A model generated the notes under the pieces. That model was given only the letters and a program-made list of their open reading frames with translations. It was not told the origin of the DNA and did not search any database. 64,000 nt of DNA from contig JABSPM010000034.1 in NCBI GenBank assembly GCA_013215095.1, positions 1 through 64,000 of the forward strand. The letters run 5' to 3'. The DNA is from Flavobacteriaceae bacterium. GTDB taxonomy: Bacteria; Bacteroidota; Bacteroidia; Flavobacteriales; Flavobacteriaceae. A program made the translations under genes and the position numbers. Positions 1 through 64,000 of this stretch are shown piece by piece. Each line of letters begins with the position of its first letter. Position 1 is the stretch's first letter.

Positions 1-141
1 CACTTGGTCAACCGTAATATTATAAAACTCGGCAAGTCGCTGTAACTCTTTTACAGAAATCTCACGATTACCATTCTCAATTTTATTATAGTTAGAATAA
101 CCAATATTAAGAGCGTTAGCCACTTCTTTTTGACGAAGTTC
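1..141 (-). pseudogene. XRE-family helix-turn-helix regulator, fragment
   Basis: The minus strand translates over 47 codons as an XRE/Cro-type DNA-binding domain: ELRQKEVANALNI (helix 2), GYSNYNKIENGNREIS (recognition helix and turn) and LQRLAEFYNITVDQV (helices 4-5). No start is present. Upstream of ELRQ the frame runs into a TAA within the inverted repeat at 149-172, so the N-terminal part (normally about 8-10 residues plus Met) is missing. The gene continues off the left edge, so its C-terminal fate cannot be seen. I read it as an XRE gene broken at its 5' end. It is either a solitary regulator or half of a toxin-antitoxin pair. Confidence 0.65.
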
Positions 142-148
142 CCCGCTC

Positions 149-172
149 CCGCTAGTTTATAACTAGTGGCGG
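149..172. repeat. Short inverted repeat at the break of the HTH gene
   Basis: The arms CCGCTAGTT (149-157) and AACTAGTGGCGG (161-172) are complementary apart from a 2-nt bulge, with a 3-nt loop. The repeat lies immediately 5' of the last readable codon of the truncated XRE gene, where it introduces an in-frame stop. It could be the terminus or scar of a mobile element; this is an inference from its position only. Confidence 0.5.
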
Positions 173-216
173 TTATGAGTAAGCAATTAGAAATTAAATT
201 TTAAAAATAGATAAAG

Positions 217-250
217 CCACAGCAGCAATGTTGTGGTTTTGTTGTTTTTT
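217..250 (+). terminator. Terminator-like hairpin
   Basis: CCACAGC (217-223) pairs with GTTGTGG (230-236), including one G-U pair, around a 6-nt loop. A T-rich run (TTTTGTTGTTTTTT) follows on the plus strand. No complete plus-strand gene precedes it in the window, so it may serve a gene that has been lost. Confidence 0.35.
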
Positions 251-321
251 AGGAGTAAGCTTTTTTGGCGTTATAATCACGTAACTTAAAGTTAATATGA
301 GACCATTAATACACGTAAGCA

Positions 322-912
322 ATGAATGAAAAAAGAAATATTAGAATCCTTATTTTTGACAATGCAGAGGTTTTGGACTTTGCAGGACCATTTGAAGTTT
401 TTTCAGTTACTTCTGAACTAAATAATTTTGAACCCTTTGATGTATTCACAGTTGGAGAAAACCTCACCCCTATTTGTACCGTTAATGGATTATCTGTGAA
501 CCCAAAATACAACCTCAGTAATTGCCCAAGAATAGATGTCTTAATAATTGCTGGAGGTTCAGGAATAAGAAAGCTAATGAAGAATAAAAAGGTTTTAGAC
601 TGGATTTACAAAGTACATCAAATCAGCGAATTAACCACAAGCATCTGCTCTGGTGCTAGACTTTTAGGTGTGTTAGGTCTGCTTGATGATAAACCATATT
701 GTACGCACCATGAAGTTTATGAACACATGAAAGAAATCGTACCAACTGGTAAGCCTCAGCAAGAACAGCGTTTTGTTAATACAGGAAGAATTTACACTTC
801 TGGAGGAATTTCAGCTGGAATTGACTTGTCATTTCACATTGTTGAAAAACTCCTTGGGAAGAAAACTTCAACACAAACAGCAACATACATGGAATATGAT
901 AGAGGTAAATAA
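322..912 (+). CDS. DJ-1/PfpI family protein (isocyanide-hydratase-like)
   Basis: A 196-residue single-domain protein of the class I glutamine-amidotransferase-like fold, closest by motif to cyclohexyl-isocyanide hydratase and the N-terminal half of GlxA-type regulators. Visible signatures are EVLDFAGPFEVF (conserved Asp19 and Glu25), LIIAGGSG at about 74-81, the nucleophile elbow SICSGARLLG with Cys109, and TSGGISAGIDL near the C-terminus. There is no AraC-type DNA-binding domain, so it should be an enzyme or stress protein rather than a transcription factor. The start ATG is a few bases after a stop-rich stretch. It stands alone among broken genes and looks like the only intact member of this accessory stretch. 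The substrate cannot be told from sequence; isocyanide hydration is known only for a few family members. Confidence 0.82.
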   Translation: MNEKRNIRILIFDNAEVLDFAGPFEVFSVTSELNNFEPFDVFTVGENLTPICTVNGLSVNPKYNLSNCPRIDVLIIAGGSGIRKLMKNKKVLDWIYKVHQISELTTSICSGARLLGVLGLLDDKPYCTHHEVYEHMKEIVPTGKPQQEQRFVNTGRIYTSGGISAGIDLSFHIVEKLLGKKTSTQTATYMEYDRGK

Positions 913-953
913 ACTTTTAACAACACCTCCAAATCCCTGATTTGACTTTTAAA

Positions 954-1139
954 ATGAAAATAATTCCAATACATCATCAAAAAGATTATCGCAATACCCT
1001 TGAGCGACTTGAGGAAATTTTTAGCTCAAAAAAAGGAACTTAGCAGGGTAATGAGCTTGAAATCGTTTCTATTTTAATTGACAAATCCGTTCCTGAAAAT
1101 GTATCAAGTGGATTACATCCTGAGGGAAATATTCAATAA
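954..1139 (+). pseudogene. HigA-like antitoxin N-terminal fragment with internal stop
   Basis: The reading frame gives MKIIPIHHQKDYRNTLERLE, EIFSSKKGT, a TAG at codon 30, then QGNELEIVSILIDKS, ending at TAA 1137-1139. The pattern (Ile-Pro-Ile start, DY..aL.RLEEIF..kkGT, GnELEi.silId) matches the N-terminal part of HigA-type antitoxins common in Bacteroidota, which normally continue into an XRE DNA-binding domain. Here that domain is missing. The gene therefore has a nonsense mutation and a truncation, and no HigB-type toxin gene is visible beside it. A solitary relic of a toxin-antitoxin module is the simplest reading. Confidence 0.6.
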
Positions 1140-1166
1140 TACGATTACTTTTATAAGAACAAGTCT

Positions 1167-1496
1167 ATGAAACACTTTTATCTATTGATTTTATTGTTTG
1201 TTCTCTTATTGTCATCTTGTAATAATTCGACATAATATGTTCATACAAGGAAAATGGATAAAAGGCTCAAAACAAGAGGAAATACAAACATTGGAAACTC
1301 AATTACGAGGTTTAAATATGACAATTTTGAGATTGGTTATCAGTATCAAAAACTTTATTGGACTGGACAAAATGAACATTGGGAGCTTGCCAATTACCAA
1401 TTAAAAAAAATCAAAATAGCACTTAACTTAGAACTGCAGCGACGGCCAAACAGAGCTGCTTCGACAGCACATTACTTAGGCTATGTCATTCCATAA
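1167..1496 (+). pseudogene. Small lipoprotein gene with one premature stop
   Basis: The frame opens with a clear lipoprotein signal peptide (MKHFYLLILLFVLLLSSC; lipobox LSSC, Cys18), then meets TAA at 1233-1235. It continues in the same frame for a further 86 codons to TAA 1494-1496. The downstream part contains KLYWTGQNEHWELANYQLKKI, reminiscent of small Bacteroidota lipoproteins with an alpha-helical KLwfAG..nWeLA.fel motif. Because the frame is kept across the stop, a single nonsense mutation explains the break. I do not know the family's function. A translation restart at ATG 1254 would make a leaderless protein and is unlikely to be functional. Confidence 0.5.
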
Positions 1497-1580
1497 TTTA
1501 ATAAAGTCATAACAAGAAAAAAACATCCAAGCCGTATCACACTTCTTGGGTCTTTGCGTCATTATCTCTAGATAGTGGTA

Positions 1581-2828
1581 TTAATAACAATCTTTAAGCA
1601 ATTGGCCATTATTTTGATAGGCGCTTAGAGGCTGATCTAACTCTGTTAATGTAATTTCATCTAAGACTTTGAGCACCGCATGTTGCATCGCCATAGAGCC
1701 ACAAAGCATAAAAACACAGCCCTCCTCAAAAAGGTCTGCTATTTTTTTTCGATGTTGGCTTAGTACATCTTGCACGTATTGCTTCTCTCCTATTCTAGAA
1801 AGTGCTAATTCATATGACTCCAAACGGTCATTATCATAGGCGTCTTCTACATGATTTTTGTAAACGTTAAAAGAATCTTCTGTGCGTCCTCCCCAGGTTA
1901 AATAAGTTGTCGTAGCATCATTTTCTGTAATCATTCCTAAGTAAGGTGCAATGCCTGTACCATTCGCAATTAACCAGACCGACGGTGCTTCTTTTGGAAA
2001 ATGAAACTTTTGATTCGTTTCGATGGCAGCTGTAATAATATCCCCGGGTTTTGAGTTACATAAGAACCCTGAGCAAAGCCCATGTTCATGTTGCTTAACA
2101 CTTAAAAGTATATCCGTATCGATGCGTGCAATAGAATACCATCTTGGTTTTTCTGAATCTTCTGGAATAATATTTAGTAAATCTCCAGATTGAAATTTAA
2201 TGCGCTTTTGAGGTCTTAAGCGAATTAATGTTGTAGCGTCAACATTTAAGTCATGGCATTCTAATACTTCAAATTCTTGACGTTTTAAGTTTTTCTTTTC
2301 ATTTGGCAGTCTCACGCGAATATTTAAATCCATCGTTCGATTCCAAACCGAAAGCCAGCTTCTAAATTCGGCATTCGATTGTTCATTGATTTTTACTAGA
2401 GGAATCAGTTGCTTAAAATCAGGATGTTTATCCAACCAATCATCAACTTCTACTCCAAATTGGCAGAAGTTTGAAAACACAGTTGAACCAAAAGCGACAA
2501 CCGCAAATTTCAAAGTATTTATAGGAGATATTTCCTGTACTAGACTTGAGAAATCCAAGGCACTACTTGGTGCTCCACCATCTCCAAATGTGGCGGTAAA
2601 CACCACACAATACTTCGCATTTTCATAGGTGTCATAGTTATCTAATTGGTCCATAAACACAGATTGACCTGCATTTACTAAACCTTGAACAAACGCTTTA
2701 GCAAAAACAGTTGTACTACCAGATTCTGAACCAACTAAAACTATATAATTTGCTTCATCTTTAGACCATTTTCCTATGGTCGACATTGCATTTCCTTTTT
2801 TTAATTTTTTAATTAAATTTGAGAACAT
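1581..2828 (-). CDS. Compact diflavin reductase (flavodoxin + FNR domains)
   Basis: A 415-residue protein joining an FMN-binding flavodoxin domain (about 25-170; phosphate loop GSESGSTTVFAKAF, and FTATFGDGGAPSSA) to a ferredoxin-NADP reductase domain (about 180-415). FNR signatures are RWYSIAR for FAD, NGTGIAPYLGMI and WGGRTEDSF for NADPH, MLCGSMAMQ, and a terminal aromatic Tyr415 that usually stacks on the flavin. It is shorter than cytochrome P450 or sulfite reductases (about 600 residues) because the helical connecting domain is mostly absent. It should pass electrons from NADPH through FAD and FMN to a partner. Ten bases separate it from the DUF2470 gene upstream, which suggests haem metabolism. 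A second in-frame Met at residue 15 could be the real start. Confidence 0.85.
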   Translation of the reverse strand: MFSNLIKKLKKGNAMSTIGKWSKDEANYIVLVGSESGSTTVFAKAFVQGLVNAGQSVFMDQLDNYDTYENAKYCVVFTATFGDGGAPSSALDFSSLVQEISPINTLKFAVVAFGSTVFSNFCQFGVEVDDWLDKHPDFKQLIPLVKINEQSNAEFRSWLSVWNRTMDLNIRVRLPNEKKNLKRQEFEVLECHDLNVDATTLIRLRPQKRIKFQSGDLLNIIPEDSEKPRWYSIARIDTDILLSVKQHEHGLCSGFLCNSKPGDIITAAIETNQKFHFPKEAPSVWLIANGTGIAPYLGMITENDATTTYLTWGGRTEDSFNVYKNHVEDAYDNDRLESYELALSRIGEKQYVQDVLSQHRKKIADLFEEGCVFMLCGSMAMQHAVLKVLDEITLTELDQPLSAYQNNGQLLKDCY

Positions 2829-2838
2829 ATAGTATTTC

Positions 2839-3126
2839 TTATTTTAATGTTTCTTTTGCTGTGTTTAGGATTTCAATAAGCATAGGTCTAAAATCTCTAG
2901 CATTTTCAAGTGGTCGCACAAAAGGAATATCGATGTTTTGAATGGCATTTGAGCAGTCAACAGCATGTATTTGCATTTTTTCTATATCATAGTCTAAAAG
3001 TGTAACACTTTTATAATCTTGATTTTTATGAGCCTTGCAAATTATCATCATAGCATCTGCATGATCTGCATTTACATGATCTACAGCATATCTAGCAAAT
3101 TTTGAATCGAATGATTTTTGTGCCAT
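2839..3126 (-). CDS. DUF2470 haem-utilisation domain protein
   Basis: A 95-residue protein made almost entirely of a DUF2470 domain, the C-terminal module of HugZ/HutZ-type haem-degrading proteins. The diagnostic part is FARYAVDHVNADHADAMMII (about residues 11-30), holding the HxNxDH motif, followed by beta strands and a closing helix (FRPMLIEILNTAKE). The split-barrel FMN-like N-terminal domain of full HugZ is absent, so this is a stand-alone form. It lies 3 bp after the membrane-protein gene 3130-3534 and 10 bp before the flavodoxin/FNR reductase, so the three are almost certainly cotranscribed. Haem binding or iron release is inferred from the family; catalysis is not shown by the sequence. 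Confidence 0.8.
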   Translation of the reverse strand: MAQKSFDSKFARYAVDHVNADHADAMMIICKAHKNQDYKSVTLLDYDIEKMQIHAVDCSNAIQNIDIPFVRPLENARDFRPMLIEILNTAKETLK

Positions 3127-3129
3127 AAT

Positions 3130-3534
3130 TTAATTATTACCTTGTGATTTCCAGTACTTATAATGTTCTATAACCAATATTACGGCTATAAGTAAAACAA
3201 TAGACAATACGCTTAATTGTGATGGATCTATGCTTTCATTTTTGATTTCTCCCATAAGATGGCTGGCATGCGCAAAAGCATACAAAACACTAAGGATAAA
3301 TAAGCCTAGTTTTACAGGCTTTGCTTCAAAATAAATAATACATAATATCCAAATAATAGGTAAATGATAAAACAATGTTCTTATGACAAAAACACTCATA
3401 GGAACTTGGCCGTTAGCATCTGGCCTTATGATATCTATACCGTAAAAAATTTCTCCAATATGGTAGTTAAAATGAAGTATCATTCCAATAATACAAAGCA
3501 ACCATAAAGTGATTAGCACAATTCGTTTATTCAT
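3130..3534 (-). CDS. Small four-helix inner-membrane protein, unknown
   Basis: A 134-residue integral membrane protein with about four hydrophobic segments: residues 4-25 (IVLITLWLLCIIGMIL), 50-66, 72-92 and 107-126. The N-terminus is short and cytoplasmic-looking (MNKR). Histidines occur near or within segments (H22, H25, H57, H89, H92), which would suit a haem-b or metal site, but I do not recognise the family. It is the first gene of the minus-strand set with the DUF2470 and diflavin-reductase genes, so a role in haem or iron handling is the contextual guess. Confidence 0.6.
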   Translation of the reverse strand: MNKRIVLITLWLLCIIGMILHFNYHIGEIFYGIDIIRPDANGQVPMSVFVIRTLFYHLPIIWILCIIYFEAKPVKLGLFILSVLYAFAHASHLMGEIKNESIDPSQLSVLSIVLLIAVILVIEHYKYWKSQGNN

Positions 3535-4110
3535 AGTTTAGAACAATTTTAAATAATAGCAAATATATGCATTTGGCTTGAAATAAAACACCTGTATTAA
3601 ATAATCAATTTTTCAAACTTTAGCATGAATTTTACATCAGAAATATAGCTGACATAAAATTGGTTAAATGCAATAATAACTGAACACTAGATTTTGAAAT
3701 TTTAAACAAAGGCAGAAGCATAAATCTATTTAAACCAACACGTTATGTTTCTGTACACTTAATTATATACAATTAGCATTAATACGTAGCTTTTTTGTTT
3801 ACCAAAAAAAATAATACTTACAAGAGCCTACAAGACATTCATTTTTTTATTAGACTGCATCAATTACATCACGTATTTTGGCGAAGTTTTGGGTAGCTTT
3901 CTTTGATTTAAATTGTCCAGATATTTTCTGTTTCACTTTCAAACCATGTTGACAAACTAAAAAAGTCAATAATTTTGAGATTGATTCTCTATGGAAACTT
4001 TAATTTTACTAAATTTGAAGAGATTGGTAAAGATTTAATGGCAAGTATTCCGACTTTTATAACGGGAAAAAATAAGACAAATCGTATTATTTGGAATTTA
4101 TTTTGAATGT
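3535..4110. other. Gene-poor region between divergent operons
   Basis: These 576 bases separate the minus-strand haem-type trio from the plus-strand pterin-like operon. They must contain both promoters, though I could not place a convincing TAnnTTTG box. The stretch includes the transposase relic at 3850-3960. At 4038-4106 a short open stretch (MASIPTFITGKNK and onward) ends in TGA and looks like another fragment of a lost gene; its family is not recognised. Confidence 0.4.
3850..3960 (-). pseudogene. IS66-type transposase C-terminal relic
   Basis: On the minus strand, 3850-3960 reads LKVKQKISGQFKSKKATQNF then AKIRDVIDAV and a stop. This resembles the conserved C-terminal stretch of IS66-family transposases (m.KVkQKiSGqFrs..gA..FA.iRsvid). 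Only about 35 codons survive and no terminal repeats were found. It marks an old insertion just upstream of the pterin-like operon. Confidence 0.5.
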
Positions 4111-4332
4111 ATGACTCTAGCTTTTATTAATTTTAAACACTTCGAAAATAGTGAATCATTTCAATTTGCACTAAATGACACCCAAGCATATGAAAGTTTT
4201 TTTAGTTATTTAAGACAAAAAATAAAAGGTATCGGCACTATGACACAAAATCTCAAAGCACATAGCCTAGAAAGTAAAAGTTATGCTGCTATAGTGCCTA
4301 ATCATTTCAGATACCATTTTACAAAAATATGA
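4111..4332 (+). CDS. Short hypothetical protein overlapping the RibD-like gene
   Basis: A 73-residue open frame rich in Phe, Tyr, Lys and Ser, with no motif I recognise. Its stop overlaps the start of the RibD-like gene in an ATGA arrangement, the same coupling used elsewhere in this operon, which argues that it is, or was, a genuine coding end. It may be the 3' part of a longer gene damaged by the insertion event recorded upstream (3850-3960), since the sequence just before it is open in a different frame. It could be a small first gene of the operon or a truncated relic. Confidence 0.4.
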   Translation: MTLAFINFKHFENSESFQFALNDTQAYESFFSYLRQKIKGIGTMTQNLKAHSLESKSYAAIVPNHFRYHFTKI

Positions 4333-5276
4333 ATGTAGATAATATACTTTGGAAATCACTTTTAAATTTAAAAGAGACAGCTACGAATGGAAATTGTTTA
4401 GGTTGGGTCAATAAGAAAAATAGGTTTAATACATGTTACACAATTGATGATATAAATGACAGTTATACCGCCCTCCTGCTTAAAAAGGGTTTGAAGATTA
4501 ACAATAATGACTTAAATAATTACAAAAAGATAGAAACATCATTTGACTATGTCGATTTATATGTCGCAAACACTATTTCCCAATCACATTTATTCATTCT
4601 GAAAAATTATTGGCCACTAAGTATTCTCAAACATATCAATTTTAAAAACCCATTTATTCTGACACATGCTGCGGTGTCTTTAGATGGCTACTTAGCAACT
4701 ACCAACGGAAATTCTCGTTGGATTGGAAATGAAGAAAATTTAATCCATGCTCATAGGCTACGAGCATTATTTGATGCCGTTCTTATAGGCAGCAATACCG
4801 TTAAAAATGATTGTCCGTCACTAAATGTTAGACATGTTGAAGGTGAAAATCCCATTAGGCTAGTTTTATCAAAGACATCTCGGAATTTTTCGAATCTTAA
4901 AAAGATTAGTAACACAAAAACATTTTTGCTGAGAGTTTCTGATATCGAATTTGTGGATGAGGATGCTATTTTTGATAAGATTATTTATGCCAAAGGATAT
5001 ACCAAAAAAGAGAAACTTATGAGTTTGATTGATAGTTGTAAAAAAGAAAACATTACATCTATTTTAGTTGAAGGCGGAGGAGCTACATTAAGTTCTTTTA
5101 TTGAAACTGATTTAATTAATAGTATGCAACTACATATAGCACCAGTACTCTTTGGTAATGGAATAAAAGCAATACAATTGCCATCAGTAAATCTTGTAGA
5201 TGAAGGTATCAAACTTAAACAAATGGAATTAACCCCTATAGGCGATTCTTTTATGATAACAACAACATTATTATGA
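4329..5276 (+). CDS. RibD C-domain (dihydrofolate-reductase-like) reductase
   Basis: A 315-residue protein whose C-terminal two thirds (about 107-315) is the DHFR-like reductase domain of RibD. Signatures are LTHAAVSLDGYLAT, the basic stretch around RLRALFDAVLIGSNTVKND, and SILVEGGGATLSSFI. In riboflavin synthesis this domain reduces the ribosyl side chain of a pyrimidine with NADPH; related domains reduce pterins. The first 105 residues do not form the usual RibD deaminase domain (no HAE/PCxxC zinc motif) and I do not recognise them. It is translationally coupled at both ends (ATGA at 4329 and at 5273). With a PTPS-like gene two genes downstream, a pterin-like or pyrimidine-derived substrate is likely, not ordinary riboflavin. 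Confidence 0.75.
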   Translation: MNVDNILWKSLLNLKETATNGNCLGWVNKKNRFNTCYTIDDINDSYTALLLKKGLKINNNDLNNYKKIETSFDYVDLYVANTISQSHLFILKNYWPLSILKHINFKNPFILTHAAVSLDGYLATTNGNSRWIGNEENLIHAHRLRALFDAVLIGSNTVKNDCPSLNVRHVEGENPIRLVLSKTSRNFSNLKKISNTKTFLLRVSDIEFVDEDAIFDKIIYAKGYTKKEKLMSLIDSCKKENITSILVEGGGATLSSFIETDLINSMQLHIAPVLFGNGIKAIQLPSVNLVDEGIKLKQMELTPIGDSFMITTTLL

Positions 5277-6220
5277 TACAAGGTTTATGGCATAGTGTGT
5301 CTAAAACGGAAATTATACGTTCTAAACTTCCCAAAATATGGGCAAGTAATGAGGATATTGTTCATAGTAAATATTCCATGATAAGCCTCGGAACGGAAAC
5401 TTTAGTTATGAATAAAAAGGTGCCCGAAAGCATCCAAGACTATATGAAAGTACCCTATATGAAAGGTGATTTTAATTTACCTATTGCTTATGGATATGCT
5501 TTGTCTGGAATACTAAATAATGGCGATAAAGTACACGTAATGCACCCGCATCAAGACAAATGCATTGTTAAGTCTGAAGCTTTATTTAAGGATTGTATAG
5601 ATCTTTCCTTAAAGAAAATTCCGCTTATCAGTAGTATGGAAACCGTATTAAATGCAATATGGGATAGTGATATAGACAATAAAAAGAAAATTGTTGTCTT
5701 TGGATTTGGGAACATAGGCGCATTGTTAGCGACAACAATAAAGTATTATTTTAATTTTGAAGTAATGGTATTTGAGCATAATACATGGAAAAGAGAAAAG
5801 GCAAAACAAATGGGGTTTTCGCTTTTCGAAGAAGATAACACCAAGGGATTTGATATTGCTTTTAATACTACAACAAGCGAAGATATATTACAATTTTGCA
5901 TAAATAATGCTAATGAGGAGGGACAAATAATCGAATTAAGTTGGTATGGCAAACAGAATGTCAGGTTAAATATAGGTGAGAATTTTCACAAAAACAGAAT
6001 ACAAATAAAAAGTTCTCAAGTATCTCAAATTCCAAAACATAAACGCACAGCGTTTGACTTTCACAAACGAAAAACACTAGCTGCTTCTATTTTAAAACAT
6101 AACATTTATGATGATTTAATAACCAATATTATTCCTTTTAAAGAAATACCTGATTTTTTTAATGCTATAAGGCGTAAGGATAAACTACCTGACGGATTAA
6201 TTTATTTAATAAAATACTAA
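5273..6220 (+). CDS. MDR-family (alcohol-dehydrogenase-like) oxidoreductase
   Basis: A 315-residue medium-chain dehydrogenase/reductase. The nucleotide-binding Rossmann fold is clear (VVFGFGNIGALLA, about residues 142-154) and a GroES-like N-terminal domain precedes it. The segment SLGTETLV, where zinc alcohol dehydrogenases carry the catalytic Cys, has no Cys. It resembles the s.GTE motif of BchC-like family members, so catalysis is probably zinc-independent or different. Start and stop are tightly packed: it overlaps the RibD-like gene by 4 bp and leaves 4 bp before the PTPS homologue. It probably acts in the same pathway on a pterin-like or sugar alcohol substrate, which is inferred from neighbours. 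Confidence 0.7.
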   Translation: MIQGLWHSVSKTEIIRSKLPKIWASNEDIVHSKYSMISLGTETLVMNKKVPESIQDYMKVPYMKGDFNLPIAYGYALSGILNNGDKVHVMHPHQDKCIVKSEALFKDCIDLSLKKIPLISSMETVLNAIWDSDIDNKKKIVVFGFGNIGALLATTIKYYFNFEVMVFEHNTWKREKAKQMGFSLFEEDNTKGFDIAFNTTTSEDILQFCINNANEEGQIIELSWYGKQNVRLNIGENFHKNRIQIKSSQVSQIPKHKRTAFDFHKRKTLAASILKHNIYDDLITNIIPFKEIPDFFNAIRRKDKLPDGLIYLIKY

Positions 6221-6224
6221 ATAC

Positions 6225-6599
6225 ATGTACACTGTAAAAGTTAGACAATCTATAATGATAGCACATTCATTAGCACATCCATTTTTTGGCCCAGCCCAGA
6301 ACATGCATGGTGCGACCTATGTCGTGGATGTAATCTTTAAATCAAAAACTATTGATGCGCATAATGTTGTTATAGATATCGGAAAAGCGAAAGCCATAAC
6401 ATCTAAAGTATTAGAAAAATTAAACTATAAAAATCTTGACGAATTACCTCAATTTACAGGTCAACTTACAACAACAGAGTTTTTAGCCAAATATATACAC
6501 GATGAAATAAAAGAAGAAGTCAGCCTTTTTTTTAAAGGTACAATTAATGTTTGTCTAGGAGAAACCCATGATGCATGGGCTAGCTATATAGGTAGTTAA
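6225..6599 (+). CDS. 6-pyruvoyl-tetrahydropterin synthase/QueD-family protein, atypical active site
   Basis: A 124-residue T-fold protein of the PTPS/QueD family. The fold landmarks are IAHSL (His14), the NMHGATYVVDV strand (His28), the VVIDIGKAK loop (Asp51), the TTTEF helix start (Glu85) and the closing GETHDAW (Glu103). By eye several canonical residues are changed. The second His of the zinc motif HGH is Ala30, the catalytic Cys position before it is Ala24, and the His of the LDH motif is Tyr68. The protein may bind a pterin without normal synthase chemistry, or use another mechanism. It sits in an operon with RibD-like and MDR reductases and lipid/glycan enzymes. Confidence 0.75.
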   Translation: MYTVKVRQSIMIAHSLAHPFFGPAQNMHGATYVVDVIFKSKTIDAHNVVIDIGKAKAITSKVLEKLNYKNLDELPQFTGQLTTTEFLAKYIHDEIKEEVSLFFKGTINVCLGETHDAWASYIGS

Positions 6600-6607
6600 T
6601 TATAATT

Positions 6608-7288
6608 ATGACAAATACCGTTCATCAAAATCGTATAGAACTCTGGAGTATTTGTAATGCTTTTGCTCTAGTTATTGGACTCATTTTCACCTTAATTAGT
6701 GAAGAGTTAAATATTCTCCTTGCTGTATTCTCTATATCCATTGCTATATTTATTATTTTGAATATAGAATATATAACAAAGTTGAAATTTCATTTTGGAG
6801 TTGCAAATGCAATAACACTTTTGAGATATCTGATTATTGTGCTTAGCTTTTTATGTATAAATTTTTCAAATACCACATTACTTTTTTATAGTTTATCTAG
6901 TGCTGTAATACTAGATTATTTTGATGGAAAAGCAGCAAGATACTTTAAAGAAAATTCTCTTTTCGGACAATATTTTGACATGGAAATTGATGCGTTTTAC
7001 ACATTACTAATGTGTTGTTTTTATAGCATAATTCAAGAGATTTCATTTTGGATTATAATTCCAGGTGTTTTGAGATATGCTTTTAGATTGTGCACCTTTT
7101 GTTTTCCAAAACCACATGTAAAAGAAGAAAAAAAAACATATGCAACAGTTATTGCAGCGAGCTATTTCGTCGTCCTATTATTAGGACTTATAACGCATGG
7201 CATAATACAGCAACTTATTTTAATTCTGGGTTCGTTAGCTATTGTAATTTCCTTTTCTATAGGCTTTTTTCAGTATTATAAAAATTAA
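6608..7288 (+). CDS. CDP-alcohol phosphatidyltransferase family protein
   Basis: A 226-residue inner-membrane enzyme with about six hydrophobic segments. The complete family motif is present: D103-x2-D106-G107-x2-A110-R111-x8-G120-x3-D124-x3-D128, where the aspartates bind the metals and CDP. Such enzymes join an alcohol head group to a CDP-activated lipid or alcohol, releasing CMP. Which alcohol is used cannot be read from the motif. It follows the PTPS homologue by 8 bp and precedes the glycosyltransferase by 10 bp. It is the point in the operon where a soluble precursor could become membrane-linked. Confidence 0.85.
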   Translation: MTNTVHQNRIELWSICNAFALVIGLIFTLISEELNILLAVFSISIAIFIILNIEYITKLKFHFGVANAITLLRYLIIVLSFLCINFSNTTLLFYSLSSAVILDYFDGKAARYFKENSLFGQYFDMEIDAFYTLLMCCFYSIIQEISFWIIIPGVLRYAFRLCTFCFPKPHVKEEKKTYATVIAASYFVVLLLGLITHGIIQQLILILGSLAIVISFSIGFFQYYKN

Positions 7289-7298
7289 AACGGATATA

Positions 7299-8234
7299 AT
7301 GAAACTGCAATTTTTAAATACTATTCCATTAGAAATCATATCTGGAGGGAATATTTATAATCACCATATTATAAAAGGTCTAATTAACGCTGGTCATGTT
7401 GTAGATTATAATCAAAAACCCAGTCATGTGAACTATGATATAAGCATAGTGGATAGTTTGTATATGAATACTATTAATACTTCTGCATTAGATTGTAATA
7501 AACCTATTGTTAGTCTAATTCATGAGATACCCAAATTAGACCGTGCAACATTGCTGTTTTTTAGCACATATTCTAAATTTGTAGTCACAGGAGCTCCAAT
7601 AAAACAAAGATTAATTGAGAATTGGAATCTTAAAGGAGAGAACATAAGTCTTATTAGACCAGGTTTAGCAAAATATTGGTCTAAAAAAAAACAATATAAT
7701 CGTCAACCAAGACATATTGCTATCGTAGCAAATTTCATTAAACTAAAAGGTTACGACATCCTAATAAAATTAATTACTAAATTAAAGCATTACGATTTAG
7801 AATTTACTATTATAGGCAACCCTACAATGGATGAGAACTACGCAAATGAAATTATAAATGCGATTACACATCTAAAAGCAAAGGTTAAGTTTCATTTTAA
7901 TGTCAAAAACAATGAAGTATATAAGCACGTCATACAATCTGACATATTTTTAAATTTATCTCAATCTGAATCTTTTGGAATGGCTCTTTTTGAAGCATTA
8001 TCTATAGGAATACCAAGTATTTCATCTAAAACTGGAGATTATGTGTATTTCAATCAATTTCCAAATTACTATCCACTCAATGATTATGCTGTTACATCAT
8101 TTACAAATACTATCTTAGACTGGATAAATAATCCCATAAAATATGCTACCTACTGCAAACACTTTAATAAAGAATTCAGAACATGGCCCCATGTAGTTAA
8201 TGAATTTTACAAATTTTTAGAAAACATCAAATAG
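7299..8234 (+). CDS. GT4-type glycosyltransferase
   Basis: A 311-residue GT-B fold glycosyltransferase. The acceptor-side N-terminal half has the usual glycine-rich loop (SGGNIYNH at about 15-22). The donor half contains IAIVANFIKLKGYD, FTIIGNP and the EX7E-like motif SESFGMALFEALSIG with Glu224 and Glu232. It is somewhat shorter than typical GT4 enzymes (about 360-380 residues). It probably transfers a sugar to the product of the neighbouring CDP-alcohol transferase, or to a pterin-like acceptor; pterin glycosyltransferases are known from cyanobacteria. The donor sugar is unknown. The next gene starts 1 bp after its stop. Confidence 0.8.
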   Translation: MKLQFLNTIPLEIISGGNIYNHHIIKGLINAGHVVDYNQKPSHVNYDISIVDSLYMNTINTSALDCNKPIVSLIHEIPKLDRATLLFFSTYSKFVVTGAPIKQRLIENWNLKGENISLIRPGLAKYWSKKKQYNRQPRHIAIVANFIKLKGYDILIKLITKLKHYDLEFTIIGNPTMDENYANEIINAITHLKAKVKFHFNVKNNEVYKHVIQSDIFLNLSQSESFGMALFEALSIGIPSISSKTGDYVYFNQFPNYYPLNDYAVTSFTNTILDWINNPIKYATYCKHFNKEFRTWPHVVNEFYKFLENIK

Positions 8235-8235
8235 G

Positions 8236-8850
8236 ATGCTAGTCATAATTTTAACCATATTACTATTTTATGTCTCACTCATATTAGAACTTTTTTTATA
8301 TGACATACCTAGTGTTGTGGCAACAAAAAAAATTTTAAATTTAGAATTATTAGAAATTAATTACTTTTCTAGGCATATAGCAAAATATTTGACTATGCCA
8401 ATGCCTCAAAAGCTCATCCTTTTTGTATTGCCAATAGCTTTTGTTTATTTACTCCATGCCCTACCCTTATTATACGCTTTAAAACTTCTTCTCACAAAAA
8501 CACCAACAACTTATATTACAAATTTATGGCCTATTGCTATTGCATTGGTAATATTAGGAAGGCTTGTAAGTCATTTATATTTACTACAGATTCAAAAATC
8601 AAAAAAAACCTCCTTTAACCATTTTGTTGTAGATGGAATATTTAAATATAGTAGAAACCCCGGGTTATTAGGCTTATACATAAGTTTTTCAGGCTTTCTC
8701 ATACTACAACCTCATACCATATTTATCATTTGTTATCTGATATATTTGATTCATATGCATTTTAAAATTATTATGGAGGAAGATTATCTTAGTAATAAAT
8801 ACGGCAAAAAATATGCTATATATAAACAAAATACAAAACGTTATTTATGA
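8236..8850 (+). CDS. ICMT/PEMT-like integral membrane methyltransferase
   Basis: A 204-residue membrane protein with about five hydrophobic segments. Its C-terminal half carries the signature of isoprenylcysteine carboxyl methyltransferase and phospholipid methyltransferase-like families: YSRNPGLLGLYISFSG, then EEDYLSNKYGKKYAIYKQN with the conserved Glu pair and Arg/Lys-rich tail. These enzymes use S-adenosylmethionine at the membrane surface. In this operon it could methylate a lipid-linked head group. It overlaps the next methyltransferase gene by 4 bp (ATGA at 8847). Confidence 0.75.
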   Translation: MLVIILTILLFYVSLILELFLYDIPSVVATKKILNLELLEINYFSRHIAKYLTMPMPQKLILFVLPIAFVYLLHALPLLYALKLLLTKTPTTYITNLWPIAIALVILGRLVSHLYLLQIQKSKKTSFNHFVVDGIFKYSRNPGLLGLYISFSGFLILQPHTIFIICYLIYLIHMHFKIIMEEDYLSNKYGKKYAIYKQNTKRYL

Positions 8851-9554
8851 GTAGCATGACATCCAAACAAGAAGAAATAGTTGAGTGGTTCAATACGACA
8901 TATAGTAAAAGAGGGTCTTGGTATTTACGACCAAGACAAGCGTATTATATCTACCTAGAACTTTTACAAGCAGGCTCTAATCAAAAATTATTAGACGTTG
9001 CCTGTGGATTAGGACGCTTATTAGATGCATCTAAAGCATATGGCGTACAACAATATGGTATTGACATCTCTCCGGTAGCTATCAAAAAAGCTAAAAATCT
9101 ATTTCCAAATTTCAATTTATTTGTCGCAAATGCAGAAAAGCTGCCCTTTGATGATGCTATATTTGATTTAATAACATGTATTGGATCTATAGAACGTATG
9201 TTAAACAAAAGTCTTGTGTTTAAAGAAATGTTGAGAGTAGGTAAAAGAAATTGCAGGTATTGTTTTTTGGTTAGAAACTCCGAAACAAGGAGCTGGAAAT
9301 TTTTTAAAGACTTTTTGGGACTTAAAAATAAGGCAGGTCATCAAGATGCCAAAACACTTAAGCAATGGAAAGACATGTTTAGCCTATATGGCTTTAAAGT
9401 TAATGCTATATATCCCGATCAATACCCATTACAGAAGCAGAAGCAGCGTAGTGGATTATGGCTGAAGAAAATAAATTTTAAAAAAATAATTTTCAGCACT
9501 AGACAACTAGAGGATGCGAATGAATTTATATTCTTATTAGAAAAAAATGACTAA
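8847..9554 (+). CDS. Class I SAM-dependent methyltransferase
   Basis: A 235-residue Rossmann-fold methyltransferase. Motif I is LLDVACGLGRLL (about 49-60), the acidic residue after strand 2 is in YGIDIS, motif post-II is VANAEKLPFDD, and IFDLITCIGSIE ends strand 4. The C-terminal part is basic. The substrate is not indicated by sequence. It overlaps both neighbours (ATGA at its start, 8 bp at its end), so it is translated together with the ICMT-like and the following methyltransferase genes. Confidence 0.8.
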   Translation: MSSMTSKQEEIVEWFNTTYSKRGSWYLRPRQAYYIYLELLQAGSNQKLLDVACGLGRLLDASKAYGVQQYGIDISPVAIKKAKNLFPNFNLFVANAEKLPFDDAIFDLITCIGSIERMLNKSLVFKEMLRVGKRNCRYCFLVRNSETRSWKFFKDFLGLKNKAGHQDAKTLKQWKDMFSLYGFKVNAIYPDQYPLQKQKQRSGLWLKKINFKKIIFSTRQLEDANEFIFLLEKND

Positions 9555-10302
9555 CAAAATCGTTAAAAACATATATAACACTTTGCTACATTGGGAAGGA
9601 AAAAACAGCATTAACCCCTATCCTATTCATAAAAAATTGAATCAACATAAATTTGAACACCCATCGGTATATCATTGGATTTCAAGTTATTATAAAATAG
9701 ATTCTAACGCACATATTTTGGACGCAGGATGTGGTGTTGGTTATGGTTCTATATATCTTGCAAAACATTTTAAATGTACCATAAAAGGTATCAGTCTGAG
9801 TGATGCTGAAATAAAAAAAGCTAAGTATTATGCTAAAAAAACATCAGTATCAAATAAAGTATTTTTCCAACAACAGTCTTATGATAATTTGGAAGCAAAT
9901 ACCTATGATTTTATAATAGCTATTGAATCAATTAAGCATTCTTTGGATTTAGATAAGACATTAAACGCATTAATTACGGCTTTAAAACCCAATGGCGTAT
10001 TAATAATAATAGATGATTTTTTAGTGCGAGATACCCATCAAAACATATTTTGTAGATACGCAAGAGATTGGAGATTAAAAACAGATTTAAAATACACGCT
10101 CTTTAATGCGTTTACATTAAAAAAAGATTTAACATCCTACATTAAAACAAAATCAACATTACAATTAAATTTAGGCATATTCATCTTAAATTTGTCAGTT
10201 CCTTTCCATAAAATAGCTCAAATTATAAGAGGTGGTTTGTATTTAGAAATGCTCTATCAAAAAAAAACAGTTAAATATTACGCTTTAGAGTTTAAAAAAT
10301 AG
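9547..10302 (+). CDS. Class I SAM-dependent methyltransferase (small-molecule/lipid type)
   Basis: A 251-residue methyltransferase distinct from its neighbour. Motif I is HILDAGCGVGYGSIYLA, followed by IKGISLSDAEIKKAKYYAKK, which resembles the cyclopropane-fatty-acid/ubiquinone (UbiE-like) group, and IIAIESIKHSLD. It may act on a small hydrophobic or lipid-linked compound. It is the third methyltransferase in a row, which suggests a product with several methyl groups or methylations at successive stages. A 48-base gap follows before the sulfatase-like gene, the longest gap within this operon. Confidence 0.8.
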   Translation: MTNKIVKNIYNTLLHWEGKNSINPYPIHKKLNQHKFEHPSVYHWISSYYKIDSNAHILDAGCGVGYGSIYLAKHFKCTIKGISLSDAEIKKAKYYAKKTSVSNKVFFQQQSYDNLEANTYDFIIAIESIKHSLDLDKTLNALITALKPNGVLIIIDDFLVRDTHQNIFCRYARDWRLKTDLKYTLFNAFTLKKDLTSYIKTKSTLQLNLGIFILNLSVPFHKIAQIIRGGLYLEMLYQKKTVKYYALEFKK

Positions 10303-10322
10303 AAAACGCGATACACAATTAT

Positions 10323-10335
10323 GCGCCATAGGCGC
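10323..10335. repeat. GC-rich mini-hairpin inside the operon
   Basis: GCGCC (10323-10327) and GGCGC (10331-10335) form a perfect 5-bp stem with an ATA loop, in the only sizeable gap of the operon. It stands out in very AT-rich DNA. No T-run follows, so it is not a standard terminator. It may be an mRNA processing or stability element. Confidence 0.35.
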
Positions 10336-10350
10336 CAATCTTAAAAACAT

Positions 10351-12057
10351 ATGAAAGAAATTTTTATTTTTATAATCAATCTATTAGCCATTAATTTTTT
10401 ATGTTTTTTACCCTATTGGTTCATAGGTATATTTTCTAAAATAGATAACTATTCTAAAAAATCTATATTTGAAACATCCCTCTATTTTGCTTTAAAGAGG
10501 ACTATATATCAACGATTTTCTGATGACTTTTTCAGGTTATTATTTGAACTACAAGCCTTAACACTCATAGTATTATTATCAGAAATCACTTACGCTTTAT
10601 ATTTTAAAATGATATACATAGGATTTACCGTCCTATCTTTTTTATACATTGGTTATATAGCAACGATGATAAAAATTTTCAAAAGAGATCCGGTATTTAT
10701 AAACGACTATAGTTTCGCAAAAACAGGAATGCTGGTGTACAACAAAAAATTACCGTATCTTTTGATAGTAATTCTCGTATGCATAAGTGTTGTAAGTTTT
10801 GTGAGTTATACACTTGCGGAAAACCTTATAGCTATATCTTTTCAAATGCAAGAAAAATGGATAATATTAACTATTCTATCTATGCACTTGCTACTCGGAG
10901 TAATTTCTGCAAAAAAAATCCGAAATAACACTTACCATAGTGCTATTAATTTTTCATTTATACACCATATAGCAGCTAATTTTATAAAGTGTTCTCAGTT
11001 AAAAAAATCACTCAAAAAATTAAATAAAAACTCGCCTTACAACTACTTAAAACAAATAAAACTTAAGAATAAACCTAATGTTCTTTTAATATTTTTAGAA
11101 TCCTATGGAAATTTTGCATTGTCAAATGAATTGTATGGCTCTGCATTTAAAAATCATTTAGAAAAAATAAATACATCCTTATCAAAAAATTCTTGGAAAT
11201 TCGCTAGTACACTGAGTGAACCTCCAGTTGCATCAGGAGGTTCTTGGTTAAGTCATTCAAGTATTTTATACGGTGCTAAAGTTAAAGATATTGCGGCACA
11301 TGAAATTATATTTACCCAAACCAACTATGTCGCTACATTAGAATCACTTCCCAAATTTTTAAATTATCATGGATATAAAACCACGCTTACCTCTAGTTTA
11401 TTTTATAGAAAAAATAGTGTAGATTGGGAAAAAGTCAACAACATGTATCCTTATGATAACATCATGCTTTATAATGACTTTTGCTATAAAGGAAAAAAAA
11501 TACCTGTGTTTGACTCCTATGCTTTACCGGATGAGTATATTCTTAATTATGCGTATCAATCAACATCAAATCAAACTCCATTTTGTTTAACTATAAGTAC
11601 AGTAAACTCGCATTACAATTTTGTTTCCCCAATTGCGCCTATGGATCATTGGAAGGATTACAATACTAAAGATTTTCAGATTACCGATGGTCAAAAAAAG
11701 AATTACCTAAAAAATTATTTTTCATCTATAAATTACCAATTCGACTATATTCATAAATTTTTACTTAACAACACTTTAAACAAAGATGCTATTGTACTTC
11801 TAATAGGTGACCACCAACCTCCTTTTATTACACCTGCAAATATTGATAAAAATACACCTATACATGTTATTTCTAAAAATAATGAATTTATAAATGCTTT
11901 TAAAACCTTTGACTATATCAAAGGATTAATACCTAATAAATCTACACAAAAACATGAATCCTTCTTATCAAAATTCATATATGCCTTAAATAAAGCTTAC
12001 GGAGAAGACAAAGAATTAGAACTGCCTATATTTGAAGAGGGCATACAATTGTACTAA
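10351..12057 (+). CDS. LtaS/sulfatase-superfamily membrane transferase
   Basis: A 568-residue protein with about five N-terminal membrane segments (residues 1-195) followed by an extracytoplasmic alkaline-phosphatase-fold domain. Metal-site motifs are IFLESYGN with Glu250 and LIGDHQPPF with Asp487-His488. The nucleophile region is SGGSWLSHSSILYG, where Ser298 (or Ser295) would replace the Thr of LtaS and phosphoethanolamine transferases; that assignment is by eye. Family members move phosphoglycerol or phosphoethanolamine onto glycans or lipids outside the membrane, or hydrolyse sulfate esters. Here it probably decorates the operon's exported product. Two bases separate it from the flippase gene. 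Confidence 0.75.
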   Translation: MKEIFIFIINLLAINFLCFLPYWFIGIFSKIDNYSKKSIFETSLYFALKRTIYQRFSDDFFRLLFELQALTLIVLLSEITYALYFKMIYIGFTVLSFLYIGYIATMIKIFKRDPVFINDYSFAKTGMLVYNKKLPYLLIVILVCISVVSFVSYTLAENLIAISFQMQEKWIILTILSMHLLLGVISAKKIRNNTYHSAINFSFIHHIAANFIKCSQLKKSLKKLNKNSPYNYLKQIKLKNKPNVLLIFLESYGNFALSNELYGSAFKNHLEKINTSLSKNSWKFASTLSEPPVASGGSWLSHSSILYGAKVKDIAAHEIIFTQTNYVATLESLPKFLNYHGYKTTLTSSLFYRKNSVDWEKVNNMYPYDNIMLYNDFCYKGKKIPVFDSYALPDEYILNYAYQSTSNQTPFCLTISTVNSHYNFVSPIAPMDHWKDYNTKDFQITDGQKKNYLKNYFSSINYQFDYIHKFLLNNTLNKDAIVLLIGDHQPPFITPANIDKNTPIHVISKNNEFINAFKTFDYIKGLIPNKSTQKHESFLSKFIYALNKAYGEDKELELPIFEEGIQLY

Positions 12058-12059
12058 AC

Positions 12060-13499
12060 ATGAACTATTTTAGCAGTCAAAATCCATTGAAATCAACGTT
12101 ACTGTTTAGTGTTTTTTCACTTTTACAATTTGGTGTTTCTATAGTATTAGTTCCTATATTTCTTAATTACTTAACTCCAGAAGATTATGGTGTAATTTCG
12201 TTGGTTCTTATTTATGCAACTATCGTTGCAACACTATCTTCATTTGGGCTTAAAAGTGCATTATATACCTTTTATTTTGATTTTGACACCAAGGTCAAAC
12301 GCCATAATTATTTGAAAAATATTTTTTCTGCACATGTGTTATCGTTCATTGTTCTTGGAATTATACATCTATTCCTTGGGAATCAAATTTTTAATCTTGT
12401 ATTTATTTCAAATGAAATCTCATTTTTCTATTATGGATGCATCGCCTTATTATCTAATTTTTTTGCTTTATTAAACAGTCTATATTTTATTTATCTTAAA
12501 AACGAAATTAATCTAAAATCTTACTTTAAATACACATTTAGCACTACCATACTTACTGCTTTTTTACAATTATTCTTTATTGTAATTTGTAAATTAGAAA
12601 TCTATAGTATCTTGTTAGGAACGCTTATACCTCATATAATTATATTCGTGTTCATAACATTCCATAATCCCTTTTTACTTTCTTTTCGATTAGAAAAAGA
12701 ATTAATATATCCATCCTTAAAATATGGCATAAAGCTATTACCATTTCTGTTGTTTTTTGCTCTAGAAAATCAAATTGACCGGTATTTGATTGAAATAAAT
12801 TTTGGCTTAAAACAAGTCGGATTATATGCCGTAATCATCAAATTATTTAGCCTAGTAACTATTACCCTTAACGCCTTGGATGATGGTATAAGACCATTTA
12901 TGTTTAATGATTTAAAACACACAAAAACAACGGCTAATCATTACTTCAATCTCTATTTAGGCTTTGGAATTTTTGCGGTAGTTGTTGTTACATCCATGGG
13001 GTATAACCTGCAATACATAATTGTTAATACGGCGTATTTAGAACTTAAATCATATCTATTTTATGGTGCTATCGTTTTTCTGTTATTAATTCCTATCAGA
13101 TTTTACGCTCTTCTTTTAGTCTTTTACAAGGATTCTTCTAAATTATCGTATTTAACTTGTCTAAAAGTTTTATTTATGATAGTCTTGATGACTGTACTTA
13201 TACCAGAATATCAATTATATGGTGTGTTTTATGCTTTAGTTCTTTCTAACTTAATAAATATTATAGTATTTGCGCTTATATTAAGAAAAAAACTGCTGCT
13301 GCACTTAAGGTTGTTAACCATTATTTATGGTAGCCTTTTCATAATCGGTTCTTATATATTACATCAACAACTCAACACAACTAACGAACTTATTTCCTCT
13401 ATAATCTATCTCATAGTATTTACGAGTTTGTTTCTTTTAATTTATTTTAAAAGTAGTTATGATCTATTAAAAACAGGATTTCAAAATAAATTAGAATAA
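12060..13499 (+). CDS. Polysaccharide/lipid-linked oligosaccharide flippase (MOP superfamily)
   Basis: A 479-residue polytopic protein with about 12-14 hydrophobic segments. It begins with the usual amphipathic N-terminus and first helix (LKSTLLFSVFSLLQFGVS), and carries the NYLTPEDYGVISL stretch typical of Wzx-like flippases. Such proteins move lipid-linked glycans across the inner membrane. It is the last gene of the plus-strand operon and is followed by a hairpin terminator, so export of a membrane-linked product is the likely final step. The gene is extremely AT-rich. Confidence 0.85.
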   Translation: MNYFSSQNPLKSTLLFSVFSLLQFGVSIVLVPIFLNYLTPEDYGVISLVLIYATIVATLSSFGLKSALYTFYFDFDTKVKRHNYLKNIFSAHVLSFIVLGIIHLFLGNQIFNLVFISNEISFFYYGCIALLSNFFALLNSLYFIYLKNEINLKSYFKYTFSTTILTAFLQLFFIVICKLEIYSILLGTLIPHIIIFVFITFHNPFLLSFRLEKELIYPSLKYGIKLLPFLLFFALENQIDRYLIEINFGLKQVGLYAVIIKLFSLVTITLNALDDGIRPFMFNDLKHTKTTANHYFNLYLGFGIFAVVVVTSMGYNLQYIIVNTAYLELKSYLFYGAIVFLLLIPIRFYALLLVFYKDSSKLSYLTCLKVLFMIVLMTVLIPEYQLYGVFYALVLSNLINIIVFALILRKKLLLHLRLLTIIYGSLFIIGSYILHQQLNTTNELISSIIYLIVFTSLFLLIYFKSSYDLLKTGFQNKLE

Positions 13500-13503
13500 T
13501 ACA

Positions 13504-13528
13504 TAGAACAACTCCTGTTCTAATTTTT
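13504..13528 (+). terminator. Intrinsic terminator at convergent gene ends
   Basis: TAGAACA (13504-13510) pairs perfectly with TGTTCTA (13516-13522) around a 5-nt loop, followed by ATTTTT. It lies 5 bp after the flippase stop. The right arm includes the stop codon of the minus-strand gene 13520-15217, so the hairpin sits at the meeting point of two convergent units. Confidence 0.65.
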
Positions 13529-15217
13529 AGTTTTATTCGCTTTCAAAATATCTATTTGACGTTGTAGCTTGTCTATTTGTTCTTGAATCGTATCCACCTT
13601 GGGTATTGTTTTTAGTGCTTCAAGTTCTGAGTGATGTATTTCTATATCTTTTGCAGATGTTTTGAAATAATGAGGAATACCTTCATCTGTTCTCCACGCT
13701 TCATTGAGTTGGTCATATATCAATTTATCCCAATTGCTAGGGTGCTTGGCATCAATCCAAACCACATCTCTATATTCGACATCAATTAAAGCTAAATCTG
13801 GGGTTGCAGAACCATCAAAATTACCAGAGTCTTCTTTAATTGCAGAAACGGTACCTAAAAAGAACATACGTTTGCGCCCTGCAATATGTTTAATATATGG
13901 TCTAAATTCTACAGGTTTATTAACGGACCAGTCAAATTCTTTTCGAGATTCTATTACCTTCAAGGGCATTGCAGAAACCCCTGCAAAACCTTGTTTTTTT
14001 GAGCCGTGATCATAGTAATATAATTGGTCTCTACCATCTGCTGGAATAAAAACACTAAAACTCAAACTTGTACGCGCATCACCTACTGGTTCTAAGCCAA
14101 ACCAATGGTACAATCCATTATAAGCACCTGTTGGCATTCCTGTAAAATCGAAATCGGTTACAAAAGGGAGTTTATTTTGATCATCTGGTAAATCTGGAAG
14201 CTTTACCGCTGTTTTCATATTCCAAGGTAACGGATCATTAAAACCTCCAATAAATTTAAGAGATTCTGCCTGTAATCGAGATACCTTCTCGGATAGTACA
14301 TTTTGACGTTGGAGATACTTGTGCTGTTGCATTTCTTCTGGGCTAATAAACGTTCCTTTACCAATTAATAAACGTTCTACATAATCTCCAAGGTTATGCT
14401 CTCCATTTTCAATAACTAAAACACCTCCAAAACTTGGATAAGGAAAAAAGAAACCCTTCCATTTTACAAGACTTACAACTTGAACCCAAGCCCCTTTATC
14501 ATTTTTCATATAAAACACATCTCCAGGTTCATATGACAATAGTTTCCATAAGCCAAAACGCTGTACAACTGCATTATATGTGTTTCTGCTAAATTTCATG
14601 GATTCGCCTATTGAAAAGGTTACGGGAATGCGGTTATCACTTGAAAAACGAGGAAAAGGTGTTGTACTAGATACAGCAAACACTTCTTCTGTATTAGCAC
14701 TGATGCCCTGCCAAGCATATTTTTCTGTAGGCTGAATGGCCATAGTCCATTTGTTTTTTCCATCTACACGAACCAAATGCGGCAAGGAAACATCTTTGGT
14801 TTCACCTACACTTTCATTTGCCATAGAAAAAATATTTCGTAATGGCTGAATGCGTTCATTTTGAGTTAATGGCAATTCATTAATTTCTTTAAGATTAAGC
14901 TCATTAAAAACATTATAAGTCTTTATATAATCATACATCTTAAAATGCCAACCAACCACATAAATCGCACCTAGTAGTAGTGTAACAAGACTTAATATCA
15001 GTATTCGTTTTCCTACACTTTCCGCATGTCTAAATATGTTTAAGCCTAAGAGTATTATAAGACTTATTAAAAGTATGATAAAAAAGAACTTACGAATATA
15101 TAGTAATACTGGTTGATAATCATCTCTTAAAATAAATAGAGTAAACGCTAGCACAATACTTAATAAAATTGTCAATGCCTTTTGTTTGATTCCTTTTTGC
15201 CAATAGCGTTTTATCAT
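13520..15217 (-). CDS. Membrane-anchored protein of unknown function
   Basis: A 565-residue protein. Three hydrophobic segments lie near the N-terminus (about 12-30, 38-60 and 72-92), followed by a large, apparently extracytoplasmic region (about 100-525) rich in aromatic residues and Gly/Pro turns. It ends in a Lys/Gln-rich coiled coil (TIQEQIDKLQRQIDILKANK). I do not recognise the family. It probably forms a unit with the upstream gene 15287-15817, 69 bp away on the same strand. Well-formed codon use across its length argues for a real gene. No catalytic motif stands out. Confidence 0.6.
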   Translation of the reverse strand: MIKRYWQKGIKQKALTILLSIVLAFTLFILRDDYQPVLLYIRKFFFIILLISLIILLGLNIFRHAESVGKRILILSLVTLLLGAIYVVGWHFKMYDYIKTYNVFNELNLKEINELPLTQNERIQPLRNIFSMANESVGETKDVSLPHLVRVDGKNKWTMAIQPTEKYAWQGISANTEEVFAVSSTTPFPRFSSDNRIPVTFSIGESMKFSRNTYNAVVQRFGLWKLLSYEPGDVFYMKNDKGAWVQVVSLVKWKGFFFPYPSFGGVLVIENGEHNLGDYVERLLIGKGTFISPEEMQQHKYLQRQNVLSEKVSRLQAESLKFIGGFNDPLPWNMKTAVKLPDLPDDQNKLPFVTDFDFTGMPTGAYNGLYHWFGLEPVGDARTSLSFSVFIPADGRDQLYYYDHGSKKQGFAGVSAMPLKVIESRKEFDWSVNKPVEFRPYIKHIAGRKRMFFLGTVSAIKEDSGNFDGSATPDLALIDVEYRDVVWIDAKHPSNWDKLIYDQLNEAWRTDEGIPHYFKTSAKDIEIHHSELEALKTIPKVDTIQEQIDKLQRQIDILKANKTKN

Positions 15218-15286
15218 ATATGCTTGAATTAATGTTGTATGGTATTTTTAAAATATCGTATATAAAATAACATCATAATTTGCTGA

Positions 15287-15817
15287 TTACTTTAATAGCC
15301 CTTTATCCTTTAAACGTTCTCTCGCACTTTTTTCAGATGTTTTGAACGTTTTAGGTTTTGAGTCTGTTAGAAGTACTTCTTCCTTAGTGGTCATGTCCTC
15401 ATAAACTGATTTTCCGTTTCTAATAGTATCTGACAGGATGTAAGATAAATCATCACTACTTTCTTCAATAATTTCGCCAGATTTTAAAACCAAATGAGCA
15501 ACATAGGTACCAATAAGTGTACCCACTATACACGATGCAACTATTGAAATACCATCATAGCTAACAAAAAGCTTAAAAGGTGTTATAAATTGAATTATAA
15601 CAGACGTGAATAGTATGAGTATTGTAATGTAAACCAATCGCGGCATGAACTGCTGCTGAAACACAAAGCCTTTTTTGTCATCGGCTTTCATTTGTAGCTC
15701 CTTAGCGTTGCATATTTTATTAAAAATTCGATATAGTTTGTTGGTATTGGATTCTCTCCAATACAAGAGTATTCCAAATAAAATTGTGCTAATAAAAATG
15801 ATTATATCTAGACCCAT
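15287..15817 (-). CDS. Small membrane protein, unknown
   Basis: A 176-residue protein with three hydrophobic segments: residues 2-20 (GLDIIIFISTILFGILLY), about 58-80 (YITILILFTSVIIQFI) and about 88-112. A charged cytoplasmic-looking C-terminal tail follows (about 115-176), rich in Glu, Ser, Thr and Lys and ending ARERLKDKGLLK. No family is recognised. It is upstream of, and on the same strand as, the larger unknown membrane protein, suggesting a two-gene unit. Confidence 0.55.
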   Translation of the reverse strand: MGLDIIIFISTILFGILLYWRESNTNKLYRIFNKICNAKELQMKADDKKGFVFQQQFMPRLVYITILILFTSVIIQFITPFKLFVSYDGISIVASCIVGTLIGTYVAHLVLKSGEIIEESSDDLSYILSDTIRNGKSVYEDMTTKEEVLLTDSKPKTFKTSEKSARERLKDKGLLK

Positions 15818-16303
15818 AATTTAATAGACTATTGATTATTTATAAAATTAGTCTAATTTATTTAAATAATGTTACTTCTGTATTTAAAAAAATAGGTATT
15901 ACGGCAAAACCTTACTTTTCAACATAGACAGAACTATAGATAATCAGTTACAAGAAATATTGGTCTTAACTGTAATTTTATTACAATATTTTCTTGTGCT
16001 TTTTCTTTTTTTTTACTTTTGAATTATCTAGAATTAGATTTTGAATTTTAACAGTCTTCAAAATTAAACCTATAACATTAAGATTAATCTATAAAAAGCG
16101 CTTGTTTTTATTTAACCTTTAAAAAAATAGGACTGTTTATTTTATAATACTATAAGTGTTAATTACCGACTTAACCATTTTGTTTAATTATCTAGCATAG
16201 TCCTAACCTTAAAAATATGCTGATTTTCAACATCTCACCAATATGATGTGAACGTTTACAACAAAAAATAAAACATTAACAACTCTTAAAACATAATTTT
16301 ATT
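15818..16303. other. Intergenic leader region between divergent genes
   Basis: These 486 bases lie between the divergent gene 15287-15817 and the lipoprotein gene at 16304. The sequence is strongly AT-rich with T-runs near 16000-16020. Apart from a possible promoter box (16014-16021) I see no gene or stable structure. If that box is used, the lipoprotein mRNA would have an untranslated leader of about 270 bases. Confidence 0.4.
15993..16021 (+). promoter_or_regulatory. Possible Bacteroidota promoter for lipoprotein gene
   Basis: TACTTTTG at 16014-16021 matches the Bacteroidota -7 consensus TAnnTTTG. An imperfect -33 element (CTTG, 15993-15996) lies 17 bp upstream, slightly closer than the usual 19-21 bp. 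The gene start is far downstream, so the assignment is tentative. Confidence 0.3.
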
Positions 16304-16822
16304 ATGACTACGATAAATAAATTAACAATCATTTTTGGGTTGACAATTGGATTAATTGTTTTAATATCCTGTCAGAATGAATCTTTATACGAAACTGAAA
16401 ACGCACAACAAATAGATTTAAAATCTTCAACACAAAAAGACGAGGCTAGCAAAATAGACCATCTACTAACTAAATTAAGACCGTCTATAGATAGCAAATC
16501 TAAAAAAATAGGAGATTTTGAAGCAATGACATTTGAAATCGTAAGAAATAATGACACTGGTGAAATTACAATTGAAAATATAAAAGCAGAACCATATTTT
16601 CCATTAAACACAAATATTAACAAAACTGGTGGTTATCAAATTGATTGTGACATGGGTGGAGACGGAAGTAATGACTGGAGTGATTCTTGTGGAGGTGCCT
16701 ATTCTTGCGGTAAACTAGCAAAAAAATGTTTAGACGCTGGTGGTGCAACGGCTTGCGCTCAAAAAGCAACAAATAGTAATTACAATTCCGTTAAATTGAT
16801 ATATGTAGCCAATTTAAAATAA
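16304..16822 (+). CDS. Small cysteine-containing lipoprotein, unknown
   Basis: A 172-residue predicted lipoprotein. The hydrophobic N-terminus (LTIIFGLTIGLIVLISC) ends in lipobox LISC with acylated Cys23. A charged linker rich in Lys, Ser and Asp follows (about 24-110). The C-terminal domain (about 115-172) has five Cys residues and many Gly, Asp and Asn: IDCDMGG, DSCGGAYSCGKLAKKC and ATACAQ. An odd Cys number in a cell-surface domain suggests disulfides plus one free or metal-bound Cys. I do not recognise the family; similar leaders plus short Cys-rich tails occur in flavobacterial surface proteins. It is monocistronic, with its own terminator and a long upstream gap. Confidence 0.65.
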   Translation: MTTINKLTIIFGLTIGLIVLISCQNESLYETENAQQIDLKSSTQKDEASKIDHLLTKLRPSIDSKSKKIGDFEAMTFEIVRNNDTGEITIENIKAEPYFPLNTNINKTGGYQIDCDMGGDGSNDWSDSCGGAYSCGKLAKKCLDAGGATACAQKATNSNYNSVKLIYVANLK

Positions 16823-16854
16823 TTTGTTACTTCTAACATACGTAGTCTTGGAAT

Positions 16855-16877
16855 AAACAAGGATTTGCTTGTTTTTT
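16855..16877 (+). terminator. Intrinsic terminator of the lipoprotein gene
   Basis: AAACAAG (16855-16861) pairs with CTTGTTT (16868-16874) around a GATTTG loop and runs directly into further T residues. It lies about 30 bp after the lipoprotein stop codon. Confidence 0.7.
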
Positions 16878-17387
16878 GTAATTTCTTTAATTGTTTTATA
16901 CTTTCTTTTACGGTAACTCGTTTAGGTAAAGCTATTTTATGTGAATTATTTATTAGTCCATCATATAACTAATTTTATCAATATACAATAAGACTAAAAA
17001 TATATTCATTTTAGCCTTAAACTTATTGTAAAATGATAAATCTGTCAAAATTGGATTTAAAGGAAAAGGACTCAAAGTCGCATGGAGTAAATCCTACCTG
17101 ATGAAAATACTCAAATTATGATGCGTTTGCCCTGAGTGTCCGATAAAAAAACCTCAATTACTGAGTTTTTTTATCGTACACTAATGTAATTTAACGAAAA
17201 TTGCAAAAAACGCATAATTTTCTCTCTCGATGGAAATTGGCATCTAAGGCTGAGACTTTCGAATTTCAAGGCGTTGGTGTTTTGATGATGTTAAGTCTTA
17301 TTTTGTGTGAATTTATATCGAGCTTTCTCCTTGAAAATAAATCTAAAAGTTCTTCCCATCAAAAACCAAACCTACGATATAAAAAAC
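16878..17387. other. Non-coding stretch with nested repeat and repeat-like tail
   Basis: About 510 bases separate the lipoprotein terminator from the 3' end of the GH109-like gene. Apart from the nested inverted repeat at 17121-17215 I find no supported gene. Frames after 17200 (for example one containing KAETFEFQGVGVLM) are open for 60-80 codons but lack a convincing start or family, and run into the 3' end of the opposite gene. Confidence 0.4.
17121..17215. repeat. Nested inverted repeat (long hairpin)
   Basis: An inner stem pairs AGTGTCCGATAAAAAAACCTCA (17135-17156) with 17162-17182, interrupted by one mismatch and one bulge, around a 5-nt loop. Outer arms ATGCGTTTGC (17121-17130) and GCAAAAAACGCAT (17203-17215) are also nearly complementary. 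The inner stem, with A/T tracts on both sides, would work as a bidirectional terminator between the convergent genes. The extra outer arms make the whole look more like a small mobile or dispersed repeat. Confidence 0.6.
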
Positions 17388-18794
17388 TTAAAGAATATTT
17401 CTCAAGACTTCATTGCTACGTTTTATATTCCAACTGTTACCTGTAAAATCTGGTATAACAGTACGTTGACTATTATTAGCTACAGATAATTCTGATAAAG
17501 GCGTAATTGCACTCCACATGACACTATCGTATAAATTAATATCTAAAGGCAAGCCTTGGTTTAAACAACGGATTAAGCGATAGATCATTACAAAATCCAT
17601 ACCGCCATGTCCCACAGCTTTGGCATCAATTTGGTTTTTTAATTTATTCCATAAAGGATGGTCATAACGCTCCTTATAATCGTTGTATTCTTCTTCATTT
17701 AACCAACGATGTCCCCACTGCAATTCTTCATGACCAACATATAATCGCGATGGATAACCTTGATGTACTGCTTTAGTTCCTGTAACCGTATTTAATCTCG
17801 AGTAAGGTCGTCCTGTATGTGTATCAAATTGCAGCATTATACTTTTGCCTAACTTGGTTTTTATAAGGGTTGTATTCATATCACCGCAGGCAAATTGCTT
17901 TACAGGATAAGCATTATTTTTTGCTGCAGCACTCAAGCTTTGTTCTTTAGAACTCATACTCACCAAGTAATCATAATTATCACCGCGCCCAATATCCATA
18001 TAGAAACTTACCGGTCCAAGACCATGCCCTGTATAGAAATTCCCATTTTTAGTCTCATGGTGTTTAATACGCCACTGATTTTCATAATAACTAGCATCTA
18101 GCATATGTTTTCTTAAGTCATGAATATAAGCACCTTCTGCGTGGTTTACTTCTCCAAATACACCTTCATTAATCATATTCAGGACCCAAAGTTCCTCAGC
18201 ATTGTAGCAACAATTTTCCATATACATGCAATGCTTCTTGGTGCGTTCTCCTACTTCAATTAAACGCCAACAATCTTCTAGTGTCATAGCCAATGGCTGC
18301 TCACAAGCAACATGTTTTCCATGTTCCATACCATATACACACATATCTGTATGATAATTCCAGGGGGTTGCAATGATTAATAAATCAATATCGTCTCTAT
18401 CTGCTACTTTTTTCCATTCGGTATCATGACCAAAGTACAAGTCTGCACCTTTTGGCTGAATGGTTTTTAGATAATCATTGTTTTTTTGAACCTTATTTTC
18501 TTTTAGATCTGAAAGCGCGACAATTTCTGCATGATTATTTTTGATAAGATATTCAAACATTTGAATCAATACCGAACCCCGATTTCCCATTCCAATCATA
18601 CCGACACGTACTTTTGATATTGGGTCTGATTTTAAGCCCACGGCGGTTCCTAAAGCTTTTGAAGTATTTAATAATTCTTCAGCCTTATCTGTTTCAATTC
18701 TAGTATTATCATTATTACAAGCGGTAAGCGCGGGTGCTACACCAAAAAATACAGCAGCACGAGCACTTAAATTTAAAAAATCTTTTCTATTCAT
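17388..18794 (-). CDS. Gfo/Idh/MocA oxidoreductase, GH109-like (alpha-N-acetylgalactosaminidase family)
   Basis: A 468-residue protein with an export-type N-terminus (NRKDFLNLSARAAVFFGVAPALTAC), resembling a Tat signal that ends in a lipobox with Cys26. The NAD-binding Rossmann fold follows (VGMIGMGNRGSVLIQ, about 63-77), then ACEQPLAMTLEDCW and HCMYMENCCYN, and later HGLGPVSFYMDIGRGD. This set is typical of GH109, where NAD+ is used transiently to cleave alpha-N-acetylgalactosaminides, as in the Elizabethkingia enzyme. Location would be periplasmic or outer-membrane attached. It has no close operon partner; bshA lies 47 bp upstream on the same strand. GH109 activity is inferred from motifs only. 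Confidence 0.75.
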   Translation of the reverse strand: MNRKDFLNLSARAAVFFGVAPALTACNNDNTRIETDKAEELLNTSKALGTAVGLKSDPISKVRVGMIGMGNRGSVLIQMFEYLIKNNHAEIVALSDLKENKVQKNNDYLKTIQPKGADLYFGHDTEWKKVADRDDIDLLIIATPWNYHTDMCVYGMEHGKHVACEQPLAMTLEDCWRLIEVGERTKKHCMYMENCCYNAEELWVLNMINEGVFGEVNHAEGAYIHDLRKHMLDASYYENQWRIKHHETKNGNFYTGHGLGPVSFYMDIGRGDNYDYLVSMSSKEQSLSAAAKNNAYPVKQFACGDMNTTLIKTKLGKSIMLQFDTHTGRPYSRLNTVTGTKAVHQGYPSRLYVGHEELQWGHRWLNEEEYNDYKERYDHPLWNKLKNQIDAKAVGHGGMDFVMIYRLIRCLNQGLPLDINLYDSVMWSAITPLSELSVANNSQRTVIPDFTGNSWNIKRSNEVLRNIL

Positions 18795-18841
18795 GTTGAT
18801 TCAATTATGAATAGAGAAAGGTAGGAAAAAAAATGAAATTT

Positions 18842-19978
18842 TTAAATAGAAATACATTTTAAGAGTGCCTCATTATATACCGCTTCATAAAATGGAACTA
18901 TCGTGTGAATATCAAATCGTATTGAAGCGTGCTTGGCTTGCGACTTAAATTGCTGAAGTTTAGTTTCGTCTCCTAAGATTTTTATTGCATTTTGTACCAT
19001 CTCTTCAATATTTCCTACAGCACTCAAATAACCTGAAATTCCCTGTATATTTACTTCTGGAATCCCTCCAGTATTACTTGAAATCACAGGAACTCCTGAA
19101 GCCATTGCTTCGAGTGCTGCTAACCCAAAACTTTCTGTTTCTGAAGGCAATAGAAACAAATCACTATAGCATAAAATTTTATCAATTTCGTTACTTTTCC
19201 CTAAGAACTTCACTTTGTTTCCAATACCCAATTGTTCGCATAGAAGCTCTGCAACTTTCTTTTCTGGTCCCTCTCCTACCATCATTAGCTTTGCTGGAAT
19301 CTCTTTCTGAATATTATAAAATACTTTTATAACATCTTCAATACGTTTTACTGGTCTAAAATTACTAACATGGGTAATCACACGCTCATGATTTTCTGCT
19401 AGCATTGCACGTTGACAGTCGTTAAATTGACTCTGGTATTTCTCTAAATCAATAAAATTTGGAATGACTTTAATATCTGTTTCCACATTAAACAATCGCA
19501 ATGTGTCTTCTTTTAGACTTTGAGAAACAGAAGTTACAGCATCTGATTTGTTGATACTGAATGTCACTGCTGTTTTGTAATGTGGATGACTTCCTACCAA
19601 GGTTATATCTGTGCCGTGAAGTGTGGTAACAATAGGCACATTAATACCTTCTTCATGTAACATTTTCTTTGCCATATAAGCTGCATAGGCATGTGGAATT
19701 GCATAGTGCACATGCAATACGTCAATCTTATGCAATTTAACCATATCAACCAATTTGCTAGATAAAGCCAATTCATAAGGTTGGTAATGAAATAAAGGAT
19801 ATTCTGGCACATTAACTTCATGGAAATGCAACTTAGAATTTAATAATTCTAAACGCACAGGCTGCCTATAAGTCATAAAATGGACTTCATGTCCTCGTTT
19901 AGATAACTCTAGTCCCAATTCTGTAGCAACAACACCACTACCTCCAAATGTTGGATAACATACTATTCCTATATTCAC
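18842..19978 (-). CDS. bshA: N-acetyl-alpha-D-glucosaminyl L-malate synthase BshA
   Basis: A 378-residue GT4 glycosyltransferase that makes GlcNAc-malate from UDP-GlcNAc and L-malate, the first step of bacillithiol synthesis. Diagnostic features are the very N-terminal loop NIGIVCYPTFGGSGVVATEL, VHYAIPHAYAAYMAK, THVSNFRPVKRIEDV, and the EX7E motif in SETESFGLAALEAMASG. Length and motif spacing match BshA from Bacillus and Bacteroidota. It lies 36 bp downstream of the GH3 fusion gene on the same strand and may be cotranscribed with it. The other bacillithiol genes (bshB, bshC) are not in this window. Confidence 0.92.
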   Translation of the reverse strand: MNIGIVCYPTFGGSGVVATELGLELSKRGHEVHFMTYRQPVRLELLNSKLHFHEVNVPEYPLFHYQPYELALSSKLVDMVKLHKIDVLHVHYAIPHAYAAYMAKKMLHEEGINVPIVTTLHGTDITLVGSHPHYKTAVTFSINKSDAVTSVSQSLKEDTLRLFNVETDIKVIPNFIDLEKYQSQFNDCQRAMLAENHERVITHVSNFRPVKRIEDVIKVFYNIQKEIPAKLMMVGEGPEKKVAELLCEQLGIGNKVKFLGKSNEIDKILCYSDLFLLPSETESFGLAALEAMASGVPVISSNTGGIPEVNIQGISGYLSAVGNIEEMVQNAIKILGDETKLQQFKSQAKHASIRFDIHTIVPFYEAVYNEALLKCISI

Positions 19979-20014
19979 GTTTAAACAAGTTTATTTTTGG
20001 TATGCTTGACACGT

Positions 20015-22942
20015 TTATTTTTCGTCATTATCATCAATAGCTTCATAAATCAAACGTTGTATTTCTGTTCTTATATTTTCTCTTAGCAATCTGTTTTTAC
20101 CAGCTTTTGGATACGTTCTGTTTGCCAAAAATACATATACGATTTCTTCTTCGGGATCAGCCCATGTATAGGTTCCTGTAAAACCAGAATGTCCAAAGCT
20201 GTCCATTGAAACACAGCCACAAGTTGGTCCCTCATCACCTAATTGAGGTTTATCAAAACCAACACCACGTCTATTATCATGTTCACAGAAATAACAGGTG
20301 TTAAATTTATCTATAGTTTCGGGCTTTAAATAGCGCTTACCTCCATAATAGCCCTTTTGCAAATACAGCTGCATGAGTTTTGCTATATCATTAGCATTAC
20401 TAAAAACTCCGGCATGACCGCCTACACCATTTTGCATGGCAGCGCCCATATCATGAACATAACCTTTTACTTCCTGAAATCTGTAGTAATCGTCAATTTC
20501 TGTTGGTATAATATGAGTATCACTTATGGTTTCTCTTGGATTATAACGTGTATAATTTGCTCCTAAAGATTTGTAAAAACGTTGCTGAACGAGTTCATCA
20601 AGGGTTTGGTCGTAATGGGTTTCAATAAATTTCTTTAGAATATAATACGGTAAATCACTATAACGGTACCCTAATCTATCGAGCATATCGCTTTTTACAA
20701 TTATATTTTGGATAGAATCTGTATAATCAGAACGCAAATACAATTGATCTGTTACTTTTATATTATACGCTGAAGTTCTATTTTTTCTATAATATTTAGG
20801 ATCTGGTCTTTTTGTAACGGAATCTAATGTTGCTATGTAAAATGGAATCCAAGGTTTTAATTGTGCGTAATGTGATAGCATTTTCTTTAATGTTACTTTT
20901 GCTTTATTAGTGCCCTTATATTCTGGTAAAAGTTTTTCTAGTTTAGAATCTAACCCTAGCACACCCTTTTCCTCCAACTCCATAACCAAAGGTAATGTTG
21001 CTAATATTTTGGTTAAAGAGGCAACATCATAAACATCATCAAAAGTTACTTTATGATTACCTTTATAAGTGTGTTTACCAAAATTTTTATTGTAAATAAC
21101 CTTTCCTTTACGTGCTACCAGAAGCTGAATACCTGGTGTCATTGCTTCATCTACAGCATATTGCGCTAAAGAATCCAACTTAATTAAGCGTTTAGAACTC
21201 ATACCAACACGTTCTGGCAAACCATAACTTAGTCTACTCACAGCATCAAATTCAAGACCTAAACCTACCTTAAATACTTCACCACAGCTTACAGGTAATT
21301 TACCTTTAGCAGGAATTGCCCCAAAAACTAATTGGGCTGCTTTCTCTTGTGCAATTGTGCTATTTTGATACGCAACCGTGATGCTTTCAAAATTAGTTGA
21401 TGTCTTTAAGTCCAACAACGCATAAGGTTTCGCAAATATATTTAAAATCACATTATTGGTTCTGGCAATCTCATATAACCAAACCAGATCTTTATTTTTA
21501 AACTTATAGGATTTCCAAGGATTTGCATTCGATTTATGAAACCCTACAATTACAGTATTATAACTATTAAGTTTATTTATAAGTTGACCTAGGTTATTTG
21601 CATTTACCTTATCAATATTGGCATATTTTTTTAGTTCATTATAGAAAACTGTACCATCATCATCACCAAGACTAACATAGGCAATATTCTTATTTTCTAA
21701 ATGTAGTAATGGTAGGTTGTTATTTTCATTTTTAACAACAGTAATAGCATTTTCTAGAAGTTCCTCGTATAAGATGTCATCCTCCAAACGATTTAAATCA
21801 TTGATCAAATTGTAAGTTCCTATTGGTTTATAGTCATTTAAACCTACTTTATACTTAGCCATTAAAATCTTTTTCACAGAATGTTCTAAACGTGCTTCCG
21901 TAATTTCTTTATCATGATATGCTTTTAATATCTTTTCGATTCCTAAAGGTACACTTTCAGACATTAGCATAACATCATTCCCTGCCTTAAAAGCAGCCAA
22001 ATCAATGGCTCCTGGGCTACTAAAATCTGAAGCCCCTTTCATAGTTAAGGCGTCTGTAAAGATTAAACCTTGAAATCCTAAATCCTCTTTAAGAATAGTA
22101 GTAACAATATGAGGAGATAAAGAAGAAGGGTAACCTGTTCTTGCTTCTAAACTTGGCACGTTTAAATGTGCCACCATTACACTTGACAAGCCTTTTTGAA
22201 TCAATTTTCTATAAGGATATAATTCTATAGAATCAATACGTTTCGCATCAAAACTAATGGTAGGAAGCGTTTTATGAGAATCTTGATCTGTGTCTCCGTG
22301 TCCTGGAAAATGTTTTGCATTAGCCAAAACACCAGCATCTTGCATTCCTTTCATAAATGCCAAAGCTTTTGTAGCAACATTATCTCTATCTTCTCCAAAA
22401 GATCGATTTCCTATAATTGGATTTTTTGGATTTGTATTAATATCTACAACTGGGGCAAAATTAAAATGGACACCAATTCGCTTACAATGTTCCCCAATAT
22501 GTTTACCTGCTCTTTCAACCAAGGCCTCGTCATCAATAGCGCCAAGTGTCATGTTCCATGGAAACGCATAAGTCGAATCTAATCGCATTTGTAAACCCCA
22601 TTCGGCATCCATACCAATTAACAAAGGTGTCTTTGATGCTGCTTGTAATTCATTATTTAACTGTGCTTGCCTTACTGGTCCACCTTTAGAATAGATGACC
22701 CCTCCTATTTTATAATCTCTTATTTGCTCAATAACAGCTTGTTTAGATTTATCATCTGGACGAGAAAACACTTGCACCATAAACAATTGCCCTATTTTTT
22801 CCTTAAGAGTTAGGGATTGATAGATGCTATCTACCCAGTGTTTTTGTTGCAAATTGTCCTTAGTCAAAAGCGGATTTTTGTTTTGAGAGAAACTGTCTAT
22901 TGAAAAAAGAAATACAAGGATTAAAAGGGCTAATTGACGCAT
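20015..22942 (-). CDS. GH3 beta-N-acetylglucosaminidase fused to a serine hydrolase (beta-lactamase fold)
   Basis: A 975-residue exported protein (signal RQLALLILVFLFSIDSFSQ). Residues about 35-370 form a NagZ-like GH3 domain: KHFPGHGDTDQDSH, with the catalytic His/Asp loop of beta-hexosaminidases, and GLIFTDALTMKGA with the nucleophile Asp. A GH3 C-terminal sandwich domain follows (about 390-570). Residues about 600-970 are a beta-lactamase/esterase fold with the SxxK motif in VASLTKILATLP. The combination suggests action on peptidoglycan or another N-acetylglucosamine polymer plus an amide- or ester-cleaving step. Such fusions occur in flavobacteria; their physiological substrate is not established from sequence. 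Confidence 0.85.
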   Translation of the reverse strand: MRQLALLILVFLFSIDSFSQNKNPLLTKDNLQQKHWVDSIYQSLTLKEKIGQLFMVQVFSRPDDKSKQAVIEQIRDYKIGGVIYSKGGPVRQAQLNNELQAASKTPLLIGMDAEWGLQMRLDSTYAFPWNMTLGAIDDEALVERAGKHIGEHCKRIGVHFNFAPVVDINTNPKNPIIGNRSFGEDRDNVATKALAFMKGMQDAGVLANAKHFPGHGDTDQDSHKTLPTISFDAKRIDSIELYPYRKLIQKGLSSVMVAHLNVPSLEARTGYPSSLSPHIVTTILKEDLGFQGLIFTDALTMKGASDFSSPGAIDLAAFKAGNDVMLMSESVPLGIEKILKAYHDKEITEARLEHSVKKILMAKYKVGLNDYKPIGTYNLINDLNRLEDDILYEELLENAITVVKNENNNLPLLHLENKNIAYVSLGDDDGTVFYNELKKYANIDKVNANNLGQLINKLNSYNTVIVGFHKSNANPWKSYKFKNKDLVWLYEIARTNNVILNIFAKPYALLDLKTSTNFESITVAYQNSTIAQEKAAQLVFGAIPAKGKLPVSCGEVFKVGLGLEFDAVSRLSYGLPERVGMSSKRLIKLDSLAQYAVDEAMTPGIQLLVARKGKVIYNKNFGKHTYKGNHKVTFDDVYDVASLTKILATLPLVMELEEKGVLGLDSKLEKLLPEYKGTNKAKVTLKKMLSHYAQLKPWIPFYIATLDSVTKRPDPKYYRKNRTSAYNIKVTDQLYLRSDYTDSIQNIIVKSDMLDRLGYRYSDLPYYILKKFIETHYDQTLDELVQQRFYKSLGANYTRYNPRETISDTHIIPTEIDDYYRFQEVKGYVHDMGAAMQNGVGGHAGVFSNANDIAKLMQLYLQKGYYGGKRYLKPETIDKFNTCYFCEHDNRRGVGFDKPQLGDEGPTCGCVSMDSFGHSGFTGTYTWADPEEEIVYVFLANRTYPKAGKNRLLRENIRTEIQRLIYEAIDDNDEK

Positions 22943-23242
22943 AGAATTTGATTTATATCAATACATACTGAAAAACTATGCCAAAATAATATTTTTAGAA
23001 AAAAAACAGTCCTCTTTTTAATAGTTTTATAAAGAAGTTTTTAAGATACAGACTCTATGCATTTCTGGATTTAAAAAGCAAAGTGTTAAAACTAGACTTT
23101 AGCATCAAAACATGAACAGGACAGGACACTATTGAAATTAATAAAAACTCACAAAACCAACCTACTAATCAAAAAAAGCAGCCATGAAACCCTAAAATCA
23201 TACAAGATTCTAAGTTACTTTGCATGAGTTAGTCCTCGTAAA

Positions 23243-23725
23243 TTAAAGAAATCGGTTATGCCAGCTCTCAGATGCAGGAACTTCCCAATTTTCTTTATAT
23301 TCAGCGATATTTGATACCAGATTATTAAAAACTATAGTGTGTTTTGAAACCGCTCTATCCTTTGCCATCTTCTTAAACTCCATTAATGGTTTGTAAGCAA
23401 TAAATTCACCTTGTTTGTAAGAGACATTCATTTTATCTAATAAATCAATATTATAGGTCTTTTCGAGTTGCTGAATAAAATTCACAGATGCATCAATAGA
23501 ACAACCCGTAGCGCCATTTACAGACTGATTTAAACCCAATACAATAAAGCGTTTATATTTTATTTCATAGCCTCCATGGAGGTCTGCACCATGTGCCGTC
23601 CAATTATCAATAAATAGATCTAACTTGTGACCAATGTCTTCTATCTCTTTTTCAGTCAAAGAACGATTGGCTTGATAAATCCAAACTCTTGATGTTTCTG
23701 GTAATATTTTAAAATCTACGAGCAT
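23243..23725 (-). CDS. Conserved hypothetical protein of Bacteroidota
   Basis: A 160-residue soluble protein. Recognisable conserved pieces are RVWIYQANRSLTEKEI near the N-terminus, NWTAHGADLHGGYEI, and FIVLGLNQSVNGATGCSID. Homologues in flavobacterial genomes are often labelled ABC transporter ATPase, but no Walker A, Walker B or LSGGQ signature is present, so that label should not be used. The strongly conserved G-C-S-I-D segment with Cys and Asp could be a functional site. It is monocistronic, with 300 bases to the GH3 gene on one side and a strong terminator on the other. Function unknown. Confidence 0.75.
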   Translation of the reverse strand: MLVDFKILPETSRVWIYQANRSLTEKEIEDIGHKLDLFIDNWTAHGADLHGGYEIKYKRFIVLGLNQSVNGATGCSIDASVNFIQQLEKTYNIDLLDKMNVSYKQGEFIAYKPLMEFKKMAKDRAVSKHTIVFNNLVSNIAEYKENWEVPASESWHNRFL

Positions 23726-23762
23726 TCAATATTAATTTTTTATAAGGTACAAATTTAAAAGA

Positions 23763-23794
23763 AAAACCTCAAACCGTAATTGGTTTGAGGTTTT
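23763..23794 (-). terminator. Strong bidirectional intrinsic terminator
   Basis: A perfect 13-bp stem (AAAACCTCAAACC at 23763-23775 with 23782-23794) closes a 6-nt loop, with T-tracts in both orientations. It lies about 25 bp beyond the stop codon of the T9SS-exported gene (minus strand), and so terminates that gene before 23243-23725. Confidence 0.85.
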
Positions 23795-23817
23795 ATATCA
23801 AGTGAAAGTTAAAATTC

Positions 23818-26805
23818 TTAGTTTATAATAATACGTTTAACCTTTCCGTATTGTTCTGTACCTAATCTAATTAAATATACTCCAGAGGCTAATCCTTTTG
23901 AATTTAAGACATAACGATATTGCCCATTTTCATGATACACTCTATTCTTTACTAACTTTTGACCTAAAATATTATGCATAGAAATCGTTAACATATCGGT
24001 AAAACCATTTGGTTTTAAAATAATTTCATAAATATCTGAATCCAATTTATTGATTATCAATTCAGCACTATTTAAAGCATAATCATTAATACTTAAAGAA
24101 CTATCCACAATATTTACCGTATAATCATGAGTCTCTCCATACTGCTTATCGGCACAAGGATCATTAGGATCTCCAGGGTTTCCTGTCGGATCTATACCTC
24201 TTGCTCTTAATATATGTGAGCCTAAAGCCGCATCTGTTGGAATTACCAAATCAAAATCATTAAGCGATCCTGCAACTGAATAATTCTCTCCTACAATTAA
24301 TTGCTCAGAACTTTCAAAAGTTCCGTTATCGTTGAAATCAATCCAAACTGATAATTTCTCTGTTGTTGCACCAGAAGTCCAATTGTGTTGCGCTTGAAGT
24401 ACATGTGTATTAGCACCACTTGCTCTATCTAAATCTGTTGATAATTGCGTGCGATCTACATATCCTTTTATAGCTCCTGTAGAATTACAACCATCTCCTC
24501 CATCATCCACATCAATAGTACCAAGAACAAAACGCTTAATTCCATCTAATTGACAACCAGAATCTGGCTCTGTTGATGAAGCATTACCTAAAGCAGCTGG
24601 CATACAAGAGGCATGAAAAACATTTTTTGAAACCGAATCATTTGTAGTATCACTATCTGAAGCTAAAGCAGTTGTCGCTGTAATTTCATATACTCCAAAA
24701 GCTGAAAAATCAAAAGTGTTAGTGGAAGTATAATCTAAAGTTTCCCCAACGTTAAGAGGCCCAGTAATTTGCTCGGTAACAGAAGTACCATTAACTGTGT
24801 AAGTTACATCAAAATTAGATTGCGGTATCCCTCCGAAATTCTCAACGGTAACTTCGATAGATTCTGTACCCAAACCTGTCCCAGTATTAGGTGAATTTAT
24901 GCTTACAACTCCGATATCATTTGGAGAAATATGTGTAACCGTTTTAGAAAATGGATCGTTACTTGTATTTCCGTCTCCAGTTAAATGTGTTGATGCCAAA
25001 ATTGTATAAGTTTGACCCTCATTAGATAAATCGGCATTAGACGTAAACGTATATTCAGCACTTTCAGTAGCACCTAATGGTCCAGAAAAAACTTCATTAA
25101 CGACTGTGCCACCATCAATCTGATATGAAACAGGAATATTACTCTGTGCATCTGTACCAAAATTAAATACTGTAATTGTTACTGCTTCCGTATTACTCAA
25201 AGTCCCATCAGAAGGCGCGCTTATAGCAGTAATCCCGACATCACTAGGCGAATCTGGTGCAATTTTGAAAGCTGCAACTCTAGTTCTGTATGTGCCATTA
25301 GAATGCATATACTCACTAGAAAACCAAAACGTTTGATTATCAAATGGGTCTAAAGTCATATGTGCATAATCTCCAAATCTATTGGTTGAGGTTTGAGACC
25401 CTCCACCATCAACAATAACTTCTTCGGCAATTACCATTTGACCCGCAGGACTATTGGCGTATCTACCAGTATATCTTAACGACGGATAAGTTGTTTCATT
25501 TCCTACAGAAAACGCTAAACCGATATTACCATTTGCATCCATAGCCATACTTCCCATAAACCTATATAAGCCATCATTAGGGGCGTAAGTTCCTTCTTGA
25601 TGAATACTCCATGTTCCAGCATTTTCACGCAATTCAAACCAACGAATACCTAGAACTGTATTATCATTATTAACATCGACGTTAAAATTTAAAGTCGTAG
25701 AATTATGAGTTCCAAAATTATAATAATTACAATTATAAGAGACCACCCCAGTAATACCGTCTATTTTTTGAGTAGTACCTGGCTGTGGGACTTCTCCAGA
25801 CCCGAAAACTGCGGTAAATGAATCAAATGGTGTGGTTACCAACTCACTTGGTGATGCAATAGTAGAGTTTGCTGTTGTATTCCAGTCTAAATTAACTTCC
25901 CAAATTTTTATATGATCCTGAGATGTCGAAGCCCAAGCGTCGTCTTGTAAATAGACAACATAACCAGGTTTTGAAGTATCTGGTAAGCTTGGTCCTACAG
26001 AATTCATTGCAAGTGATGCAAAAACTGTATTTGAATTGGATGCTACTCCTGGTAAAGTAAATCCAACAATTTGTGCAGTATCATCTCCCACCAGAAGCTT
26101 ATCGCGCTCAAAAGCATAAAAATGATTTCCTTGTTTATTTGCCGTCATATAATACCCATCATGCCAGATACTATATTTGGGATAGTCTGGAAACGTTGAT
26201 ACATTATACCTATACGTGTACCATCCATCATTTACTGGATCTGGCCCTTGGCTAACAGCAATTAACATGCCATTGGGACTATTTGAAAATTGTGTCACAA
26301 CAAATCGATCGGCATAACGATCATAAAGTACTATTGGATCTCCAAGAGATTCATTTGGAAAAATCATGGATAAAGAAGCGTGATCTTGTAAAACATTTCC
26401 GTTTTTATCATAGATAACAAATCCAGAATTATAAGAATGTATATAGTGGTTAGGTCCAACGGCTCCAGTTGGATCTGGAGGCGTACCTGCTGTATGTACA
26501 CCACTTGTAGCCCCATCAATATTTACAATTGGCGCTCTACCTTGAATGGTTCCGTTTTTATCTTGTCTAAGTATATCTTCTCCTTTTGGATAAGCATCAA
26601 AATTGGTTGGATAATTTAACCAGCGGTTATTATTCACTTCTTTAGGCACTAATTCTGGTGAAATGTGACGTTGCTGACTCAATGGTGGCACAACATTAAA
26701 TTCATCTACTTTAGATACAAATTCTGGACTTTGGGTCATCTGTGCGTGTAAAAAACCGACAGCTAATATAAAAGCACTAAACAGTGCTAGCGTTCTTGTT
26801 TTCAT
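23818..26805 (-). CDS. Secreted multi-domain protein with T9SS type A sorting domain
   Basis: A 995-residue exported protein (signal RTLALFSAFILAVGFLHAQ). Residues about 80-520 resemble a beta-propeller-like sheet domain with repeated Trp, Asp and Gly turns (TGAVGPNHYIHSYNSGF, NRFGDYAHM). Two CARDB-like beta-sandwich repeats follow (about 525-630 and 632-735; both start D-[IV]-G-[IV]-x-[AS]-[IS]). A GEVED-like domain (SVWIDFNDNGTFESSEQ) comes next. The last about 75 residues are a type A T9SS C-terminal domain (ISMHNILGQK, SGVYLIRL). It should cross the outer membrane by the Por/T9SS system. Ligand unknown; adhesion or polymer binding is a family-level guess. Confidence 0.85.
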   Translation of the reverse strand: MKTRTLALFSAFILAVGFLHAQMTQSPEFVSKVDEFNVVPPLSQQRHISPELVPKEVNNNRWLNYPTNFDAYPKGEDILRQDKNGTIQGRAPIVNIDGATSGVHTAGTPPDPTGAVGPNHYIHSYNSGFVIYDKNGNVLQDHASLSMIFPNESLGDPIVLYDRYADRFVVTQFSNSPNGMLIAVSQGPDPVNDGWYTYRYNVSTFPDYPKYSIWHDGYYMTANKQGNHFYAFERDKLLVGDDTAQIVGFTLPGVASNSNTVFASLAMNSVGPSLPDTSKPGYVVYLQDDAWASTSQDHIKIWEVNLDWNTTANSTIASPSELVTTPFDSFTAVFGSGEVPQPGTTQKIDGITGVVSYNCNYYNFGTHNSTTLNFNVDVNNDNTVLGIRWFELRENAGTWSIHQEGTYAPNDGLYRFMGSMAMDANGNIGLAFSVGNETTYPSLRYTGRYANSPAGQMVIAEEVIVDGGGSQTSTNRFGDYAHMTLDPFDNQTFWFSSEYMHSNGTYRTRVAAFKIAPDSPSDVGITAISAPSDGTLSNTEAVTITVFNFGTDAQSNIPVSYQIDGGTVVNEVFSGPLGATESAEYTFTSNADLSNEGQTYTILASTHLTGDGNTSNDPFSKTVTHISPNDIGVVSINSPNTGTGLGTESIEVTVENFGGIPQSNFDVTYTVNGTSVTEQITGPLNVGETLDYTSTNTFDFSAFGVYEITATTALASDSDTTNDSVSKNVFHASCMPAALGNASSTEPDSGCQLDGIKRFVLGTIDVDDGGDGCNSTGAIKGYVDRTQLSTDLDRASGANTHVLQAQHNWTSGATTEKLSVWIDFNDNGTFESSEQLIVGENYSVAGSLNDFDLVIPTDAALGSHILRARGIDPTGNPGDPNDPCADKQYGETHDYTVNIVDSSLSINDYALNSAELIINKLDSDIYEIILKPNGFTDMLTISMHNILGQKLVKNRVYHENGQYRYVLNSKGLASGVYLIRLGTEQYGKVKRIIIN

Positions 26806-26852
26806 TTTCGTTTATTTTAGTTATAATTGATTTGAGTTTATATAAAAATAGT

Positions 26853-27644
26853 TTACCATTTATTGGATGCCGCAATTAACTCTGCAATATCTAACACTTG
26901 TATACTGTCCTCTTTTTCTTTAAATTTCACACCATCTGTCATCATAGTATTACAGTAAGGACAGCCTGTTGCTATAATATTGGGATCTGTTTTTAACGCA
27001 TCTTCAGTACGTAAAATATTGATATCCATATTTCCTTGTTCTGGTTCTTTAAACATCTGTGCACCTCCCGCACCGCAGCAAAGGGCTGTACGTTTATGAC
27101 GCTTCATTTCAATCAAATCTACACCTAATGAAGCTATTAAATCTCTTGGAGCCTCATACACTTCATTAGCTCTTCCTAAATAACAAGGGTCGTGAAATGT
27201 AATGCGCTTCCCTTTAAATGCTTCTTGTTGCACTTTAAGACGTCCTTCTTCGATTAAGCCTTTTAAATATTCTGTATGGTGATACACTTCATACTTACCA
27301 CCTAATGAAGGATATTCATTTTTTAAAGTATTATAAGAATGTGGACATGCTGTAACAATACGTTTTACCTCATAAGCATTTAATATCTCTATATTGGTTA
27401 CTGCTTGCATTTGGAATAAAAATTCGTTTCCGGAACGTTTTGCGGCATCTCCAGTACAACTTTCTTCTGTACCTAATACCGCAAATTTGACATCAATCGC
27501 ATTTAAGATTTTAACGAATGATTTTGTGATTTTTTTTGCTCTATCATCAAAACTTCCAGCAGATCCAACCCAAAATAATATTTCTGGTTGTTTTCCTTCT
27601 GCCATAAATTCCGCCATTGTGGGTACTTTCAAAATATCATTCAT
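26853..27644 (-). CDS. HdrB-like cysteine-rich Fe-S protein (CCG domain)
   Basis: A 263-residue protein with two CCG-type cysteine-rich motifs: one around residues 60-110 (CTGDAAKRSG, then TACPHSYNTLKNEYP), the other DPCYLGR, then ALCCGAGGAQM and TGCPYC. This is the architecture of HdrB, GlpC and LutA-type subunits, which bind an unusual [4Fe-4S] cluster and exchange electrons with thiols or quinones. The likely partner is the membrane 4Fe-4S protein at 28447-29763; two other genes lie between them on the same strand, all with gaps under 15 bp. The electron donor and acceptor are unknown. Confidence 0.85.
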   Translation of the reverse strand: MNDILKVPTMAEFMAEGKQPEILFWVGSAGSFDDRAKKITKSFVKILNAIDVKFAVLGTEESCTGDAAKRSGNEFLFQMQAVTNIEILNAYEVKRIVTACPHSYNTLKNEYPSLGGKYEVYHHTEYLKGLIEEGRLKVQQEAFKGKRITFHDPCYLGRANEVYEAPRDLIASLGVDLIEMKRHKRTALCCGAGGAQMFKEPEQGNMDINILRTEDALKTDPNIIATGCPYCNTMMTDGVKFKEKEDSIQVLDIAELIAASNKW

Positions 27645-27655
27645 AAGTAGTCGTG

Positions 27656-28102
27656 TTAATCATGTTGACCATCGTCAAACACCTCAATAGTTACTTCCTT
27701 CTCTATTAAATCGGTGAATTTCCCTTTATATCGTGTCGCTTTAACCAAATGATTATCTATCCAATGGTAATTACCACCTCTTGGTTTTCCCATCAATAAA
27801 CTATGATATTTAAAGCCATGTTTTTTTAGCCAAGTTTCGGTATAAGATCTATGCATTTCTGTTCTTGATGTAAAGAAGCATATTATATGACCTTCTTCAT
27901 ACCATTTGTTGCATGTTTTTAAGGCATCTGGATATACTTCGGCCGTCAACATACGCTCTGGTTCTTCATTAGGAATATCTTCACCTATAGTTCCGTCAAT
28001 GTCAATTAGGTAATTTTTAACTCCACCTGGTAAAACTGGACTTATCTTTTCTCCATTTTCTAGTTTTTCCTGTAGTAAATGATGTCCTTCGTCTCTTTTC
28101 AT
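27656..28102 (-). CDS. HAD-fold phosphatase-like protein
   Basis: A 148-residue protein with the HAD-superfamily motif I LIDIDGTIGED (DxDGT), motif II FFTSRTEMH (Ser/Thr), a conserved Lys near GKPRGGNYHWID, and the late acidic residues. It is smaller than most HAD enzymes and has no large cap domain. Homologues in flavobacteria are often annotated as phosphoheptose isomerase, but no SIS domain is visible here, so a phosphatase-type function is more likely. It lies between the two Fe-S genes with 11- and 14-bp gaps, so it is cotranscribed with them; the functional link is unclear. Confidence 0.75.
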   Translation of the reverse strand: MKRDEGHHLLQEKLENGEKISPVLPGGVKNYLIDIDGTIGEDIPNEEPERMLTAEVYPDALKTCNKWYEEGHIICFFTSRTEMHRSYTETWLKKHGFKYHSLLMGKPRGGNYHWIDNHLVKATRYKGKFTDLIEKEVTIEVFDDGQHD

Positions 28103-28116
28103 TGTTCTCTTTTTAC

Positions 28117-28446
28117 TTAATTGTCTTCTCTAATTGCAGCAAAATCCGATTTTGCTATTCTAATAAAAAGCGTTAATTTTTTCGTACCATTAACTAATTT
28201 ATTCTCTTTATCGTTACGAACGCTGTAAGACCTATTTTTCGCCTCTTGCTTAATCGCTAATATCTGAAAATCAGTGCAATAGTTGCAAAATACACGTTTC
28301 ACTTTAATGGCCTTTATTTTATTATTAGCATAACTGATACTTGTATATACCTTTATTTGTAAAGAATCTTTTTTATAACCATTTTGAGCTATGACATAAT
28401 TATATGTCATCAAAATCAATAAGATTATAACGCTTCTTTTATTCAT
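28117..28446 (-). CDS. Small secreted protein, unknown
   Basis: A 109-residue protein with a signal peptide (KRSVIILLILMTYNYVIAQ) and a short mature region rich in Lys, with a Cys pair (VFCNYCTDFQ). No family is recognised. It sits directly between the HAD-like gene and the membrane Fe-S gene, whose start lies just beyond it (stop and start nearly touch), so it belongs to the same unit. The CxxC-like pair in a periplasmic protein could bind a metal or form a disulfide. Confidence 0.55.
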   Translation of the reverse strand: MNKRSVIILLILMTYNYVIAQNGYKKDSLQIKVYTSISYANNKIKAIKVKRVFCNYCTDFQILAIKQEAKNRSYSVRNDKENKLVNGTKKLTLFIRIAKSDFAAIREDN

Positions 28447-29763
28447 TTAGTTTTCATTAACCCAATTCAATCTATCCATTTGGTTGTAAGGCCAAGGTGC
28501 ACCGTTATTTTCAATATTACCCATCATATTATTGAGCTCTGCTGGTGCTGCTGATTGCTCCATTACCAAGTAGCGTCTCATTTCTAAAATAATAGATAAA
28601 GGACTTATACTAACAGGACATTCTTCAACACAAGCGTTACAGGTGGTACACGCCCAAAGTTCTTCTCTAGAGATATAATCATCCAAAAGCTGTTTTCCAT
28701 CGTCTACAAACGCTCCCTTATTGCTATCAATATTTTTTCCTACCTCTTCCAATCGATCGCGAGTATCCATCATTATTTTACGTGGAGACAAGGTTTTTCC
28801 TGTCAAGTTTGCAGGACATGAAGATGTACAACGCCCACACTCTGTACAGGTATATGCACCCATTAGCTGTACCCAGTTCAAATCTCTTACATCACTGGCT
28901 CCAAATTTTTCTGGTACCTCTTCATCTTCAGCTTCTTCTGGCATAGCAAATGGATCGGCATTGGGATCCATCATCATCATTACTTCTTTTGTAACTGCCT
29001 CTAAATTATTCATCTCCCCCTTTGGTTTTACACTTGCATAAAACGTATTTGGGAATGCTAAAAGGATATGCAAATGCTTTGAATAATATAAATAATTTAA
29101 AAACACCAAAATCCCTACAATATGAATCCACCATGCTGCACGCTCTATAACATGAAGTGTACCATCTGACAAGCCACTAAATAGTGGTGCGATAAATTGA
29201 CTAATGAGGTTTCCTGAGTCCATGGCTTGGAAATGTAAATCTGTGGCATTCATAATTAGGAATAAGGACATTAATACCATTTCAAAATAAAGGATATAAT
29301 TCCCGTCATTTTTTGGCCAGCTTGTCATTTCAGATTTCCAAAATCGTGCAATTTTAATGACGTTTCTACGTATCCAAAATACGGTTACGGAAACTAACAC
29401 TAAGAGCGATAAAATCTCAAAAGAACCTATTAAAAATCCATAAATAGAATGTGGTAACACTTCGGCAAAAATACGATGTGTACCAAAAAGACCATCAATA
29501 ACTATTTCCATGACCTCTATATTGATAATCACGAATCCAGCATACACTATAACATGCAGAACACCAGAGACTGGACGCCTTACAATCTTGCTTTGACCAA
29601 GAGCAATATTAATCATATTTTTCCATCGCTCTGCTTTGTTATCACTTGTATCAACAGTTTTTCCTAATCGAATATTTCGAACGAGTTTCTTTATATTTTT
29701 TGCAAAAAAACCTATACCAAAAAACAAGGCTGTAGCAAATAATATGTTTGGGATATAATTCAT
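28447..29763 (-). CDS. Membrane 4Fe-4S protein (HdrC/NarI-like cytochrome b fusion)
   Basis: A 438-residue protein. The N-terminal half has about five membrane helices (residues 5-20, 60-90, 105-130, 155-175 and 205-235) with several His residues, resembling NarI-like haem-b subunits. The C-terminal half carries two 4Fe-4S motifs, CTECGRCTSSCPANL and CTTCNACVEECPVSI (about 300-385), as in HdrC/LutB-type electron-transfer proteins. It probably links the quinone pool to the HdrB-like protein encoded three genes downstream. Conserved in Bacteroidota; the exact physiological partner is not established. Confidence 0.85.
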   Translation of the reverse strand: MNYIPNILFATALFFGIGFFAKNIKKLVRNIRLGKTVDTSDNKAERWKNMINIALGQSKIVRRPVSGVLHVIVYAGFVIINIEVMEIVIDGLFGTHRIFAEVLPHSIYGFLIGSFEILSLLVLVSVTVFWIRRNVIKIARFWKSEMTSWPKNDGNYILYFEMVLMSLFLIMNATDLHFQAMDSGNLISQFIAPLFSGLSDGTLHVIERAAWWIHIVGILVFLNYLYYSKHLHILLAFPNTFYASVKPKGEMNNLEAVTKEVMMMMDPNADPFAMPEEAEDEEVPEKFGASDVRDLNWVQLMGAYTCTECGRCTSSCPANLTGKTLSPRKIMMDTRDRLEEVGKNIDSNKGAFVDDGKQLLDDYISREELWACTTCNACVEECPVSISPLSIILEMRRYLVMEQSAAPAELNNMMGNIENNGAPWPYNQMDRLNWVNEN

Positions 29764-29778
29764 GATGGTTGGATATAC

Positions 29779-30696
29779 TTATTGCTTTTCGTAAGGAATT
29801 TCTTTTTTAGATAAAATTCTAAAGTAGCGTTTTGGGTGAATTTTAATATCTCTTAAAAGTTCTTCTAGTTCTTTTGTTGCACCTTCCAAATTTTCATACA
29901 ATTGATTATCTACTAATAGCTTACCGATAGTTCCCTCACCTTTTTCTAGATTACTCAAAACACTATTCAGATTTGTAATAGTGGTGTCAAATTCATTAAT
30001 TAACTTAGCAAAATCAGCTTCTGATAAAGATTTTGAAACGTTATCTAAATTACTTAAGGTCTGATCAAGTTTTGCTTTATTATCTAAAACCAAACCATTA
30101 AGGTTATGAGACAGTGTTTTAAACGAACTAATTGTTGTGTCTAAACCTCCAATAGCAAGTTTTAAATCCTGCTTTGTTTCCTCATTAAAAACATCATTAA
30201 GATTTGATATCAAAGCATTTGCATTTGTCATCAAAACATCTAATTTAGCTTGGATTGGTGTTAGCGTTTGTCCCAAAGATTCGGTCAAACTTTCCTTTTT
30301 AACGCCTTTTAGCATATCACCAGATTGCACATTTTCTGCATTATCAAAAGCTGGAATTATTGCAATCGATTTTCCTCCAATTAAATTCGTGTCATAGAGT
30401 TCAGCTTTACTATTTTTTGAAAACCCAAATTTATCTTCTAATAGTAGCAACACCTTAACCATCAGTTTGCCTTGATCGTTTTTTGTAAGTTCTATGTGTT
30501 GCACTTTACCAACAGCATATCCATTTATAGTCACTGGAGATCCTATTGCTAAGCCCTCGACATTATCGTAAATTGCATATACTTTACGAGATGTATCTAA
30601 TAGGTTTTGGCCTTTCAAATAATTAAATGTAAAAACAATTAACAACAAACCTGCAACTACTAATATTCCTGTTTTTATTTCTCTAGATAATTTCAA
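29779..30696 (-). CDS. MCE-family lipid-transport protein (MlaD-like)
   Basis: A 305-residue protein with one N-terminal membrane anchor (IKTGILVVAGLLLIVFTFNYL) and an MCE domain (about 35-115; AIYDNVEGLAIGSPVTINGY and GKVQHIEL). A long coiled-coil-rich C-terminal part follows (about 150-290), with repeated Leu/Asn heptads. MCE proteins form hexameric rings or tubes that carry lipids across the periplasm to or from the outer membrane. The Mla ATPase and permease genes are not next to it. It lies 15 bp from the Fe-S gene and 55 bp from the amidase, so a cell-envelope gene group is plausible. Confidence 0.9.
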   Translation of the reverse strand: MKLSREIKTGILVVAGLLLIVFTFNYLKGQNLLDTSRKVYAIYDNVEGLAIGSPVTINGYAVGKVQHIELTKNDQGKLMVKVLLLLEDKFGFSKNSKAELYDTNLIGGKSIAIIPAFDNAENVQSGDMLKGVKKESLTESLGQTLTPIQAKLDVLMTNANALISNLNDVFNEETKQDLKLAIGGLDTTISSFKTLSHNLNGLVLDNKAKLDQTLSNLDNVSKSLSEADFAKLINEFDTTITNLNSVLSNLEKGEGTIGKLLVDNQLYENLEGATKELEELLRDIKIHPKRYFRILSKKEIPYEKQ

Positions 30697-30751
30697 TATA
30701 AGTTGAGTTTGATAAGTGACAAAATTAGCAATTAATTTAGAACATTACTAG

Positions 30752-31873
30752 CTAATTAGATGTAGATTTTAAAGCTTCGTTTAGTGGGATGCGTTTCGCG
30801 TTCTTGTAAGCGACAATAAAACACTCATCATATCCTTTGGATTTTGCATGTTTTAGTTGTGTTTTTATTTTGGAATAATCCGAAGTTTTACCGTAATAAT
30901 ACTTATAAATGTTACCCTTTTTATCCCTACTTATTTCTTTTAATCCTTTAAAATTGTATGATTTTGTAGAAATACGCTTAGAGCTCGCTGCAATTTGAAC
31001 CTTAAATGTAATTTCTGGATAAATGTCCTGAGTCACTGTATCATCCTCGTCTTGTTTTTTCTCTAAAATAGCGGCTTTATTTACCAGTTTAAAGTGCATC
31101 TCTATATACTTCTGTACTGCATTAAATAAGGCTTTTGTCATAATCGACTTGCCTTTGTTACTATTTAAATAGTCCTCCTCTTTTTTGTGCGTTAAAAACC
31201 CCAACTCTACAAGAACACTGGGCATATAAGTTTGTGATAGCACCCAAAACCCAGCCTGTTTAACACCTCTACTCTTTCGTTTTGCTGTTGTTTGAAACTC
31301 GTTTTCAATATAAGCAGCCAATTCTATACTCTGATCCAAATAATCTTCTTGCATTAACATTAAACCTATTAAAGATTCTGAATCGTTTATATCAAAATCC
31401 TTATAGGTTTCTTCATGGTCTTTTTCTAAAAATATTACTGAGTTTTCACGTTTTGCTACTTCAAGGTTAGTAGCATTCTTATGTAAACCTAAAACGTAAG
31501 TTTCAGAGCCATAAGCAGTCCCTTTTCCTTTTGGTTGTGCATTACAGTGAATAGAAATAAACAAATCGGCATTGGCTTTATTCGCTTTTATTGCTCTAGC
31601 ATTTAAAGTAGGAAACACATCCTTATCTCTCGTATATATGACCTTCACTTGCGGCAAATTATCTTGTATTAATTTCCCTAAAGCCAAACTCACATCTAGT
31701 GCAATATCTTTTTCTGTCGTCCTATAGCGTTTGGTTCCAGGAGTTCCTGAGTCTCTTCCTCCGTGTCCTGGATCAATTACAACAACGAATTCATTCCTAT
31801 TACCTTGAGCATTACAAAAACATGATAATACAAATATAAATGCTACTAAAAAGTGTTTTAAGTTGGTTTGCAT
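30752..31873 (-). CDS. N-acetylmuramoyl-L-alanine amidase with SPOR-like tail
   Basis: A 373-residue exported enzyme (signal ending SCFCNAQ). Residues about 27-260 are a zinc amidase_3 domain: VVVIDPGHGGRDSGTPG (zinc His in DPGHGG), the second zinc ligand Glu in EKDIALDV, SIHCNAQPKG, and MPSVLVELGFLTHKKEE with the catalytic Glu. After a linker, residues about 295-370 look like a SPOR-type peptidoglycan-binding domain (FKVQIAASS). It cleaves the bond between muramic acid and L-alanine during cell division or wall turnover. It is divergent from the LptD homologue with only 87 bp between them, so the promoters overlap. Confidence 0.92.
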   Translation of the reverse strand: MQTNLKHFLVAFIFVLSCFCNAQGNRNEFVVVIDPGHGGRDSGTPGTKRYRTTEKDIALDVSLALGKLIQDNLPQVKVIYTRDKDVFPTLNARAIKANKANADLFISIHCNAQPKGKGTAYGSETYVLGLHKNATNLEVAKRENSVIFLEKDHEETYKDFDINDSESLIGLMLMQEDYLDQSIELAAYIENEFQTTAKRKSRGVKQAGFWVLSQTYMPSVLVELGFLTHKKEEDYLNSNKGKSIMTKALFNAVQKYIEMHFKLVNKAAILEKKQDEDDTVTQDIYPEITFKVQIAASSKRISTKSYNFKGLKEISRDKKGNIYKYYYGKTSDYSKIKTQLKHAKSKGYDECFIVAYKNAKRIPLNEALKSTSN

Positions 31874-31955
31874 ATTAAATTTATAGATTTAAGCGCGATT
31901 TATTTTTATTTATTAATTTTTGAAAAACTGCAAAAGTATTCATAAAAAATATATG

Positions 31956-31963
31956 TACATTTG
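31956..31963 (+). promoter_or_regulatory. TAnnTTTG box upstream of, or overlapping, lptD start
   Basis: TACATTTG matches the Bacteroidota -7 box. It overlaps the TTG at 31961, the first possible start of the LptD gene. If this box is used, translation must begin later, at TTG 32012, which would give a normal-length signal peptide. Confidence 0.35.
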
Positions 31964-34723
31964 GCAATTCAAAAACCGAGCCATACTTTTACAAAAATAC
32001 ATCTAAAAGCATTGCGAACAAACATTCATCAAATACTTTTTATACTTAGTTTTACAGTGTTTATAAACACTTTAAGCTTTGCTCAGGATTTACCGAAAGA
32101 GCAACCGAATATTCTACCTAAAACCGAAAAAGAAAAAACCTTGAACGATACCCTAACGGTTGCCGTAGATTCTATACTCAAGTCCCCTAATATAGCGAGA
32201 GTTCAAGACTCTACATCTAAGGACTCCATTCCAAAAAAGAAATCTTTACTTGAAGGCATGGTGACTTACAAAGCTAAAGATTATGTTTCAACCAATGTCA
32301 AGGCACAAAAAATTTACCTTTACAACGAAGCTAAAGTGACGTATAAAGACTTAGAAATCACAGCAGGAACCATTGTAATTGACTATGCTAAAAATGAAAT
32401 TTATGCTGGGCGTATCAAAGATTCCTCTGGTAACTACACTCAACTACCTGTATTTACACAAGGCAATACTGTTGTAGAGCCCGACTCTATTCGTTTTAAT
32501 ACAGATACGAAAAGAGCCCTAGTTTGGAATAGTAGAACTGAACAAAGTGGAGGAACTATTATTGCTGAACGTTCCAAAAAAGAGAACGATTCTGTGTATT
32601 ATATCTCTAATAGTAAATTTACGACGTCTGAAAACTTAGACGACCCCGAATATTACTTTCTCATTAGAAAAGGTAAAATTGTTCCCGATAAAAAAGTAGT
32701 AACTGGCTACACTAACATGTATATTTATGATGTTTGGACGCCGATTATGGTGCCTTTCGCGTATTTTCCATTATCCAAAAAGCGATCATCAGGAATTATT
32801 ATTCCATCATTTGGAGAAGATACAGGGAATGACAGAGGTTACTTCTTACAAAATGGAGGTTACTACTTTGCCTTAAGTGATTATTATGACCTTACCGTAC
32901 TCGGTGATTATTATACCAATGGTAGTTATGGGCTTAGAATGGAAAGCGCTTATCGCAAACGCTATAAATTTTCTGGTAATTTTAGTTTTAGGTATGAAAA
33001 CTTAATTAATGAAGAACGTGGATTTCCAGACTATTCCAAAAGTACGATCTATAACATCAGATGGACCCACTCTAAAGATGCCAAATCCAATCCAAATAGT
33101 CGATTTTCTGCATCTGTAAACTTAGGTAGTAGCCGTTATTACCAACAATCTATTAATCAGCTCAATTTACCCAATACACTTAATAACAACTTATCATCAT
33201 CCATATCATATTCCAAAACATTTCAAGGTGAGCCTCAGGTAAATCTTAGTTTAGCAGCTACGCATTCTCAAAACAGTAACACAGAAGCTATTAACATGAC
33301 ATTGCCTACTTTACAAGCCAACATGAGCAGGATTTATCCTTTTGCTCCGAAAATAGGCACAAAAAAAGGGATTATACAAAATATTAATTTCCAATATAGC
33401 CTAAGAGGTGAAAATCGTTTCCAAACGGCCGATTCTATATTTTTCAAAAAAGAAATGTTTGATAATGGCAAAATGGGTGTACAACACAGTATTCCAATTA
33501 GCACCAATTTTAAAATATTAAAGTATTTGAGCATATCTGCCTCAACGAATTTTCAAGAAAGTTGGGTTTTTAATACCATTGAAAAATCGTATGATCAAGA
33601 TACTGAAGAGACAATTGTAACCGATATAAAGGGATTTGATTCTTTTAGGTCTTACAATTTTAACACTGCATTAGGAACTACACTTTATGGAATGTACACT
33701 TTTGGTGAAAACAAAAAAATACAAGCCATAAGACACGTTATGCGCCCCAATATTAGCTACAACATAAGTCCTGCTTTTGATCAATATTATGATACTTACG
33801 ATGAGGTTATCGATGCTGATGGCACTACATCTGTAGAATATTCAAGATTTGAGGAATCTTTATACACTGCTCCAAGTAGCAGCTATTCTAGCGCTATTGG
33901 TATTGGTTTAAACAATACTATTGAAGCTAAAATACGAGATAATGACAATGAAGATGGAGAAGCAAAAAAAGTACCTTTGTTCAGTAGCTTAAATTTCTCT
34001 ACATCATACAATCTAGCTGCAGACTCCTTAAAGTTAAGCCCGATACGGATGACAGGAGGAACTAGTTTATTTCAAAATAAATTGTCCTTGAATTTTGGAG
34101 CAACGATGGATGCATACGCTTTAAATAATAGTAATCAAAGAATTAACAAACTTAACATTAATAACGGTGGGAGTCTATTAAGACTTACAAGTGCTAACGC
34201 CACACTAGGGTATTCTATATCTAGTAAAGATTTTAAAGAAAGTGCGTCTGATGCGGCAGCACAGGAAGAATCTTTAAGAAGTGGAGGACGTATTGACGGT
34301 TTATTTGGGAAATCTGAGGATTTTGCAGATCAAAGGTTAAACCAAAATGATGAAGAGAAAGACGTTGGAACTAGCGAACTTTATAATTACTCTATTCCTT
34401 GGAATGTACGCTTTGCCTATGCATTGAACTATAGCAATTCGACAAGACAAAATGAAATTTCTTCTCATTCACTTATGTTTTCTGGAGATATTGATATTTC
34501 ACCGCGATGGAGCGTTGGAGCATCTTCTGGATATGACTTAAAAAACAAAGCATTTACCCTTACTCAATTTAGATTTGAACGCGATTTATTAAGTTGGCGC
34601 ATGAACTTTAGCTGGGTACCTTTTGGTGATTATGCACGTTGGAATTTCTTTATTGGAATTCGTTCAAGCCTCTTGAAAGATCTGAAATATGACAAACGAA
34701 AACAGTCTGATAAAGAATTATAG
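31961..34723 (+). CDS. lptD: LPS-assembly protein LptD homologue
   Basis: A protein of about 900 residues (920 from TTG 31961; 903 from TTG 32012). An export signal ends near SFAQ. An OstA/LptA-like domain (about 100-250; AKDYVSTNVKAQKIYLYNEA, AGTIVIDYAKNEIYAGR) precedes a C-terminal transmembrane beta-barrel rich in alternating aromatics (GSYGLRMESAYRKRYKFSG and later strands). It inserts lipopolysaccharide into the outer leaflet with LptE. No ATG is available until far inside the gene, so the start is non-canonical. I prefer 32012 because it removes 17 residues before the signal peptide and leaves the TACATTTG box free. The longer start cannot be excluded. Confidence 0.85.
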   Translation: MAIQKPSHTFTKIHLKALRTNIHQILFILSFTVFINTLSFAQDLPKEQPNILPKTEKEKTLNDTLTVAVDSILKSPNIARVQDSTSKDSIPKKKSLLEGMVTYKAKDYVSTNVKAQKIYLYNEAKVTYKDLEITAGTIVIDYAKNEIYAGRIKDSSGNYTQLPVFTQGNTVVEPDSIRFNTDTKRALVWNSRTEQSGGTIIAERSKKENDSVYYISNSKFTTSENLDDPEYYFLIRKGKIVPDKKVVTGYTNMYIYDVWTPIMVPFAYFPLSKKRSSGIIIPSFGEDTGNDRGYFLQNGGYYFALSDYYDLTVLGDYYTNGSYGLRMESAYRKRYKFSGNFSFRYENLINEERGFPDYSKSTIYNIRWTHSKDAKSNPNSRFSASVNLGSSRYYQQSINQLNLPNTLNNNLSSSISYSKTFQGEPQVNLSLAATHSQNSNTEAINMTLPTLQANMSRIYPFAPKIGTKKGIIQNINFQYSLRGENRFQTADSIFFKKEMFDNGKMGVQHSIPISTNFKILKYLSISASTNFQESWVFNTIEKSYDQDTEETIVTDIKGFDSFRSYNFNTALGTTLYGMYTFGENKKIQAIRHVMRPNISYNISPAFDQYYDTYDEVIDADGTTSVEYSRFEESLYTAPSSSYSSAIGIGLNNTIEAKIRDNDNEDGEAKKVPLFSSLNFSTSYNLAADSLKLSPIRMTGGTSLFQNKLSLNFGATMDAYALNNSNQRINKLNINNGGSLLRLTSANATLGYSISSKDFKESASDAAAQEESLRSGGRIDGLFGKSEDFADQRLNQNDEEKDVGTSELYNYSIPWNVRFAYALNYSNSTRQNEISSHSLMFSGDIDISPRWSVGASSGYDLKNKAFTLTQFRFERDLLSWRMNFSWVPFGDYARWNFFIGIRSSLLKDLKYDKRKQSDKEL

Positions 34724-34738
34724 ACTGATGTATTGGGG

Positions 34739-34767
34739 TAATGAGTTAATGTTATAATGAGTTAATG
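34739..34767. repeat. 13-bp tandem direct repeat
   Basis: TAATGAGTTAATG occurs at 34739-34751 and again at 34755-34767, a 16-bp period, in the short gap between lptD and the RidA gene. Each copy contains ATG and TAA codons in different frames. No function is evident. Confidence 0.6.
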
Positions 34768-34809
34768 AGACAAATAAGAGATACTATTGAGACTAAAAAA
34801 CATTGAACA

Positions 34810-35190
34810 ATGAAAACAATAATTTCTACACCAAATGCCCCTGCACCTATTGGACCATATAATCAGGCCATATTAAGCGGAAATACTTTATATACTTCAG
34901 GACAAATAGCTTTACATCCTGAAACTGGTGAATTAATAATGGATAGCATAGAAACCGAGACGAAACAAGTCATGGAAAATATGAAAGCTGTTTTGGCTGC
35001 CGCAGATATGACATTTCAAAATGTAGTTAAAACCAGTATTTTCATAAGTGACATGGAAAATTTTAGTGCTATTAATGCCGTGTATAGCCTTTATTTTGAT
35101 GATAGCTCTGCTCCTGCTCGTGAAACCGTAGAAGTGGCTAACCTGCCGAAATATGTAAATGTTGAAATCAGTATGATTGCTATAAAATAA
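34810..35190 (+). CDS. ridA: RidA-family enamine/imine deaminase
   Basis: A 126-residue protein of the Rid (YjgF/YER057c/UK114) family. Conserved pieces are TPNAPAPIGPYNQAI, LYTSGQIALHPETG, and the C-terminal SAPARETVEVANLPKYVNVEI with the substrate-binding Arg that salt-bridges the carboxylate. Length is standard. It hydrolyses reactive enamines and imines produced by PLP enzymes such as threonine dehydratase, and acts in the cytoplasm. It stands 86 bp after lptD and has no obvious operon partner. Confidence 0.92.
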   Translation: MKTIISTPNAPAPIGPYNQAILSGNTLYTSGQIALHPETGELIMDSIETETKQVMENMKAVLAAADMTFQNVVKTSIFISDMENFSAINAVYSLYFDDSSAPARETVEVANLPKYVNVEISMIAIK

Positions 35191-35422
35191 GCATAGAATC
35201 AAAAGTAATCAAGCAACGGTCGTCATCATATTTATAGGCAATAGTTTCTGTAAACAACTAGTATGTGTATTTAATGTAAAATCCAACTAAATCACAAAAC
35301 AAACCTTACGAAGCATCCCTAAAATAATAAAATTTAGCTAACTCTAAAGATTAAGGTAAAATTAAACGTACCTTAGCCCACTTAATACAATGACACTGCA
35401 ATTTGTCATTTAACAAAACATT

Positions 35423-36694
35423 ATGTCGTTTAAATCATTAGGTCTATCAGAAGCCTTATTGAAAGCTGTAGCTAAAAAAGGCTACACAAAACCATCTCCA
35501 ATCCAAGAACAAGCCATACCTCCAATTATCGATGGACGAGATGTATTGGCTTCTGCACAAACTGGTACAGGAAAAACAGCAAGTTTCACTCTTCCGTTGT
35601 TACACTATATTTCAGAGAATCCTAAAAAAAAAATCAGACCAATTAGAGCTTTAATCCTAACACCTACAAGAGAATTGGCTGCACAAGTCTATGCAAATGT
35701 TAAAGATTATAGCGCCTTTTTAGATTTGAAAAGCGCCGTAATATTTGGAGGTGTCAACCAAAGACCTCAAATTGCTGCCCTACGAAGTGGTGTTGATGTT
35801 CTTGTAGCTACTCCAGGGCGTTTATTAGATTTACATGGACAGAAGGCAGTCAGCCTTAAACGTGTTGAAATTTTTGTTTTAGACGAAGCAGATCGTATGC
35901 TGGATATGGGTTTTCTTAAAGCTATTGAATCTGTAATAAACTTAACGCCCAATCGTAGGCAAAACTTATTGTTTTCTGCTACGTATTCAAAAGAGATTAA
36001 AAGATTAGCTCATACGATTCTTAAAGAACCTATACAAATAGATGTTACACCAGAAAATTCTACTGTAAAAGCGATTGCTCAAATGGTATATCGTGTTGCA
36101 AAAAGCAAAAAAACAGCCTTAGTTATAAAACTTATTAATGATGGGAATTGGCATCAAGTTCTCGTATTTACGCGTACCAAACACGGCGCAAATAGATTAG
36201 CTAAATCCATGGCAAACTCACAGATAAGTGCTAGTGCTATTCATGGTAATAAAAGTCAAAATGCAAGAACAAAAGCTTTAAAAGATTTTAAGAGTGGTAA
36301 AATTAGAGTTCTAGTTGCTACAGATATTGCTGCTCGTGGCTTAGACATTCCATTATTGCCTCATGTCGTTAATTTTGAACTCCCTAATATTCCTGAAGAC
36401 TACGTTCATCGTATAGGACGCACGGGGCGTGCTGGAGCACAAGGTGAAGCACTTTCTTTGGTGTGTACCGAAGAATTAGATTATTTAAAAAGTATTGAAA
36501 AACTAATTGATCTAAAGCTTTCAAAAACAATAATTGAAGGGTTTGAACCTCAGCCGGATGAAGCAACAACACCACCAAAACAAGGTCAAAATCGCAATAG
36601 AAGACATCGCAATGCACCTTCAAATAATGTAAAAAAACATTCTAAGTCCAATAACAATCAACGTTCTAAAAGGCGCAGAAACACAAGTAATTAA
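35423..36694 (+). CDS. DEAD-box RNA helicase (RhlE-like)
   Basis: A 423-residue DEAD-box ATPase of the RhlE type. Motifs in order are Q motif (SPIQEQAIP), motif I ([11 protein letters not shown]), Ia ([10 protein letters not shown]), Ib (TPGRL), II (DEAD), III (FSAT), IV (VLVFTRTK), V ([12 protein letters not shown]) and VI ([10 protein letters not shown]). The C-terminus is a basic, Asn/Arg-rich tail of about 50 residues, typical of RNA-binding extensions. Such helicases remodel RNA and ribosome intermediates, especially at low temperature. The start ATG fits the domain boundary. It is monocistronic, with 232 bases upstream without a gene. Confidence 0.95.
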
Positions 36695-36791
36695 AATATA
36701 AATCATCGTTAGTTTAACATATTATGGTACTTGGACCTGGCTAGAACGCATAATATCATTTTGATAAAACGGTTTTAAATTTTACGCAATA

Positions 36792-37019
36792 ATGCAAACA
36801 CAACCCAACAACCCCTTACATGGTATTAAACTAGAACAGATCGTTAGTAAGCTCGTTGAGCATTACGGTTGGGAATACCTCGGCTACACCATAAATATTC
36901 GATGTTTTAATCATGACCCCTCAATAAAATCAAGTTTAAAATTTTTGAGACGTACCCCATGGGCTAGAACCAAAGTAGAACAAATGTATTTAAACATGCT
37001 ATCGCAAGAACGCCATTAA
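36792..37019 (+). CDS. VF530 family DNA-binding protein (DUF2132)
   Basis: A 75-residue protein matching the VF530/DUF2132 family: [40 protein letters not shown] and [18 protein letters not shown]. The Vibrio member has a known structure with a helical fold, and DNA binding was proposed for the family. It lies 97 bp after the helicase gene on the same strand. The specific role is unknown. Confidence 0.85.
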
Positions 37020-37051
37020 ATTTTTATCATGGAAGCATTATTGATCTCCAA

Positions 37052-37915
37052 CTATTTAAATTTTGATATGTGATATGCTACCAGTTCATCTATTGGTCGT
37101 TGTACAAAATTACCAATTCTAAACCCCATATCTTTTGCAACTTCTTTAATTTGATCTTGAGACATAAAGGCTATCGAACCAGCAAAATGCACGGGCATTT
37201 CACCTAAAAGTTCTTTATACTGAAAAATCATAGTTTTAGCAAACAATTGAATTCCTGCTTTGATAAGCTCTTTAATATAATCAGAAGATTTATGCGTAAA
37301 CATAAAAGCTGCAAAACTGGCTAAATATGCATTGGGGTTTTCTTGTTTATACAAGTTATATTTAATGGTATCGGATGCCATATTAAATATGTTTTCAAAT
37401 TCTATCTTAAGATTCTCAGGCATATAATTAAAATAATAATCACGTATTAACTGGCGTCCAAAATAATTTCCTGAAGCATCATCCATAATAGAATAACCAA
37501 GGGACTCAACCCTTTGTTCAATATAAGCTCCATTAAAATAACTACAGTTAGACCCTGTACCCAAAATACAAACCAAACCTCTATCATGTGCTGTTCCTAT
37601 ACAAGCGTACGCTGCAGCATAAGTATCTTCCTTTACATCTACATTGGCATTGCAGAAAAAAGTTTCTAAAACATTTTTTAACAATAGTCGTGGTTTTTCG
37701 GTACCACAACCTGCGCCATAAAAATAAACATGGGTAACTTCATCTTTATGTTTATTTAAAATGCTATTGGATTGAATACGTTTGCACAATTCATCTTCAG
37801 ATAAAATTGCGGGGTTCATACCCTTGGTATGCTGTTTATCTAAAATAAGGTTTCCTTGATAGTCTATGGCTAACCAATCACACTTTGTGGAACCGCTATC
37901 TACTATAAAAATCAT
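37052..37915 (-). CDS. BadF/N-acetylglucosamine-kinase-like ATPase
   Basis: A 287-residue actin-fold ATPase of the BadF/BadG/BcrA/BcrD group. Phosphate 1 motif is FIVDSGSTKCDW at the N-terminus, phosphate 2 is VCILGTGSNCSYFNG, and the adenosine-type loop is HFAGSIAFMSQ. The resemblance to eukaryote-like N-acetylglucosamine kinase is strongest (short form, one domain pair). It may phosphorylate amino sugars from the cell wall or the medium. It is on the same strand as gap and pfkA, 76 bp from gap, suggesting a central carbon group. Confidence 0.8.
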   Translation of the reverse strand: MIFIVDSGSTKCDWLAIDYQGNLILDKQHTKGMNPAILSEDELCKRIQSNSILNKHKDEVTHVYFYGAGCGTEKPRLLLKNVLETFFCNANVDVKEDTYAAAYACIGTAHDRGLVCILGTGSNCSYFNGAYIEQRVESLGYSIMDDASGNYFGRQLIRDYYFNYMPENLKIEFENIFNMASDTIKYNLYKQENPNAYLASFAAFMFTHKSSDYIKELIKAGIQLFAKTMIFQYKELLGEMPVHFAGSIAFMSQDQIKEVAKDMGFRIGNFVQRPIDELVAYHISKFK

Positions 37916-37991
37916 AGGCTAAATGTAATGCAAAAAAGAAGCTAATCTCTAAAAAAGGAGTAATAACTTTAGTTTTATTAAAACGTTTCGT

Positions 37992-38999
<1,008 letters not shown>

Positions 39000-39022
39000 T
39001 TATGTTTTAATTCTATTTATAT

Positions 39023-40009
39023 TTATGTAGTCATGATATCAGAAACCCTTAAGAGCTCTGTATCAATATCCGAATGTCCTTTGACTGCTTTATCAATAGG
39101 ATACAATTCTATTTTATTATTTATAATACCAACCATATAGCTGGTTTTTCCATCTAACAAAGATTCTACTGCCTTTACTCCCATTCTACTTGCCAACACA
39201 CGATCATAACAACTCGGAGGACCACCACGCTGCATATGTCCTAATACCGAAACACGTACTTCATAGTCTGGTAAGTTTTCTTCAACATAATCTTTAAGTT
39301 CAAATACATTTTTTCCAATTTTATCACCTTCTGCAACGACAACTATGCTTGATGATTTTCCTGAGTTTTTACTTTTTTTGAGCGACTCTAACAAACGGTC
39401 CAATCCAAGGTTTTCTTCAGGAACTAAAATTTCTTCTGCGCCAGCACCAACTCCAGCGTTTAGAGCAATATGTCCAACATCACGCCCCATAACCTCCACA
39501 AAGAATAAACGCTTATGCGAACTTGCTGTATCTCTAATTTTATCTATAGCCTCTACTATGGTATTTAAAGCCGTATCATAACCTAAAGTAAAATTGGTTC
39601 CAAGAATATCATTATCAATAGTTCCAGGAATTCCAATAACCGGAAAATCAAACTCCTGATTAAAAATCATTCCTCCGGTAAAGGTCCCATCACCTCCTAT
39701 TAAAACCAAAGCCTCTATACCCACACTTTTCAACTGCAAACATGCTTTTTGACGGCCTTCTTTAGTCATAAATTCTTTAGAACGTGCAGACTTTAAAAAC
39801 GTGCCGCCTTTGTTGATAATATTATTTACACTACGTGCATTAAGTAATGTGAAATCACCCTCTATCATACCTTCATAACCTCTATAAATTCCAACACACT
39901 CTATATCGTGAAACGCACATGTTCTTACCACAGAGCGTATGGCAGCATTCATTCCTGGTGCGTCACCTCCAGAAGTCATTACTCCTATTTTCTTTATTTT
40001 TTTAGTCAT
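39023..40009 (-). CDS. pfkA: ATP-dependent 6-phosphofructokinase
   Basis: A 328-residue phosphofructokinase of the bacterial ATP type. Glycine-rich ATP loop MTSGGDAPGMNAAIRSVV, LIGGDGTFTGG (Gly-Asp-Gly favouring ATP over pyrophosphate), the catalytic PGTIDNDI, VEVMGRDVGHIAL for fructose-6-phosphate, and GHMQRGGPPS at the substrate site are all present. It commits fructose 6-phosphate to glycolysis. Transcribed before gap, with a 29-bp gap. Confidence 0.97.
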   Translation of the reverse strand: MTKKIKKIGVMTSGGDAPGMNAAIRSVVRTCAFHDIECVGIYRGYEGMIEGDFTLLNARSVNNIINKGGTFLKSARSKEFMTKEGRQKACLQLKSVGIEALVLIGGDGTFTGGMIFNQEFDFPVIGIPGTIDNDILGTNFTLGYDTALNTIVEAIDKIRDTASSHKRLFFVEVMGRDVGHIALNAGVGAGAEEILVPEENLGLDRLLESLKKSKNSGKSSSIVVVAEGDKIGKNVFELKDYVEENLPDYEVRVSVLGHMQRGGPPSCYDRVLASRMGVKAVESLLDGKTSYMVGIINNKIELYPIDKAVKGHSDIDTELLRVSDIMTT

Positions 40010-40086
40010 GTTTATATGCTATATTTAGCTGAAGTAAAATTACTAAACTAATACTATTATGTCACTAAATTTTATCTAAAAAAAAC

Positions 40087-43000
40087 CTACTGTTTATCGG
40101 TTTTTATTTTTTTTGTTTTTGAAGCTATAGTATCTTTTTTCTTAAAGCTATGATATTCTGGTAAACCATTTTGGGCTTCAGATTTTGGTTGGATTTCCTT
40201 TTGGTCTATCTTTTCTCTATTTTTATTAGAAAATAGTTTTTTAAATAATTCGTTTAAAGTATTAAACTCCACATTATAAGAGAGTCCAACACCTTGGGTA
40301 TACCCTATTTGCTCACCAAAATACTGAATATTGTTTTCTCTATTAAAAATCTTCAAAGAAAGGCTGCGATCTTCATTTAAAATAACTTCTACTTCAAAAT
40401 TACCTGCAACCACAGTTTCATTTATACCTCCAATAGGCACACCAACTTTTCCATTAATTAAAATACGGTCACTCAATTTTGTACTTAAGGTTACACCAAC
40501 ACGACTATCCGTTTCATAATCTGGATTATTTTCCCCTAATTGCAAATCTAGTCCTATATCTAATTCTTCATTATTATTAGAAATAATTTGATTAATCATT
40601 GCTTCTACACGGTCAGACACCAAACCTAAAGCATCTTGTGAACTAAAACTCAATTGATTTTTAAACGACCCTGTAGTTAACAAGGATAGGGCTTGAAAAT
40701 TACGACTATCTCTATCATTTAAACGATACTGCAACTCCGAATTCAAGGTGGTATTTACATTTGGGAAGCTCAAATTAAAGTCCAAATCGGGTTGTTCTAG
40801 GCGTTCAGTTAAATGAATTTTCACTTCTACAGGAATACTTTGATTAATTGGATTATCTAATAAAACCGAAGGATTTGCGTTAATTCCTTTGTGCACTGCT
40901 GTAATATTGATCACAGCTTCTAACGGCGATCCATCCCAAGCTAGAGTTCCCCCTTCGACTACCTCAAAGTTTTTTTGTATTACTCCTCCATATATAAAGT
41001 TATAGGTACCTTCCGAAACAATGAAGTCCCCATACATATTAAATGTTCCATTAGTATTTATCTGAGCTAACAAACCTCCATTTCCTCGACCTTTAATAGT
41101 ACTACCGGAGGCCTTGTCCATTACAATTTCAATCTCCGCATTCTCATTAACTGTTAGGTCAAAATCCATTTCCAAACCTTGAATATCTTCGGACACTAAC
41201 TCTATACCTTCTTCTCTTGCTTTTTTCTCTTCTGGACTTAAAAAATGAATATACGAGCCCTCGCCGAAAGAGTCAGTATCATTAAGTGGAATTTTAAAGA
41301 CTGTACCCTCTTCTGAGCTTACTTCTGCTTTGATAACTAAACCATCGGTTGGTCCCTTTATACCAACCGCGCCAGATACAAATGCAGTTCCATAGTACAA
41401 TTCATCTTCTTGCTCTTCTGTATTTAACACCAGAATTCGGTCCGAAGTAATATCTAGATTTAAAGCCCAAGTAGCAAAATTGACATGGTCTATACTTCCG
41501 TTTAAAATCGCTCTAGAGAAATATTCAGAATCCTTCATTTGCGCATCATTAAACACAAAGCTCTGCTCTCTTAATACCATTTGTGTATTATCATCAAATG
41601 TATAGTCTACATTTAAATACGGTATAGATAATCCGGCATTATCAATACTTAAAAGGCCATTAATCTGTGGACGTTGTAAACGTCCAGTAACCCTTGCATT
41701 ACCTGCAATTTCTCCCCTAATATTAGTAATAACATCTTCTCCTAAAGGGTTAAGTGGATTTAATACAAACTTATTAAAATAAACATCGAGATCAATCATA
41801 GGGTCTCTACCAGAAATATCTATGTTTCCTATAACAGCAAGGGATTCATTGGTCTCTTCTTTTAAGCTCACATCGACATTATAATTAGTAAAATCTGTAT
41901 CCCCTAAAATAGTTGCCCTAAATGCACCGAGATTAAAATTGTTAACTTTAAAATTATCAATTGTTGTATTAAACTCTGGGATATAACTCCCATTTTGCTG
42001 CAAGACTTTTAGTTTTCCATTAACATTTCCTGCTAAAGATAAACTATCTATTGCTGGTGTGATTTTCATCAAATCAACATCTCTAAAATCAAGATTAATA
42101 TTTTTATAAGTACTATCTCTAAGCACACCAGATAGATTAATTTCCTCATTTTTGTGACTCAAATTTAAATTTTTAAACTCTATTTGCTTAAACAAACGGT
42201 CAAACACAATCTTATTAAGTCCGTCTTTATTGGCATTGATAAACCATTCATTGGCTTTAAAATTAACTTCAGATTTTTTAAACCCTATTACAGAATTGTT
42301 CGCTTCATTTATGGTGTAAAAAAGATTTAAATTATAATCATCCCTATTGTGCTTACCACCTTTGAACTGTGTTTTTACAAATAAGGTATCTTTTAAAGTG
42401 ACATTAATTAAGCTAAACTTTGATATATCATAATATTTTGAGCCAATACTATCAATTTCAACATAAGTATTGAACAAGGGATTATTGTTAGTTAACCTCA
42501 ACTCTATTCGATCTGCAAAGACATCTTGTAAACTAATTTTTGGCGACTTAAATGCGAGTCTAAACTCCTTGGCATCACTTTCTAAATGGCCACGAATAAA
42601 GGTATTTGACCCAAATTTCAAATCTTTATAAAACACTTCTGCAATCGTATTATATATTTTAAAATTAAAATCTATAAATTGGTCCTCTGCGATCTTGTGA
42701 GGTTGATAATTAGTATATATATTACCCACAGCATTCTCAAAGAGTTTTACAACATCATTAAACACAAATTTGCCCCGAAGACTGCCTTCAATTATGTCAG
42801 GAGAGTTAATTTCTATATATCTCACCTCTTCCTGAAACCGCGATGAGACTTTAAAATCATCAAAAAAGTAAGTATCGTTTTGATTTGTATATACCGTATT
42901 CTTAAAACTGATAGAGCCATAGGCATCATCTAAATTAGTGCCGTTCATATCCATCGTTACCAGGCCTTTAAATTTTGATATACTATCACGCTGTACAAAA

Positions 43001-44544
43001 TTTAATCTTTCAAGATTGAGCTTAGCCACATCTGCAGTAAAATCATAATGATTTTCACCTGAAGAAAAATCTACCAATCCATCAAACTTCAGATCTATGT
43101 TAGCATCTTTTGTTTCTAAATTTCCTTTAAAAATTCTGTTTTTAATCTTACCAGAAATTGCAACATTAGAATAGCGATAGGCATTGAAATTTACATCGGA
43201 AATATTTCCCTTTACATGAGTATTTAATTGTCTTAATGCAAAGCCTTTACCTTCTACATCAAGATCTAACGAAGTTAAACCTAATTTTTTTTCATTGATA
43301 AGACGTCCCAAATCAAATGCATTTAAAACAACATTACCTGAGTAACCTATATTAGCAGTATCATGAATATCATTAAAACTTAGGTCTGATTTTACGAACC
43401 CTAAATCTGTTTTAAGTTCCACATCCACATCTACAGTAGTTGATGTTATTTTAGAATCTCCAATAATCGTAAATTGTCCAAGCTTTTCTAATGAAGCTGG
43501 TAAAGTAGTTCCTAGAAGATTGGGCAATAACGATTTTAGATCTTGATATGTTGAAACCAAACGGTTAAAATTTGCCTCCATAACAAAGCTATCATCTGCT
43601 TTATTGAATATATTTTTGAAATTAATATGACCATCAACAAGGGATTGACCAGATGTATTAAGCGTTAACTTACTGGCATGCAAATCATTTAGTGTACCAT
43701 AGAATACCGAACTAAATGTAGCGGTTTCATTTCCAAATGCATCATAAAAGCCATTGAGTTCATCCAAAGCTACTTCAGAGTCCTTAAATGTTGCTAAAAC
43801 TTTTACTTTATCTGTAAAGTTTGCAAAATCTTTACGTTCATAATCAAATTGTAGTTTTCCATATAAATGCGACTTTTTAGTTTCAATTTGAAGATCATCA
43901 AATACCATTTGTTCTCTAGTATATGAAAAATTTGATGTGAGATTTGTAACATTTAATCCTCTGTGATCGTGAAGTCCTAATCTATTAATGCGCATACTCA
44001 CATTTGAACCAAGAATTAAAAAATCTGTTGCATTGATCCTGAGATCTGTAAAATCTAGCACCAATGGCGTTTCTAAATTCTCATCAATCAGTTTGAAATT
44101 ACTATCATAAATGGTCACATCACTGGAGGATAACAAAAAATTTCCTGAACTTGGGGTTGGTTGTTCTTCATCAAAACGTGCTACAAAAACGTCTAAATTT
44201 GTATCACGCTCTCCGCTATAGGTTTTAAGATTAAAGGTTAATCCATAAACATCAATATCTCCAAAAGTTAATTTGCCTTCAAAAAATTTCTTAAAACTTA
44301 AAATTGAGGTATTCAATTCTTTTATATGAAATAAGGTGTCTTGCTTATAATCCTGAACATAAATATTCTTTAACTCAATATCACTATTAAATTGTAGACC
44401 AACCTTTTCGATTGTAATAGAGGTGCCAAAATCATCATTAACCATTTTTGTTGCCCTTTTTCCAAGATAGGTTTGAACTGAAGGAATAGAAAAAAGCAGT
44501 ACTAAAATGATAAAAAGCAGCACTAATATGGCTACTATTTTCAA
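40087..44544 (-). CDS. tamB: TamB-like translocation/assembly protein (DUF490)
   Basis: A 1485-residue protein with one N-terminal membrane helix (IVAILVLLFIILVLLFSI), a very long beta-rich, repeat-like central part, and the C-terminal TamB domain (about 1050-1420; FNMYGDFIVSEGTYNFIYGG, LDFNLSFPNVNT, LQYRLNDRDSRNFQALSLL). TamB bridges inner and outer membrane and is linked to barrel assembly or phospholipid transport. The tail is Lys-rich. The start is TTG (44544). The same frame is open back to a TAA at 44577, with basic residues VIRKTFKIA just upstream, so a non-ATG start a little further out is possible. It is divergent from tsaD. Confidence 0.88.
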   Translation of the reverse strand: MKIVAILVLLFIILVLLFSIPSVQTYLGKRATKMVNDDFGTSITIEKVGLQFNSDIELKNIYVQDYKQDTLFHIKELNTSILSFKKFFEGKLTFGDIDVYGLTFNLKTYSGERDTNLDVFVARFDEEQPTPSSGNFLLSSSDVTIYDSNFKLIDENLETPLVLDFTDLRINATDFLILGSNVSMRINRLGLHDHRGLNVTNLTSNFSYTREQMVFDDLQIETKKSHLYGKLQFDYERKDFANFTDKVKVLATFKDSEVALDELNGFYDAFGNETATFSSVFYGTLNDLHASKLTLNTSGQSLVDGHINFKNIFNKADDSFVMEANFNRLVSTYQDLKSLLPNLLGTTLPASLEKLGQFTIIGDSKITSTTVDVDVELKTDLGFVKSDLSFNDIHDTANIGYSGNVVLNAFDLGRLINEKKLGLTSLDLDVEGKGFALRQLNTHVKGNISDVNFNAYRYSNVAISGKIKNRIFKGNLETKDANIDLKFDGLVDFSSGENHYDFTADVAKLNLERLNFVQRDSISKFKGLVTMDMNGTNLDDAYGSISFKNTVYTNQNDTYFFDDFKVSSRFQEEVRYIEINSPDIIEGSLRGKFVFNDVVKLFENAVGNIYTNYQPHKIAEDQFIDFNFKIYNTIAEVFYKDLKFGSNTFIRGHLESDAKEFRLAFKSPKISLQDVFADRIELRLTNNNPLFNTYVEIDSIGSKYYDISKFSLINVTLKDTLFVKTQFKGGKHNRDDYNLNLFYTINEANNSVIGFKKSEVNFKANEWFINANKDGLNKIVFDRLFKQIEFKNLNLSHKNEEINLSGVLRDSTYKNINLDFRDVDLMKITPAIDSLSLAGNVNGKLKVLQQNGSYIPEFNTTIDNFKVNNFNLGAFRATILGDTDFTNYNVDVSLKEETNESLAVIGNIDISGRDPMIDLDVYFNKFVLNPLNPLGEDVITNIRGEIAGNARVTGRLQRPQINGLLSIDNAGLSIPYLNVDYTFDDNTQMVLREQSFVFNDAQMKDSEYFSRAILNGSIDHVNFATWALNLDITSDRILVLNTEEQEDELYYGTAFVSGAVGIKGPTDGLVIKAEVSSEEGTVFKIPLNDTDSFGEGSYIHFLSPEEKKAREEGIELVSEDIQGLEMDFDLTVNENAEIEIVMDKASGSTIKGRGNGGLLAQINTNGTFNMYGDFIVSEGTYNFIYGGVIQKNFEVVEGGTLAWDGSPLEAVINITAVHKGINANPSVLLDNPINQSIPVEVKIHLTERLEQPDLDFNLSFPNVNTTLNSELQYRLNDRDSRNFQALSLLTTGSFKNQLSFSSQDALGLVSDRVEAMINQIISNNNEELDIGLDLQLGENNPDYETDSRVGVTLSTKLSDRILINGKVGVPIGGINETVVAGNFEVEVILNEDRSLSLKIFNRENNIQYFGEQIGYTQGVGLSYNVEFNTLNELFKKLFSNKNREKIDQKEIQPKSEAQNGLPEYHSFKKKDTIASKTKKIKTDKQ

Positions 44545-44758
44545 TGCTATTTTGAATGTTTTTCTGATAACAATTTAAAGTTAAAAAATTATTGCAAATA
44601 AACTTAATAAATACTTAAAGAGAACCATCAATTTTAAAACAGTATTAACAATGTTTCGCTTCTATTTTTTTTATTTCTTTGTATTTACGAAAAAACAAAA
44701 GCATACAGATGTTTATTTGCATGGCAAATTAAGCAATTATTGTGCCTAAAATCTCTTA

Positions 44759-45781
44759 ATGAGCTCACAAAATATTTACATATTAGGAATAGAATCATCA
44801 TGTGATGATACTGCAGCCGCAGTAATTTGTAACGGTAAGATTTTGAGCAACGTTGTTGCTAACCAAAAAATCCATGAAGAATATGGTGGTGTTGTGCCAG
44901 AATTGGCTAGTAGAGCGCATCAACAAAATATTGTTCCCGTGGTGCATCAAGCGCTTGCAAAAGCAAATATTTCAAAAAATCAACTCCATGCTATTGCTTT
45001 TACTCGTGGTCCTGGATTAATGGGAAGTCTATTAGTTGGAACCTCTTTTGCGAAGTCTTTAGCTTATGGCTTAAACATTCCTTTAATTGACGTAAACCAT
45101 ATGCAAGCACATATTCTAGCTCATTTTATTGAAGAAGATGGTTTTGAACAACCTATATTTCCGTTTTTGGGCGTTACCATCTCTGGAGGCCATACACAGA
45201 TTGTAAAGGTGCTTGACTATTTTGACATGAATGTAATTGGCGAAACCATTGACGATGCAATTGGAGAGGCTTATGATAAAAGTGGCAAAATCTTAGGATT
45301 GGGCTATCCTGCTGGGCCTGAGATTGACAAACGTGCTCAGCAAGGAAACCCAAAAGCCTTTCAATTTACAAAACCAAAGGTTGACAGATTAAACTTTAGT
45401 TTTTCTGGTCTGAAAACAGCAATTTTATATTTTGTTCAGCGCGAAACGAAGAAAAACCCAAATTTTGTAAAGGAACACCTCAATGATATCTGCGCTTCTA
45501 TTCAATATACTATTATTGGAATTTTGATAGACAAGTTAAAAAAAGCCACTAAAGAAACTGGAATTAAACGTATTGCCATTGGTGGTGGTGTTTCTGCAAA
45601 TTCAGGAATTAGAAAAGCATTAAAAGATGGCGAGCATAAATTTGGATGGAAAACCTATGTTCCCAAATTTGAATTCACGACAGATAATGCTGCAATGATT
45701 GCAATTGTAGGGTATCTTAAATATTTGGAAAACGATTTTGCATCATCAGATGTAATGGCATCTGCTCGCTTAAAAATATAG
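44759..45781 (+). CDS. tsaD: tRNA N6-adenosine threonylcarbamoyltransferase TsaD
   Basis: A 340-residue ASKHA-fold protein that transfers threonylcarbamoyl to A37 of ANN-decoding tRNAs. Features are IESSCDDTAAAV at the N-terminus, the metal-binding NHMQAHILAHF (two His), GVTISGGHTQIV, DDAIGEAYDKSGKILGLGYPAGP and AIGGGVSANSG. Length is standard. It acts with TsaB, TsaC and TsaE, which are not in the window. 214 bases separate it from the divergent tamB start. rsmE follows 55 bp downstream on the same strand. Confidence 0.97.
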   Translation: MSSQNIYILGIESSCDDTAAAVICNGKILSNVVANQKIHEEYGGVVPELASRAHQQNIVPVVHQALAKANISKNQLHAIAFTRGPGLMGSLLVGTSFAKSLAYGLNIPLIDVNHMQAHILAHFIEEDGFEQPIFPFLGVTISGGHTQIVKVLDYFDMNVIGETIDDAIGEAYDKSGKILGLGYPAGPEIDKRAQQGNPKAFQFTKPKVDRLNFSFSGLKTAILYFVQRETKKNPNFVKEHLNDICASIQYTIIGILIDKLKKATKETGIKRIAIGGGVSANSGIRKALKDGEHKFGWKTYVPKFEFTTDNAAMIAIVGYLKYLENDFASSDVMASARLKI

Positions 45782-45836
45782 CTAAAAATACGCAGTATGC
45801 ATTAAGTAAACCATTGAATAAACCATAAATTAAAAG

Positions 45837-46541
45837 ATGCAATTATTCTATAATCCAAACCTCAGCGAAGACACTCAAGAGTTTTTCTTTTCTAAGGAAG
45901 AAAGCAAACATATTATTAAAGTTTTGCGCAAAAAAGAAGGCGACACCTTAAACATTACCAATGGCAAAGGTTGGTTGTTTATTGCACAAATTGGTATTGC
46001 TGATTTCAAAAAATGTACTGCTCGTATAATACAAAAAACATACTTTAAAAATCACAACTACAAATTGCACTTAGCGGTTGCACCAACAAAAATGAATGAT
46101 CGTTTCGAATGGTTTTTGGAAAAAGCCACCGAAATCGGCATTAATAGTATTACTCCTATTATTTGCGAGCATAGTGAACGTAAAGTTATTAAGCCAGATC
46201 GTTTTGAAAAAATCATTCAGTCGGCAATGAAACAATCTTTGCAATACCATTTACCAAAGCTAAATTCGGTACTAAATTTCAAACAGTTTATACAACAACA
46301 GTTTTCTGGACAGCTGTTTATAGCACATTGTGAACCCTCAGATAAAAAAACGCTAAAAGACCAAATAAAACCGCAAACCGAAATTACAATTCTTATTGGG
46401 CCTGAAGGTGATTTTTCTATGAACGAAATAGCTCTCGCGCTTCAAAATGGATTTACAGCCGTAACTCTAGGTAACACTAGATTAAGAACGGAAACAGCCG
46501 CTATTAGTGCATGTCATAGTGCTGCATTTGTAAATATATAA
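45837..46541 (+). CDS. rsmE: 16S rRNA m3U1498 methyltransferase RsmE
   Basis: A 234-residue SPOUT methyltransferase. It has an N-terminal PUA-like domain (HIIKVLRKKEGDTLNITNGKG) and a C-terminal trefoil-knot domain with KATEIGINSITPIICEHSER, ILIGPEGDFSMNEI and LGNTRLRTETAAISA, the SAM-binding knot. It methylates U1498 of 16S rRNA at N3. It is downstream of tsaD and may share its transcript. A degraded gene follows it. Confidence 0.95.
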   Translation: MQLFYNPNLSEDTQEFFFSKEESKHIIKVLRKKEGDTLNITNGKGWLFIAQIGIADFKKCTARIIQKTYFKNHNYKLHLAVAPTKMNDRFEWFLEKATEIGINSITPIICEHSERKVIKPDRFEKIIQSAMKQSLQYHLPKLNSVLNFKQFIQQQFSGQLFIAHCEPSDKKTLKDQIKPQTEITILIGPEGDFSMNEIALALQNGFTAVTLGNTRLRTETAAISACHSAAFVNI

Positions 46542-46560
46542 ACAGTAGAGTATAAAAATC

Positions 46561-47071
46561 TTAAGAAAAATAGAGACTAAGACAGATTGCATTAAAGGTT
46601 ATGAGGTGCCTATAAGTAGGGACATCCTGTTAAAAGCTGCGACGTATGATGCGGCATTAAAACGTATAACGGCAAACTTTTTAGGTCAATACGTAAAAAA
46701 AATAAAGGAATTAGAACAATTAGTAACGTCATGGAAAAATTATACAATCGAACTTAACACTTTTACAAGAAAAAGCACCTGTACATATTGCACCACCTTA
46801 TGATAATAATTATTTCTCAACAAAGTCATACAATAATTTTACTTTAGGCAATAAAAGACAATTTTTTGTTTTTAATAGCAGTTTTGATTTCAAATTATCA
46901 GAAGATATGACGTTTACTGAAGAGGATTTTATAAAAATAGACATCACTATATTCTCTTTAAAGAATGGCAAAACCACATCTTTAAAAAAAATAGAGTTTA
47001 AAGAGTGTTTTAGAAACTTACAATATTTTGTTATTCAGGAAATTGATGAAAAAATAAAATGGATAGAATAA
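46561..47071 (+). pseudogene. Frameshifted gene of unknown family
   Basis: Two open stretches in adjacent frames fit one broken gene. The first runs from about 46561 to 46803 (CIKGYEVPISRDILLKAATY, then FLGQYVKKIKELEQLVTSWK) without an ATG start. The second, one frame over, is open from about 46727 to TAA 47069-47071 (LLQEKAPVHIAPPYDNNYF, SEDMTFTEEDFIKIDITIF). Joining them near 46750 gives a continuous protein of about 165 residues. No family is recognised. It could be a real frameshift mutation or a sequencing error. Confidence 0.45.
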
Positions 47072-47365
47072 TAACTATTGCCTAATCCATTAGTTGGCTA
47101 ACATTAAAAACCATAAATACACCGCTTACACCAACAAGAGTAAGGGGCTCGCACTTGGCGATCTGGTAATGAGACGCAAGTATTTATTCGACTAAAGTCA
47201 TAAAACCCGAATTGAGTGATAAACCATTTCATTTTGAGAAATACACTTACCAAACGGTTTTTCAATAGATAAAGAATATCAAAGTTATCATACCATCTCT
47301 ACCCCTAAATTAATCAATAAAAAAAAACAAGTTTAAAATTTAAAGCATTGCCTCAAAGCACTTTC
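47072..47365. other. Intergenic region
   Basis: These 294 bases lie between the broken gene and the 3' end of hemJ. I see no supported gene, strong hairpin or promoter. Short open pieces (for example HFEKYTYQTVFQ) may be further debris of the same decayed locus. Confidence 0.3.
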
Positions 47366-47914
47366 TTATTTTTCCCAATCTTTTTTTCGGCGTAGCTTTT
47401 TATATAATTTAACACCAATCATAAGCAATACAGATAGTCCTACAATACCCAACACACCAAAAATCCAGCCCATACTATTCTTCAAAATCACTAAGAACAC
47501 GCAAGCAAAAAGAATGATTGTTGCCACTTCATTCCAAAGACGTAATTGCGTAGCAGTCATCTGTATTTTGCCGCGCTGAGACTGCAAATACATTCGATGG
47601 CATATAAAATGATATACAAATAATAAAAGTACAAAGGCTAGCTTTATATGCATCCAACCCATCTTCAAAAATGCTGGATTTAAGACCAATAGCCAAACAG
47701 CAAAAATAGTAGCTAAAACCGCAGATGGCCAAGTTATAATTAACCACAGACGTTTTATCATAAGCTGATATTGTGTTAGCAATATAGATCTAGCAACCTC
47801 AGGTTTTACTTCTGCTTCCTTAAAATAAATGTACAATCTTACAATGTAAAATAAACCAGCAAACCATGTGACTATAAAAATGATATGTAGCGCTTTTACA
47901 TATAAATACTGCAT
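47366..47914 (-). CDS. hemJ: Protoporphyrinogen IX oxidase, HemJ family
   Basis: A 182-residue membrane protein with four or five hydrophobic segments. The N-terminal YVKALHIIFIVTWFAGLFYI contains the conserved His that coordinates haem in HemJ, and KMGWMHIKLAFVLLLFVYH holds the second conserved His/Lys region. HemJ oxidises protoporphyrinogen IX to protoporphyrin IX, using the respiratory chain, in bacteria without HemG or HemY. It directly follows hemH on the minus strand with no gap, consistent with the next step being iron insertion. No other protoporphyrinogen oxidase gene is visible nearby. Confidence 0.88.
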   Translation of the reverse strand: MQYLYVKALHIIFIVTWFAGLFYIVRLYIYFKEAEVKPEVARSILLTQYQLMIKRLWLIITWPSAVLATIFAVWLLVLNPAFLKMGWMHIKLAFVLLLFVYHFICHRMYLQSQRGKIQMTATQLRLWNEVATIILFACVFLVILKNSMGWIFGVLGIVGLSVLLMIGVKLYKKLRRKKDWEK

Positions 47915-48937
47915 CTAGTTCTGTTTTGCCCAATTATTAATCCAATTCGCTATTACTTGAGCCCAATCATCTCTATCATTTAGACAAGGTATTGTAGAAA
48001 ACCATTCACCACCATTCTCAATAAAGTCCTCTTTAGCCTCCATGCCAATTTCTTCTAAAGTTTCTAGACAATCAGAAACAAAAGCAGGCGTCACGACGCT
48101 TAACCTTTTAACACCCTTATCTGGTAAAGCCGAAATGGTTTGATCTGTATAGGGCTGTAACCAAGGATCTACGCCTAATCTAGATTGAAATGACGTGCTA
48201 TAACTGCCTTCTTTTAAGTCTAAAGCCTCTGCAACCAATCTCGTAGTTTCATAACATTGAAATCTATAACAGGTTTCTTGAGCCAGTGGATTATTCTCAC
48301 AACAAGACCCTACCACTTTCATTTTATGACTCTTTGTTGGATCCGATTTTCTAATATGACGTTCTGGAACACCATGATAAGAAAACAGTAACAAGTCGGG
48401 TTTATCTTTATCTAAATAAGTCTTAATACTCTGACTTAACACTTCTATATAAGAAGAATCCCTGTAAAACTTCGGAAAATCTACAAGCTTCACCTTTGGA
48501 AACTTCTCAGCAATAATCTCATTTGCAAGTACTACTATGGTTTCTGTAGTAGCCATAGCAAACTGAGGATATAAAGGCAACAAGAAAATCTCTGTAACCC
48601 CGTTATCAACCAAAGCTCTAATACCACTTTCCAATGACGGCTTACCATATCGCATTGCAAGTCCTACAGGAATAGTACTACGATCTGCAACTTTGTCCCT
48701 GAGACGTTCAGACAATACAATTAAAGGAGAACCTTCCTCCCACCATATTTTTTTGTAGGCTTTTGCAGATTGCTTTGGTCTTGTATTTAAAATAATTCCC
48801 TTTACAAGAATCGCCCTAAAAAGGTACGGCAAATCCACTACGCGTTCATCCATTAAAAATTCATTTAAGTATTTTTTTACATCTTTGGGCGATGTGCTAT
48901 CTGGAGAACCTAAATTCACTAATAAGGCGCCTTTCAT
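47915..48937 (-). CDS. hemH: Ferrochelatase
   Basis: A 340-residue ferrochelatase that inserts Fe2+ into protoporphyrin IX. Conserved parts are LVNLGSPDSTSPKDVKKYL, FLLPLYPQFAMATTE, FSYHGVPERH with the metal-ligand His, and the C-terminal PAFVSDCLETLEEIGMEA with the active-site Glu. Several Cys residues around SCCENNPLAQETCYRFQC could hold a cluster or disulfide; [2Fe-2S] ferrochelatases are known, but this is only a suggestion. It is divergent from hemA across a 363-bp gap and coupled to hemJ. Confidence 0.95.
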   Translation of the reverse strand: MKGALLVNLGSPDSTSPKDVKKYLNEFLMDERVVDLPYLFRAILVKGIILNTRPKQSAKAYKKIWWEEGSPLIVLSERLRDKVADRSTIPVGLAMRYGKPSLESGIRALVDNGVTEIFLLPLYPQFAMATTETIVVLANEIIAEKFPKVKLVDFPKFYRDSSYIEVLSQSIKTYLDKDKPDLLLFSYHGVPERHIRKSDPTKSHKMKVVGSCCENNPLAQETCYRFQCYETTRLVAEALDLKEGSYSTSFQSRLGVDPWLQPYTDQTISALPDKGVKRLSVVTPAFVSDCLETLEEIGMEAKEDFIENGGEWFSTIPCLNDRDDWAQVIANWINNWAKQN

Positions 48938-49300
48938 ATTACTAATAATTTGATATAAGTTTAAGCAAAGCTAATACTTTTTTAAGTAGAAAAATATCTA
49001 TTCTATCAAAAGAACCACAGGCGTTATTTTTTTTTAACATCGAACCAAATAATGTTTCATATCCTCAATTTCTTTACCAGTGCTATGTAGCGACATTTTT
49101 TCGAGCTATTTTGATGTAATAATTTATTTTCTTATTTATTATCATTCTAAATAAAAAACCTCAAACACCTATAAACACTGAAAAAACGCGATATTTCATA
49201 CATTTATGTAAAATAAAATAGCAACCGTCATAAATTAAACTTTGAGCGATACTTTTTTTGTGATTTTATAAATACTTTTGAATTATCAAACGCTTAATAG
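48938..49300. other. Divergent regulatory region between hemH and hemA
   Basis: The 363 bases contain no gene. They hold both haem-gene promoters. A box TACTTTTG at 49273-49280 matches TAnnTTTG just upstream of hemA, and AT-rich tracts fill the rest. In related genomes, as I recall, an AraC-type regulator gene often lies at this position; here there is none. Confidence 0.5.
49273..49280 (+). promoter_or_regulatory. Possible hemA promoter -7 box
   Basis: TACTTTTG fits TAnnTTTG and lies 20 bp before the hemA ATG, implying a short leader of roughly 14 bases. A -33 TTTG at the expected distance is not clear (TTTG at 49241-49244 is too far and at 49257-49260 too near). Confidence 0.35.
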
Positions 49301-50554
49301 ATGCGAAAAAACAATATTTTTAACACTCTTAATTTCTATCAGATTGGTTTAAACTACCAAAAGGCAGATGCTGAAATTAGAGGTTTATTTAGTTTAGATG
49401 ACCATGCTAAACGTAATCTATTACAACAGGCTAAAGCTGAAGGGATCACTGGATTACTAGTTATATCTACGTGTAATAGAACTGAATTATATGGCTTTGC
49501 AGAGCACCCTTATCAACTAATAAAATTACTATGTGACAATACAAATGGAGATGTTTCTGGTTTCGAAAAAGTCTCTACGATTCATAAAAATAATGACGCT
49601 ATCTCAAATTTATTTAAAGTAGGTGGAGGTTTACAAAGTCAAATTCTTGGGGATTTTGAAATTATTAGTCAAATAAAAAGCAGTGCTATTCTATCGAAAT
49701 CGACTGGTATGCTTAATGCTTTTTTAGAGCGTTTAGTAAATTCGGTAATACAAGCGAGTAAACGTATTAAAAACGAAACAGAATTAAGCTCTGGTATCAC
49801 TTCTGTATCTTTTGCATCGGTGCAGTATATATTACGTAATGTAACAGCCATTCAAAATAAAAATATTCTACTATTCGGTACAGGAAAAATTGGAAGAAAT
49901 ACTTGTGAAAACCTTGTAAAGCATAGTAAAAATGAGCATATTACCTTAATCAATAGAACTAAAGAAAAAGCAGAACGCATAGCTGGAAAATTTAATTTAG
50001 TTGTGAAAGATTATAAGCAACTCATTTCAGAAGTGCACAACTCCGATATTATTATAGTAGCTACAGGAGCCAATCAACCTACGATAAACAAATCGATGAT
50101 TCCTACAGATAAACCTTTACTTATATTAGATTTATCTATTCCAAAAAATGTATCTGGAGATGTAGAAACATTGGATAATGTGACAGTTATCCATTTAGAT
50201 ACACTTTCTAAAATTACAGATGAAACTTTAGAAATGCGTCAAAGAGAAATTCCTAAAGCGCAAACCATTTTAAGCGAAGTTTTAGACGAATTTAACAATT
50301 GGGTAGAAACACGAAAATTTGCACCAACCATTAATGCATTAAGGCAAAAACTAGAGACCTTTAAAAATAATGAAATTGAAGCTGTAAAAAAGAAAGTTAA
50401 TGGTAATTTTAGTGAAGAACAAGCAGAATTATTAGGTAATAAAATTATTCAAAAATTAACCAACCATTTTGCCCACGAACTCAGAAAAGATGGTGCTTCT
50501 GACAGTCTTGCACTTATCCAAAAAATGTTTCAATTAGAAGATATTAACGTATAA
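49301..50554 (+). CDS. hemA: Glutamyl-tRNA reductase
   Basis: A 417-residue enzyme that reduces glutamyl-tRNA to glutamate-1-semialdehyde with NADPH, the first step of C5 haem synthesis. The catalytic Cys58 lies in VISTCNRTELYGF. The NADPH Rossmann domain has ILLFGTGKIGRNTCENL, then IIVATGANQPT and LLILDLSIPKNVSGDVE. The C-terminal helix (about 325-410) is the dimerisation domain. It opens the plus-strand haem operon, and its stop shares a base with the hemC start (TAATG at 50552-50556). Confidence 0.95.
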   Translation: MRKNNIFNTLNFYQIGLNYQKADAEIRGLFSLDDHAKRNLLQQAKAEGITGLLVISTCNRTELYGFAEHPYQLIKLLCDNTNGDVSGFEKVSTIHKNNDAISNLFKVGGGLQSQILGDFEIISQIKSSAILSKSTGMLNAFLERLVNSVIQASKRIKNETELSSGITSVSFASVQYILRNVTAIQNKNILLFGTGKIGRNTCENLVKHSKNEHITLINRTKEKAERIAGKFNLVVKDYKQLISEVHNSDIIIVATGANQPTINKSMIPTDKPLLILDLSIPKNVSGDVETLDNVTVIHLDTLSKITDETLEMRQREIPKAQTILSEVLDEFNNWVETRKFAPTINALRQKLETFKNNEIEAVKKKVNGNFSEEQAELLGNKIIQKLTNHFAHELRKDGASDSLALIQKMFQLEDINV

Positions 50555-52125
50555 TGTCTAAAGTTATTCGCATAGGCACACGTGATAGTCAATTGGCAAT
50601 GTGGCAAGCCAAAACTGTACAACAACAGTTAGAATCGCATGGGTATAAAACCCAATTAGTTCCTTTGAAATCTACAGGAGATCTTATTCTTAATAAACCC
50701 CTATATGAACTCGGTATAACGGGAATATTTACAAAAACATTAGATATTGCGATGCTCAATGAAGATATTGATATCGCAGTACATTCATTCAAAGATGTTC
50801 CCACAATACTGCCTCATGGTATTGTTCAAGCAGCGGTCATTGCACGTGGTAACCCAAAAGATATCATTGTTTATAAGACATCTGATGATTTTTGCAACCA
50901 AACCGATGCCATTATTGCCACGGGAAGCTTAAGACGCAAAGCACAATGGCTTCATAAATATAGTACACATTCCATAGTTAACCTACGTGGTAACGTAAAC
51001 TCTAGGCTACAAAAACTAGAAGCTAATAATTGGAATGCTGCAATTTTTGCAGCAGCAGGATTGGAGCGTATAGAAATTTTACCTGAAAATGCCTATGAAT
51101 TGGAATGGATGATTCCTGCACCTTCACAAGGGGCAGTAATGATAACAGCTCTAAAAAAAGATACAGTCGCATTAGAAGCTTGCGCCAAACTTAATCATAA
51201 ACCAACAGAAATTTGCACACATATTGAACGTACATTTCTAAACACACTTGAAGGTGGATGTACGGCACCTATTGGTGGTTTTGCCCAGATTAAAGATGAT
51301 ACTATTACATTTGAGGGTGTATTATTAAATATGGATGGAACAGAACGTATCGCAATTAACCGCAGTTGTAATATCAACGACTATCACAACTTAGGAAAAG
51401 ATGCAGCAAAATACATTTTAGAGCATGGTGGTGCAAAAATAATGGCCCAATTAAAACGTAACGAGCTATTCAAGTCTATCTATTCATCTAAAAAATTATC
51501 AAAAGGTCAACAATTTCTCCTTAACAAAAACCTCCAGGTACAAGCTTCAAACGCTATTGAGATTCATCCAAAAAAAATAGATCAAGACCTTTTAAGGCAA
51601 CCTATTGAAAATGTCATTATAACTAGCAAAAATGCTGTAAATGCATTGCTCGAAAATAAGTGTGATGAACTAAATTTTAAAAACATATATTGTGTAGGTC
51701 GCAAGACCAAAAATCGTATTGAAAATCATATTGGTAAGGTGACATATATGGCAGATAGCGCCAAATTACTAGCGGAATATTTAGTGCAAAATAAAGCCTT
51801 AAAAAGCACGACATATTTTTGTAGCGATCTTAGATTAGATGACTTACCACAAATTTTAAAAGCTAACAATATTGATATCCATGAAGTTATAGCTTACAAA
51901 ACCACTTATAGCAGTCCAAAAATAAACACGCCAATTGACGGCGCAATGTTTTACAGTCCTTCAACCGTAAAGAGCTTTGTTGCCGCTAATAGAACCAATT
52001 GTATTGCCTTTTGCATAGGGAAAAATACGGCTACTGAAGCACGAAAATATTTTAGAGATGTACGTATTGCAAAAGTTGCTACCATTGAAAGTGTTATAGA
52101 ATTAGTAAACGAAAATTATGTTTAG
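50554..52125 (+). CDS. hemC: Hydroxymethylbilane synthase/uroporphyrinogen-III synthase fusion (HemC-HemD)
   Basis: A 523-residue bifunctional protein. Residues 1 to about 300 are hydroxymethylbilane synthase ([14 protein letters not shown], then [13 protein letters not shown], and [13 protein letters not shown] with the dipyrromethane-cofactor Cys236). Residues about 300-523 are uroporphyrinogen-III synthase ([43 protein letters not shown]). Fusing the two passes the unstable linear tetrapyrrole straight to the cyclising enzyme. hemB overlaps its 3' end by 8 bp. Both domains look complete. Confidence 0.92.
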
Positions 52126-53080
52126 CAGAACAAGACGATTAAGACGTAATGAAAACATACGAAGTTTAGTAAGAGAAACTGAACTATCGGTAAAGGATTT
52201 TGTATACCCTATTTTTATTGAAGAAGGCGAAAATATAGAAACTGAAATTGTTTCTATGCCAGGTATAAAACGTTTTTCACTAGACACTATAGTCAAAGAA
52301 TTAAACGAAATAAAAGCCTTAAATATCCCGGCCGTATTACTTTTTGGTATTCCAAATAAAAAAGATGACATTGGTTCAGAAACTTGGAATGACAATGGGA
52401 TAATACAGCGTGCCATTAAACTTATAAAGCAAGATTACCCAGAATTATATATCATTACTGATGTATGTTTTTGCGAATATACCTCACACGGTCATTGTGG
52501 TGTGATAGATGACCATGATTTAGATAACGATGCTTCATTAAAAAACTTAGCAAAACAAGTCGTTTCACATGCTAAGGCTGGTGCTGATATGATTGCACCT
52601 TCTGGAATGCTAGATGGCATGATTACTACGATTAGAACCGCATTAGACACTAATGGATTTTATAATATTCCTATAATGTCTTATGCTGTAAAATATGCTT
52701 CGGCTTTTTATGGACCATTTAGAGATGCAGCAGATTCTACACCATCATTTGGAGATAGACGAACTTATCAAATGGATCCTGCTAACCGCATAGAAGCCTT
52801 AACAGAAGCAACAATTGATACAAATGAACAAGCAGACATTCTTATGGTTAAGCCTGCTTTGTCATATTTAGATATAATAAGAGATTTAAAAACTAACTTT
52901 AATACACCAATTGCCTGCTATAATGTTAGTGGCGAATATGCTATGATTAAAGCAGCAGCAGAAAAAGGATGGATAGACGAAGATCGTGTAATGCTAGAAA
53001 GCTTACTTTCTATGAAACGTGCTGGTGCTAACATAATTATCACCTATTTTGCTAAGGCAGCTGCAAAACTTTTAAATTAG
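52118..53080 (+). CDS. hemB: Delta-aminolevulinic acid dehydratase (porphobilinogen synthase)
   Basis: A 320-residue enzyme joining two 5-aminolevulinate molecules into porphobilinogen. It has a zinc-site [14 protein letters not shown] with the cysteines of the metal-dependent type, two Schiff-base Lys segments ([11 protein letters not shown] and [13 protein letters not shown]), and the metal-binding [10 protein letters not shown]. It overlaps the end of hemC-D by 8 bp and precedes hemL by 15 bp or more, so it is part of the haem operon. Confidence 0.95.
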
Positions 53081-53131
53081 TTTTTATGTCACAAAATGAC
53101 GTTAATCCCTATCAACAAAAATATTACTAGT

Positions 53132-54448
53132 ATGAGACTAAAGAAATCTAAAAAACTATACAACAAAGGCTTAAAACATATGGTTGGTGCTGTGAATTCG
53201 CCAGTACGAGCGTTTCAATCAGTTGGAGGTTCTCCACTGTTTATCAAAAAAGCCAAAGGAAGTCATATTTATGATGTTGATGGAAACAAATATCTAGACC
53301 TTGTATTGTCTTATGGTCCAATGATTTTGGGGCACCGTCATAAAAAAGTTGAAAGATCTATTAAAAAAGCTTTAAAAAACGGGTATACTTTTGGTGCTTC
53401 AACACAAGGCGAAATCAAACTTGCTAAATTAGTTTGTGATGCCTTTCCCGGGATGGATAAAGTGCGATTTGTAAATTCTGGAACAGAAGCCGTACTAAGT
53501 GCGATTCGTTTAGCAAGAGCATATACCAACAAGAATAAGATTATCAAGTTTTCTGGATGTTATCACGGTCATGCAGATGCTTTACTTGTAGCTGCGGGAT
53601 CTGGTTTAGCTACTATGAGCTTACCCGGAAGTAAAGGTGTTCCGGAAGATGCTGTAAAAAACACACTTATTTCGGAATTTAATAATATAGAAAGTGTCCT
53701 TTCACATATTAATAGCTCTAATGATATTGCTGCAGTAATTATAGAACCTATTGCAGGTAATATGGGAGTTGTGCAACCATCAGAAGACTTTATTAAAGCA
53801 TTACGTCAAATTACTAAAGATCATGATATCTTATTAATTGTAGATGAAGTCATGACGGGATTCAGATTTCAATTTGGAGGTGCCCACGAATTGTTGGGCA
53901 TTCAAGCAGATATTACATGTCTAGGAAAAGTTATAGGTGGCGGTTTCCCTGTTGGTGCTTATGGCGCAAGAAATGAAATTATGGAAACGGTAGCGCCACT
54001 GGGTGCTATGTATCAAGCAGGAACCTTATCTGGAAACCCTATTGCCATGGCTAGTGGTTACAGTACTCTAAAAACTTTAAAAAAACTAAATCCTTATAAA
54101 GCTTTTAATATTGTAGCCAATGACATTGCAGAATACTTAAATGTTATTGCCAAGAAACACAACGTAGCACTTACTGTAAACCATTATGGATCAATGATTA
54201 ATCCATTTTTTACAACTAAAAAGGTAGTCGATTTTAAAACAGCTCAAAGTAGTGATACCGAAAAGTATAAAGTCTTCTTTTGGGAAATGATTAGGCAAGG
54301 TGTATTTTTACCACCTTCGCAATTTGAAGCATGGTTTTTATCTACAGCAATTACAACAAAAGACTTAGAAGTACTAAAAAATGCAATTGACAAAGCCTTA
54401 AAAGCTGTAAGCCAAATGGAAACATCAAGTGCACCAAGTGCCTCCTAA
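53132..54448 (+). CDS. hemL: Glutamate-1-semialdehyde 2,1-aminomutase
   Basis: A PLP enzyme of about 438 residues (450 if started at ATG 53096) converting glutamate-1-semialdehyde to 5-aminolevulinate. It has MVGAVNSPVRAFQ near the N-terminus, the YHGHADALLVAAGSG loop, DEVMTGFR, and TCLGKVIGGGFPVGAYG with the PLP Lys. I chose ATG 53132 because the family normally begins close to this point (RLKKSKKLYNKG before NSPVRAF); 53096 adds 12 residues without conservation. The N-terminus is unusually Lys-rich. A 234-base gap follows before hemE. Confidence 0.93.
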   Translation: MRLKKSKKLYNKGLKHMVGAVNSPVRAFQSVGGSPLFIKKAKGSHIYDVDGNKYLDLVLSYGPMILGHRHKKVERSIKKALKNGYTFGASTQGEIKLAKLVCDAFPGMDKVRFVNSGTEAVLSAIRLARAYTNKNKIIKFSGCYHGHADALLVAAGSGLATMSLPGSKGVPEDAVKNTLISEFNNIESVLSHINSSNDIAAVIIEPIAGNMGVVQPSEDFIKALRQITKDHDILLIVDEVMTGFRFQFGGAHELLGIQADITCLGKVIGGGFPVGAYGARNEIMETVAPLGAMYQAGTLSGNPIAMASGYSTLKTLKKLNPYKAFNIVANDIAEYLNVIAKKHNVALTVNHYGSMINPFFTTKKVVDFKTAQSSDTEKYKVFFWEMIRQGVFLPPSQFEAWFLSTAITTKDLEVLKNAIDKALKAVSQMETSSAPSAS

Positions 54449-54682
54449 ACACAAGATCAACCTATTTATAGTGCTAAAGATTTGGAAAGCATTAAAAACC
54501 TATTGTTGGAAAGTTGGTGGAGTCATTTACAAGATTACAAATTCTGAAATACAACCTCAGAACATAAATACCCAATCAATTACAATTCATAGATATGCTT
54601 ATCAATTTTAAACTAGCATCTTAAACCATAAGAGAGCATCAATATATGATAATTGAACCCTTATATTGAACACGATAATATT

Positions 54683-55708
54683 ATGATTAAAAACGATTTA
54701 TTTTTAAGAGCTTTAAAAGGAGAAACGGTCAACCGACCTCCAGTTTGGATGATGCGTCAAGCCGGACGCTATTTACCAGAATTCATGGCAATCAAAGAAA
54801 AGTATGACTTTTTTACACGCTGTCGTACACCAGAGTTGGCGAGTGAAATTACAGTGCAACCTATTCGCCGCTATGGCATGGATGCAGCAATTTTATTTTC
54901 CGATATCTTAGTGATTCCGCAGGCAATGAACATTGAAGTAGAAATGAAGTCTAACTTTGGCCCATATCTACCAAATCCTGTACGTACTTCAGCAGATGTT
55001 GATAATGTAATTGTACCCGATGTTACGCAAGCTCTGGATTATGTATTTGAAGCCATTAAAGCCACCAAAGAACTATTAAATGACGACATACCTTTAATTG
55101 GATTTGCTGGCTCACCATGGACTATTTTATGCTATTGCGTAGAAGGTCAAGGCAGCAAAAATTTTGCTAAAGCTAAAGCGTTTTGTTTTACGAACCCTGT
55201 TGCAGCGCATTTGTTATTACAAAAAATAACCGATACTACAATTGCATACCTAAAGGAAAAAGTAAAAGCTGGTGTAAATGCAGTTCAGATCTTTGATTCT
55301 TGGGGAGGTATGCTCTCCCCTTCGGATTATCAAGAATTTTCATGGCAATATATCAACCAAATTGTAGAGGCCTTAAAAGATGATATCCCAGTTATTGCAT
55401 TTGGTAAAGGCTGTTGGTTTGCACTTTCAGAAATGGCAAACAGTAATGCATCGGCTATTGGTGTTGACTGGACAGTTTCGCCAGATGTTGCTAGAAAACT
55501 TACCAATAATAAGATTACCTTACAAGGAAATTTTGACCCCTCAAGGTTATTGTCACCTCCAAAGGACATTAAACGTATGGTTAAAGATATGATAGATGGT
55601 TTTGGAAAAGATAAGTATATCGTAAATTTAGGACATGGGATTTTGCCCAACATTCCATTAGAGCATGTAGAAGCTTTTATTACATCGGTTAAAACATATA
55701 ATGTATAA
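54683..55708 (+). CDS. hemE: Uroporphyrinogen decarboxylase
   Basis: A 341-residue enzyme decarboxylating uroporphyrinogen III to coproporphyrinogen III. It has [16 protein letters not shown] with the conserved Arg pair, [27 protein letters not shown] and the closing [13 protein letters not shown]. The ATG at 54683 is chosen over a TTG 30 bp upstream because the family starts at [11 protein letters not shown]. The EI24 gene overlaps its stop by 8 bp, so both are translated together. Confidence 0.95.
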
Positions 55709-56474
55709 ATTTACAAGGATGCTAAAAGCTATTATCATAGGAATTAAATCATATTTTAAGAGTTTTTATTTGATTTCAGAATTAAAACTTTGGAGGTATT
55801 TTATTATTCCTATTATGGTAAGTCTAATAACCTTAGTAAGTATTGGCATTTCAGCTTATATTTTTTCTGACACTATAGCACAATACTTTATAGGAGTATT
55901 ACCATGGTACCTTGGTGATACTTGGACATCAAACATTTTGGAAATTTTGAGTGCAGCAACAATTATAATTTTCGGCATCATCATATACAAGTATATTGTT
56001 TTGGCATTATCAGCGCCATTTATGAGTACCGTTTCTGAGAAAATAGAAATGCATGTTACTGGTAAAATCAATCACAATTATCGTAATACCAGTTTCATAC
56101 AACAACTATGGCGAGGTATTCGCATTAACCTAAGAAACCTTTGTAAAGAATTACTCCTTACAATTCTTATTCTGGCATTGAGTTTTATACCAATTATTGG
56201 GTTATTTTCCTCAATACTCTTGTTTTTATTACAGGCTTATTATGCAGGATTCGGAAATATAGATTACACACTAGAGCGTCATTTTAATTATAAGACAAGT
56301 CTTCAATTTGTGCAAAAAAACAGAGGATTGGCTATAGGAAATGGAATTGTTTTTATGCTTTTACTATTGATTCCTGTGATAGGCGCTTTATTAGTGTTAC
56401 CTTTGTCTGTAACGGCAGCTAGTGCAAGCACACTGAAAAAACTTCAACTAGAAATAGTTGAAAAAACACATTAG
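55701..56474 (+). CDS. EI24/CysZ-like membrane protein
   Basis: A 257-residue inner-membrane protein of the EI24 (etoposide-induced 2.4/CysZ-like) family, with about four long hydrophobic segments (residues 34-55, 75-110, 148-180 and 205-240). The conserved [12 protein letters not shown] start and [14 protein letters not shown] loop support the family. CysZ members transport sulfate, but the wider family includes other roles. It overlaps hemE by 8 bp and precedes hemN by 9 bp, so it is embedded in the haem operon. A second Met at residue 7 may be the true start. A haem-related transport role would be a guess from location. Confidence 0.8.
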
Positions 56475-56483
56475 ATTACTACT

Positions 56484-57845
56484 ATGGATTCGCTATTAAT
56501 TCAAAAATACAATATTCCTGGACCACGATACACGAGCTATCCAACAGTTCCGTTTTGGGACAAAGAAGGTATTGAAATCATAGATTGGCAAAATACAGTT
56601 ACCAGAGCCTTCAATGAAAGTAATTCTAAAGAAGGCATTAGTATTTATATTCACCTCCCTTTTTGTGAGAGTTTGTGCACCTTTTGTGCTTGTCATAAAC
56701 GTATTACAAAACGTCATGAAGTTGAGGAACCTTATATAGACACTGTTTTAAAAGAATGGGATTTATATTTAGAATTATTTTCAGAGCAGCCTAAGATTAA
56801 AGACATTCATTTGGGTGGTGGAACTCCACCCTTTTTTTCCTCAAAAAATCTTGCAAAGCTTATTAATGGTATTTTTGAAAAGGCTGTAAAATGTGACGAT
56901 TTTGAACTTAGTTTTGAAGGGCATCCTAACAATACCTCTAAGGAGCAACTTGAAACTTTATATGACTTAGGTTCTAGAAGAAATAGTTTTGGTGTCCAGG
57001 ATTATGATCCAATAGTACAAAAAGCAATTAATAGAATCCAGTCTTTTGAGGATGTCAAACGTGTACATAAAGATTCTTTAGAGATTGGTTACACTTCAAT
57101 TAGTCATGATTTGGTATTTGGACTGCCTTTCCAAAAGGCAGAGAGCATACGAGATACCATTGAAAAGACCATCGCTTTAAAACCACATCGCATAGCTTAC
57201 TACAGTTATGCTCATGTACCATGGATTAAAGGTGTTGGACAACGTGGTTTTGATGATAATGATTTACCAAAGGATAATGAGAAACGTCATCTTTACGAAC
57301 TTGGAAAGCAATTGTTCTTTGATAATGGGTATTTAGAAATTGGCATGGACCATTTTGCTTTGCCTTCAGATTCATTGTATAAAGCCATAGAAAATAAAAC
57401 GTTACACCGTAACTTTATGGGATATACGGCTGGAAAATCACAACTTATGATTGGGCTTGGCATGAGTTCCATAAGCGATTCTTGGTATGCTTTTGCCCAA
57501 AATGAGAAAACAGTTAACACCTATACCAAAAGTATAAACGAAGGGCGCATTCCTATTTTTAGAGGCCATTTATTGTCTCAACAAGATCTCATTATCAGAA
57601 AACATATTTTAAATTTAATGTGCCATTTGGAAACCAAATGGAATCTAGGTCTAGACCTTAATATCAAGACCAATATTATGCTACGCTTACGCGAAATGGA
57701 AGCCGATCAATTACTTTCTTTAGATTCTGAAAAAATTGTAGTGCATGAAAGAGGACGTATGTTTTTGAGAAATATCTGTATGGCTTTTGATTTAAAACTT
57801 ATAGAAAACAAACCAGAAACACGTGTTTTCTCAATGACCATTTAA
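56484..57845 (+). CDS. hemN: Oxygen-independent coproporphyrinogen III oxidase
   Basis: A 453-residue radical-SAM enzyme. The [4Fe-4S] motif is in YIHLPFCESLCTFCACHKR (CxxxCxxC plus the extra Cys typical of HemN). GGGTPPF and SFEGHPNNTS are the SAM-binding and family segments, and the C-terminal domain has MGYTAGKSQLMIGLGMSSIS. IPGPRYTSYPTVPFW at the start is a HemN mark that separates it from HemW. It oxidatively decarboxylates coproporphyrinogen III to protoporphyrinogen IX, also without oxygen. It closes the haem operon; no oxygen-dependent hemF is present in the window. Confidence 0.95.
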   Translation: MDSLLIQKYNIPGPRYTSYPTVPFWDKEGIEIIDWQNTVTRAFNESNSKEGISIYIHLPFCESLCTFCACHKRITKRHEVEEPYIDTVLKEWDLYLELFSEQPKIKDIHLGGGTPPFFSSKNLAKLINGIFEKAVKCDDFELSFEGHPNNTSKEQLETLYDLGSRRNSFGVQDYDPIVQKAINRIQSFEDVKRVHKDSLEIGYTSISHDLVFGLPFQKAESIRDTIEKTIALKPHRIAYYSYAHVPWIKGVGQRGFDDNDLPKDNEKRHLYELGKQLFFDNGYLEIGMDHFALPSDSLYKAIENKTLHRNFMGYTAGKSQLMIGLGMSSISDSWYAFAQNEKTVNTYTKSINEGRIPIFRGHLLSQQDLIIRKHILNLMCHLETKWNLGLDLNIKTNIMLRLREMEADQLLSLDSEKIVVHERGRMFLRNICMAFDLKLIENKPETRVFSMTI

Positions 57846-58201
57846 TACTTTGTTGTAGTAATTGGATATTTCGATCCTAATGACTTGTGCTATAATTATT
57901 TAATCTTGAATTACACTCTTTTCTTTTGTACTGAAAGAGAAAAGATAAAATGGCGTTTTATTCAAGTAATTTCAAATGAAAACTCAAATTATTACTATTG
58001 ATTTTAAACGACTTAAATAACGTTCAAAAGCATTATAAATGATCTCACATAATCATAAGCACATGTATCAATACTATATGTTTAAAAAATATCAACTCAA
58101 ATATTTATATTCTATAGGGCGGTAAAAGCTATCTTCTGCAAAATAATTCTTAAATGTTCTCAATTTATTTTTATATTTATACTTCGATTTAAACTGAATG
58201 C
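57846..58201. other. Intergenic region before the first TPR kinase
   Basis: These 356 bases follow hemN. A weak A/T-rich hairpin (TCTTTTCT and AGAGAAAAGA around 57910-57950) might end the haem operon. No gene, tRNA or strong promoter box was found. The sequence before the kinase start is AT-rich and should contain its promoter. Confidence 0.3.
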
Positions 58202-60424
58202 ATGCATGGTATAAGGTCTTTTATTGATCCTTCTAAAATTTGGAGTCTAGTTTTTTTAGTGAGTATTTTTACTAGTATTAAAAGTACGGCTCAGGACATT
58301 CCAGATGAAGAACTACAATCCTTGTTTGATTTAGCCTATTCTCAAATGAAGGCTGATGAGTACTATGAGGGATTAAAAACCATATATGAACTTCAAGAAA
58401 TTGCCACAAAAAAGAAACTTGAGAACTATAATGCATATGCAAATCATTTGTTTGGCTTATCCTACTTGCATCACTATGCCTATGAGAAAGCAGAAACTCA
58501 TTTTAACGAAGCGATAGCCACTTTTAAAGCACAAAATGATGATTTTCGTCAATCCGTCGCTTACGCAAGCCTAATACAATTATACGTTCTTTCTAAAGAC
58601 TACGACAAATACAACACACATATAAGCAAAGCAAAAGCACTTGAACGCAAAGTAAATGACTATAATCGTCTGTATTATTACGAAACCGAAGTAATGCGAT
58701 TGTATGACTTAAAAAAATATGATTCTTTGATTTATGTTTCTAAACAAGCATTACATGACATTAAAAATGATGTTTACCCCGTGGGTACCTATCTGAACAA
58801 TAACAAACCAGATGCTTACAAAAATCGTTTAAAAATCACTTATCAGTTATTTTTAGCTTATGGGCTGATGGAAAAAAACATAGAACAAGAAAACACCTAT
58901 AAGCTTCTAAATAAATTAGAAAAAATTAATTTGGAAGACATTTTATGGTATAGTTTTAAAATTTTTGAGCATAGTTCTCGCATTCATCAGTACAAAGAGC
59001 TGTATCATATTAGACAACCTTATATAGATAAAGATTCTGTGTTTTACTATAAATCTTCTGCTGCAAAATTTACTGAAAAAGCTAATTTTTTGCTCAAAGA
59101 AAAATCTGCTGAAAACAATCAGTATGTGGTGAGTTCCATTAGTAAAGAAGAAGAACTTAAAAGAATTCAAATTATAAATAAAAACCAGACTAGTGAAAAT
59201 GCTCTAATTAAGAAAATTAATTATTTATTCATCTCTCTATCTATCGTTACGTTTTTCTTTTTGGTTTATTTTTATTCCTCCTCAAAAAAGCTAAATCAAA
59301 CCAATATCGATTTAAAAAAATTACAAGCTGACAGTAACAAGTTCCTTGGTATTGTAAGTCATGAGATTAGAACACCCCTTTATGCCTTAGAGGAGTTGGT
59401 AACTAAAGTCATAGGTGAAATAAAACCTAAAAACAGTGATGACGTTGGGCATATCAACCATTCTATACTTAATCTAAGGCATGCCATTGACAACTCCTTA
59501 CAATTTTCGCGTTTCAACTATTTTGCACTAAATATTGATGTAAATAATCGTCCCGTCAACCTTTTAGAATTGATAAATGAAATACAACCCTATTTTAGAA
59601 ATGTTTTAGAATTACATCAATGTAATATTGAAATTAGACACGAACTTCAAAACGAAAATTTTTTTTTAAATGAAGTTAAATTAGATATTGTTCTTAGAAA
59701 CATTCTAAAAAATGCTATAGAAGCTCCAGATGTGTCTAAAATCATATTTGAAATACAAGAACATGTTATTTCTGAGGACTGCTCAAAAATTGTATTTAGC
59801 ATTAAAGATAATGGTCATGGGATTCCGCAGAAAACACTAGATGATATCGAACAAAAGAGCATATCAATTCCTGACGAAAATCAAAAAAAAGGTATTCGTT
59901 TAGGGCTTATTTTATGCAACCAAATTTTAGCCTTATACAACACCAAGTTGTCTTTTTATAAAACAAAAAAATTCCATGAGGTATCCTTTTCTATTCTTCT
60001 ACAAAGGATGATTAACAAAACTGTAAAGTCCTCAACAGAAGCTTTAAAACACACAGATTCGAAGCGTATATTATTTGTTGATGACAACAAAGTAAATTTA
60101 TTAATCACGAAAAAAATTATTGAGAATCTAGCTTTAGAATGTGACATCGTAGATAACGGCCATGATGCTATTGAAAAAGTTGCTACAGAAAATTACAGTC
60201 TCATTTTAATGGACTTAAATATGCCTAATATTGATGGTTTTGAAACAACAAAGATCATTAAGAAACAACACCCATCACTGCCTGTAATTGCACATACAGC
60301 ATTAAGTCCAGACCTAGTTGCAGCAAGATGTAGAGAAGTAGGTATGTATGACATTCTTACAAAACCTATGCAAAAAAATAAACTAAAACGCATTTTAAAA
60401 GACCTTTTAATACTTCAAAATTAA
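58202..60424 (+). CDS. TPR hybrid sensor histidine kinase/response regulator
   Basis: A 740-residue signalling protein. After a signal peptide (ending STAQ), residues about 35-300 form a TPR-like helical sensor in the periplasm (repeated Tyr/Ala-rich helices, e.g. YANHLFGLSYLHHYAYEKAE). A membrane helix follows (about 338-356, YLFISLSIVTFFFLVYF). The HisKA H-box is FLGIVSHEIRTPLYAL with phospho-acceptor His387. The HATPase has ILKNAIEAPD (N box), DNGHGI (G1) and GIRLGLIL (G2). A receiver domain (about 621-740; ILFVDDNKVN, LILMDLNMPN with Asp671, ILTKPM) completes a hybrid kinase. It is followed 312 bp downstream by a pseudokinase paralogue. No DNA-binding output partner is adjacent, so the signal probably passes by phosphotransfer or protein contact. 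Confidence 0.88.
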   Translation: MHGIRSFIDPSKIWSLVFLVSIFTSIKSTAQDIPDEELQSLFDLAYSQMKADEYYEGLKTIYELQEIATKKKLENYNAYANHLFGLSYLHHYAYEKAETHFNEAIATFKAQNDDFRQSVAYASLIQLYVLSKDYDKYNTHISKAKALERKVNDYNRLYYYETEVMRLYDLKKYDSLIYVSKQALHDIKNDVYPVGTYLNNNKPDAYKNRLKITYQLFLAYGLMEKNIEQENTYKLLNKLEKINLEDILWYSFKIFEHSSRIHQYKELYHIRQPYIDKDSVFYYKSSAAKFTEKANFLLKEKSAENNQYVVSSISKEEELKRIQIINKNQTSENALIKKINYLFISLSIVTFFFLVYFYSSSKKLNQTNIDLKKLQADSNKFLGIVSHEIRTPLYALEELVTKVIGEIKPKNSDDVGHINHSILNLRHAIDNSLQFSRFNYFALNIDVNNRPVNLLELINEIQPYFRNVLELHQCNIEIRHELQNENFFLNEVKLDIVLRNILKNAIEAPDVSKIIFEIQEHVISEDCSKIVFSIKDNGHGIPQKTLDDIEQKSISIPDENQKKGIRLGLILCNQILALYNTKLSFYKTKKFHEVSFSILLQRMINKTVKSSTEALKHTDSKRILFVDDNKVNLLITKKIIENLALECDIVDNGHDAIEKVATENYSLILMDLNMPNIDGFETTKIIKKQHPSLPVIAHTALSPDLVAARCREVGMYDILTKPMQKNKLKRILKDLLILQN

Positions 60425-60736
60425 TAACAAATTCAAGGTCTTATTGTATATTTAACGAGGTATTATCTATGCAAACACCTCTCCTATCTAAATCCCTGAC
60501 TATCTTATACAGGTTATATTATTTTAATTGCCTGTATTTCGAATCTGATCATAATATAATTCTATTAAAAAGTTTATAGCTCCTTAGAATCCACTAAGGA
60601 TGTCCTACATTCAAAATTAAAAAAAGTAAAAATAGCCTAACTATTGCTCATATCAGTGCCGCTATTTTTTTTTAACAAATCATTACGAAAAATTCTTAAT
60701 TTATTACTATATTTATATCTTTTTCAAACTAACCCC
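60425..60736. other. Intergenic region between the two kinase paralogues
   Basis: About 312 bases separate the two paralogues. No gene was found. The second gene probably has its own promoter here, but no good TAnnTTTG box is obvious. Confidence 0.3.
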
Positions 60737-62581
60737 ATGCTTGATAAAAAAGTTTTTATGCAGCGTTTCCATTTGCGAAGCGTGTCTATGCTATTGAGTG
60801 TTTTTATGATTACAACAAGTACTTCTCAAGACACTCAAAACAAAGAAATAGAATCTTTATACGATTTAGCTTATTCACAAATGGAGTCTGACAACTACTA
60901 TGAATCACTACAGACCATATACAAAATTCACGACATTGCGACAGAAAAAAATCTTGATAAATATAAAGCCTATGCAAATCATTTAATGGGATTATCTTAC
61001 CTGCAGCACTATGCTTATGAAAAAGCCGAAACTTATTTTCTTAAGGCAATGGTTTCTTTTAAAGCGCGTAATGACTTTTGGGGCCAAGCAACAACCTACC
61101 CCAACTTAATGCACTTATACGTTCTTGCAAAAGACTATGACAAATACAACACCCATATAAATCAAGCAAAAGCCATTGAAAAAAAAGTGAATGACTATAA
61201 TCGTTTTTATTATTACGAAACCGAAATGATACGATTATATGATTTAAAAAAATATGATTCTTTGGTGTATGTTTCAAAAAAAGCATTGCATGACATTAAA
61301 AGTGGTAATTATTCTTTGGGTGGGTATTTGGATGAGGCACAACGAGCGGCTTATAAATATCGCTTAGAAATTACTTATGAGTTATTTTTAGCCTATGGAT
61401 TGACCGAAAAAAATATAGAAAAATCCAGCGCCTATAAGCTTCTCAATAAACTAGAAAAGGTCAATCTAGAAGACGTTTTATGGTATAGCGCAAGAGTATT
61501 TGAGCATAGTTCTCGAGTGAGGCAGTATAAAGAATTGTATCACCTTAGACAGCAGCGTATTAATAAAGATTCTGTTCTGTATTATAAAAATTCGGCTGCC
61601 AAATTTACAGAAAAAGCGCACATTTTGTTAAAAGAAAAATCTGCTGAAAACAATCAATATATTATTGGTACCATCAGTAAAGAAGAAGAGATTGAAAGAA
61701 CACAAATTATATCTAAAAATCAAGCCAGTGAAAATGCTTTAATTAAAAAAGGCAATTACTTATTTGTAGCGCTTTCAGTGATTACTTTTTTCTTTGTGGT
61801 ATATTTTTATACCTCCTCAAAGAAGCTTGACCACACGAACAAAGATTTAAAAAAATTACAAGCTGACAGTAACAAATTTCTTGGAGTTGTGAGTTATGAG
61901 ATTAGGACACCACTTTACGCTTTACAGCATTTGGTAACTAAAATCATAAGCGAGAGAAAACCTGAATACAAAGAGGAAATTGGACATATTAACCATTCTA
62001 TTATTAATCTAAGACATGCCATTGACAACTCTTTACAATTTTCACGGTTGAACTATTTTTCTCCAAATATGGACGTATATAATCGTCCAGTCAACCTTTT
62101 ACAATTGATAAAAAACGTACGGTTCTATTTTAGAAATGTTTTAGAGCTAAATCAATGCGAAATGGAAATTCGACATGCACTTCAAAACGAAAAATTCTTT
62201 TTAAATGAAACAAAATTAAATATTGTTTTTAAAAACATTTTGAAAAATGCTATAGAAGCCCCAGATGTATCTCAAGTTGTTTTTGAAATGGAAGAACATA
62301 TTCTTTCTAAAGACACCTCAAAAATTGTTTTTAAGATTCGAGATAACGGCCATGGAATACAGCAAAAAACATTGGTTGATATAGAACAAAAAAGAGTTTT
62401 ACTTCAAAACGAAAATCAACATAAAGGTATTCGTCTAGGACTTATTTTATGCAACCAAATTTTATCGCTATACAAGACCCAGTTATCCTTTGACAAAACA
62501 AAAGACCAACACAAGGTCTCCTTTTCTCTTGTGCTCCAAAGTATTGCTAGTAACACTGTACAGAATGCAAATGAAGTTTAA
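60737..62581 (+). CDS. Paralogous TPR sensor kinase, likely pseudokinase (H-box His lost, no receiver)
   Basis: A 614-residue paralogue of 58202-60424 with the same signal peptide, TPR sensor, membrane helix (YLFVALSVITFFFVVYF) and kinase core. I chose ATG 60737 because it makes the two proteins line up from residue 1: the TPR motif starts at residue 41 in both and the H-box residue is 387 in both. That residue is Tyr here (FLGVVSYEIRTPLYAL; codon TAT where the first gene has CAT). ATP-binding boxes remain (ILKNAIEAPD, DNGHGI, GIRLGLIL). The receiver domain is absent and the protein ends soon after the HATPase. It can probably bind ATP but not autophosphorylate on this His. Confidence 0.8.
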   Translation: MLDKKVFMQRFHLRSVSMLLSVFMITTSTSQDTQNKEIESLYDLAYSQMESDNYYESLQTIYKIHDIATEKNLDKYKAYANHLMGLSYLQHYAYEKAETYFLKAMVSFKARNDFWGQATTYPNLMHLYVLAKDYDKYNTHINQAKAIEKKVNDYNRFYYYETEMIRLYDLKKYDSLVYVSKKALHDIKSGNYSLGGYLDEAQRAAYKYRLEITYELFLAYGLTEKNIEKSSAYKLLNKLEKVNLEDVLWYSARVFEHSSRVRQYKELYHLRQQRINKDSVLYYKNSAAKFTEKAHILLKEKSAENNQYIIGTISKEEEIERTQIISKNQASENALIKKGNYLFVALSVITFFFVVYFYTSSKKLDHTNKDLKKLQADSNKFLGVVSYEIRTPLYALQHLVTKIISERKPEYKEEIGHINHSIINLRHAIDNSLQFSRLNYFSPNMDVYNRPVNLLQLIKNVRFYFRNVLELNQCEMEIRHALQNEKFFLNETKLNIVFKNILKNAIEAPDVSQVVFEMEEHILSKDTSKIVFKIRDNGHGIQQKTLVDIEQKRVLLQNENQHKGIRLGLILCNQILSLYKTQLSFDKTKDQHKVSFSLVLQSIASNTVQNANEV

Positions 62582-62907
62582 ACCACAGAACTATAGACCC
62601 AATAGGTGAAAAAGATGCAGAAAAAGGATAATTTACCCAAAAAAAATTATTTCTATTTGAAAGAGAACTTTTGCTAACAGAAAAAAGATACTTCATAACT
62701 AACATTCCATCCTAAAAGTATGACTGCATCTGTTCAAAAAGCAATAGAAATCAACTGTCTAAAAAGCTATTAGTTAGGGTTTGCTCATTTTCTAAAAAAA
62801 CTCTTTTAAAATTTTGACAATACGTTTTTTATATGCTTCCTTTATTATCTATTTTCTTGTGTAACTGCAAATATTTTTGTGTCTTACTATTATAAGACCG
62901 TGCAGTT
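62582..62907. other. Intergenic debris before the transposase relic
   Basis: These 326 bases show no intact gene. A short open stretch (LFERELLLTEKRYF) recalls the linker before some AraC-type HTH domains, but stops follow at once. I treat it as degraded sequence of unknown origin. Confidence 0.3.
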
Positions 62908-64000
62908 ATGATTAAATATACAGGTCCAGTCAATTAACTTTAGATGGTTTTTCGCACCTCTTTGAAAGAGATTTATCTGTTGATAATCGTTGGGTAAAAT
63001 TAGCGGTATTGATTCCGTGGGATGCATTAGCATCAGTCTATGCAAAAAGGTCAAGTACCACTTATGGCAGAGAAAGTATTGATGTTCGTATGGTCATCCG
63101 AGCTTTGATTGTTAAGCATAAATTAAAATTGGATGACAGAAGTACTGTTTTGATGATAGGCGAGAATATCTATCTTCAATATTTTTGTGGACTAAGGAGT
63201 TTTCAGAAAGAAAAGCCTTGTCATACTAAGGTCTTTCTAGATATTCGCAAGCGTATGGGCGCAGTTCAATTTGATCTTTGGAATGCTTTGATTATTGAAA
63301 AAGCAGATCGCTTAAAACCTAAAAGAAAACAAACCATTGATAAGGATGAGAATAAAAAAGATAAGGTAGCCCCCAATCCTAACAAGGGTAGCTTAAAGAT
63401 AGATGCTACAGTTGCCAATCAAAAGATTGTATTTCCTACAGATGCCAATTTATTAAACACTGCTAGAAAAAAAGTGAACGTATTATTGATATGCTTTACA
63501 AACAGACAAGTTTGAACACAAAGCCGAGAGACTATCTCAGAGTGGCTCGCAAATAATATGTAAATTTTTCCAAAAACAAGAAAAAATCTAAAAAATACAT
63601 ACGCAAGTTTATCAAAAAACAGTTAGGATAACTTAAGCGGAATTTATCTCATATAGAAAAACTGTTGGATCAAATCATTGTGCTCAAAGAAAACCAATAA
63701 CTTCCAGGAATGATTCCAGGTATCAAAGATGCATGCCCTAGAAGATTCCCTTGCTCTAAAAGAGATTAGAAAATCTATTGGGTAGCATATCTACCAGCAA
63801 CAAAAGTATATGCATGATAACAATACACATAGTGTGGCAGATAGAATTGTCAATATGTAGCAACCTTATGTTCGCCCTATCTCAAGAGGAAAAGACAAAC
63901 AGGATAACGAGTTTGAAGCCAAGATCAGTGCTAGTGAAGTTGATGAAATGAGCATAGTATAGCACATAAGTTTTGAGCCTGTTTAATGAATCGACTGACT
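62908..64000 (+). pseudogene. IS5/IS1182-type transposase, decayed
   Basis: The gene begins at ATG 62908 (MIKYTGP) and shifts frame near 62928 into QLTLDGFSHLFERDLSVDNR, then VIRALIVKHKLKL and KIDATVANQKIVFPTDANLL. This is the IS5/IS1182-group transposase N-terminal layout found in Bacteroidota. A second frameshift comes near 63470 (ERIIDMLYKQTSLNTKPRDY continues in another frame). Several further stops and shifts follow, but readable family pieces remain to the window end (THSVADRIVNM, PYVRPISRGKDKQDNEFEAK). The catalytic residues are scattered over broken frames, so it cannot be active. No terminal repeats were identified, and the 3' end lies outside the window. Confidence 0.65.

Follow-up and report, generated by a model that had tools for sequence, protein, structure and literature searches.

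The described systems closest to the locus analysed here include the PTPS-IV subfamily of COG0720 (PMC5445326, PMC5041015), represented by SCO6650. In the sections concerned, QueD and the PTPS-I, -II and -III enzymes are given the catalytic motifs CxxxHGH, CxxxxxHGH or ExxHGH (PMC5041015), and PTPS-IV is described by its FGPAQ motif and a neighbourhood of PF00925 and PF01872 (PMC5445326). The latter section glosses PF00925 as GTP cyclohydrolase I/FolE2 (Pfam's own name being GTP cyclohydrolase II) and names these two neighbours only, and no product; section 7 of PMC5041015 assigns PTPS-IV a role in archaeal F420, from unpublished work. The locus has the FGPAQ motif, the lost catalytic residues and the PF00925 and PF01872 neighbours in common with this subfamily, and to this extent its core is already published in part (PMC5445326); it adds a dehydrogenase, a GT4 glycosyltransferase, methyltransferases, a CDP-alcohol transferase, a flippase and an LtaS-fold enzyme. 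Bacterial inositol lipid synthesis in Bacteroidetes, as treated in part of PMC9246714, was taken as a further compared system. A literature search found no paper joining a CDP-alcohol transferase with pterin-type genes, in agreement with the preliminary description of this DNA, which knew of no characterised pathway combining the two. PTPS-IV is an orphan, and the recurring gene set offers a concrete, testable pathway: the locus may well be one form, equipped with a membrane module, of a widespread PTPS-IV pathway that has no name yet and leads from GTP to a lipid-linked, exported pterin-like molecule, an explanation that we hold with middling confidence.

The window, i.e., the whole stretch of 64,000 nucleotides analysed, contained ten ORFs at 4329-13499, arranged head to tail on the + strand and all open, with a gene remnant upstream:

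4111 to 4332, + strand: degenerate GTP cyclohydrolase II (ribA) remnant, 73 codons (blastp against cassette RibA proteins)
4329 to 5276, + strand: RibD_C-type reductase with an extra N-terminal part of ~100 residues, without deaminase domain (PF01872, 117.1 bits)
5273 to 6220, + strand: zinc-less MDR dehydrogenase, BchC-like (PF00107, 25.2 bits, cut-off 31.8; bchC, 37.5 bits, below cut-off)
6225 to 6599, + strand: PTPS-IV protein, FGPAQ..HGAT (PF01242, 86.2 bits)
6608 to 7288, + strand: CDP-alcohol phosphatidyltransferase (PF01066, 59.9 bits)
7299 to 8234, + strand: GT4 glycosyltransferase (PF00534, 75 bits)
8236 to 8850, + strand: PEMT/ICMT-type membrane methyltransferase (PF04191, 33.8 bits, cut-off 25; PF04140, 20.3 bits, cut-off 24)
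8847 to 9554, + strand: class I SAM methyltransferase a (PF08241, 59.7 bits)
9547 to 10302, + strand: class I SAM methyltransferase b (PF13489, 58.6 bits)
10351 to 12057, + strand: membrane-anchored LtaS-fold transferase, alkaline phosphatase superfamily (AlphaFold2 model against LtaS)
12060 to 13499, + strand: Wzx/MOP-type flippase, Polysacc_synt_3 (PF13440, 50.2 bits)

The intergenic gaps were, in order, -4, 4, 8, 10, 1, -4, -8, 48 and 2 bases, which agrees with the tight packing previously claimed (overlaps or at most 10 bp, with a single gap of 48 bp). No terminator-like site was found on the + strand between 3400 and 13700; the three detected lay on the minus strand, a total no higher than chance would give (3.0 expected). 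The Pfam matches listed also bore out the earlier naming of a RibD-type reductase, a CDP-alcohol phosphatidyltransferase, a GT4 transferase, two soluble methyltransferases (both class I) and a flippase. Other assignments stood in part. The dehydrogenase was matched by the NAD half of MDR enzymes alone, and below the Pfam cut-off; the supposed ICMT-like protein was indeed a membrane methyltransferase, but one that passed the cut-off for PEMT and fell short of that for ICMT.

The PTPS homologue was not QueD, as it had been called. Its motifs were FGPAQNMHGATY and LNYKNL, and the FGPAQ signature was invariant in 8/8 aligned rows. Taking the roles of the aligned positions to be those of PTPS enzymes (catalytic Cys, Asp and His, and three zinc His), Cys was replaced by A24, Asp-His by N67-Y68 and the third zinc His by A30, such that a QueD or PTPS-I, -II or -III enzyme was rejected. 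E113 was invariant among the aligned rows; the protein keeps the glutamate that anchors 2-aminopyrimidinone or pterin, without the catalytic residues of QueD/PTPS. A profile search of solved structures identified a single close relative, 3d7j (SCO6650), at 1.5e-63, which is still labelled uncharacterised in the PDB.

The nearest solved structures to the reductase were 2azn, 9no2 and 6p8c, which are RibD-type or pyrimidinone/uracil phosphate reductases. RibD_C alone was present, as would be expected of a 2,5-diamino-6-ribosylaminopyrimidinone phosphate reductase (ArfC/Rib7-like), for which the protein is a candidate, with a score of 105.4 bits against the archaeal reductase model TIGR01508 (cut-off 186.45) and 132.9 bits against the NCBIfam RibD C-terminal model (cut-off 150.15). 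A bifunctional RibD was rejected, given the missing deaminase domain and 116.5 bits against TIGR00326 (cut-off 156.35). In the dehydrogenase, ISxGTE replaced the Cys-containing motif and S38, invariant in 11/11 rows, occupied what we take to be the place of the catalytic zinc ligand Cys of MDR enzymes; a zinc-dependent alcohol dehydrogenase was rejected on this account.

The CDP-alcohol transferase carried the full motif DxxDGxxAR(x8)GxxxDxxxD, invariant in 9/9 rows, the motif of the family being DxxDGxxAR(x8-9)GxxxDxxxD. Searched alone against solved structures at 0.01, the protein found no relative; a profile search placed it nearest to choline phosphotransferases, a likeness by which it could use CDP-X and diacylglycerol rather than CDP-diacylglycerol and an alcohol. 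The LtaS/sulfatase-like transferase claimed earlier had no Pfam match at 1e-3 and, in NCBIfam, only a weak match to choline-sulfatase (18.7 bits, cut-off 433); the claim was nonetheless supported by an AlphaFold2 model (mean pLDDT 73.9, pTM 0.70) that matched LtaS (Z 19.9, rmsd 4.2, 285 aligned) and GacH (Z 19.3) and had a helical, membrane-like N-terminus. E250, S298, H421, D487 and H488, presumably the metal and nucleophile residues by analogy with the alkaline phosphatase superfamily, formed a putative active site that was invariant in 10/10 rows.

Directly upstream of the operon lay the ribA remnant, which the preliminary description had missed. Its stop overlapped the reductase start by 4 nt, and the open frame matching RibA reached upstream to about 4063. 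Against cassette RibA proteins the stop-to-stop frame scored 43.5 bits (E 1.9e-9) and the ORF itself 35.4 bits, compared with 24.6 bits for the best of 200 base-shuffled pieces; the RibA profile model gave no score for 4111-4332. An intact RibA occupied the same position in L033, L035, L037, L038 and L120; the window operon formerly started with ribA, which has since decayed. The genome encoded one RibA domain elsewhere (a RibBA-type frame of 398 aa on another contig) and a second RibD_C copy of deaminase length (344-aa frame, contig C42). The absence of an intact RibA from the window operon, like the scores of the reductase below the NCBIfam cut-offs, was counted against the best explanation.

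A scan for the PTPS subtype of the window, in a collection with one genome per species, confirmed at least 588 PTPS-IV stretches, the best 80 of which covered seven bacterial phyla. Neighbourhoods were counted for 65 relatives with complete flanks. The zinc-less MDR dehydrogenase was present in 64/65 and GT4 in 63/65, followed by the RibD-type reductase (35/65; within 4.25 kb in 31, farther in 4), the CDP-alcohol transferase (31/65), RibA (29/65), a flippase of LPG_synthase_TM type (25/65; a Wzx like that of the window in 2/65), an LtaS-fold gene (20/65) and a creatininase-family protein (10/65, with RibA also present in 8 of those 10). The published PF00925 and PF01872 neighbourhood was thereby recovered among the relatives, with RibD intact and RibA as a remnant only in the window itself. 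In eight loci (L048, L050, L061, L068, L071, L087, L101, L112), each with Arthrobacter or Pseudarthrobacter in its title, MDR, PTPS and GT4 alone were seen, a point against the best explanation. When the role models were run on 23 control stretches of 17 kb, RibD, MDR, PTPS, RibA, the methyltransferases and the LtaS-fold family each scored 0/23, while GT4 scored 1/23 and CDP 1/23 (weak, at 24.5 bits).

The ten genes of the window are part of a unit that recurs widely across phyla. L039, a gammaproteobacterial MAG, had homologues of 10/10 window genes in rearranged order; its recurrence there and across phyla rules out a chance association in one strain, and the conservation that had been proposed as a check was found. 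Homologues of the membrane methyltransferase occurred in L039, L041 and L099, of methyltransferase a in the same loci (48%, 40% and 45% identity, respectively), of methyltransferase b in these and L027, and of the flippase in L034 and L039. The order RibA-RibD-MDR-PTPS was seen in four Bacteroidota loci (L033, L035, L037, L038) and in L120, RibA-RibD fusion proteins in 4 loci, and a fusion of GT4 to GTP cyclohydrolase II in L041. Against the best explanation, RibD and RibA occurred together no more often than chance would give across the 65 loci (p = 0.80), with each fusion protein assigned to a single role.

The ten genes averaged 29.4% GC. The comparison set, 37 further window ORFs that do not overlap and reach 120 aa or more, averaged 34.2% and had no member below 29.4%. 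The genes are therefore more AT-rich than their neighbours, as stated earlier, but the hint of horizontal acquisition drawn from this is weak evidence for transfer because third-position GC differed little (0.230 versus 0.250, p = 0.053). Better support for acquisition comes from the tree and from the patchiness of the genes, PTPS-IV being found in 2/395 genomes of the phylum, that of the window included.

From the families, motifs, conserved gene set, fusions and remnant seen in the DNA, we infer a scheme, with all its substrates, step order and final structure, as follows. GTP cyclohydrolase II would open GTP to 2,5-diamino-6-ribosylaminopyrimidinone phosphate; as the ribA of the operon has decayed, this enzyme would probably be the RibA domain of the 398-aa frame on another contig. 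The reductase, lacking a deaminase, would reduce the ribose and leave the 2-amino group, and PTPS-IV (a T-fold protein) with the zinc-less NAD(P)-dependent dehydrogenase may convert the reduced pyrimidinone to a pterin-like head group. Glycosylation would fall to GT4 and methylation to the three methyltransferases; the CDP-alcohol transferase would join the molecule to lipid through a phosphodiester, the flippase would move it outward, and the LtaS-fold enzyme may add a phosphoglycerol- or phosphoethanolamine-like group outside the cell. GTP cyclohydrolase II is very probably the first enzyme of the pathway, as argued by the RibA-RibD-MDR-PTPS order, the RibA fusions, the remnant and the creatininase-family neighbours; a formamidase needed for riboflavin in Sinorhizobium was originally annotated as a creatininase, according to the part of PMC9478397 concerned. 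This GTP-derived start is well supported and the lipid link moderately so, the latter lying outside the pathway core because 34/65 relatives lacked a CDP transferase in the locus. More tentatively, the product could be a membrane lipid of a new class, either phospholipid or glycolipid, with a methylated, glycosylated pterin- or 2-aminopyrimidinone-type head group derived from GTP via GTP cyclohydrolase II, not I; it would be flipped and decorated at the surface, be encoded by a cassette spread between phyla and have periplasmic redox, light or signalling roles.

Those same 34 loci, beside near-universal MDR, PTPS and GT4, are what would be expected if two modules merely shared the locus: one for a soluble PTPS-IV metabolite (a methylated glycoside of a pterin or pyrimidine, produced by RibA, RibD, MDR, PTPS-IV, GT4 and methyltransferase), the other an independent phospholipid/glycan module of CDP transferase, flippase and LtaS-fold enzyme. 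The LtaS-fold gene was likewise not concentrated near PTPS (9 inner, 11 outer). In favour of a membrane module within the best explanation, a flippase occurred in 23/31 loci with CDP versus 4/34 without (p = 2.8e-7), and the LtaS-fold gene in 16/31 versus 4/34 (p = 1e-3); the loci are related, so both p values overstate. Against separate modules, the CDP transferase lay within 4.25 kb in 26 loci and farther in 4, and Rhizobiaceae, Actinomycetota, Halomonadaceae and a planctomycete differed in the gene order around it; it directly followed PTPS in the window and L033; and its distances followed those of MDR (r 0.90, 37 loci), which common descent alone could give. Two modules are possible, if rather doubtful. 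A decaying island, in which the genes left after ribA loss might have ceased to yield the product in this strain, is unlikely: the remnant and the very patchy presence in the phylum fit such decay, but all ten ORFs are open, nine with a G411 counterpart are similar to it in length, and the 398-aa RibA frame could feed the pathway.

Ribityl-aminopyrimidines are F420 precursors, and the unpublished archaeal assignment would have PTPS-IV help make F420 or a precursor. This is very improbable here, given that CofD (TIGR01819) occurred in 0/3 Bacteroidota genomes with the genes (3/14 control genomes were over the cut-off) and that GT4, the CDP transferase and the flippase would be left unexplained. 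The Pfam PTPS match of 86 bits might suggest an extra QueD/PTPS paralogue supplying queuosine or folate/biopterin within an unrelated glycolipid operon; but with a zinc His and all three residues of the catalytic triad replaced, scores that reach none of the cut-offs of the three PTPS-type NCBIfam models listed, and two other PTPS homologues in the genome with intact motifs (CxxxHGH or CxxxxxHGH), this is scarcely credible.

The proposed GTP-to-lipid pathway resembles known systems in its parts. The early riboflavin pathway, in its reductase-first order, proceeds from RibA or archaeal ArfA/ArfB to ArfC, and shares with these loci GTP cyclohydrolase II, a deaminase-free RibD_C reductase and, in some loci, a creatininase-family protein; the window differs in continuing with PTPS-IV, MDR, GT4 and membrane enzymes, and the genome has its RibBA-type and deaminase-length RibD frames on contigs other than that of the window. 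LtaS and GacH, which are phosphoglycerol transferases, share their fold and conserved putative active site with the window protein, which is ~15% identical, EptC-type and sulfatase folds being nearly as close (Z only 1 to 2 lower). Cyanobacterial pterin glycosides (cyanopterin, biopterin glucoside), being glycosylated, partly methylated pterins, are a plausible product type; they arise from GTP cyclohydrolase I and PTPS-II, and their synthesis is not known to involve a CDP transferase, a flippase or an LtaS-fold enzyme. In the inositol lipid synthesis of Bacteroidetes the head group is inositol and, to our knowledge, no GTP-derived enzymes take part, unlike the window; there too, a CDP-alcohol transferase puts a polyol head group on lipid, as is proposed here.

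A gene-neighbourhood survey, as the preliminary description had proposed, showed that the cassette recurs across phyla and that control stretches are almost empty of it. A tblastn search of plasmids with the zinc-less dehydrogenase (MDR) matched 85 records; eight annotated neighbourhoods, spanning Rhizobiaceae, Thiodictyon, Methylosinus, Rhodobacteraceae, Streptomyces and Haloarcula, had a PTPS homologue next after the dehydrogenase, with GT4 and/or a methyltransferase behind it, and a ninth, unannotated Streptomyces record had the same arrangement by role models. A PTPS-IV alignment scan of genome contigs returned at least 594 stretches, of which at least 588 were confirmed; the best 80 of these were kept, being the loci closest to the query, and came by title from Bacteroidota, Pseudomonadota, Actinomycetota, Planctomycetota, Spirochaetota, Gemmatimonadota and Myxococcota. 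The seed model detected PTPS in all 90 records taken, including seven (L045, L051, L058, L072, L084, L095, L108) whose PTPS call was removed by the overlap filter. After filtering there were 82 loci plus the window, and 65 had complete 8.5-kb flanks.

Among these 65 PTPS-IV loci, drawn in part from the best 80 of at least 588, MDR was present in 64 (55/56 once the nine plasmid loci, selected via their dehydrogenase, were excluded), GT4 in 63, by a generic role model, and the core methyltransferase in 44. RibD occurred in 35 loci, the CDP-alcohol phosphatidyltransferase (CDP) in 31 and GTP cyclohydrolase II (RibA) in 29, with RibA-RibD and GT4-RibA fusions scored under a single role and one RibD match (L067) that looks like a DHFR-type protein. 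An LPG_synthase_TM-type flippase was found in 25, an LtaS-fold gene in 20 and a creatininase in 10; the Pfam names of some roles were taken from single examples. RibD (31 within 4.25 kb of PTPS, 4 farther), CDP (26 and 4) and RibA (23 and 6) lay mostly close to PTPS; the LtaS-fold (9 inner, 11 outer) and creatininase (4 and 6) genes were not concentrated within the same 4.25 kb. The control stretches numbered 23: 20 were taken from ten Bacteroidota genomes, one from an Agrobacterium plasmid and two from elsewhere in the window. No role model matched any of them apart from CDP, with one weak match, and GT4, with one. Mirror-tree correlations (r = 0.50–0.90, reached by 0/500 permutations) count little, because common descent largely predicts them.

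Other neighbours were also observed. A cytochrome b561 gene, which hints that the product has a redox role, was present in 24 of the 65 loci, including L021, L022, L031 and L032, and lay within 4.25 kb of PTPS in 23 and outside in one. Unbiased neighbour clustering was blurred by antisense ORFs; one cluster, upstream of the dehydrogenase in 18 loci including L102, contained a protein annotated in L025 as MdoH (glucan glucosyltransferase).

In the window itself, the ten ORFs were present on the + strand at the positions first described (4329–13499), with intergenic gaps as claimed (-4, 4, 8, 10, 1, -4, -8, 48 and 2 bases). Pfam backed the assignments of RibD_C, PTPS, CDP-OH_P_transf, GT4, PEMT, two class I methyltransferases and a polysaccharide-type flippase; for the MDR ORF the match covered the NAD half only and scored under the cut-off. 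The A-T richness that had been noted was real: G-C content was 29.4% in the cassette and 34.2% in other window ORFs of at least 120 aa, none of which (0/37) fell below 29.4%. Third-position G-C was nearly alike in the two sets (p = 0.053). Near the cassette, at 16304–16822, there was a small ORF for a putative lipoprotein with a C-terminal stretch rich in Cys and Gly.

The protein earlier labelled a 'PTPS/QueD homologue' belongs to PTPS-IV and is not a QueD. The window protein carries FGPAQNMHGATY where a CxxxHGH-type motif is expected. Compared with the two other PTPS homologues of its genome, the catalytic Cys is replaced by Ala24, the catalytic Asp-His pair by Asn67-Tyr68 and the third zinc His by Ala30, while the substrate-anchoring Glu113 is retained; we take these residues to have the catalytic, zinc-ligand and anchoring roles so named. 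The replacements ruled out a QueD or biopterin reading. A profile built from eight PTPS-IV proteins had a sole close solved structure, Streptomyces SCO6650 (PDB 3d7j, 1.5e-63; next 3.7e-7), which is named uncharacterised in its PDB entry and reportedly, in a 2008 paper, lacks PTPS activity and has lost the zinc site. In PMC5041015, a role for PTPS-IV in archaeal F420 is stated as unpublished. An F420 reading was rejected as unlikely for three genomes, because CofD was found in none of them. A haloarchaeal (Haloarcula) version of the locus (L024, 7346–11190) combines GTP cyclohydrolase IIa with a divergent PTPS (28% identity) without FGPAQ.

Directly upstream of RibD, the window retains the remnant of a lost ribA gene:

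4111–4332, 73-codon ORF, ribA (GTP cyclohydrolase II) remnant, by blastp to cassette RibA proteins

Its stop-to-stop frame matched the RibA of another cassette-bearing genome (G037) at 43.5 bits (E = 1.9e-9), and the best piece among 200 base-shuffled controls reached 24.6 bits; the identification comes from pairwise blastp to cassette RibA proteins only, since the RibA profile did not score the remnant above shuffles. The remnant shares 4 nt with the start of RibD, as does the intact RibA of G411, a genome of the window's own family. RibA lies immediately 5' of RibD in L033, L035, L037 and L038, and in four loci from actinobacteria (L054, L057, L062, L103) RibA and RibD_C are fused into single proteins of 452–497 aa. 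Because of the remnant, this adjacency and these fusions, the pathway most likely enters through GTP cyclohydrolase II, followed by the RibD_C reductase. A 551-aa frame in a planctomycete locus (L041, 10393–12048) joins a GT4 domain (residues 9–326) to a GTP cyclohydrolase II domain (354–536), a fusion that links glycosylation with the entry from GTP. The single RibA domain elsewhere in the window's genome, in a 398-aa frame, may supply the operon. That genome has two GTP cyclohydrolase I genes (contigs C6 and C114), although the cassette relatives indicate GTP cyclohydrolase II. The creatininase-family proteins of some loci also fit entry by GTP cyclohydrolase II: according to PMC9478397, a Sinorhizobium formamidase needed for riboflavin was originally annotated as a creatininase. 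A RibA tyrosine presumably decides between a formyl intermediate and full turnover; no switch at this position was seen in the creatininase loci. Of 38 rows, 35 keep the Tyr, and no motif could be read in the other three.

The membrane module is an extension of this core, because 34 of the 65 loci had no local CDP transferase. None was found in the Methylosinus trichosporium OB3b locus (L025, plasmid pOB3b1), and the S. fungicidicus locus (L023) carries one. A flippase was present in 23/31 loci with CDP against 4/34 without it, and an LtaS-fold gene in 16/31 against 4/34, p-values for these associations being inflated because the loci are related. The CDP transferase motif was intact in 9/9 aligned proteins. 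A single-sequence search found no solved relative of the window protein; the nearest solved to its profile were choline phosphotransferases, with serine, glycerol-phosphate and inositol-phosphate enzymes ranking next. The model of the 568-aa LtaS-fold protein (10351–12057; mean pLDDT 73.9) resembled LtaS (Z = 19.9), GacH (19.3) and EptC (18.7), and five residues (E250, S298, H421, D487 and H488), which we take by analogy to LtaS to be putative nucleophile and metal residues, were invariant in 10/10 proteins. A plain sulfatase would also be compatible with the fold, as sulfatases reached Z of about 17–18 and NCBIfam gave a weak choline-sulfatase match, far under cut-off; however, LtaS and GacH were the top-ranked folds, and Pfam gave no match at 1e-3, to sulfatases or otherwise.

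Homologues of all ten window genes, in changed order, were found in a gammaproteobacterial MAG (L039), nine in another gammaproteobacterium (L099), eight in L041 and seven in a Flavobacteriaceae MAG (L034). In G411 the order was RibA-RibD-MDR-PTPS-GT4-PEMT-MTa-MTb-X-CDP, followed by a sulfotransferase-like gene and an LtaS-fold gene, the latter encoded on the opposite strand (RibA and sulfotransferase by Pfam; RibD, MDR, PTPS, CDP and LtaS-fold by alignment; the remainder by reading). Given this sulfotransferase-like gene (L120, G411:C3, 10110–10916) and an APS kinase (13908–14426), both adjoining the cassette, the product may be sulfated there. Distribution was patchy: counting the window's genome, PTPS-IV was found at 1e-20 in 2/395 genomes of the phylum, and the CDP gene in 3/100 of the family, one weakly. 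In the dehydrogenase tree, the window grouped with a Saprospiraceae MAG (98/94), apart from G411, and the two gammaproteobacteria were nested inside the Bacteroidota group; single positions are unsure, since several of these sequences are long-branched and of unusual composition. These groupings point to transfer of the cassette between lineages.

The core steps likely lead from GTP through a reduced 2-aminopyrimidinone to a modified compound that carries sugar and methyl groups. A pterin nature is suggested by the PTPS fold together with the retained Glu anchor, and a lipid linkage by the presence and joint occurrence of genes for CDP, a flippase and an LtaS-fold protein. In line with the preliminary description, no paper with both a CDP-alcohol transferase and the pterin-type genes was found in the literature searched, which mostly excludes subscription papers and so does not prove absence. 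The nearest known grouping is described in PMC5445326, which gives FGPAQ as the PTPS-IV signature and reports a cluster of 561 PTPS-IV sequences with PF00925 and PF01872 in the neighbourhood; PF00925 is glossed there as GTP cyclohydrolase I/FolE2, and its Pfam name is GTP cyclohydrolase II.
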